A stretch of 32,198 bases of DNA from Thiomargarita sp. (GTDB lineage Bacteria; Pseudomonadota; Gammaproteobacteria; Beggiatoales; Beggiatoaceae), in NCBI GenBank assembly GCA_020720115.1, contig DYPD01000039.1, positions 1 through 32,198 of the forward strand, written 5' to 3'. This document shows, in pieces, positions 1-32,198 of this stretch. The notes under the pieces are model-generated. The model worked only from the letters and a program-made list of their open reading frames with translations. It did no database searches and was not told where the DNA came from. A program made the translations under genes and the position numbers. Within the stretch, counting starts at the first letter, position 1; every line of letters begins with the position of its first letter.

Positions 1-7
1 TTCTACA

Positions 8-28
8 GCACTATTACTTTCTTAGTGC
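8..28. other. Small stem-loop at the window edge, downstream of the TrkA-like gene
   Basis: GCACTA (8-13) and TAGTGC (23-28) form a perfect 6-bp stem with a 9-nt loop, about 35 bases past the stop codon of the minus-strand TrkA-like gene. There is no T tract on the minus-strand 3' side, so this is at best a weak 3'-end hairpin. The next gene on this side lies outside the window. Confidence 0.25.
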
Positions 29-63
29 AATTGAACCACCTTAACAGGGCTGGGTGTCTCTGC

Positions 64-720
64 TTAACGCAAGCGTTTTGTCCAACGCTTGCGCAAGGTA
101 TCAATATGGCGGACATGGGTAATCATGATGACTTCATCTCCTTCTTGCAGACGTAATCCGGGGTCTGGCCACAGGTAAACATTGTCGCGGTAGACGCAGA
201 TAATGCGGGATTTGTTGGGTACAACAATGTCAAAGGCTGAATAACCCTCGTCTTCTTTTTGTGCAATGAAAGAAAACAGCCGCGCATCGTATTTAATCAG
301 GTTGTGTAAGTCGAGGCTGCCACCGCCTTCGGCAAATTCGGCAATATGTTGCCCCATGATGCGGGTGGGCAAAAATAGGTTGTGCAGACCCAATTCCAGA
401 CACAGAGGCTCAAGACTCGCATCTTCCAAGCGCGTAATCACCGTTTTGAAGCCTTGTGCTTGGGCATTCATGGACACCAGAATATTGTATCTGTCATCTT
501 CGCTGAGGCAAAAAACTGTCTCAATAAGCGGATCGTAGAGGGCTTCTAGGGTACTGGTTTCGCAGCCGTTGCCTAAAAACAACTTGCAATCCAGTTGCTT
601 TTTTAAAGCCGTCAATCGCTGCTGTTCCTGATCCAGCAAAATCACGTCATGATTGCGCTTGATGAGGATTTCCATGGCGTTGAGTGCCATGACGCTGTAG
701 CCAATAAACAGGTAACGCAT
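64..720 (-). CDS. TrkA-type RCK domain protein (K+ transport regulatory subunit-like)
   Basis: The 218-residue soluble protein has an N-terminal Rossmann-like RCK_N (TrkA-N) domain at about residues 1-130 and a TrkA-C-like domain at about 140-215. That is the layout of KtrA/TrkA-type gating subunits, which bind NAD(H) or ATP in the cytoplasm and control K+ channels or transporters. The acidic residue ending the second strand is present (ILLD, D30). The dinucleotide-binding glycine motif is degenerate: after G7 the expected glycines are S9 and A12. There is no membrane segment and no channel gene beside it. The start lies 2 bp after the gspE stop, so it is very probably the last gene of the secretion operon. 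Family assignment is good; ligand and partner are unknown. Confidence 0.8.
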   Translation of the reverse strand: MRYLFIGYSVMALNAMEILIKRNHDVILLDQEQQRLTALKKQLDCKLFLGNGCETSTLEALYDPLIETVFCLSEDDRYNILVSMNAQAQGFKTVITRLEDASLEPLCLELGLHNLFLPTRIMGQHIAEFAEGGGSLDLHNLIKYDARLFSFIAQKEDEGYSAFDIVVPNKSRIICVYRDNVYLWPDPGLRLQEGDEVIMITHVRHIDTLRKRWTKRLR

Positions 721-722
721 GA

Positions 723-2174
723 TTAAATGGCGCGTGTAACGCGCAAAATTTCTTCAGGGGTGGTGACGCCTAAGCGCAGTTTTTCCAGGGCATCTTGGCG
801 CAAGGTGCGCATACCCTCTTTTAAAGCTTGGGCACGAATGACATTGGCATCGCCGCCCTGGGTGATGACATGGCGAATGTCGTCAGACAGCACCAGTAAT
901 TCGTAAATCCCCACGCGCCCGCGATACCCAGTGTGCCCACAGCGTTCGCAGCCCTTGCCGCGTTGGATGCGTGGGTAGAGACTACGCTCAATGCCCAATG
1001 CTTGCGCCTCTTCTTCTAATAAATCAAGCGGTTCTGCGCAATGCTGACAAACACGACGAACCAGGCGTTGTGCCATGATTGCCAGCATACTGGAGCTGAT
1101 GAGGTACGAATCAATGCTCATATCCTGCAAGCGCGTCACGGCGCTGGCGGCATCATTAGTGTGCAAAGTGGAAAACACCAAATGCCCCGTCAACGCCGAT
1201 TCAATAGCGATTTCAGCGGTTTCCTGGTCACGGATTTCGCCAACGAGGATGACGTCTGGGTCCTGGCGCACAATAGAACGCAGCCCAGCAGCGAAACTCA
1301 GCCCGATTTTGGCGTTCACATGAATTTGCGTGACGCCTTGCATCTGGTACTCCACTGGGTCTTCAACGGTAATGATTTTCTGCGTGCCGGTGTTGATTTT
1401 TTCCAGTGTCCCATACAGGCTGGTGGTTTTGCCGCTGCCGGTGGGTCCGGTGACTAAAATCATACCGAAAGGTTGGCGAATCACGGCGTTGTAGGCTTTC
1501 AGCACATCGGCGGGCATTCCCAAATGATCCAGCGACACGCCCACGTCGCTGCGATCCAAAATACGCAACACGATGGATTCGCCATGCACCCCGGGCAGCG
1601 TAGATACGCGCATATCCAGCGTGCGGTGTCCAAGTTTGTATTGAATACGCCCATCTTGCGGCAGGCGTTTTTCGCCGATGTCCAGTCGCGCCATGAGTTT
1701 CAAACGCGAAGCAATCGCCGCTGTGACCTTGTGCGAGAGCCGCTCTAGCAAAATCATCACGCCATCCACACGGCAGCGCACCTTAAGGCTTTCCTCTTCC
1801 GGCTCAAAGTGAATATCGCTGGCGTTCAAATCCATCGCCCGCTCCAACAAGTGATTGACCATCCGAATCACTGGCGCTTCAGAAGCTAAATCCTCAAGAT
1901 ATTCATTATCTTGCTCGGAAAAGCTTTCGCTGCTGTTATCCAATTGCGGGGTCAGCTTGGCACGCCAATGCTTAGTTAAGCGATTCACCTCATCATCGGA
2001 AGCCGCTGCAAAAATCACTTGCCGTCCTAAGATAAAACGAATTTTGGCGCGATCCTCAATCCCTGGCGTTTGCTTAAACAACAAGCGCGGTTCTTCAGGA
2101 AAAGCTTCCACTGGCGCAATGCCATGCGGCGTTAAAAGCTGGGTAAAAATCGGACGCAATACTTCAATTTCCAT
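723..2174 (-). CDS. gspE: GspE/PilB-family secretion ATPase
   Basis: This cytoplasmic hexameric ATPase powers assembly of the type II secretion pseudopilus or a related type IV filament. A GspE-like N-terminal part of about 100 residues is followed by the T2SSE domain, beginning around the segment APVIRMVNHLLERAM. Walker A GPTGSGKTT lies at about residues 243-251. Asp box, Walker B (DVILVGEIRD) and His box (LTGHLVFSTLHTNDA) follow. A zinc-binding tetracysteine (VCQHC, then GCERCGH) is diagnostic of GspE/PilB. I chose the ATG at 2174 over an in-frame one at 2225 because GGGAGG sits just upstream and the gspM-like gene ends at 2176, one base away. At 484 residues it is normal for GspE. No gspF follows, so the rest of the machine is encoded elsewhere. 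The MSHA ATPase MshE is a less likely alternative. Confidence 0.93.
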   Translation of the reverse strand: MEIEVLRPIFTQLLTPHGIAPVEAFPEEPRLLFKQTPGIEDRAKIRFILGRQVIFAAASDDEVNRLTKHWRAKLTPQLDNSSESFSEQDNEYLEDLASEAPVIRMVNHLLERAMDLNASDIHFEPEEESLKVRCRVDGVMILLERLSHKVTAAIASRLKLMARLDIGEKRLPQDGRIQYKLGHRTLDMRVSTLPGVHGESIVLRILDRSDVGVSLDHLGMPADVLKAYNAVIRQPFGMILVTGPTGSGKTTSLYGTLEKINTGTQKIITVEDPVEYQMQGVTQIHVNAKIGLSFAAGLRSIVRQDPDVILVGEIRDQETAEIAIESALTGHLVFSTLHTNDAASAVTRLQDMSIDSYLISSSMLAIMAQRLVRRVCQHCAEPLDLLEEEAQALGIERSLYPRIQRGKGCERCGHTGYRGRVGIYELLVLSDDIRHVITQGGDANVIRAQALKEGMRTLRQDALEKLRLGVTTPEEILRVTRAI

Positions 2175-2175
2175 C

Positions 2176-2754
2176 TCAGCCTCCCTGTGTTGGCGGCGTT
2201 GTCTGCGGTGCAGTGCCTTGCACAACTTTGCTAAAACCAGTGACTTTAAGTGTGCCCTGGATACGATTGGCGCTGATCACGCGCACATCCAGACTCACGA
2301 CAGGCAACGCCACCACTTCGTCTTTAATGGATTGCAATAAAGTCATGGTTTGCTCCGAAGTGGCTTCAAACTGTATGCCCTGCGTTACCATCAGCCAGTC
2401 CTGAGTTTCAGTAAATTCGGGCAATTCTAAGGACTGCAAAGCAATCTGCGCCTTAGTTGCCAGGGTGCGCAAAAGGTTTTTCAAACGGGCGCTGACCAGT
2501 TCTTGATTTTCTCCCTGCAAGAGCGCCGTTTCTATCGCCGCTTGCTGCGTTGTTGCACGCTGTTGTTCTTGCTGCCATTTATCACCCTGCTCACTTAAGC
2601 GGTGCAGGCGTTCAACTTCAACAAGCTGTTGCTTTTTCTGTGTCTGATAATGGCTATACCAATCGCTCATGCTTGGTGCAAGACGAAAAGGCACTGCATA
2701 GCCAGCAAAGATGGCTAAAGCAATCCACATTAAACGTTTTTCTGATTGAGTCAT
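2176..2754 (-). CDS. GspM/PilO-like inner-membrane assembly protein
   Basis: The 192-residue protein has one N-terminal transmembrane helix (about residues 8-26), a glutamine-rich coiled coil (about 35-95) and a small C-terminal alpha/beta domain (about 95-178) of PilO/GspM-b type. Such proteins partner the GspL/PilN subunit in the platform that links the cytoplasmic ATPase to the periplasm. The end lies one base before the gspE start and the gspL-like gene is upstream in the same operon, which supports the assignment. Sequence conservation in this family is low, so the call rests on architecture and neighbours. A short Pro/Thr/Gln-rich tail ends the protein. No strong Shine-Dalgarno precedes the ATG. 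Confidence 0.72.
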   Translation of the reverse strand: MTQSEKRLMWIALAIFAGYAVPFRLAPSMSDWYSHYQTQKKQQLVEVERLHRLSEQGDKWQQEQQRATTQQAAIETALLQGENQELVSARLKNLLRTLATKAQIALQSLELPEFTETQDWLMVTQGIQFEATSEQTMTLLQSIKDEVVALPVVSLDVRVISANRIQGTLKVTGFSKVVQGTAPQTTPPTQGG

Positions 2755-2816
2755 AGGTATTTCATCAGTTGATTTGAAAAAAGTTCTTTAAAAATAAAGC
2801 ATCTTCTCTTACTAGG

Positions 2817-3452
2817 CTAATAAGTACGGGGTATAAAGCTTGTTTGATTTTCCAAATAGGCGCTGTCACCCGTAGCTTTAATCACAAATAGCCCTTTGTT
2901 TTGCGCCATTTTTTCTGCACCCGCATCGCTAGTTAAATAAGCCATGGCTCCGTACACAGTATTGTCAGCATATTCACGCATCCAGTGTTTAACCTGCGGC
3001 AATTTAGTGAGAAAATCTTTAACATCATCCGGGCGCAATGTGGTTTTAACTTCCACCATAATCACCGCATCACCGTTTTTTGCCACAATATCAATTTCCC
3101 AAGAATTACCCTCATAAGTACCTTTAGCACGGCTATAGGTGTGTTGCACGGGAATACCGCGTTCATTAAACAAACGCACTAAAGCACCTTCAACTAAGGA
3201 TTCAACTAATCTACCCCACTGGCTGGTAAACAGATGTTCTAGCTTATTCAGTTTAATGTCAGTTGCCTTAAACTGTCGGTCGGTTTCTTGAAATTTCCGG
3301 TCAGTATCCTTAAACTGTCGGTCGGTTTCCTGAAACTTACGGTCAGTATCCTGAAATTTACGATCTGTTTCTTGGAATTTACGATCAGTTTCTTTAAATA
3401 AACGCCAGACTTCTTCAAGGGTAGGCAGTTCAGCTTGATTGACGGTGTTCAT
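2817..3452 (-). CDS. PD-(D/E)XK nuclease-like protein with heptad coiled coil (copy A)
   Basis: The 211-residue protein starts with uninterrupted 7-residue repeats of the form KFQETDR (about residues 18-67). A compact domain follows with the PD-(D/E)XK signature WEID...VEVK: D121, E134 and K136. A conserved helix rich in E and R precedes it (WGRLVESLVEGALVRLF). The fold is typical of restriction-like nuclease families (DUF3782-like), which are often of unknown role; no target can be read from the sequence. GGAG lies 9 bases before the ATG. It is nearly identical to the gene at 3502-4074 but has three extra heptads. Both are inserted between gspL-like and gspM-like genes and have no known function in secretion. 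Nuclease activity is inferred from the motif only. Confidence 0.8.
   Translation of the reverse strand: MNTVNQAELPTLEEVWRLFKETDRKFQETDRKFQDTDRKFQETDRQFKDTDRKFQETDRQFKATDIKLNKLEHLFTSQWGRLVESLVEGALVRLFNERGIPVQHTYSRAKGTYEGNSWEIDIVAKNGDAVIMVEVKTTLRPDDVKDFLTKLPQVKHWMREYADNTVYGAMAYLTSDAGAEKMAQNKGLFVIKATGDSAYLENQTSFIPRTY
3270..3395 (-). repeat. 21-bp tandem repeats encoding heptads in copy A
   Basis: Six consecutive 21-bp units encode the 7-residue repeat (K/Q-F-x-x-T-D-R). The units are imperfect, for example AAACTGTCGGTCGGTTTC against AAACTTACGGTCAGTATC. The paralogue has three units at 3955-4017. Whole-unit differences keep both frame and coiled-coil phase, as expected from slippage or recombination between units. 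Confidence 0.85.
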
Positions 3453-3501
3453 AGTCTAAGTCTCCAGCCACTTTGCAATATTCGGTATTAAATCAATTTA
3501 A

Positions 3502-4074
3502 CTAGAAAGTACGGGGCATAAAGCTTGTTTGATTTTCCAAATAGGCGCTGTCACCCGTAGCTTTAATCACAAATAGCCCTTTGTTTTGCGCCATTTTTTC
3601 TGCACCCGCATCGCTAGTTAAATAAGCCATGGCTCCGTACACAGTATTGTCAGCATATTCACGCATCCAGTGTTTAACCTGCGGCAATTTAGTGAGAAAA
3701 TCTTTAACATCATCCGGGCGCAATGTGGTTTTAACTTCCACCATAATCACCGCATCACCGTTTTTTGCCACAATATCAATTTCCCAAGAATTACCCTCAT
3801 AAGTACCTTTAGCACGGCTATAGGTGTGTTGCACGGGAATACCGCGTTCATTAAACAAACGCACTAAAGCACCTTCAACTAAGGATTCAACTAATCTACC
3901 CCACTGGCTGGTAAACAGATGTTCTAGTTTATTCAGTTTAATGTCAGTTGCCTTAAACTGCCGGTCGGTTTCTTGAAACTTACGATCTGTTTCTTGGAAT
4001 TTACGATCAGTTTCTTTAAATAAACGCCAGACTTCTTCGAGGGTAGGCAGTTCAGCTTGATTGGCGGTGTTCAT
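3502..4074 (-). CDS. PD-(D/E)XK nuclease-like protein with heptad coiled coil (copy B)
   Basis: The 190-residue protein is a near-identical paralogue of the next gene downstream. Heptads occupy about residues 18-46, and the nuclease-like core has D100, E113 and K115 (motif WEID...MVEVK). The start is supported by GGAG 8 bases upstream and by exact agreement with the copy A start context (MNT.NQAELPTLEEVWRLF). It lies 33 bp after the gspL-like gene on the same strand, so it is probably co-transcribed with it. The coiled coil may drive dimer formation or hetero-pairing with copy A; that is inference. No function is known to me. Confidence 0.8.
   Translation of the reverse strand: MNTANQAELPTLEEVWRLFKETDRKFQETDRKFQETDRQFKATDIKLNKLEHLFTSQWGRLVESLVEGALVRLFNERGIPVQHTYSRAKGTYEGNSWEIDIVAKNGDAVIMVEVKTTLRPDDVKDFLTKLPQVKHWMREYADNTVYGAMAYLTSDAGAEKMAQNKGLFVIKATGDSAYLENQTSFMPRTF
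3955..4017 (-). repeat. 21-bp tandem repeats encoding heptads in copy B
   Basis: Three 21-bp units encode the heptads of copy B. Its second unit resembles a hybrid of the fourth and fifth units of copy A, so the length difference of exactly 63 bp can be explained by loss (or gain) of three units. Confidence 0.8.
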
Positions 4075-4107
4075 TGTTCATACTCCAAATTTTGCAGGAT
4101 TTTGGCA

Positions 4108-5367
4108 TTATTCAGCATTAGCCCGATCAGGAAAGTATTCTTCTAAGTAAGATTTGACATCTACTCCGATGATTTTCATAGAAATACCAAAGCGCTGTCC
4201 ACGAATAGGTTGATTAAAAGCGACTTCAGTAAATAAACCCGCATTGGCTAATGCTTCGAGTATTTTTACTGGTTCAGGACTCTCGCCTTCGATTTCTACT
4301 AATCCACCTTCAATTTTCATACGGGTAATCCAACTGTTTTTGGGTATCAAGTTATTCAAGCTTTGGAGTAACCCTATGACATCTTGTTCTGGGAACAAGG
4401 CGATTGGACCTACGGCATCTTCAATGCTGAATACCGACTGGCGTAGTTTTTCTATCTCGCGGGTTTGTTCGTGCAATTTGGCAATTTCTTGATTTAATTG
4501 GTATTGTTGATACCAAAGCCAAGCCCCCGCGCCTAGCACACTCAAAAAGAGTGTTGCTAAGATGAAGAAAAACCAACGCCAACGCTGTTTGGTTCGTGCT
4601 TTGCGGCGCTGTTGTTCTGCCAGAGGTGCCACAAAACGATAAAAACAAGCGGCGGGATGCGGGTGCGGGCTGTTGTGCCAATCAGCTAGACAGGTTTTGC
4701 GCTGCCACACTGCGCCTGGAGGGCTATCCGCTGCCAGTTTGTTGTCTAATTGCTGGCGAAAGTCTGCTTGTTCATAGTCTAGTTTATCTACCCATAACCA
4801 ATTTTGCAGGCTACCATTTTCAAAGCGGGCATAGGTAATGCCAGAGCTGTCTTCATCATAAAGCTGCTGACAGCCTTCATCTGATTGCAGCAAGGCTAAC
4901 GGGCGCGGCAAGATCAAGCTGAGATTGAGTCCCTGCTGGGCAAAGGCTTGATATAAAGCGTCGGCGCGCTGGGCGGCAAACCAGAGTACTAGATAATGCC
5001 CGTCACTCTGCGGCTGGCTGTGTACGGCTAATAAGAGCGGTGCGGTGTAACCAGGCAGCAACATGGGTTTTTGCAGCAATAAGGCACTGTGTAAATTGTC
5101 GGCGCCAACCCCTGGCAAATGTGCTTGAGTGGCGATAAATTCTTCGCTGGGTAGGCACAGGGCGATATTTTTTTTCACATCGGCGGCGGGCAACAAACGC
5201 CGTGCAGCACCCGCCAAGGCTTCAAGATCGTCTGGGCGCTCAAGCTGATAATGCTGGTCTGAATTTAGCTCAACTAGGCTTTCTTGATATAAAACCAGGC
5301 AATAATCAAGCTTGGGTAAAGTGGGGTATTTGGCAAAACGCGGTTTTGATGAAGGAGTGTTTTTCAT
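4108..5367 (-). CDS. GspL/PilN-like secretion platform protein
   Basis: The 419-residue protein has a cytoplasmic N-terminal region of about 260 residues resembling the actin-like part of GspL (segments ALCLPSEEF and LPGVGADNLHSALLLQ). One transmembrane helix follows at about residues 266-288 after a basic stretch (RRKARTKQRWRW). A coiled coil and a PilN-like periplasmic domain complete it (SLNNLIPKNSWITRMKIEGG, VEIEGESPEP). GspL recruits the ATPase GspE to the inner membrane and pairs with GspM, and both are found downstream in this operon. MshI of MSHA pili has a comparable layout and cannot be excluded. The ATG lacks a clear Shine-Dalgarno and has TATAAT 8 bases upstream. It is the first gene of the operon. 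Confidence 0.78.
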   Translation of the reverse strand: MKNTPSSKPRFAKYPTLPKLDYCLVLYQESLVELNSDQHYQLERPDDLEALAGAARRLLPAADVKKNIALCLPSEEFIATQAHLPGVGADNLHSALLLQKPMLLPGYTAPLLLAVHSQPQSDGHYLVLWFAAQRADALYQAFAQQGLNLSLILPRPLALLQSDEGCQQLYDEDSSGITYARFENGSLQNWLWVDKLDYEQADFRQQLDNKLAADSPPGAVWQRKTCLADWHNSPHPHPAACFYRFVAPLAEQQRRKARTKQRWRWFFFILATLFLSVLGAGAWLWYQQYQLNQEIAKLHEQTREIEKLRQSVFSIEDAVGPIALFPEQDVIGLLQSLNNLIPKNSWITRMKIEGGLVEIEGESPEPVKILEALANAGLFTEVAFNQPIRGQRFGISMKIIGVDVKSYLEEYFPDRANAE

Positions 5368-5626
5368 GCCGTCTATTATACTCTAGGCTTGTTGTTACCG
5401 ATTGCTATTGCAATTTATGTAAGTCATACAACACGCTTTAGACACATAAAAAAAATAGTCTTGTGTCCCTTACTATGTAACAAATTGATGACTTATCTTT
5501 TAAGTTAAGCATCAGGCAAATGGGTAATCAGGAATTAAAAGACGCATTTTAGTTGGCATAAAGCGGGCATTCATGCGTTCCTGGTTTTTGGGGTCGGTTA
5601 TTTGATTCATATTTGAGGAAAATACC
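5368..5626. other. Intergenic region between divergent genes
   Basis: This 259-bp AT-rich spacer separates the minus-strand secretion operon from a plus-strand small ORF. It holds a 6-bp inverted repeat, GACACA (5441-5446) with TGTGTC (5462-5467), around an A-rich loop. A more distant 8-bp inverted pair, TAAGTCAT and ATGACTTA, lies at about 5420 and 5488. No RNA gene or recognised operator was identified. Confidence 0.4.
5375..5380 (-). promoter_or_regulatory. Candidate -10 box immediately upstream of gspL-like ATG
   Basis: On the minus strand a perfect TATAAT lies 7 bases before the ATG at 5367. Transcription starting at the usual distance would begin at or next to the start codon, giving a leaderless or nearly leaderless message. 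No convincing -35 element is found 15-18 bp upstream (for example AATCGG at 17 bp), so this is a weak candidate. Confidence 0.3.
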
Positions 5627-5845
5627 ATGTTAATAATTGCAGCCTATTTTAAGACGGAAGGCTTTGGCAATGTAAAAAATTTTCTTGCTTGTGTGTTGTT
5701 AGGCGTTGCAATCTTTTATGTATTTGGGCTTTTATTGATTGCCGGCGTGATTGCGAGTAGCTTTTTACTGATGAGCCGTTGTCTGTATAAAAGTTTTTTG
5801 CTTGGTTCTTTTAAGTGTACTGCAAAGAAGCTGAAGCCCTTATAA
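5627..5845 (+). CDS. Possible small membrane protein
   Basis: This 72-residue ORF has one or two hydrophobic segments (about residues 18-50, including FLACVLLGVAIFYVFGLLL) and a basic C terminus (KCTAKKLKPL). GAGG lies 8 bases before the ATG, which supports translation. I do not recognise a family. It stands alone between a divergent operon and the convergent hemY, and could be a chance ORF. Confidence 0.4.
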   Translation: MLIIAAYFKTEGFGNVKNFLACVLLGVAIFYVFGLLLIAGVIASSFLLMSRCLYKSFLLGSFKCTAKKLKPL

Positions 5846-5876
5846 AACACGCTGTTTTTTGCTAGGTTGCCAAGTC

Positions 5877-7040
5877 TTAAAGTGTGGCTGTTAGCCCTTT
5901 GCGGTATTGTTCTGTGGCTTGTTCTACTTCTCCCATTTGGCTTAATAAATCGCCCAAGGTGCGGTAGGTTTCAGGGCGTGGGGCTTGCCCTAGGCTGGCT
6001 TCGAGATACTGCTGTGCCTTACCCCATAGGCTGTTGCGTATTGAGAGTTGTCCCAATGCCAGCAGCAAATCTGCATCTTTTTCGTGTTGTTTTAGCCAAC
6101 TTTCTGCTCGGCTCAGTTGTTGGGCTGGATGCACATTCACCTGCGCGTACAAACGCAGCAAACCCTTGTCCCAGTGTTGTTTGAGCGTTTCGCGCAGGAG
6201 CAATTCCGCCGCTTCAGTTGCGCCCTGGCTGATGAGATGTTGCGCATAAACTTTGCTGATAGCGGGTTGCAGGCGCAACACTTTGGACAAACGCTCCCAG
6301 GTGGTTTTCAAGGCTTCAAGGCTTTGCCCGGCGGCTTGATTGAGTACGCCGCTGACGGTTTGGATTTCCAGTTCATTGATTTGAACTTCTGACAGGGCTT
6401 TGCGTTTGCGCAATTCGGGCAGCAAATTCAATAAGGTAAGCCAGTTTTGCTGGGCTTGATAGGCTTGCGCTAAGAGCCTTAGCACCTGTGCATGTTTTGG
6501 GTATTTTTCGTATAAAGGCTTGAGCGTGGTGACTGCCAGGCTGTATTGTTCTTGGGTCAATTGCAAATGCGCTTGTGCCAAATTAACCGCCAAACGGTAT
6601 TCGCTCGGTGCATATTCTTGTGCGCTTTCCAGAAATTTATCGCGTTGCGCAATGTCTTGGCGCTGTTGCGCGGCATAGGCTGCGGTTAAGTAATGCAAAT
6701 ACTGCGGCTGACTTTGCAGCAGGGTGTTTTCTGCCTGCTTCCAATTTCCTTCCAGCAATTCACAAAAACCCTGTTGCAAAGCGATTTGCGCCCGTCCGCG
6801 CATTTTGCTTTGATAACTGCTTTGCCAACGCTCTGGCAAACGCCACAAGGCAATCAGTGCGCGAATGCCGAAATACAGCAATCCAAAGCATAAGCCCAAC
6901 AGCACGAAAAAGACTGACAGGCTGGTTTCCAGCGTCCAAGCGCCGCGCCCAACAATCACAAAGCCGGGATCATCGTAAGCCAACAGCGTCAGTCCAACGG
7001 CTAGAGCAAAAACCAGCAAAAAACTTATCAACCATTTCAT
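5877..7040 (-). CDS. hemY: HemY-like inner-membrane TPR protein
   Basis: The 387-residue protein has two N-terminal transmembrane helices (about residues 2-20 and 38-62), the HemY_N hallmark, with the motif YDDPGFVIVGRGAWTLETSL. An array of TPR-like helical repeats follows to the C terminus (QALQQGFCELLEGNWKQAE, and a last repeat TYRTLGDLLSQMGEVEQA). In proteobacteria hemY follows hemX; its exact role in tetrapyrrole metabolism is not settled. This is not the protoporphyrinogen oxidase that is also called HemY in Gram-positives. Its ATG overlaps the hemX stop (ATGA), so translation is coupled. Confidence 0.92.
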   Translation of the reverse strand: MKWLISFLLVFALAVGLTLLAYDDPGFVIVGRGAWTLETSLSVFFVLLGLCFGLLYFGIRALIALWRLPERWQSSYQSKMRGRAQIALQQGFCELLEGNWKQAENTLLQSQPQYLHYLTAAYAAQQRQDIAQRDKFLESAQEYAPSEYRLAVNLAQAHLQLTQEQYSLAVTTLKPLYEKYPKHAQVLRLLAQAYQAQQNWLTLLNLLPELRKRKALSEVQINELEIQTVSGVLNQAAGQSLEALKTTWERLSKVLRLQPAISKVYAQHLISQGATEAAELLLRETLKQHWDKGLLRLYAQVNVHPAQQLSRAESWLKQHEKDADLLLALGQLSIRNSLWGKAQQYLEASLGQAPRPETYRTLGDLLSQMGEVEQATEQYRKGLTATL

Positions 7041-8200
7041 GGCGTCACCTGCGTTGCGTCTGAATTTAAGAGGGGTAAGGCTTCATCGCCACCCGTCGCG
7101 GCGCGATTGAGTTGCTCCAATACTGCCAATGCTTTCGAGGTATCCGGTAACTCTGGTTTTAAGGCGATTTTCTGCATTTGCTCCAAATCACTGTGTAGCA
7201 CTGCGACCGCTTTGTTTTGCAGGTCGTAATAACGCTTGAGCCAGCTCAACACTGTGTTGATTTCTAAGCGAAATTGCTCAGTATCACGATTTAGTAGCAG
7301 TAGTCGTGCGGTATTGAACTTGATGCGTAGGTTGTCGGTCAAAAAGCTGCGTTCGGTAGGCGACAACAGCCCCGCGTCGGCGCTGTCGTTGTAGCGAATC
7401 ACCACCAGTTTGCGCATTTCGCCCCAAACAGTGCTGGCGATGTCATACCAGTGATAGAATTGCAGTTTGGCGCTTTCGGCGGTGGTATCCTCGGCGTGTT
7501 GCAAGGGTTTAGCGGTAAAATTGCCCTGCAAGAGTGGCAATGCACCACAGCTTTGCGCATAGCCCGCCAATCGTAGCGCCATGCCTTCAATGTCTGGCGT
7601 TTCTAAGCTTTGCAGATATTGAATGTCTTTTGCCAATTGTTCGCGCACGGGTAAGAACAAAGCGCCAGCACTGTGCAAGCGTTGATCGGCGGCTTGCAGT
7701 GCCTGTAATGCGGCGGATAAATCATTGCCCAAAGAGAGCCGCTGTTGTGCGATGCGCAACAAATAGCCCACTTCAGCAATGCTCCAATCTTCATTATCTC
7801 CGGTGCGACGCAGCTTGTTGTAAAGTTGCGCGTAAGCTTGCTGCAATTGTTGTTGTTCGACTTGCAAGCGGTGGATTTTTTGTTGCCATTCTTGTTGTTG
7901 CGGTTGCAAGGCTTGTAAGTGTTGTTTTAACTCAGCGATTTCTTGCTGCAAGGTTTTGGTGGTTGCATGGTTTTGCTGAGTCTGTACTTGTTGCTGGTTT
8001 TGATTGCTTTGTAATTGCGTCCACAACTGGTAAGCAAAATAACTGCTGCTGCCTGCGATGAGCAGTAGGATCAACAACAGCAACCAGAGCCAGCCGCGTT
8101 TTTTTTTCGCCGCAGGTGGCGGCGGCAAATAGCGGGTTTCTACTGTGTCAGAAGGGGGCGCGTATTGGGTGCTGCTGTCGGGATTGGCGATTTCGCTCAT
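7037..8200 (-). CDS. hemX: HemX-like membrane protein
   Basis: The 387-residue protein has a Pro-rich cytoplasmic leader, one transmembrane helix (about residues 36-58, WLWLLLLILLLIAG) and a long glutamine-rich coiled coil (about 62-125). The HemX domain follows, with the conserved segments VGYLLRIAQQRLSLGNDLSAALQAL and ADQRL. It is often misannotated as uroporphyrinogen-III methyltransferase, but no SAM-binding motif is present. GAGG about 9 bases before the ATG supports the start. It is followed by hemY with a 4-bp overlap. The usual upstream hemC and hemD are absent; nadK is there instead. Confidence 0.9.
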   Translation of the reverse strand: MSEIANPDSSTQYAPPSDTVETRYLPPPPAAKKKRGWLWLLLLILLLIAGSSSYFAYQLWTQLQSNQNQQQVQTQQNHATTKTLQQEIAELKQHLQALQPQQQEWQQKIHRLQVEQQQLQQAYAQLYNKLRRTGDNEDWSIAEVGYLLRIAQQRLSLGNDLSAALQALQAADQRLHSAGALFLPVREQLAKDIQYLQSLETPDIEGMALRLAGYAQSCGALPLLQGNFTAKPLQHAEDTTAESAKLQFYHWYDIASTVWGEMRKLVVIRYNDSADAGLLSPTERSFLTDNLRIKFNTARLLLLNRDTEQFRLEINTVLSWLKRYYDLQNKAVAVLHSDLEQMQKIALKPELPDTSKALAVLEQLNRAATGGDEALPLLNSDATQVTP

Positions 8201-8232
8201 TAACTAGCCTCTTGACGAAACGACGGTTGGGC

Positions 8233-8251
8233 AAAAAGGGCGACATAGCCC
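8233..8251 (-). terminator. Weak intrinsic terminator between nadK and hemX
   Basis: Read on the minus strand, GGGC-TATGTC-GCCC is followed directly by TTTTT. The stem is only 4 GC pairs, so termination is likely partial. Its position 26 bp after the nadK stop suits a 3' end that would separate nadK from hemXY. Confidence 0.4.
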
Positions 8252-8276
8252 AGGATTTTTATGGCAAAAATCTTGT

Positions 8277-9143
8277 TTAGGGTTCACGCCACCAGTGCAA
8301 TTTATTGCGCAAAGTGGCGAAATAATCATGATCTTGTGGATGAATAAGCTGTACTTGGTGGTATTTGTTGACCACCAGGCGGTCGCCAGCCTGCAAGCGT
8401 TGACACAGCACTGCATCGCAGGTGAGTTGTGCATCCATTTCCTGGTCGGCGCAGATGAACACTTCAATTTCGCTGTCGCCATTCACCACCATTGGTGGAT
8501 TGCTGAGGGTGTGCGGGAACATGGATAAAATGGCTAAAGCATTGAGTGATGGGTGCAAAATAGGTCCGCCGCCAGATAAGCAATAAGCCGTTGAGCCAGT
8601 AGGCGTGGCGATCAATAAACCATCAGAACGCTGGGTGCCTAGCAAATGCCCATCTACCGAAGTGCTGAAGCAAAACATATGCGGCGTGTTCCATTTTTGG
8701 ATCACCACATCGTTTAAGGCGTTGCATTGCTGTAGTAGTTGTCCGCTACGATAGGCGCGAGCCTGTAATAAAAAACGTTGTTCACGGATGAAATGCCCGT
8801 TTAGGATGGCGTCTAATCCATTGTCTAAATCATCAGGGTGAATATCGGTTAAAAACCCCAAGCGCCCTAGATTAACGCCGAGCAAATGGACATCATATTC
8901 AGCCAATTGACGCGCTGCTTGCAAAAAAGTGCCGTCGCCACCGATGATAATAACAAGATCGCAACGCAGCCCTAATTGTGCGATATTGGCAACTGGCAAA
9001 CCATGTTGCGGAAGCGCCTCAACGCTATTGTCCGCTAACAGCATAGGCAAACGCCGCCGCCGCAAGAGGTTGATCACACTCTGTAAGGTGTAGCTGGCGC
9101 CGGCGTGCTGGCGTTTAGCGATGAGTCCAATTTGCTCAAACAA
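8277..9143 (-). CDS. nadK: NAD kinase
   Basis: It phosphorylates NAD+ to NADP+ using ATP in the cytoplasm. The diagnostic GGDGTFL motif is present, with the following NLGRLGFLTD, LNDVVI, SDGLLIATPTGSTAY and SGGGPILHPSL segments of the NadK family. I place the start at the TTG at 9143, giving M-FEQIGLIAKRQHAG, the usual N terminus of NadK (289 residues). AGGA lies 8 bases upstream. An upstream in-frame GTG at 9170 would add nine residues but has a poorer ribosome-binding site. It is divergent from hrcA, a common gammaproteobacterial arrangement near heat-shock genes. Confidence 0.95.
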   Translation of the reverse strand: MFEQIGLIAKRQHAGASYTLQSVINLLRRRRLPMLLADNSVEALPQHGLPVANIAQLGLRCDLVIIIGGDGTFLQAARQLAEYDVHLLGVNLGRLGFLTDIHPDDLDNGLDAILNGHFIREQRFLLQARAYRSGQLLQQCNALNDVVIQKWNTPHMFCFSTSVDGHLLGTQRSDGLLIATPTGSTAYCLSGGGPILHPSLNALAILSMFPHTLSNPPMVVNGDSEIEVFICADQEMDAQLTCDAVLCQRLQAGDRLVVNKYHQVQLIHPQDHDYFATLRNKLHWWREP

Positions 9144-9295
9144 GGAAGGCGTCCTGTAAAAATTCGTCACTCAGCGGATATGCTATGTTCGTAAAAAGCC
9201 GCGCTTGGCGGTAAACTCTTTGCATAAGTGCTGCTGGCGTAAAGCACATATGGCATGAAATTCTACCTTGAGTCACATCCCTTGGGTATCCAAGC

Positions 9296-10363
9296 ATGAC
9301 AAAAGTTTCTCCAGCAGTGGAGGCTAAGCCCACAGTTCTCAGTGAACGTGCGCAACAATTATTGAAAAACCTGGTAACGCGCTACATCCGCGATGGGCAA
9401 CCAGTGGGATCGCGCACCTTATCAAAAGACAGTGAGTTAGCCCTCAGCCCCGCAACGATCCGTAATGTGATGGCAGATTTAGAAGATATGGGGCTGATTA
9501 TTTCGCCACATACCTCAGCAGGGCGCATCCCAACTGTACGCGGTTATCGCGTATTTGTTGACAGCTTATTGCAAATTCAGCCATTAGCAATGGCAGAAAC
9601 CCTGCGCTTACGTCAACAATTGCTCGAAAGTACAGACTATAACAAGCAAAACCTGCTGCAACAAGCCTCTGATTTATTATCAGAAATTACTCATCTAGCG
9701 GGCGTGGTCATGCTGCCTCGACACAAATGCAGCATGTTGCGTCACCTGGAATTTTTGCCTTTGTCAGAGCGGCGCTTGCTGGTCATCTTGGTCATTAACG
9801 AACAAGAAGTGCGTAACTCTATTATCCACACCAGTCGAGATTATGCGCCCTCTGAATTGCAACAAGCAGCCAATTATCTTAATCAAGCTTTCGCCGGTAG
9901 AAATATTCAAAACGTGCGGACCGATTTGCTCAAAGATATGGACGCAATGCGGGTTGACATGAATCAAATGATGCAAGTCGCCATAGAAGTAGCGGATAAG
10001 GTGTTTGATGCACCCAATAACAGCGATTATGTCATGAGCGGACAGACGCATTTAATGGAGTTTGCCGAATTATCCGATATTGAAAAACTGCGCCATTTGT
10101 TTGAAGCCTTCAATCGCAAACGCGATATTCTACATTTGCTCGATCAAGCGCTAAATGCCAGTGGCGTACAAATCTTCATTGGAGAAGAATCCGGCTACAA
10201 AATGCTCGATGAATGCAGCATAGTGACTTCGCCTTACGAAGTAGATGGGCAAGTTGTTGGCGTGTTAGGCGTCATTGGTCCAACGCGCATGGCGTATGAA
10301 CGTATCATTCCCATCGTAGACATGACTGCCCGCCTGGTCACTGCCGCCTTAAAAAATGACTGA
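9296..10363 (+). CDS. hrcA: Heat-inducible transcription repressor HrcA
   Basis: This DNA-binding repressor of class I heat-shock genes recognises CIRCE operators. The 355-residue length is normal. The N-terminal winged helix covers about residues 14-90, with the hallmark GQPVGSRTLSKDSELALSPA and NVMADLEDMGLI. The segment TSAGRIPTVRGYRVFVD follows, then a GAF-like domain and the C-terminal IIPIVDMTARLVT. No strong Shine-Dalgarno precedes the ATG. No CIRCE element (TTAGCACTC-N9-GAGTGCTAA) is visible upstream, and grpE/dnaK/dnaJ are not next to it, so its targets must be elsewhere. A small CTTGG-GTAT-CCAAG inverted repeat (9281-9294) lies just before the ATG. Confidence 0.96.
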   Translation: MTKVSPAVEAKPTVLSERAQQLLKNLVTRYIRDGQPVGSRTLSKDSELALSPATIRNVMADLEDMGLIISPHTSAGRIPTVRGYRVFVDSLLQIQPLAMAETLRLRQQLLESTDYNKQNLLQQASDLLSEITHLAGVVMLPRHKCSMLRHLEFLPLSERRLLVILVINEQEVRNSIIHTSRDYAPSELQQAANYLNQAFAGRNIQNVRTDLLKDMDAMRVDMNQMMQVAIEVADKVFDAPNNSDYVMSGQTHLMEFAELSDIEKLRHLFEAFNRKRDILHLLDQALNASGVQIFIGEESGYKMLDECSIVTSPYEVDGQVVGVLGVIGPTRMAYERIIPIVDMTARLVTAALKND

Positions 10364-10429
10364 ATCAACCACAAGCCTATGGCAATATGCTCATTTTCAA
10401 CCATTAAAAATCTGCTAAGGAATAGCCTC

Positions 10430-10996
10430 ATGTCCACTCCTCCCGCCCCAAGCGAACCCACAATAGCTAAAGATTTCACCGCTTCTGTGGAATACCTAGA
10501 CCGCTTTGCGAAAAGCTTTGAAACCAGCGCCAGACGTTGGGAACTCATTGTTTACCCATCGCTTTTTTCCTTTATCGTACTGGCATCTTACGGCTTCTTT
10601 TTAATTTACCACCTCACTTCTGATGTCGCTATATTAGCCCGCAACATGACCGAAATGACCCGTAGCGTCAGCCACATGACCCAGCAAATGCAGGTGGTCA
10701 GCCATAGCGTGCAAAACATGCAAGTCAACATGGAAACAATGGCGCATGACATGCGCGATGTCTCGCAGCATATGGTGGTAATTTCCAACACAACAGAAGA
10801 AATGTCTAAAAAAATGAATAGTTTAGAACCTATTCAAAGCAGCATCCAGGCAATGGATAAATCCACCCGCACCATGTCAACCTCTACCGAAGACATGCGC
10901 TACTCGGTACGCGGCTTAAACCAAGGCATCAACCACGCAATCACCCCCATGCAAACCATGAGCAACTTTTTCCCAATGGTGCCAATGCTTTGGTGA
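10430..10996 (+). CDS. Methionine-rich membrane-anchored coiled-coil protein
   Basis: The 188-residue protein has a short cytoplasmic N terminus, one transmembrane segment (about residues 38-63, VYPSLFSFIVLASYGFFLIYHL) and a long helical region with methionine at many core positions (NMTEMTRSVSHMTQQM, NMQVNMETMAHDM). I chose the ATG at 10430, preceded by AAGGA, rather than the in-frame ATG at 10379. I do not recognise a named family. The extended helix with Ser/Thr/Gln/Met recalls the coiled coils of chemoreceptors, but there is no signalling tip. It lies 66 bp after hrcA and overlaps the downstream glycosylase start, so the two are probably co-translated. Confidence 0.82.
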   Translation: MSTPPAPSEPTIAKDFTASVEYLDRFAKSFETSARRWELIVYPSLFSFIVLASYGFFLIYHLTSDVAILARNMTEMTRSVSHMTQQMQVVSHSVQNMQVNMETMAHDMRDVSQHMVVISNTTEEMSKKMNSLEPIQSSIQAMDKSTRTMSTSTEDMRYSVRGLNQGINHAITPMQTMSNFFPMVPMLW

Positions 10997-11634
10997 CAGA
11001 CGCACTTTACCACTGCCAGCAGTGCCCGCGCCTCGCCGCGCATCTGGCACAGATTCGCAGCCAATATCCCAGCTATCATGCGCGTCCAGTCGCCCCCTTT
11101 GGCGTTGAACAGCCGCGCTTGCTTATTGTTGGGTTAGCGCCCGGAATGCACGGCGCAAACGCCAGCGGACGCCCCTTCACCGGCGATTACGCAGGAATTT
11201 TGCTCTACCAAACTCTGTATGACTATGGTTTCAGTAACCAACCCCGCGCCACACACCGCGACGACGGCTTAACGCTCATAGACTGCCGCATCACTAATGC
11301 AGTCAAGTGCTTACCGCCAGAAAACAAACCGCTAGGTGCAGAAATTTCTAACTGTAACGCCTATTTAACCAGCGAAATCAAAGCCTTGAACCAGAATGCC
11401 GTCATTTTGGCACTCGGCACTATTGCCCATCAAGCAGTGCTACGCGCTGTTGCCGTAAAGCTCAACGCCCATCCCTTCCAACACGCCGCCGTCCACCAAC
11501 TACCTTCCGGCTTGCGGCTACTAGATTCTTATCATTGCAGCCGTTACAACACCCAAACCCGCCGCCTGACCGCCGAGATGTTTCAAGCGGTCTTCGCCAC
11601 TGCACAGACGTTGCTGCACAGCAGCAAAGAATAA
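10993..11634 (+). CDS. Uracil-DNA glycosylase, family 5-like (4Fe-4S)
   Basis: It removes uracil and possibly other deaminated bases from DNA as the first step of base excision repair. The motif GLAPGMHGANASGRPFTGD, followed by ITNAVKCLPPENKP and a late HCSRYNTQT segment, matches family 5 (UDGb) enzymes rather than family 1 (Ung). Cysteines in the N-terminal CQQC pair plus those in AVKC and SNC are placed to hold a 4Fe-4S cluster. The preferred start is GTG at 10993, overlapping the previous stop (GTGA); a TTG at 10990 is the alternative. About 213 residues. A strong terminator follows. Confidence 0.9.
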   Translation: MTDALYHCQQCPRLAAHLAQIRSQYPSYHARPVAPFGVEQPRLLIVGLAPGMHGANASGRPFTGDYAGILLYQTLYDYGFSNQPRATHRDDGLTLIDCRITNAVKCLPPENKPLGAEISNCNAYLTSEIKALNQNAVILALGTIAHQAVLRAVAVKLNAHPFQHAAVHQLPSGLRLLDSYHCSRYNTQTRRLTAEMFQAVFATAQTLLHSSKE

Positions 11635-11686
11635 ATCTGCTACGACAAAAACCTAGTAAAGTTGTTCATTGATGAGCACAGCACTC

Positions 11687-11715
11687 ACACCGCTTAGAGC
11701 GGTGTAAGTTTTTTT
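11687..11715 (+). terminator. Intrinsic terminator after the uracil-DNA glycosylase
   Basis: ACACCGCT (11687-11694), loop TAG, AGCGGTGT (11698-11705), then AAG and a run of seven T. The perfect 8-bp stem and T tract make this a strong plus-strand terminator. It separates the hrcA-side genes from the convergent beta-propeller gene. Confidence 0.9.
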
Positions 11716-11762
11716 ATACAACTGATTTAAGAGAAATATATCAGTTATAAAGTGATGGGCGC

Positions 11763-14700
11763 CTACCAAACAATGGATTTAATGCCAGCAAATCCTTGTG
11801 TGAAGTAGGCTTGGTTGGGGGATAACACCAGATTTTGCGCAGACGAACAGCTTGCTAATTTGGTCACTGATTGCAACGAGTTGCCCAAACTAAAGAGTTC
11901 GCATTGCGTATTCATTGACATAACATCGGGTGCAATTAAACCACTGACCGCCATGTCACTGGTGGCTAACATAGGTTTAACCGCATAATCCAGTGGATAG
12001 TAACCAGAGTAAGAATCAGGTCCTAGCAGCACTAGATTTTGATTGACCGCTAACAGTTCTCGCTGCCCTTCTAGCTTCCACTCTTGAGCAATGCGCAGTT
12101 GTGGATCAACGACTAAATGCAGCAAACGAGTTTGTTGGGACGCGGGAGCTATTGCTGCATCTGCAGCTAGATACATAGGATAGTAATAGTGCGCCGTTCC
12201 ACAGGTTGCGTAAAAACCCTGTGCTGTGCTGTGCAAATTATTGATTGTGCAATCAAAATCTAACATTTGCAGCACTTGCGTCCAGATGCCGTGCAATGCG
12301 ATTAATTGCAGACGGCTACCTTTGTGGGTGTGCTCTACAGTCAGCAAACGCCCATCTTGAGCCAATGCCAGCGGTTTGCCAGGAATTGCACGGGTCGGTT
12401 GCTCAACAGCTTTGCCATTTTCCCAATGCCAGCTACGCAGCCGCCATTCGGTGCTGTAGTAGGGTTGCGGTTTGATGAAGTTCGCAGCAACGCCAGTAGC
12501 AGCTTCAGGTTGCTTGGGCTGTATCGGTGGCTGGCTTTCAAAATACACAGGTCTTTGTTCGCCCAGGTAAAAATGTTCGGCATCTAACAAGAGATCGCTA
12601 CGTTGATACCACTGAGGCGCAAAACCGGTGCTGTCAGCCAGCGCCTGATCGGGCGGGGTTTGGGCTTCGATGATTTGCGCTTCTGAGAGCTTTTGTGTTG
12701 CATAATCAAAACGTTGCACGCTCATGGGCGATTGCTGGTAAAACAGGACTTGCGCGGCATCGCTGGCAACCTGATAAAAATTCTGCGCCAGCGTCCAGCT
12801 TTGTGCGGGTTGTTCCAGATTATTCAGCGCATAACGGTACAGGTAGCGGTAGCCATCTTGTCCGTAACCGCCGCTCCACAGGTTATCCGCTTGTTTGGTA
12901 AGCCAGCCGAGATTCCGCGCCAGTTCTAATTCGCCCAGCACTTGCGGCTTGCTGCTATCGCTCCATTGTGCGGTGATAAAGCGTTGATCCGCCATAACAC
13001 CCATGTTGTTGTTGCCCAACGACAAGCTACGTTGTGCTGGCACGCTGAGTTCTAACAGCCCTAAATCTAAGAACTTGTCTTGTGAAAAATTCACCATCTG
13101 TAGCGTGCTACGGGCGCTGTTTTGCCAACTCTCGACCGGCAAGGCAGCGAAATCCCGCGTCCAGTCCAACAGCAGCGCACGTTCGTCATCAAGTGCCGGC
13201 GAATAGCTGTAATTCACTTGCCCTGTCAGGGGCGTGATGCGGTCTAGCAAGCGAGGTTTGAGCGGATCGGCAACATCAAATAAACTCATTGCCACACGGC
13301 GATACCAGCCTTCAGGTTCACCAATCGCGGGCTGATCGTCAATGCCAACGGCAAATAAGCGGTTTTCGTTGAAAAATAGCTTTTCTGACCAACCCGGCAC
13401 AAGCAATTCGCCCAGGATTTCTGGTTTTGCTGGATTACTTAAGCCAATGACCCACAGGGGATCAGTGCGTTCGTAAGTCACTACATAGGCTTTGTCGCCA
13501 TTAAAACGAGTGGCAAACAAGGACTCGCCAGGGGCTATCTTGTTGACCTGTCCAATCAAAGGTAAGCCAGTACGACCTAAGTCATAAATGCCTAAGCTGC
13601 TACCAGCCCCGCGATCCTCAGGACCATACACAATGCGTAATTGTTGATCACGCACATCCAGGTGAAATTCGCTGGGTACATAGCCAGAAACGCGCACCGC
13701 GCCTAAATCTACCAGTGGATCGCGGGCATCGCTGAGGGCAAATACCTGCACTAAGCTGTTGTTCCACACTTGGGGATCGCGGTTAGCTATTACTAAGTAA
13801 TCGGAAAATATCGCAATTTTCGGGTCATAGCCGCGAATGCGCGAATTATCAATGCTATCCAGATTTCCCAGCGCATCTATTTGCACCACGTTAATATCCA
13901 AATCCGCATAATTCATGCAGCATTCACCAGCAGGGGAGCTGGCTTGTGCCACTGAATAAATCCGCTCATTGCGCCGCCGCGATTCGTGTAAATTGCCAGG
14001 AATAGCCTGTGTATCAACCACTTGTAATTGCCCGTCAGCATTTTGTTTGACGCTACTCAACTCACTATTGGCATAGTCTTTATTTTGTACTAATACATAA
14101 AGCCTATTCAGCACATAGAGTTCTCGTGGAGTTGCAGATAAAGCCAAAGACGCCACCAAGCGCGGCTGAGTTAAATCATTCACATCAATCAGTTGCAGGC
14201 GCTCGGCACGTCCATTCACATACAACAATTGGTGATTATCTAAGAGACGGAAAATATCAGGTTTTTCCGTGCTGGCTGCTTGCTCACCCGCATTGCTTTT
14301 ATCCGTCGTTGCAGGCGCAGTGGGCGCTGGCGCGGCACCAGACGCAACGCCATCCATCGCCGTCGTAGTCATGCCTCCAGTACCTGTCGCCGCCTCGTCC
14401 CGGTTCAAAAACACCGTCTGCGCAGGCAGGCGTTCAAAGCTGGCTTCCAGACTCAAAGGCAGCACAGCCGCATCTTTCCAATGCGCCAAATCCAGCGCCT
14501 CGCTACCTGGCTCTAACGCCAGCAACGCTAGAAAACAGCGATGTCCACTTTGGCACTGCGGTGTCAATTCAGTCACCGCAAAGCTGGAAAAGCCATTAAT
14601 TTCAACTGCCTGATCAAACGCTGGATGAATATCCGCCTGCCAGCCATGCTGCACATGCCAACTGGCAAACCAATCCTGCTGCGGCTTATCCATATCCAAC

Positions 14701-14864
14701 CACAACAAATACACATCTACCAAACCTTGCGCTTGCTGGTTACCAACCCACACCATAGGCGCTTGATCTGCCTGGTTTTTTACAGAAAGCTCCCACGCCT
14801 GAGCGGGAAAACTGCACCAACTCCAGCAAAAAATGCCGAGTAAAATGCTTTTTAGGTATTTCAT
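11763..14864 (-). CDS. Large secreted beta-propeller domain protein
   Basis: The 1033-residue protein has a signal peptide (about residues 1-23, cleavage after AQA). An Ala/Thr-rich linker lies at about 155-195. A long region follows with the features of the secreted beta-propeller family (PF09826-like): FRLLDNHQLLYVNGRAERLQ, LFATRFNGDKAYVVTYERTD, and repeated blade motifs such as SLFDVADPLKPRLLD and VFALSDARDPLVDLG. GAGGACA precedes the ATG at good spacing. It is longer than most family members and carries an extra C-terminal part of several hundred residues with paired cysteines. Function is unknown; periplasmic or extracellular binding is likely. It stands as a single gene, convergent with the glycosylase operon. 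Confidence 0.85.
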   Translation of the reverse strand: MKYLKSILLGIFCWSWCSFPAQAWELSVKNQADQAPMVWVGNQQAQGLVDVYLLWLDMDKPQQDWFASWHVQHGWQADIHPAFDQAVEINGFSSFAVTELTPQCQSGHRCFLALLALEPGSEALDLAHWKDAAVLPLSLEASFERLPAQTVFLNRDEAATGTGGMTTTAMDGVASGAAPAPTAPATTDKSNAGEQAASTEKPDIFRLLDNHQLLYVNGRAERLQLIDVNDLTQPRLVASLALSATPRELYVLNRLYVLVQNKDYANSELSSVKQNADGQLQVVDTQAIPGNLHESRRRNERIYSVAQASSPAGECCMNYADLDINVVQIDALGNLDSIDNSRIRGYDPKIAIFSDYLVIANRDPQVWNNSLVQVFALSDARDPLVDLGAVRVSGYVPSEFHLDVRDQQLRIVYGPEDRGAGSSLGIYDLGRTGLPLIGQVNKIAPGESLFATRFNGDKAYVVTYERTDPLWVIGLSNPAKPEILGELLVPGWSEKLFFNENRLFAVGIDDQPAIGEPEGWYRRVAMSLFDVADPLKPRLLDRITPLTGQVNYSYSPALDDERALLLDWTRDFAALPVESWQNSARSTLQMVNFSQDKFLDLGLLELSVPAQRSLSLGNNNMGVMADQRFITAQWSDSSKPQVLGELELARNLGWLTKQADNLWSGGYGQDGYRYLYRYALNNLEQPAQSWTLAQNFYQVASDAAQVLFYQQSPMSVQRFDYATQKLSEAQIIEAQTPPDQALADSTGFAPQWYQRSDLLLDAEHFYLGEQRPVYFESQPPIQPKQPEAATGVAANFIKPQPYYSTEWRLRSWHWENGKAVEQPTRAIPGKPLALAQDGRLLTVEHTHKGSRLQLIALHGIWTQVLQMLDFDCTINNLHSTAQGFYATCGTAHYYYPMYLAADAAIAPASQQTRLLHLVVDPQLRIAQEWKLEGQRELLAVNQNLVLLGPDSYSGYYPLDYAVKPMLATSDMAVSGLIAPDVMSMNTQCELFSLGNSLQSVTKLASCSSAQNLVLSPNQAYFTQGFAGIKSIVW

Positions 14865-15143
14865 AAGAGTGTCCTCAAATATTTAGAGCCATGTTATGCT
14901 ATCAATCCCAACTACCTGAAATTGCCCGTAAAGACTGTGAAAATCATTGACATCAATAATTTACACAAAACAAAAACGCTTACAGGCAGTTCAAAACGAT
15001 AGATTTTTATTACAATCTACTCTTCACAAGTATAGCAAAACTTCATTATGGGCTAATGCCAAACAGATTAGTGGGATGTTTCCTCGGATAAGCCGCTATT
15101 AGGCAAGCTTAATTCATTTTACCTAAACCATAACCGAATCCAA
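14865..15143. other. Divergent intergenic region upstream of the yqiJ-like operon
   Basis: This 279-bp spacer must hold promoters for the beta-propeller gene and for the yqiJ-like operon. A perfect TTGACA lies at 14947-14952 but has no good -10 at 16-18 bp. TACAAT at 15011-15016 has only a weak -35. No confident assignment was possible, and no hairpin or RNA gene was seen. Confidence 0.35.
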
Positions 15144-15758
15144 ATGGACGCACCAACATTAAGTTTTTTCAATACCTTACTCACTTTTCCAGCAATTCTG
15201 CCAAGTATTTTATTAGGCGTTATTTTGCTCTATTGGTTTTTTGTCATCCTCGGCGCTCTGGATATTGATGTTATTGATTTCGATTTTGGCAAAGAGGGCG
15301 GCGATTTTCTCTATGTTGCTGGCATTTCTGGCATACCTTCCACCATTACCATTAGCTTGCTGATTTTCAATCTGTGGATACTTTGCGTACCCGCCACCTA
15401 CTACTTAGCATTACTATTACCCGCTGGGATTTTACAAATAGTCGTAGGCTTCGGTATATTGCTTATTGCACTCATTATTGCCGCACAATTAACTGTCTGG
15501 TTAGTAAAACCCTGGCGTAGCTTTTTCATTGAACCCGTCCATTCTAACGCCAGCTTGATTGGTAAAGTCTGTATTATTTCCACTGCTACGGTAGATGAAG
15601 AATTTGGACAAGCCAATTATGAAGACGGCGGCGCAGGTTTAATTCTCAATGTGCGCTCAAACACCCCAAATTTTCTTCAACGCAACAGCCGCGCATTAAT
15701 TATTGATTACGATAAAGCCACACACAGCTACACAGTAACAGAATTGGAGGAAATCTGA
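15144..15758 (+). CDS. YqiJ-like (NfeD-type) membrane protein with OB-fold
   Basis: The 204-residue protein has an N-terminal hydrophobic helix (about residues 15-40), two to three further membrane helices (about 68-125) and a soluble C-terminal OB-fold-like domain (about 135-200, NASLIGKVCIISTATVDEEFG). This is the layout of E. coli YqiJ, the NfeD-like partner encoded next to the flotillin YqiK; the flotillin is found here two genes downstream. The stop overlaps the next start (TGATG). No clear Shine-Dalgarno precedes this ATG. NfeD-like proteins are thought to act with flotillins in membrane microdomains. Confidence 0.82.
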   Translation: MDAPTLSFFNTLLTFPAILPSILLGVILLYWFFVILGALDIDVIDFDFGKEGGDFLYVAGISGIPSTITISLLIFNLWILCVPATYYLALLLPAGILQIVVGFGILLIALIIAAQLTVWLVKPWRSFFIEPVHSNASLIGKVCIISTATVDEEFGQANYEDGGAGLILNVRSNTPNFLQRNSRALIIDYDKATHSYTVTELEEI

Positions 15759-17308
15759 TGTCACGTTTTTTTAACACGGCGGGTCCTTGTCAACCTGAAA
15801 TTCATTATCAAATTAATCCATTACCACGCCTTGATGGAGTCAAAGCTTTAATTGATGGACGTCACTTTTTTATTATTCACGCTCCGCGTCAAACGGGTAA
15901 AACAACCTATTTGTACGCACTCATGCGTCAATTAAACAACGAAGGTCAATACACAGCTTTGCAAGTGAATATTCAAGAAGCCGCCAGTGGTGTGGATGCC
16001 CGCGATGCCATGCTGATTGCCGCCAATGCGTTATATAGCCAAGCATCTCGCCACTTACCTGAAAATGAACGTCCCCCAGTCACCAAAAGTTTTGATTGGC
16101 AGCACGAAAACAGCCTGCGCGGTTATTTAGAATTGTGGGCGCGAAACAATCCTAAACCTATCGCTTTATTCATTGATGAAGCAGACTCTTTAATGGATGA
16201 CTTATTTCTAGCATTATTACGTCAATTACGCGCTGGGTTTGAAGCCCGCCCCACAGGATTTCCACAATCCATTGTTTTAGTAGGATTGCGCGATATACGC
16301 GATTATAAAATTCGTATTCGTCCAGAATCCGCCAGCTTAGGTACCGGCTCGCCGTTTAATGTCAAAACGGAATCTTTATTCATGCAGGGTTTTACTGAGC
16401 AAGAAGTCTATGCTCTGTTAGATTTACATACGGCTGAAACTGGGCAAGTATTTGATACTGAGGTTAAACAAGAAATTTGGCGTTTAACCCAAGGACAGCC
16501 TTGGTTGAGCAATGCGTTGGCAAATCAAATTGTTGCTAAAGTGCTGAAAAACGATTTTACACAAAACATCAGGCTTGCCCATGTTGCGCAAGCTAAAGAA
16601 GAACTGATTGAACGCCGCGATACACATTTAGATAGTTTGGTGGATAAATTACGCGAGCCGAGGGTAAAATATATCGCTGAAGCCATTATCAACGGCAGTT
16701 CACCGGATTTTGATCGACTTAATGATGACATTTCTTATTTGCGCGATCTGGGATTGATTGCACCTAAACCGCCAGTGCGATTTGCTAATCCAATCTATCA
16801 AGAAATTATCCCGCGTGTTTTAAGTTATGGGTTTCAAATCAGTTTGCCGCAAGACTATGTAGAACCCCAGTGGTACATCAAAGACGGCAAATTAGATATG
16901 GAAGCTTTGCTTAAAGCCTTTACCAAGTTTTATCGGCGCAATTCTGATGCTTGGCTAGGTAAATATGATTTTCGTGAAGTGGGGCGACAATTACTACTCA
17001 TGGCGTTTTTGCAGCGCATTATTAATTCCGGTGGTCGTATTGAACGGGAAATGGCAGTGGGCAATGGGCGCTGTGATTTATTTATTGAATACGGAACCGA
17101 TCAATTTATCATTGAATTAAAACTCTACCACGATGAATTTAGCCGCGAAGATGGCATTGAACAAGCTGCACGTTATTTGGATAAACTCGGCATGAATAAA
17201 GCCTATTTGATTTTATTTGAAACCCGTCCCGGCATTGCTTGGGAACAGCGTTTGTATCGGGAAGACATTGTACAAGATGGAAAACAGATTGTCCTTTTAG
17301 GAATGTAA
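15758..17308 (+). CDS. AAA_35-like P-loop ATPase fused to a PD-(D/E)XK nuclease-like domain
   Basis: The 516-residue protein begins with the signature RFFNTAGPCQPEIHY of AAA_35-like ATPases. Walker A APRQTGKTT is at residues 42-50 and Walker B ALFIDEAD at 136-143; a winged-helix-like region follows (about 300-370). The C-terminal domain (about 390-516) carries GRCDLFIEYGTDQFIIELKL, a PD-(D/E)XK core with D440, E453 and K455, and a later EQAARYLDKLGMNKAYLI motif. ATPase-nuclease proteins of this kind are common in filamentous sulfur bacteria and cyanobacteria, and their function is unknown. It overlaps the yqiJ-like stop by 1 bp and is followed 37 bp later by the flotillin gene, so it is inside that operon. 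Confidence 0.88.
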   Translation: MSRFFNTAGPCQPEIHYQINPLPRLDGVKALIDGRHFFIIHAPRQTGKTTYLYALMRQLNNEGQYTALQVNIQEAASGVDARDAMLIAANALYSQASRHLPENERPPVTKSFDWQHENSLRGYLELWARNNPKPIALFIDEADSLMDDLFLALLRQLRAGFEARPTGFPQSIVLVGLRDIRDYKIRIRPESASLGTGSPFNVKTESLFMQGFTEQEVYALLDLHTAETGQVFDTEVKQEIWRLTQGQPWLSNALANQIVAKVLKNDFTQNIRLAHVAQAKEELIERRDTHLDSLVDKLREPRVKYIAEAIINGSSPDFDRLNDDISYLRDLGLIAPKPPVRFANPIYQEIIPRVLSYGFQISLPQDYVEPQWYIKDGKLDMEALLKAFTKFYRRNSDAWLGKYDFREVGRQLLLMAFLQRIINSGGRIEREMAVGNGRCDLFIEYGTDQFIIELKLYHDEFSREDGIEQAARYLDKLGMNKAYLILFETRPGIAWEQRLYREDIVQDGKQIVLLGM

Positions 17309-17345
17309 TTTAACTGAACCCCTTACTTAAACAGGAGAAATACTC

Positions 17346-19514
17346 ATGTCTTTTTCAGGTGAATTTTTATTTGGTGCAATTTTTGTACTTGGGATTATTT
17401 TCATTGGCATTTTAGTGCTGATTTTGCGGTTTTTTCAGAAAGTGGAACAAGGCAAAGCTTTGATTGTCAACACCATGAAAACCGAGCCGATAGTGACCTT
17501 TACCGGACGCATTGTATTGCCGGTCATTCATAAATCGGAAGTCATGGATATTTCCTTAAAAACCATTGAAATTGACCGACGTGGGCGAGAGGGCTTGATT
17601 TGCAAGGATAACATTCGTGCTGACATCAAAGTAGCTTTCTTTGTACGGGTGAATAAAACACCTGAAGATGTATTAAAGGTAGCTCAAGCCATTGGTTGTA
17701 CTCGCGCATCTGATAAGGCTACGCTGGAAGAATTGTTTAGTGCGAAATTTTCTGAGGCGTTAAAAACCGTTGGTAAACAATTGGATTTTGAAGACTTATA
17801 CAAAGAACGTGAATCTTTCCGCAATAGTATTATTAAAGTCATTGGCAAGGACTTGAATGGCTATGTATTAGAGGATGCGGCAATTGATTTTCTCGAACAA
17901 ACGCCGATTAATTCTTTAGACCCAGATAATATTCTTGATGCGCAAGGGATTCGCAAAATCACCGAACTGACCGCCATTCAGCATGTGCAGACCAATGAGT
18001 TTGAGAACCAGGAGAAAATGAGTATTACACGGCAGAATGTCACTGCCAAAGAAGCTATCCTAGAATTAGAGCGTCGACAAGCGGATGCGGAAGCAAAACA
18101 ACAAAGAGAAATTGCTAATGTGCGTGACCGCGAACAAGCGGAGATTAATATTGTTGCCGTACAGGAAAAAGAAAAATCTGAGCAAGCCCGGATTTTGGCA
18201 CAAGAACTCATAGAAATTCGAGAAAAGAATAAACAACGTGAAGTAGAAGTAGCAGAACAAAACCGTTTGCGCGTGGTTGGGATTGAATCCGAGCGTGTGC
18301 AATTAGCCCGTGATCAAGAAGTGGTGGCGCGAGAACGAGAAATTGAATTACAGCGCATTGCGAAAGAAAAGGCACTTGAAGAAGAACGTCGGGATATTGC
18401 AACTGTGGTGCGTGAGCGTGTGGCAGTGGAAAAAACCGTTGCAGAAGAGGAAGAAAAGACTAAAGAACTGCGGGCGGTAATGGAAGCTGAGCGGGATAAA
18501 AAAGTCTTAATTCTGGGAGCGGAAGCGGAAGCGCAAGAAATTTTAGTAAAAGATATTAAAGCGGCTGAAGCCTCGCAACAAGCAGCAGAGTTCCGTATTA
18601 GGGAGCAACTGGCGCGGGCTGAGGCGGATCGGGAAATGGCGGATAAGCAAGCGCAGGCGAAAATCCGCTTGGCAGAGGGGATTCAAGCGGAAGCGGCGGC
18701 GCAGGGTTTGGCAGAGGTGCGCGTGCGTGAAGCGAATGCGCTGGCGATTGAGAAAGAGGGGGCGGCGCAAGCGAAAGCCAAATTGGATTTGATGCAGGCA
18801 GAAGCCATAGGGCAAGAAAAGCTTGGTTTGGCGCACGCAAAAATCAAAGAAGCAGACGCAGAAGCTCTAAGAAAACAAGGAGATGCTGAGGCAGAGGCTT
18901 TGCTAAAACGCTTACAAGCACAAGCCGCTGGGCGCGAGGCGGAAGCGGGTGCAGTGGAAAAACTGGGGATGGCAGAGGCAAAAGCCATGCAGGAAAAACT
19001 GTTGGCAGAGGCATTGGGTTTGGCAGAGAAATTCAAAGCCTTGGATGCGCTCAGTGAGTCTGGACGGGCGCATGAAGAATTCCGTATTCGCTTAGAACAA
19101 GAATTGACCATTGCTAAAGAACAATGGGCGGCGCAACAAGTAGTGGCGGTTAAACAAGCAGAATTACTTGGCGAAGCCTTCAAACATGCAAAAATTGATA
19201 TTGTCGGCGGCGACCAGGTTTTCTTTGATCGCATAATCAATGCAACAAGCATGGCGAAAGCAGCGGATGGCTTTGTGCGCAATAGCGATACCACTCAAAA
19301 ACTATTGAAAGATTATTTGCAAGGCGACGCCAGTTTGTTGCAAGACTTAAAAGACATTCTTTCTAATCCAGCACTGTCTTCGCAGGATTTATCTAATCTC
19401 AGTTTATCGGCATTTCTGGCAAAATTGATGATTAATGCCACTCCTGAGCAACAGAAGAAGTTGAAACCTTTGTTGGCTTGGGTGGAAGAAAAGGGCTTGG
19501 CAGCGGTTAAGTAG
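17346..19514 (+). CDS. Flotillin-like SPFH protein (YqiK family)
   Basis: The 722-residue protein has an N-terminal membrane helix (about residues 5-28) and an SPFH/Band 7 domain (about 35-230, VEQGKALIVNTM, ADIKVAFFVRV, DPDNILDAQGIRKITELTA). A very long charged coiled coil rich in Glu-Ala repeats follows (about 235-580), then a C-terminal domain (about 610-722, VVGGDQVFF-like IVGGDQVFFDRI). It belongs to flotillins that scaffold membrane microdomains. E. coli YqiK is about 550 residues, so the coiled coil here is extended. AGGAG precedes the ATG. The partner YqiJ-like gene is two genes upstream. Confidence 0.9.
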   Translation: MSFSGEFLFGAIFVLGIIFIGILVLILRFFQKVEQGKALIVNTMKTEPIVTFTGRIVLPVIHKSEVMDISLKTIEIDRRGREGLICKDNIRADIKVAFFVRVNKTPEDVLKVAQAIGCTRASDKATLEELFSAKFSEALKTVGKQLDFEDLYKERESFRNSIIKVIGKDLNGYVLEDAAIDFLEQTPINSLDPDNILDAQGIRKITELTAIQHVQTNEFENQEKMSITRQNVTAKEAILELERRQADAEAKQQREIANVRDREQAEINIVAVQEKEKSEQARILAQELIEIREKNKQREVEVAEQNRLRVVGIESERVQLARDQEVVAREREIELQRIAKEKALEEERRDIATVVRERVAVEKTVAEEEEKTKELRAVMEAERDKKVLILGAEAEAQEILVKDIKAAEASQQAAEFRIREQLARAEADREMADKQAQAKIRLAEGIQAEAAAQGLAEVRVREANALAIEKEGAAQAKAKLDLMQAEAIGQEKLGLAHAKIKEADAEALRKQGDAEAEALLKRLQAQAAGREAEAGAVEKLGMAEAKAMQEKLLAEALGLAEKFKALDALSESGRAHEEFRIRLEQELTIAKEQWAAQQVVAVKQAELLGEAFKHAKIDIVGGDQVFFDRIINATSMAKAADGFVRNSDTTQKLLKDYLQGDASLLQDLKDILSNPALSSQDLSNLSLSAFLAKLMINATPEQQKKLKPLLAWVEEKGLAAVK

Positions 19515-19595
19515 TAGTAATGGCGCGCAGCAAATCAAGCCAGACGCCAACATTAACCCCGGTTATTTTTACACGGAAAATCACAGAGAAAATCT

Positions 19596-20258
19596 ATGAA
19601 ATATCGCGTTTTTTTATGCGCTGTGGCGTTGCATTCGGTGGCTTGGGCTGACGTGTATCAATGTAGCGAAAGCGACGGTAGCCTGACTTTTAGCGATGCG
19701 CCCTGCGGCAAATCAGTACCGCAAAAGATCATTACCGATGCCGAACTCAAACGGCGCATGAACAGCGATTTAATACCTTTGAAGCCCTCCCCAGCGGAGC
19801 AAGGGCAAGTGAAGGCGACCGAGGATACCCGCTGGCGGACGATTGAAGGCTGGGGCTATGTGGGTTTGAGCTATGCTACTGGCAGCCAAGCAGCGGTGGC
19901 GGTGTGGGCGGCTTCTGCTGAGGTAGCAGATGACAAAGCCAAAGCCGCTTGTCAGCAGAAAAACGCTGGACAACCCTGTGCTGGCGGCGGTGCCAATGTG
20001 TATTCTGACCGTGCACCAGAGCAAATCTGTATTGCTCATGCAACGCAAACCCTTGAACAAGGTACGCGCACGGTGGTGTCTTCCGATCCGAGCCAAGCCA
20101 GAGCCGAGGCGCAAGTGCTGCGCTCGGTTGCTTGCCAGGTGGAAAACTGCGCAGGTAAACTCACTGATTCGCAGTGTGTGGACGTGCAGGAATTACCGCC
20201 AGCAGCAGCGCTCACCGCAACATCTTCGCCTCCTGGTACGCTGGAGCTTGGGCGTTAA
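19596..20258 (+). CDS. Exported DUF4124-type protein with DUF4189-like C-terminal region
   Basis: The 220-residue protein has a signal peptide (about residues 1-18, cleavage after SVAWA). A DUF4124-like motif follows (DVYQCSESDGSLTFSDAPCG) and then a cysteine-rich region (about 85-200) with GWGYVGLSYATGSQAAVAVW, reminiscent of DUF4189. Even-numbered cysteine groups suggest periplasmic disulphides. AGAGAAAA lies before the ATG. It stands 81 bp after the flotillin gene on the same strand. Function is unknown. Confidence 0.75.
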   Translation: MKYRVFLCAVALHSVAWADVYQCSESDGSLTFSDAPCGKSVPQKIITDAELKRRMNSDLIPLKPSPAEQGQVKATEDTRWRTIEGWGYVGLSYATGSQAAVAVWAASAEVADDKAKAACQQKNAGQPCAGGGANVYSDRAPEQICIAHATQTLEQGTRTVVSSDPSQARAEAQVLRSVACQVENCAGKLTDSQCVDVQELPPAAALTATSSPPGTLELGR

Positions 20259-20387
20259 TGCCTGTTGTTTGAACATCTAATTAACTGGCTCAAGACGGCT
20301 ACTGGGAGTTGCAATTTTAGCTGGCTTCTGAGATAAAAGCGCAGGTGCTCGATTTATCTGTTGGCTTTAAGCGATTGGGCTATATTT

Positions 20388-20416
20388 TTGACAGAACATT
20401 GCAAACTGGACATTCT
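20388..20416 (+). promoter_or_regulatory. Candidate sigma70 promoter for the membrane protein gene
   Basis: TTGACA (20388-20393), a 17-bp spacer and CATTCT (20411-20416). The -35 is perfect and the -10 matches 3 of 6. The ATG at 20451 lies 34 bp further on with AGGAAAAG between. It could also drive hisB-hisH, which follow closely. Confidence 0.4.
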
Positions 20417-20450
20417 AAAAATCTGTCCGATTTTTTTATAGGAAAAGCAC

Positions 20451-21044
20451 ATGGATTCACCCTGGATAGTCGCTTTACTGGTCTTTTTAGGCATTTTTTT
20501 AATGTTTGTTCTCATCAGCTTATTAGCGGATTTGCTGATTATCGGCACTGCCATTAGCTGTGCAGCTGCCGCGTATTTTATGCCAAACTGGTATCCCTTA
20601 TTCTTTGATTTCGTTAAAGATACTCAATTGCCAGTTTATCTGGGTTTAGCCGATCCAAGCGGCGGCGCTTTGGAACAAGTCACGCTGTATAGCATGAGTG
20701 CTTTGTTGGTGTTTGGCGGCACTTTAATTTGTATTCCGGCATTGCCTTTTTCGGCGACTTATCGGCAAATTCTCGGTGCTAATAAAATTGGCAAAAGCGA
20801 CGAAACTTTCGTGCGTGCCCTGGTGCGTTCAGAGCTTGACGATCTGGATAAACCGCGCAAGAAACCGCAAGCCACTACCAAGCCACAACCACAGCCACAG
20901 CCACAGCCACACCAGGCAGTGAGCAAAAGTCGCCGTCCGCCCTTACCGGAATTGCCACGAGAAAGAGAAATAGAATTTGAGCCGCAGATAGAACCCATTC
21001 CTGCGCCTGCCGCCCCTCAGCCCCTTAGCCCTAAAGAGTCCTAA
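20451..21044 (+). CDS. Membrane protein with Pro-Gln repeat tail
   Basis: The 197-residue protein has three hydrophobic segments (about residues 5-25, 26-45 and 80-102). The cytoplasmic C-terminal tail is rich in Pro, Gln and charged residues, with a PQ repeat at about 144-152 and REREIEFEPQIEPIPAP further on. AGGAAAAG before the ATG supports the start. I do not recognise a family. It ends 6 bp before hisB, so it is probably in the same transcript, though a histidine-related role is not implied. Confidence 0.72.
   Translation: MDSPWIVALLVFLGIFLMFVLISLLADLLIIGTAISCAAAAYFMPNWYPLFFDFVKDTQLPVYLGLADPSGGALEQVTLYSMSALLVFGGTLICIPALPFSATYRQILGANKIGKSDETFVRALVRSELDDLDKPRKKPQATTKPQPQPQPQPHQAVSKSRRPPLPELPREREIEFEPQIEPIPAPAAPQPLSPKES
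20884..20910 (+). repeat. Short tandem repeat of CCACAG encoding Pro-Gln
   Basis: Four to five consecutive 6-bp units (CCACAG with one CCACAA variant) encode the PQPQPQ stretch of the preceding membrane protein. Such repeats can vary in number by slippage without a frameshift. Confidence 0.75.
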
Positions 21045-21050
21045 AAAGCC

Positions 21051-21644
21051 ATGTCAGAGCGCCGTGCGCACATTGAGCGCAACACCTTAGAAACCCAAAT
21101 CAAGGTCAATCTGAATCTGGATGGCAGCGGAAACGCCCGTTTCCAAACGGGTGTGCCGTTTTTAGAGCATATGCTAGAACAAATTGCCCGTCACGGCGCG
21201 ATTGATCTGGATATTGAAGCCAATGGCGATATTCATATTGACGATCATCACAGCGTGGAAGACATCGGTATTGCGCTGGGACAAGCCTTTGCCCAAGCGG
21301 TCGGCGACAAAAAAGGCATCAGTCGCTACGGTCATGCCTATGTGCCACTGGATGAGGCGCTGTCGCGGGTCGTGATTGATTTTTCCGGGCGTCCGGGGCT
21401 GGAATTTCACGTCACCTTCCCGCGTAGCCACATCGGACAATTTGACGTAGATCTGTTTCAAGAGTTTTTTCAAGGTTTCGTCAACCATGCGCAAGTCACT
21501 CTGCACATTGATAATTTACGCGGTCGTAACGCCCACCATATCATCGAAACCATTTTCAAAGCCTTCGGACGAGCGTTACGCATGGCACTCACCGCCGATC
21601 CGCGAATGCAGGGCATCATGCCCTCTACCAAAGGGAGCCTGTAA
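21051..21644 (+). CDS. hisB: Imidazoleglycerol-phosphate dehydratase
   Basis: The 197-residue monofunctional enzyme catalyses the sixth step of histidine synthesis, turning imidazole glycerol phosphate into imidazole acetol phosphate. The metal-binding motifs DDHHSVED and NAHHIIE, together with GVPFLEHML and [16 protein letters not shown], are all present, so the catalytic core is intact. There is no fused histidinol-phosphatase domain, unlike E. coli HisB. The stop is followed directly by the hisH ATG, a typical coupled pair. Confidence 0.98.
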
Positions 21645-22289
21645 ATGAACAGCGTGGCAGTCATTGATTATGGCATGAGCAACTTGCGCTCCGTGAGTCG
21701 CGCTTTAGAACAGGTCGCAGGCAACCAGTGGCAAGTGATTATCAGCAACCAAGCAGACCACATTTATGCCGCAGATAAGGTCGTGTTTCCCGGGCAGGGC
21801 GCTATTGGCAACTGTATGCAGTTGTTACAAGATACTGGTTTGCATGAAGTTATTCTGCATTGCCTACTGCAAAAACCCTTTTTAGGTATTTGCTTAGGCT
21901 TGCAAAGCTTGCTGGAATTTAGCGCCGAAAGCGGCGGCACAAAAGGCTTTGGCACAGTGCCTGGCGAAGTAAAACGCTTTGCCGAAAATTTACGCGACCC
22001 GCAAACCGGCGAACATTTGAAAATTCCGCATATGGGTTGGAATCAAGTACAACAGCAACAAACCCATCCCTTATGGACAGGCATAGAAAACAATAGCCGT
22101 TTTTATTTTGTACACAGCTACTATGCCGAGCCAACCAATCCCGCACAAATTGCCGCGACCACCCATTATCCCGAACCTTTCGCCTCAGCAGTGGCTTACG
22201 GCAATGTATTTGCTGTGCAATTTCACCCAGAAAAAAGCCAACACGCAGGCTTGCAATTATTGGAAAACTTTTTGAATTGGACGCCATAA
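21645..22289 (+). CDS. hisH: Imidazole glycerol phosphate synthase, glutamine amidotransferase subunit
   Basis: The 214-residue class I glutamine amidotransferase subunit supplies ammonia to HisF. The nucleophile motif LGICLGLQ and the His-Glu pair in QFHPEKSQ are present, along with the PGQGA and HMGWNQV segments. The start codon abuts the hisB stop and GGGAG lies inside the end of hisB. The usual next genes, hisA and hisF, are missing: an intrinsic terminator follows 36 bp later. Confidence 0.97.
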   Translation: MNSVAVIDYGMSNLRSVSRALEQVAGNQWQVIISNQADHIYAADKVVFPGQGAIGNCMQLLQDTGLHEVILHCLLQKPFLGICLGLQSLLEFSAESGGTKGFGTVPGEVKRFAENLRDPQTGEHLKIPHMGWNQVQQQQTHPLWTGIENNSRFYFVHSYYAEPTNPAQIAATTHYPEPFASAVAYGNVFAVQFHPEKSQHAGLQLLENFLNWTP

Positions 22290-22324
22290 AACAACAAACG
22301 CTGGCTTTCAATTGCAAACCCAAA

Positions 22325-22363
22325 CAAAAAAACCGCTTTAACTTAAATTGAAGCGGTTTTTTT
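22325..22363. terminator. Bidirectional intrinsic terminator after hisH
   Basis: AACCGCTT (22331-22338) pairs with AAGCGGTT (22351-22358) around a 12-nt loop. A run of A precedes it and a run of T follows. The T tract on the plus side ends the hisBH transcript; the A tract would serve the other strand. Confidence 0.88.
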
Positions 22364-22426
22364 CGTTTCCAAACGCCGCACATCGCGCTATTTGTGGCTG
22401 GCTGTCTTGTGGGTAATGGGGTGGTG

Positions 22427-22432
22427 TATAAT
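22427..22432 (+). promoter_or_regulatory. Candidate -10 box (TATAAT) upstream of the hairpin element
   Basis: A consensus TATAAT. The nearest -35-like hexamer, TTGTGG (22407-22412), is only 14 bp away, shorter than the usual 16-18. It could start a transcript covering the hairpin at 22442-22498 and, 250 bp on, the solute-binding protein gene. Confidence 0.35.
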
Positions 22433-22441
22433 GATAAATCA

Positions 22442-22498
22442 CTTGAGCGCACTGCTTTAATTGTGCAGTATTTGTTGCACAGACTGCGCTCAGTCAAG
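22442..22498 (+). other. Compound stem-loop (possible structured leader or small RNA)
   Basis: An outer stem pairs CTTGAGCGCA (22442-22451) with TGCGC-TCAG-TCAAG (22485-22498), a 10-bp helix with a 4-nt bulge. An inner stem pairs TGTGCA (22462-22467) with TGCACA (22476-22481) around an 8-nt loop. It does not fit a tRNA, 6S RNA or tmRNA. No T tract follows, so it is not a terminator. Confidence 0.4.
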
Positions 22499-22681
22499 CG
22501 AAGCTGCCTGCCATAAGCAGTTTATGACAAGCACCATGACAAAAATAAAAACATTTTTGGAAATAGGTTAAAACTGCACATCAGTAGAATTTTTCAAGCT
22601 GTAGTACCATGAGACAGATTCAAGCACCCATCAAAGCTAACTGAAAAGACAGCAAATTTGTTGACAACCAGAGAGGTAGTT

Positions 22682-23869
22682 ATGTCCAACGGCACAAAAA
22701 TGACCCCATTAGGCAAAACAGTTATTTTTCTCTTCCTCGCCGCCTGCTTTTACGGCGCTTATCATTTCTTCTTCCAAGGTACGAGCACTGCGCCCGGTAC
22801 GCTAGAAGCAACCGGGGGCGGCGCCACAGGTACACAAGTGGAAATCGGCATAGCCTACGGCACAGAAAAACGCCAATGGCTGGAATGGGCAGCAGATGAA
22901 TTTGCCAAAACCCGTGACGGCAAAAGCATTAAAGTCAAGCTGCTGCCAATGGGTTCACTAGAAGGAGCAAACGCCATAGCCGGCGGCGATCAGCGCGTAC
23001 ATGTGTGGTCCCCTGCCAGCAGCCTGTATAAAGAAATATTCATTCAAAATTGGCAAATTGCTTATGGAATGCAAGATCAACCCATTGCTAAAGAAGAAAT
23101 TCTGGCTCTAACCCCAATGGTATTGGTAATGTGGAAAGAACGCTACGAAGCTTTCCAACAAAAATACCCAGAATTAACCTTCCGCACTATTGCCGACGCA
23201 CTGGCAGAAAAAAATGGTTGGGAAGGCATTGCCAACAAACCAGAATGGGGTTTGTTCAAATTCGGACACACCGACCCAACAGAATCCAACAGCGGTTTAT
23301 TAACACTGCTGCTCATGGCTTACGATCACGCGAAAAAATGCCGCGATTTACAGGTCGCAGATACTATCAATTTGGAGTTTCAAAATTGGTTACAGCGTTT
23401 AGAACAAGCCGTCAGCGGTTTATCCAATAGCACAGGCAATCTCATGCGGGAAATGATCCTCAAAGGACCTTCTGCTTATGACGCGCTTTTTGTTTACGAA
23501 AATGTCGCCATTGATTACCTAAAAAGTGCGCAAGGACGCTGGGGCACTTTGCAAGTGGTGTATCCAGTACAAAATATGTGGAACGACAACCCCTACTACA
23601 TTCTCAACACCCCCTGGAGCGACAAAGCACACCAAAACGCTGCTGAAACCTTTCTGGCTTTCTTGCTAAGTGAACCCGTGCAAAAACGCTCATTAGTACA
23701 TGGTTTTCGCCCCGGTGATCCACAAATTCCGGTAAAAACACCCGACAGCCCTTTTAATCAATACGCACAATATGGACTCAAGGTAGATATTCCTCAAACC
23801 TGCGCTTCTCCCAGTCCAGAAGTTATCAACAATTTACTCAGCAGTTGGCAGCGTGCCCGCACTCATTAA
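22682..23869 (+). CDS. Membrane-anchored extracellular solute-binding protein
   Basis: The 395-residue protein has an N-terminal hydrophobic segment (about residues 12-30) ending in a possible lipobox (LAAC, C22), then a Gly/Thr linker and a periplasmic-binding-protein domain of the SBP_bac_11/family 1 type. Supporting segments are IAYGTEKRQWLEWAADEF, GDQRVHVWSPASSLY, FGHTDPTESNSGLLTLLL and GPSAYDALFVYENVAIDYL. I start at the ATG at 22682, preceded by AGAGG, not at an upstream TTG. No permease or ATPase gene is adjacent, so it is an orphan binding protein; its ligand is unknown. Similar domains occur fused to VWA domains in related bacteria. Confidence 0.85.
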   Translation: MSNGTKMTPLGKTVIFLFLAACFYGAYHFFFQGTSTAPGTLEATGGGATGTQVEIGIAYGTEKRQWLEWAADEFAKTRDGKSIKVKLLPMGSLEGANAIAGGDQRVHVWSPASSLYKEIFIQNWQIAYGMQDQPIAKEEILALTPMVLVMWKERYEAFQQKYPELTFRTIADALAEKNGWEGIANKPEWGLFKFGHTDPTESNSGLLTLLLMAYDHAKKCRDLQVADTINLEFQNWLQRLEQAVSGLSNSTGNLMREMILKGPSAYDALFVYENVAIDYLKSAQGRWGTLQVVYPVQNMWNDNPYYILNTPWSDKAHQNAAETFLAFLLSEPVQKRSLVHGFRPGDPQIPVKTPDSPFNQYAQYGLKVDIPQTCASPSPEVINNLLSSWQRARTH

Positions 23870-23930
23870 TCAATACTGGATTCTTTGCAAGGTGATAAAT
23901 CAAACCAAAAAAGCGCTTTGGAGATTTTTT

Positions 23931-24842
23931 ATGCACGACTATGAAGAACGCATTGATGATATCGAAGTCATGTTAGGACGCATGATTATTGAAAACGACA
24001 AAGCACAGCGCCGCCAGGAAAAAACCCTGGCAGCCCTGGAAGCTTCAATTGACCGCTATGAAAAACAGGCGGAAAAACGCGCCGAATTAGAGCGGAAAGC
24101 ATTAGAAGAATGGCGCAAAACCTGGGAAAAAACCCAACAGGAAGAACGCCAGAATTGGCAAGAAAGACAACAGACAGATCAACTAAACTGGGCAAGAAAG
24201 CAAACGGAAGAGTACAAAAGCTGGAAAGAACAGCAAAACCAAGCACATCAGGAATGGATGCAAAAACACCAAGAAGAACAGCGTTCTTGGAAGGAAACAC
24301 AAAAAGAAGTGCATCGAGAGTGGGTAAAACAACAAGAAGAAGTGCATCAGCAGTGGGCTGCGAAATGGGCAGTAGAACGCAAAGCAGAACAACAGGCTTG
24401 GAATAAACGTTGGGGAGAACTCTCGGATAAAATGGGCACTTTTGTTGAAGACATAGTAGCGCCTAATATTCCGCGCATTGCCAAACAACTCTTTGATTGC
24501 GAAGAAATAGATGACTTTATGGTACGACGTACCGTGCGCAACAAAAAAGACCCCAGCAAGCGACGCGAATTTGATGTGATTGCTGTGTGCGGTGATAAAG
24601 TTTTGCTAAATGAAACCAAATCCAGTATTCGCCTTGAATACATAGATCGTTTTATTGAAATCTTACCGCAACTGCCTGATTATTTTCCTGAATATGCAAA
24701 TAAAACCCTAGTGCCGGTGTTTTCTTCATTGGGTATATCTCAGGATATAGTCAACTACCTCAGCAAGCATCGTATTTACGCATTAGCAATGGGTGATGAA
24801 AACATGCAGTTGCTCAATCAATCTTCAGTAGAAAACTATTGA
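23931..24842 (+). CDS. PD-(D/E)XK nuclease-like protein with tryptophan 11-residue repeats
   Basis: The 303-residue protein has an N-terminal coiled coil (residues about 1-165) and a C-terminal nuclease-like domain with the core REFDVIAVCGDKVLLNETKS: D215, E228 and K230. In the coil, tryptophan recurs every 11 residues at 65, 76, 87, 98, 109, 120, 131 and 142, with extra ones at 61, 146, 157 and 161. The domain is related in motif spacing to the heptad-coil proteins near 3-4 kb. GGAG 7 bases before the ATG at 23931 supports the start over an earlier in-frame one. It lies 61 bp after the binding protein and 18 bp before a membrane coiled-coil gene, ahead of smpB. Nuclease activity is inferred from motif only. 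Confidence 0.82.
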   Translation: MHDYEERIDDIEVMLGRMIIENDKAQRRQEKTLAALEASIDRYEKQAEKRAELERKALEEWRKTWEKTQQEERQNWQERQQTDQLNWARKQTEEYKSWKEQQNQAHQEWMQKHQEEQRSWKETQKEVHREWVKQQEEVHQQWAAKWAVERKAEQQAWNKRWGELSDKMGTFVEDIVAPNIPRIAKQLFDCEEIDDFMVRRTVRNKKDPSKRREFDVIAVCGDKVLLNETKSSIRLEYIDRFIEILPQLPDYFPEYANKTLVPVFSSLGISQDIVNYLSKHRIYALAMGDENMQLLNQSSVENY

Positions 24843-24860
24843 ACCAAGGATGAAAAAACC

Positions 24861-25694
24861 ATGTTAGCCTATCTCAAAGCCGCTTTTTGGTATCGTATCC
24901 CAGTGCCCGGGTTAGGCGCTTTACCGCTGAATGTTTTATTGTTCAGTGGATTGCTGATTCTCGGCTTGGGCGAATTTTCGCGTTTTGGTAATGCTGGCTT
25001 TTGGTTGCTGGCTGTTGGTTTAGAAGTGCTCTATTTATTTTGGTTGGCAACTAACAGCAGCTTTCAATCTTGGGTGGATGCGCAAGCTTACGAACAAGGC
25101 GAAGAACTGCGCTTAGGTGAATTAGAATGGCGGCGTAAAGCCATAGTTGCCAAACTCAATGTACAAAATCGCGGTAAATTTCAAGCATTGCAGCAAAAAA
25201 TCCAACGCATCAGCGATATAGAAACGAGCAATGGTGGCGAACGCTATTTGTTGGAAAGCAACAAGCTGGCACTACAAAAACTTCAATGGATGTATGCTAA
25301 GTTGCTGAGCGCGCAGGAAACTTTACTAGAACACCAAGATAAAGATCGGGGTCAACAATTGCGCCAGGAGATTCAAACCCTAGAAACAGAATTAGCACAA
25401 ACAGATTTAAGCCGCAGCGCAGAAGAATCTAAACAAGCTACGCTGGAAATTCTACAAAAGCGTCTTGCTAACCATGAACGCAGCCGGCAATACCAAGATG
25501 AAATCAATAGCGATCTAGCACGCATTGAAGCACAGGTTGAATTGGCATTAGAAAATGCGCGTTTAAGTGGTAAATCGGAAGCCATCAGCGACAATATCGG
25601 ATTAGTCAGTTCTTTTTTACAAGAAATGCAAACAGAGTTTGCTGATGATTATCAAAAAGACATCACAGATATTGATGAGTTATTTAAACACTAA
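24861..25694 (+). CDS. Membrane protein with long cytoplasmic coiled coil
   Basis: The 277-residue protein has two hydrophobic helices (about residues 20-40 and 46-66) and a long charged coiled coil (about 80-250, including [18 protein letters not shown] and [16 protein letters not shown]). AAGGATG precedes the ATG at fair spacing. It is 18 bp after the nuclease-like gene and 20 bp before smpB, so it belongs to this operon. I do not recognise a family; interaction with the coiled-coil nuclease upstream is possible but unproven. Confidence 0.78.
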
Positions 25695-25714
25695 AAATCT
25701 TAGGTGAAACCATT

Positions 25715-26802
<1,088 letters not shown>

Positions 26803-26824
26803 GCGAGAAAAAGGAGAGAAACAC

Positions 26825-27424
26825 ATGCAAATGAAAGCAATGCAGTTAGGCAGCATACTGGTGATTGCGGCATTACTGCACGGCTGCGCTGCTGTCGTCA
26901 TTGGCGCCGCAGCGGCGGGTACGGGTGGTGCGGCTATGACCATGTTATCCGACCGACGGGCTGGCAATATCTCCACTCAAGATGATCAAATTGCCGAAAA
27001 TATCATCGCCCGCTTAAAACAAGACCCCAGCATTCCTGAAAATGCACGGGTGCAGGTGTTTTCTTTTAACCGCATTGTGTTATTAGCTGGTGAAACTCCA
27101 AAAGCCAGTTTACGCAACCAGATTGTCGAAATAGCCCGCGCTGTACCAGGTATTCGCAAGATTCATAATGAAATCATACTGGCAAAACCCCTCGCCAACA
27201 GCAGCCAAGAATACGACATGCAAATCCGCATTCGTGGCAGCGCCGCTTTATTTGCTTCTCCTAACGTCAGATCAAGCCAAGTGCATTTAACGGTTTCTAA
27301 CCAAGTTGTTTACGTCATGGGCTTGCTGACCCGTGCTGAAGCCAATGCTGCGATAGAGGTAGTGCGCAATCTTGATGGCGTAAAGAAAGTTGTTTCTCTG
27401 GTTGAATATGTGCGTTTTAAGTAA
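26825..27424 (+). CDS. dolP: BON-domain outer-membrane lipoprotein DolP (YraP)
   Basis: The 199-residue lipoprotein has the lipobox LLHGC (cysteine at about residue 20) with alanine after the cysteine, compatible with outer-membrane sorting. A Gly/Ala-rich linker precedes two BON domains (about residues 45-115 and 125-195; RVQVFSFNRIVLLAGETPKASLR and VHLTVSNQVVYVMGLLTRAEA). DolP helps keep the outer membrane intact and localises to division sites. AAGGAGAG precedes the ATG at 26825. The order diaA-dolP matches E. coli. Confidence 0.93.
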   Translation: MQMKAMQLGSILVIAALLHGCAAVVIGAAAAGTGGAAMTMLSDRRAGNISTQDDQIAENIIARLKQDPSIPENARVQVFSFNRIVLLAGETPKASLRNQIVEIARAVPGIRKIHNEIILAKPLANSSQEYDMQIRIRGSAALFASPNVRSSQVHLTVSNQVVYVMGLLTRAEANAAIEVVRNLDGVKKVVSLVEYVRFK

Positions 27425-27692
27425 CCAACCGCCATTACGCACTAAAAAACTGCTTAAGATTTTTCATGTATTTTTAAAATCAATAACTTGTGATTTTAAT
27501 GCGTGATTTTTTTGCATAAGCATTTGTTTTTATTTGGTTTTTATTCGCATCAAATCTACATAGCCATTTGCCTTCCTAATCGCTATGCCGGAGTGTCATA
27601 GAACAGTCACCAGGCATAGGTATGCTTTGCGGCTGCTATTTTATTTTTTTCATGCGCATTGGAAATACATGTAATAACGCGAGGAAATTGCT
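27425..27692. other. Intergenic region between dolP and the PhoX-family gene
   Basis: 268 bp, AT-rich in the first 120. I found no clear terminator after dolP. The downstream half holds the Pho-box-like element and -10 listed separately, then GAGGAAA as the ribosome-binding site of the PhoX gene. Confidence 0.5.
27593..27626 (+). promoter_or_regulatory. Pho-box-like operator with -10 element upstream of the phoX-like gene
   Basis: GTGTCAT (27593-27599), a 4-bp spacer AGAA, then CAGTCAC (27604-27610). These match the PhoB half-site CTGTCAT at 6 of 7 and 5 of 7 positions with the standard 11-bp repeat. Ten bases later lies TATGCT (27621-27626), a 4-of-6 -10 at the spacing seen in PhoB-activated promoters, where the Pho box replaces the -35. 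Phosphate-starvation control of a PhoX-family gene is biologically expected. Confidence 0.65.
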
Positions 27693-29630
27693 ATGCAAGA
27701 CACACCATTTAGAATGTTACCTATCACTGCGGCGATCATCGCGGCATTGGGTTTAAGTTTGAGTAGTTGCAGCGATGACGATGATGACGAACCTGCGGTC
27801 GTTGCCCCCAAAACCATCACTTCCGTTGATTTCACCGAAACCGCCATTCCCAGTGCGAAAGCTGATTTGGTGCGCAATATCACTACGTCCAAAGCGGTTT
27901 ATACCTACAGCGACGGTAGCAAAGCTGAGTTTCCGCTGAACTATACCAGCCTGTTTAAAACCACCGATAAAGTCGCGGGCGGTGCCAACGAAGCAGCGCG
28001 TTTGTACGACATGAACATGCAGCCGCTGTTTGACCTTAATGGCGATCCCGTAGTCGCGGAAACCCCTGATTCTAATAGCTTACTGAACGTAGGCGGCAAG
28101 CTGTTTTTAGTGACGCATTTTGAGTACGACAATATTCTGGCGAATGGTAAAGTTGCCTACAAAGTGGAAAACTGGTATTCGCGGATGCCGATGAGCATGG
28201 CGCTGACCAGCATCGCGCAAGGCAGCGACGGCAAACTGAGTGCGACGGCACAAAAGCCAATTGATTTCTCCAGCGTCAATGGTTTATGGATTCCTTGCTT
28301 TGGCTCGCAAACCCCGTGGAATACCCACTTTGGTTCAGAAGAAGACTATGACATGTACTTTGTCAAAACCGCTCAAGGGCAATACGGCAGCACCACCGTC
28401 GCTGGTTTGAAAGCCATGACCGAGGTGTATTTCAAAAACACCAAACAAGCCAATCCCTATCACTACGGTTACATCACCGAAGTGAAAGTCAACGCCGACA
28501 GCAGCACCCAAGTCACCAAGCATTACAACATCGGACACGGTACTTGGGAAATGGCGAAAATTATGCCTGACCAACGCACCATTTATTTTGGCGATGACGG
28601 CGGCAACGTGCTGATGGCGATGTTTGTGGCAGATAAAGCAGCGGATTTGTCCGCAGGTACGATTTACGCGGCGGTGTGGAATCAAACCGACGATAAAAAC
28701 GGCGGCACGGCAAATTTAAGCTGGATTAAACTCGGTCACGGCACCCATGCTGAAGCCAAAGCACTGATTGATAAAGGTATTACCTTCTGGGATATTTTCG
28801 ACACCACGACCGCTGAAGCCACCCCCGATTGGGCAGCACAAGGTTATAAAGCGATTCGTGCGGGTCAATCTACCACCGAATATGTGCGTCTCAAAGCCGG
28901 TCAAGAAAAAGCCGCGATGTTCCTCGAAACCCGTCGTTACGCCGCATACTTGGGCGCAACCACTGAGTTCAACAAAATGGAAGGTATCGCGGTCAATGCT
29001 AAAGACAAAAAACTTTACATGGCAATGTCTTACATTGACGGCGGCATGAAAGCCGACGCGACTGGTCCAGTGGATCACATCAAAGTAGCGAAGCTGAATG
29101 CGGGCGGCACTTATGAAATCGGCTTAGCCAGCGGTCAAAAAGACAGCAGCGGCGCGGCGATTAACAGCGATTGGGTAGGCATGGCCATGCACATCCCCGC
29201 TGCCTTAGTCGGTGAAGACATTGCAGCGGACGCGGCAGGCAACACAGCAAATCCAACAAAAGTCGGCAACCCCGACAATATTTTCTTTGCTGAAAAAATG
29301 CGTACCCTGTTCATCGGCGAAGACTCAGGCACACACGCCAACAACATGGTGTGGGCGTACAATGTTGACACTAAAAAGCTGACCCGCATCATGCACCTCG
29401 CCAGCGGCGCGGAATCCACTGGCTTGCAAGTGGTGGAAAACATGAACGGTCACGCTTACATCATGAGCAACAACCAGCATCAAGGCGATTGGGTCAGTGC
29501 CATGCCCGCCGCGCTGAAAGCGGAATTGGAAGCTGAAGCCAAAGCGCAATACGGCGTGAACCAACACGGTACGCCAAACTTCTATCTAGAAGCGCATGTT
29601 GGCTATCTCGGCGGGATGCCGGGGCTGTAA
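27693..29630 (+). CDS. PhoX-family (DUF839) lipoprotein phosphatase
   Basis: The 645-residue protein is a probable lipoprotein (LSLSSC, cysteine at about residue 26, then an Asp-rich linker). It belongs to the PhoX/DUF839 family of calcium- and iron-dependent alkaline phosphatases with a beta-propeller fold. Family features are TPWNTHFGSEEDYDMYF, YHYGYITEV, GHGTWEMAKIMPDQRTIYFGDDGG, KMEGIAVNAKDKKLYMAMSYID and LFIGEDSGTHANNMVWAYN. PhoX enzymes release phosphate from organic esters outside the cytoplasm. GAGGAAA precedes the ATG. A Pho-box-like promoter upstream and an intrinsic terminator downstream define it as a single-gene unit. Substrate range is not shown by sequence. Confidence 0.9.
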   Translation: MQDTPFRMLPITAAIIAALGLSLSSCSDDDDDEPAVVAPKTITSVDFTETAIPSAKADLVRNITTSKAVYTYSDGSKAEFPLNYTSLFKTTDKVAGGANEAARLYDMNMQPLFDLNGDPVVAETPDSNSLLNVGGKLFLVTHFEYDNILANGKVAYKVENWYSRMPMSMALTSIAQGSDGKLSATAQKPIDFSSVNGLWIPCFGSQTPWNTHFGSEEDYDMYFVKTAQGQYGSTTVAGLKAMTEVYFKNTKQANPYHYGYITEVKVNADSSTQVTKHYNIGHGTWEMAKIMPDQRTIYFGDDGGNVLMAMFVADKAADLSAGTIYAAVWNQTDDKNGGTANLSWIKLGHGTHAEAKALIDKGITFWDIFDTTTAEATPDWAAQGYKAIRAGQSTTEYVRLKAGQEKAAMFLETRRYAAYLGATTEFNKMEGIAVNAKDKKLYMAMSYIDGGMKADATGPVDHIKVAKLNAGGTYEIGLASGQKDSSGAAINSDWVGMAMHIPAALVGEDIAADAAGNTANPTKVGNPDNIFFAEKMRTLFIGEDSGTHANNMVWAYNVDTKKLTRIMHLASGAESTGLQVVENMNGHAYIMSNNQHQGDWVSAMPAALKAELEAEAKAQYGVNQHGTPNFYLEAHVGYLGGMPGL

Positions 29631-29655
29631 TGATTTATTGATGTATCGCTGATTG

Positions 29656-29694
29656 AAGCCTCGTTACTGTTCTTAATGGTAACTGGGCTTTTTT
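29656..29694 (+). terminator. Intrinsic terminator after the PhoX-family gene
   Basis: AAGCC (29656-29660) pairs with GGCTT (29686-29690) and GTTAC (29663-29667) with GTAAC (29679-29683), with a small internal mismatch between the two stems. A run of T follows. It ends the PhoX transcript and separates it from the cytochrome-like gene. Confidence 0.8.
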
Positions 29695-29715
29695 AATGGG
29701 ATTTTAGGAAAATTG

Positions 29716-29755
29716 TTGTAGGGGCAGAAAATTTTCTGCCCCTCTGCCCCTACAA
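29716..29755. repeat. Nested inverted repeat (REP/MITE-like) before the cytochrome-like gene
   Basis: TTGTAGGGGCAGA (29716-29728) is the exact reverse complement of 29743-29755, giving a 13-bp stem with a 14-nt loop. Inside, GGGGCAGAAAA and its complement form a perfect 22-bp palindrome at 29721-29742. The two pairings are mutually exclusive. It resembles short interspersed GGGGCAG repeats. No second copy was noticed in this window. Confidence 0.75.
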
Positions 29756-29784
29756 TTTTCGTTTGATATTTTCTAGGAGGACGT

Positions 29785-31794
29785 ATGATGTTAAAGGGAA
29801 AAAATAGGGTTTGGACATTGCTTATCGCCGCCCTACTACACGGCTGCGGCGGCAGCGACGACGAAACCACGCCTGTTGTCCCACCTGCGGCGGAAAAAAC
29901 CCCGCTGCTCGGCGAGTTAATCAACCGCACCACCTTTGCCAATCCCTACGCCCACATTCCCGCGCAATGCTATATCGAAACATCCGGCGGCACACAAAAC
30001 GCCTGCTTATTCTGCCACAGCAACGGCGCATTCAAACTTGGCTTAGGCAACAACAACCCGCAAGCGGGCTATGAACCCATCGTCGGCAATTTGCAACTAG
30101 AGTACGCCTTCGTCGCGCTCAATTATCCGCATGTCGTCAACGGTAGCCGGATGCCTTGGGAAAACACCTTGCAGCCAGAAAAACTCCGTGCTGCCCTGCG
30201 ACAAACTCAGGGCGCGAACAGTGACCCCGCTACTTGGGATATGCAACGCTACATCCGCGAAGACAACTGGAGCGCGGCGTACCAACAGCGCCCCGCTTCG
30301 CCGCTAGACTGGGACAGCGGCATAGACAGCCCGTTTCGACTCTTTCCCGGTCTCGACCCCGCTGATTTACCCGCCGATGCCGACGGCTTTATACGCAGCA
30401 ACAAAGCGCAAAACGGACACTTTCACGACGGACAGGGCTACCAAACCGGTTGGCGAGCGGTCAACTTCATGCCCTACGGCATTTTCACGCCGCATTCAGG
30501 CAGCGTGTCCGGCATTTACCTGCGCTTGCCGAAAATTTTCATGCAAAACGCCCAAGAACAATTCGATTTAGCGATTTATCAAGCCAATCTGGATTTAGTC
30601 GCCCGCGCCATACAAGACCGCCTGCGTGACGACGACAAAACCTACCAAGGCGCGGCGACTAAAATAACCGTACAACGCGGCTTATACCCGCTCGGCACTG
30701 AGATTGCCCACCCGCTGCACTATGTAGATGTCGCCGCCGACGGTACAGACCCCAACATCAGCCCCTTCCCCGGCACCCGCTCGCGGCGCGTCAAAGAAAT
30801 CCGCTACATGTACAAATACCAAGCCTACGACCCCACCGCCGTTGCACCCGGCAACAAAAGCGAAACCGCACCGATTTACGCCCACCGCCAACAAGGTTGG
30901 ATAGACAACGGCGCAGGCTGGTATCTCGCGGGCTACATCGAAGCCGCCGACGGCGCGTTACGCCCCCAAACGCCCAGTGAACTGACCCAATGCGTCGGCT
31001 GTCACAGCGGCAACGTGTACCAAGCAGGCGCAATCCACGCACCGATGAACTCCGGCACCGGCAACACCATAGACAGCACCTGGAGCTTCCCGCGCCAATG
31101 GCGTGACGGCGGCTGGGCGGAAATGAACTATTTTGGCTATCGCGCCGACCGCCAAGCCAGCGCCGATAACACGCCTGGCGCGGCAACCAGAACCGGCGAT
31201 CCCATCAATCGCGGACACCGACAAGGCGAATTCAAATTCTTCCTCGATCACGTCGTCGGCGCGAGCTTATACGGCGACATGCCCGACGCAATGGAAACCT
31301 TTTTAGCCGCACAGATTCAAACGGCGAAAGGTTACAGCACCCACTGGTTGCCGCTAGACACCCGCAGCGCAGAAAGCCTACTTGCCAGCCAACAACAACG
31401 CCTACGCCTGATACGAGAACTGACCCAAGGCGGCGACTACCTAGATACCCAAGGACACATCCAAGCGGCACTCCTCTACCCGCCGCAACGCGCCAGCCTT
31501 GACGGTGCGGCACGCTACCGCCAAGTCGTCGTCACACAACGCTACGACCTCGGCAAAGACGTATTTCCCGACACCCCCTTCACCCTCCGCTACTACCGCC
31601 GCTCGCCAGAAGCGTTCAGCCACCAAGACGGACGCGCCTACCAACTCGGCGAAATCATCACCGACCGCCCGATTGACACCGAACCGACCCGCTTCACCTA
31701 CGGCTACGGCATAGACAAAACCCTCATTGACGAAAACCGACCCTTTGACCAAGGCGGCACCTACTACGCCGACTACGTGCCGTTATTGGAATAA
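29785..31794 (+). CDS. Cytochrome c-like lipoprotein with two CxxCH heme motifs
   Basis: The 669-residue lipoprotein has the lipobox ALLHGC (cysteine at about residue 21) and two c-type heme-binding motifs, CLFCH (about residue 74) and CVGCH (about residue 405). The rest is a large domain that I do not recognise, with HFHDGQGYQTGWRAVNFMPYGIFTP and repeated Arg/Tyr/Asp-rich segments. It should sit in the periplasm or on the outer membrane and carry two covalent hemes. A perfect AGGAGG lies upstream with two tandem ATG codons; the second (29788) has the better spacing. Base composition is strikingly GC- and C-rich compared with neighbours. An electron-transfer or oxidase role is inference. Confidence 0.85.
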   Translation: MMLKGKNRVWTLLIAALLHGCGGSDDETTPVVPPAAEKTPLLGELINRTTFANPYAHIPAQCYIETSGGTQNACLFCHSNGAFKLGLGNNNPQAGYEPIVGNLQLEYAFVALNYPHVVNGSRMPWENTLQPEKLRAALRQTQGANSDPATWDMQRYIREDNWSAAYQQRPASPLDWDSGIDSPFRLFPGLDPADLPADADGFIRSNKAQNGHFHDGQGYQTGWRAVNFMPYGIFTPHSGSVSGIYLRLPKIFMQNAQEQFDLAIYQANLDLVARAIQDRLRDDDKTYQGAATKITVQRGLYPLGTEIAHPLHYVDVAADGTDPNISPFPGTRSRRVKEIRYMYKYQAYDPTAVAPGNKSETAPIYAHRQQGWIDNGAGWYLAGYIEAADGALRPQTPSELTQCVGCHSGNVYQAGAIHAPMNSGTGNTIDSTWSFPRQWRDGGWAEMNYFGYRADRQASADNTPGAATRTGDPINRGHRQGEFKFFLDHVVGASLYGDMPDAMETFLAAQIQTAKGYSTHWLPLDTRSAESLLASQQQRLRLIRELTQGGDYLDTQGHIQAALLYPPQRASLDGAARYRQVVVTQRYDLGKDVFPDTPFTLRYYRRSPEAFSHQDGRAYQLGEIITDRPIDTEPTRFTYGYGIDKTLIDENRPFDQGGTYYADYVPLLE

Positions 31795-31800
31795 AAGCAA

Positions 31801-31836
31801 AAGCAAGGAGACGCATCCCTCCGCGTTGCCTTTTTC
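31801..31836 (+). terminator. Probable terminator after the cytochrome-like gene
   Basis: AAGG-AG-ACGC (31805-31814), an 8-nt loop, then GCGT-TG-CCTT followed by T residues. The stem has two 4-bp helices around a 2x2 mismatch, then TTTTT. It lies just after the stop codon, so termination is plausible although the hairpin is imperfect. Confidence 0.5.
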
Positions 31837-31875
31837 CTTATGTCCCATGACGCTATCGCTTATGCGACCTATACG

Positions 31876-31918
31876 GGTTATTGCAAACGTAAAAAATTTT
31901 GTTATAGTGGCAATAACC
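31876..31918 (+). promoter_or_regulatory. Promoter overlapped by a 9-bp inverted repeat (candidate operator)
   Basis: TTGCAA (31881-31886), a 16-bp spacer and TATAGT (31903-31908) form a good sigma70-like promoter. GGTTATTGC (31876-31884) and GCAATAACC (31910-31918) are exact inverted copies flanking it. The arms overlap the -35 and lie just after the -10, as expected for a repressor-controlled promoter. It faces the ORF starting at 32021. Confidence 0.45.
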
Positions 31919-32020
31919 TGTATTTAATGGAGTTTATGTTGATGCAGGGAATTTTTAGAAATTTATAGACCGCAAATGTGGTCGAATTCAAAGTTAGGTT
32001 GAAAAAAGAGAAATTCCAAT

Positions 32021-32198
32021 GAATAGAATTGGGTTACTTAATGTTCTTAAGTCTCTGTCTAGACCGCAATTGCTTGAAGTGGTTTTTACTTTAGAATCTG
32101 AGCATAATGGACTTAGCCCGGTAGGGTGGGCAAAATGTCGCGGCATACGCATCAACTTAAGCCCGCGTCATTTTATCCCTCATGACGTCTGCGATGCG
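32021..32198 (+). CDS. Start of an unidentified ORF running off the window
   Basis: Translation from the ATG at 32021 stays open to the window end (59 residues). The first part, MNRIGLLNVLKSLSRPQLLE followed by VVFTLESEHNG, resembles the small helical death-like or effector-associated domains that begin large signalling or protease proteins in filamentous bacteria. I cannot prove this. After about residue 36 the DNA (GTAGGGTGGGCAAA) looks like an interspersed repeat. The gene may therefore be interrupted. AAGAGA lies upstream as a weak ribosome-binding site. Confidence 0.35.

What the first reader, a model, noticed from the sequence alone, without database searches (positions are those of the whole stretch)
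2817..4074. Recent tandem duplication of a nuclease-like gene inside a secretion operon
Two PD-(D/E)XK/coiled-coil genes with only a handful of base differences across their nuclease domains sit between the gspL-like and gspM-like genes. These normally lie close together because their products form one complex. Such identity means a very recent duplication or ongoing gene conversion. The insertion position suggests either a neutral landing site or a link to the secretion platform.
Basis: seen in the sequence. Interest (0 to 1): 0.6.

Follow-up and report, generated by a model that had tools for sequence, protein, structure and literature searches.

The report
Gene-converted twin coiled-coil nuclease genes
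Two neighbouring genes for a small DNA-cutting-type enzyme share an identical catalytic half but have stalks of different length, and similar twins and triplets occur in other bacteria, hinting that stalk length may matter.

Summary
Two co-directional genes (nuc1 2817-3452, nuc2 3502-4074, minus strand) lie between gspL and gspM. Over 573 shared bases they differ at 8 sites; 410 consecutive nuclease bases are identical. nuc1 has three extra 7-residue stalk repeats. The spacers beside the genes are unlike, so an older tandem pair homogenised by gene conversion fits better than a fresh duplication. Both encode a predicted helical stalk plus a PD-(D/E)XK domain with conserved active-site residues; fold relatives are NucS/EndoMS and Can2 (Z about 10).

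The pattern recurs. In 17 pairs from 15 clusters in two phyla, nuclease domains are alike and the part before them differs in length in all 17. Three clusters lie on contigs of 4-5 Mb. dN/dS is at most 0.27 in 15 of 16 computable pairs.

The secretion operon is probably a permissive landing site: of 23 relatives read around gspL, only one (G021) shows a family gene there, reversed. Function is inferred, not shown: most likely a nuclease whose stalk length sets its oligomer partner, as repeat number does in Rpn toxins. I found no description of such arrays for this family in the papers I could search.

The parts
4108..5367 (-). gspL-like gene (upstream neighbour in transcription)
   Evidence: TIGR01709 E 3e-11, below its curated cut-off; Pfam PilN above cut-off
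3502..4074 (-). nuc2: 190-aa stalk + PD-(D/E)XK protein, shorter stalk
   Evidence: ORF; PD-(D/E)XK residues conserved
3968..4020 (-). nuc2 heptad-coding 21-bp repeats (2.5 units)
   Evidence: Tandem Repeats Finder
3518..3927 (-). 410-nt tract identical to nuc1, presumed conversion tract
   Evidence: difference positions, converted to window coordinates
3453..3501 (.). 49-nt spacer between the copies; weak likeness to the gspL 3' end (41 of 2000 shuffles reach the score)
2817..3452 (-). nuc1: 211-aa stalk + PD-(D/E)XK protein, three more heptads
   Evidence: ORF; AF2 model mean pLDDT 80.7; fold matches
3258..3399 (-). nuc1 heptad-coding 21-bp repeats (6.8 units)
   Evidence: Tandem Repeats Finder
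2833..3242 (-). 410-nt tract identical to nuc2
2176..2754 (-). gspM-like gene (downstream neighbour)
   Evidence: NF040576 E 5.9e-13, below its curated cut-off

Best explanation
nuc1 and nuc2 are tandem paralogues of a multi-copy family of small proteins with an N-terminal helical stalk of about 7-residue repeats and a C-terminal PD-(D/E)XK phosphodiesterase domain. Shown: the two copies, the identical tract, the stalk difference, gspL-gspM without the gene in the same-genus genome, recurrence of such pairs elsewhere, and a pattern of changes in most pairs that fits purifying selection on the nuclease. Inferred: an ancestral copy landed between gspL and gspM, duplicated, and its nuclease part was later homogenised by gene conversion, while the in-frame 21-bp stalk repeats gained and lost units. 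Inferred with less certainty: the stalk forms a coiled-coil oligomer, its length limits which copies assemble together, and the nuclease acts on nucleic acid as a defence-like or toxin-like effector. The secretion operon is a permissive, probably co-transcribed site rather than a partner.
For: 410 identical bases with clustered differences. Unlike flanks. gspL-gspM without the gene in G001; no family gene around gspL in 22 of 23 relatives. A second copy in this genome sits between dprA and smg, which have no family gene between them in G001, G016, G007, G011 and G003, 5 of the 8 genomes searched. 17 pairs from 15 clusters: the N-terminal part differs in length in 17 of 17, with the largest gap a multiple of 7 aa in 12 of 17; dN/dS at most 0.27 in 15 of 16 computable pairs. 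Tract test p < 0.05, uncorrected, in 10 of 17. In 80 named loci, family ORFs have close tandem homologues more often than neighbouring ORFs, 9 of 90 against 4 of 430, p 3.8e-5 (see for a version that failed). PD-(D/E)XK fold: Z 10.7 to NucS 2vld, 10.5 to EndoMS, 10.0 to Can2; D and ExK residues invariant in 40 sequences. Arrays on contigs of 4.8, 4.2 and 5.0 Mb: G003, G011, G288.
Against: Stalk alignments are ambiguous because of the repeats, which can inflate N-terminal differences and the tract test; 7 of 17 pairs show no significant tract. In G022, third-position divergence is higher in the nuclease (41 of 142) than in the N part (12 of 82), so homogenisation is patchy rather than a rule. 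Of 3 dispersed pairs tested the same way, only 1 differs in stalk length. The window pair's own dN/dS (0.27) rests on four changes and one pair, L170 c1/c2, gives 0.65. G021 does have a family gene fragment next to gspL. The stalk helix is predicted with low confidence. No activity, oligomer state or phenotype is known. Stalk-length change may be plain repeat slippage with no function. The window's genome is a 185-contig assembly.
Confidence: 0.6

Rival explanations
1. A very recent simple tandem duplication without conversion; the few differences arose afterwards.
For: dS in the nuclease part is only 0.022; other arrays in the family carry duplicated spacers, as simple tandem duplication predicts.
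Against: The spacer and flanks of this pair are unlike, while 410 coding bases are identical; differences cluster at both gene ends.
Confidence: 0.2
2. Assembly artefact: short reads from two similar loci merged or copied in the assembly.
For: 185 contigs; 5 of 11 family loci in this genome (my count) lie within 250 nt of a contig end against 2.4% expected, so these repeats do break the assembly; the 410-nt identical tract may exceed the read length (read length not known to me).
Against: The copies differ in stalk, both gene ends and spacer; similar layouts occur on contigs of 4-5 Mb in other genomes.
Confidence: 0.07
3. The pair is functionally tied to the type II secretion platform.
For: Same strand and short gaps suggest co-transcription; G021 also has the 3' part of a family gene next to gspL, though convergent and at a contig end.
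Against: No family gene in the stretch read around gspL in 22 of 23 relatives; a paralogue in this genome sits beside unrelated genes, dprA and smg.
Confidence: 0.05
4. A self-spreading gene: the nuclease promotes its own copying and conversion, like a homing gene.
For: Multi-copy and scattered; near-identical arrays in two genera with unlike flanks; in this genome the dispersed copies C93/C121 and C93/C8 share the gene plus about 15 nt upstream but not wider flanks.
Against: C121 and C8 share more, about 107 nt upstream and a further 98-nt block, so the unit is not fixed; no defined ends were seen in the flanks compared, and no systematic search for target duplications was made; no family match in the plasmid, phage or viral collections; ordinary recombination and transfer suffice.
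Confidence: 0.08

Closest known systems
Rpn (recombination-promoting nuclease) proteins, PDDEXK_2 / YhgA-like
   Same: PD-(D/E)XK; variable number of short helical repeats; tandem arrays by direct duplication; no evidence of autonomous transposition (passages of the preprint PMC10327210)
   Different: Not matched by the PDDEXK_2 model at E up to 1; repeats are 7 aa and N-terminal, not 4 aa and C-terminal; no intragenic small protein shown
Coiled-coil-stalk PD-(D/E)XK endonucleases with Pfam DUF3782 (Hartmann et al. 2016, PMC4786415, passages; first author recalled)
   Same: N-terminal heptad stalk plus PD-(D/E)XK domain; two relatives score just under the DUF3782 cut-off
   Different: The window copies do not match DUF3782 at E up to 1; arrays of the genes are not mentioned in the passages I saw ('duplicat' occurs 0 times in the main text)
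Fungal Spok spore killers (PMC6660238, passages)
   Same: N-terminal coiled coil with varying repeat number plus PD-(D/E)XK domain; the authors suggest repeat length may bear on mutual resistance
   Different: Spok has a cysteine cluster and a kinase domain; fungal; no sequence comparison made here
Can2/Card1 CRISPR ancillary nucleases and NucS/EndoMS
   Same: Nuclease fold (Z 8.9-10.7); weak PADLOC CARF_PDDEXK hit (E 2.4e-6)
   Different: The model shows only a stalk helix and one nuclease domain, so no CARF or NucS N-terminal domain

Membership tests
PD-(D/E)XK superfamily | Fold | tested here: met
   VIA Z 10.7 / 10.5 / 10.3 / 10.0 to 2vld, 5gke, 1y88, 8bao over residues about 58-210
PD-(D/E)XK superfamily | Catalytic D...ExK residues | tested here: met
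   D121, E134, K136 (nuc1 numbering) invariant in 40 sequences; that these are the catalytic ones is from knowledge of the fold
PD-(D/E)XK superfamily | Nuclease activity | not testable with these tools
   -
DUF3782 stalk endonucleases | Pfam DUF3782 gathering score | tested here: not met
   No DUF3782 match for either window copy at E up to 1; relatives L193 and L114 at 19.4 and 21.8 bits against 24.4
DUF3782 stalk endonucleases | N-terminal heptad helix joined to PD-(D/E)XK | tested here: met
   Predicted helix 12-70 at low to middling confidence, then the nuclease domain; 21-bp repeats
Rpn | PDDEXK_2 (PF12784) match | tested here: not met
   Not listed for either window copy at E up to 1; two true PDDEXK_2 genes score 174 and 213 bits
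Rpn | C-terminal 4-aa repeats and intragenic antitoxin | tested here: inconclusive
   Repeats are N-terminal 7-aa units; internal starts were not tested systematically
Can2/Card1 | CARF sensor domain | tested here: not met
   211 aa with one stalk helix and one nuclease domain; no CARF model in Pfam at E up to 1
Spok | Kinase domain | tested here: not met
   No room in 190-211 aa; none in Pfam at E up to 1

The most novel reading that the evidence does not exclude
Stalk length is a compatibility code: arrays keep one catalytic domain uniform by conversion and diversify only the coiled-coil length, so each copy pairs with itself or with a matching partner. This would be a bacterial self/non-self or toxin-immunity series built on repeat number, convergent with Rpn and Spok.
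Probability: 0.15. Interest if true: 0.8.

Novelty: new variant of a known kind. Interest (0 to 1): 0.5.

Why it matters
PD-(D/E)XK proteins with repeat-length variation already include a phage-defence toxin family (Rpn) and a fungal gene driver (Spok). A third group, widespread and with natural same-nuclease, different-stalk pairs sitting side by side, gives ready-made pairs for testing whether repeat number encodes partner choice. It also suggests that such copies are undercounted in fragmented assemblies.

Tried and rejected
Plasmid, phage and viral origin: no match to nuc2 at E up to 1e-3 in 72,556 plasmid or 50,697 phage records; in the viral scan with A2, 206 stretches matched a pattern and none was confirmed.

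Spacer origin: the 49-nt spacer resembles the gspL 3' end only weakly (41 of 2000 shuffles), and the other five flank comparisons did not pass (511, 882, 1556, 762 and 954 of 2000). The G001 gap is too diverged to map the insertion point.

RpnS-like small C-terminal genes: G288 has two 59-aa C-terminal ORFs, but each directly follows the same short repeat-like sequence, and pieces elsewhere look like debris, cut ends or chimeras. I do not claim an antitoxin.

Tract test: 7 of 17 pairs are not significant, and p values are uncorrected. On the protein-guided alignment the window pair has 9 third-position differences, more than the 8 substitutions of the DNA alignment, because the stalk repeats can be aligned in more than one way.

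Control for tandem excess: the first version gave 2 of 84 against 4 of 530, p 0.19, because its longest-ORF rule discarded family ORFs. The second keeps family ORFs by force and takes other ORFs only from 150 aa, so it favours the family somewhat. A tandem pair adds two ORFs to the count; by pairs it is 5 against 2, and 4 of 80 loci hold a family pair.

Independence of the 15 clusters: L162 and L170 come from one genome, and the arrays of G012 and G024 are nearly identical copies, so there are fewer than 15 independent events. In several pairs I chose the start codon myself (G022, G024, G056, L162, L190, L211).

Rows left out of the 17 pairs: third copies cut by contig or locus ends (G024, L162), the non-adjacent G003 pair c3/c1, L195 (second copy cut at 79 aa), L147, L193 and L199 (neighbours from different subfamilies), the divergent fourth family ORF of G003, the G288 fragments. 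In one search, 9 of 80 named loci held two or more family ORFs.

Fold search: a family absent from the VIA list is not excluded by that. Papers: searches; only PMC4786415, PMC10327210 and PMC6660238 were opened, as passages; nothing seen describes arrays for this family, but most subscription papers are not held.

Full report
What is there. On the minus strand the order is gspL-like (4108-5367), nuc2 (3502-4074, 190 aa), nuc1 (2817-3452, 211 aa), gspM-like (2176-2754), then a gspE-like gene (723-2225; name by eye). nuc1 and nuc2 differ at 8 of 573 aligned coding positions and by one 63-bp insertion, equal to three 21-bp/7-aa repeats, in the stalk of nuc1. The central 410 bases, covering nearly all of the nuclease domain, are identical. 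The third-position run test gives 136 of 190 codons, p 0.0002. The sequence upstream of each start and downstream of each stop is unlike. dS over the last 142 codons is 0.022.

What the proteins are. Pfam and NCBIfam give only sub-threshold matches, among them DUF234, Hjc, UPF0102, PDDEXK_10 and YraN, several of which are PD-(D/E)XK families (that reading of the names is recalled). AlphaFold2 on a 40-sequence alignment of window and named-genome proteins gives a long helix (residues 12-70, block pLDDT about 50-72) and a confident alpha/beta domain (block pLDDT 90 or more from residue 81). Foldseek and VIA place that domain with PD-(D/E)XK enzymes: NucS 2vld Z 10.7, EndoMS 5gke 10.5, AF1548 1y88 10.3, Can2 8bao 10.0, Card1 6wxw 8.9. 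D121, E134 and K136 are invariant in all 40, so both copies look catalytically intact.

Why conversion rather than a fresh duplication. A fresh tandem duplicate should carry its spacer; in G011, G012 and G024 sequence beside the copies is shared between them. Here it is not, yet 410 coding bases are identical. The 49-nt spacer has a weak likeness to the gspL 3' end (41 of 2000 shuffles), which would fit an old tandem unit that included it. Two dispersed copies in this genome, C93 and C8, have 68 codons in a row with identical third positions inside otherwise diverged sequence (p 0.0002), so exchange may reach dispersed copies too; two other dispersed pairs show no significant run (G040 p 0.82, C93/C121 p 0.18).

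The genomic setting. The same-genus genome G001 has gspL, a 137-nt gap and gspM, with no nuc gene. Its own family gene lies on a contig of the same length as a record titled 'Thiotrichales bacterium isolate BB31', which is my ground for that name. Of 23 relatives read around gspL (mostly 1.5 kb each side; L037 has 34 nt after gspL), 4 have a recognisable gspM next to gspL. The family profile finds a relative in 1 of the 23, G021, where the 3' part of a family gene lies convergent beyond gspL at a contig end. The C122 paralogue sits as dprA-nuc-Uma2-like-smg-topA (gene names by eye), whereas dprA and smg have no family gene between them in G001, G016, G007, G011 and G003, 5 of 8 genomes searched; G012 is similar but smg matched only in part, and G019 and G022 gave no smg in the stretch read. 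A permissive landing site is the simplest reading.

The wider pattern. A profile search found the family in 34 of 42 genomes of the same family, this genome included, and in 17 of 369 drawn from the class, 4 of them from the same family. I compared 17 pairs from 15 clusters: this window, G022, G024, G012, G009, G011, G003 (two pairs), G056, G288, G271, L149, L162, L170 (two pairs), L190 and L211. L149's copies are 3.8 kb apart. They fall in two phyla, Pseudomonadota and Acidobacteriota. The part before the nuclease domain differs in length in all 17, with the largest gap a multiple of 7 aa in 12; of three dispersed pairs only one differs. In L190 the nuclease parts are identical over 435 bases while stalks differ by 7 aa. 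dN/dS is computable for 16 pairs: 15 lie at 0.00-0.27 and one (L170 c1/c2) at 0.65. This fits selection on both copies, though conversion also lowers it. G003, G011 and G288 lie on contigs of 4.8, 4.2 and 5.0 Mb, so the pattern is not only an assembly effect. Close tandem homologues are commoner for family ORFs (9 of 90) than for neighbours (4 of 430, p 3.8e-5); a first version of this control was not significant (2 of 84 against 4 of 530, p 0.19) because it dropped family ORFs.

Movement. The arrays of G024 and G012, different genera, share copies with 6 mismatches in 570 nt but unlike flanks. The C66 paralogue matches G005, another genus, at 87% DNA over 665 columns, while GspL of the two genomes is only about 37-40% identical. 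Both point to horizontal transfer. No plasmid, phage or viral match was found.

Mechanism. The best-supported reading is an effector-type nuclease held on a coiled-coil oligomer, with the catalytic part kept uniform by purifying selection and, in some arrays, conversion, and the stalk free to change by 21-bp steps. In Rpn proteins, adding one repeat to one partner abolishes inhibition, and adding it to both restores it (passages, preprint PMC10327210). For Spok the authors suggest repeat length may matter for resistance (passages, PMC6660238). By analogy, stalk length may choose partners here. That step is inference; slippage without function would give the same sequences.

Novelty. Stalked PD-(D/E)XK endonucleases are in print (PMC4786415, passages). 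I found no description of their arrays or of stalk-length variation between otherwise uniform copies in searches, within an incomplete library.

Noticed in passing
window 23853-24842 (+): A further stalk + nuclease-like protein (329 aa) with a different, long W/E/Q-rich stalk; matches profile A1 at E 7e-23. By eye it resembles a gene on C105 and a triplet in G003.
   Followed up: partly
G000 contigs C93, C8, C95, C29, C74: 5 of 11 family loci in this genome lie within 250 nt of a contig end (2.4% expected, p 3.2e-6), so copies may be undercounted. C93 and C121 also start with the same 69 bases (98.6%).
   Followed up: partly
L117 (G288:C1): Cluster mixing Rpn-type PDDEXK_2 genes, stalked nuclease genes, a Uma2-like gene (by eye) and short GC-rich repeats; two 59-aa C-terminal pieces each follow the same repeat.
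   Followed up: partly
L102 (G009:C315), 28 and 652: A short repeat-like motif (AGCGTGGGAATG) precedes each of the two copies.
   Followed up: no
L149 (Chromatium okenii), 663-1196 and 4986-5528: Two copies with near-identical nuclease parts but different N-termini, as if the stalk were a recombination joint.
   Followed up: no
window 15758-17308 (+): Looks like an AAA-type ATPase with a possible C-terminal nuclease-like segment; judged by eye only.
   Followed up: no
L109 (G000:C66) about 7490-8160: A protein that looks like a TIR domain lies near the 80%-identical paralogue; judged by eye only.
   Followed up: no
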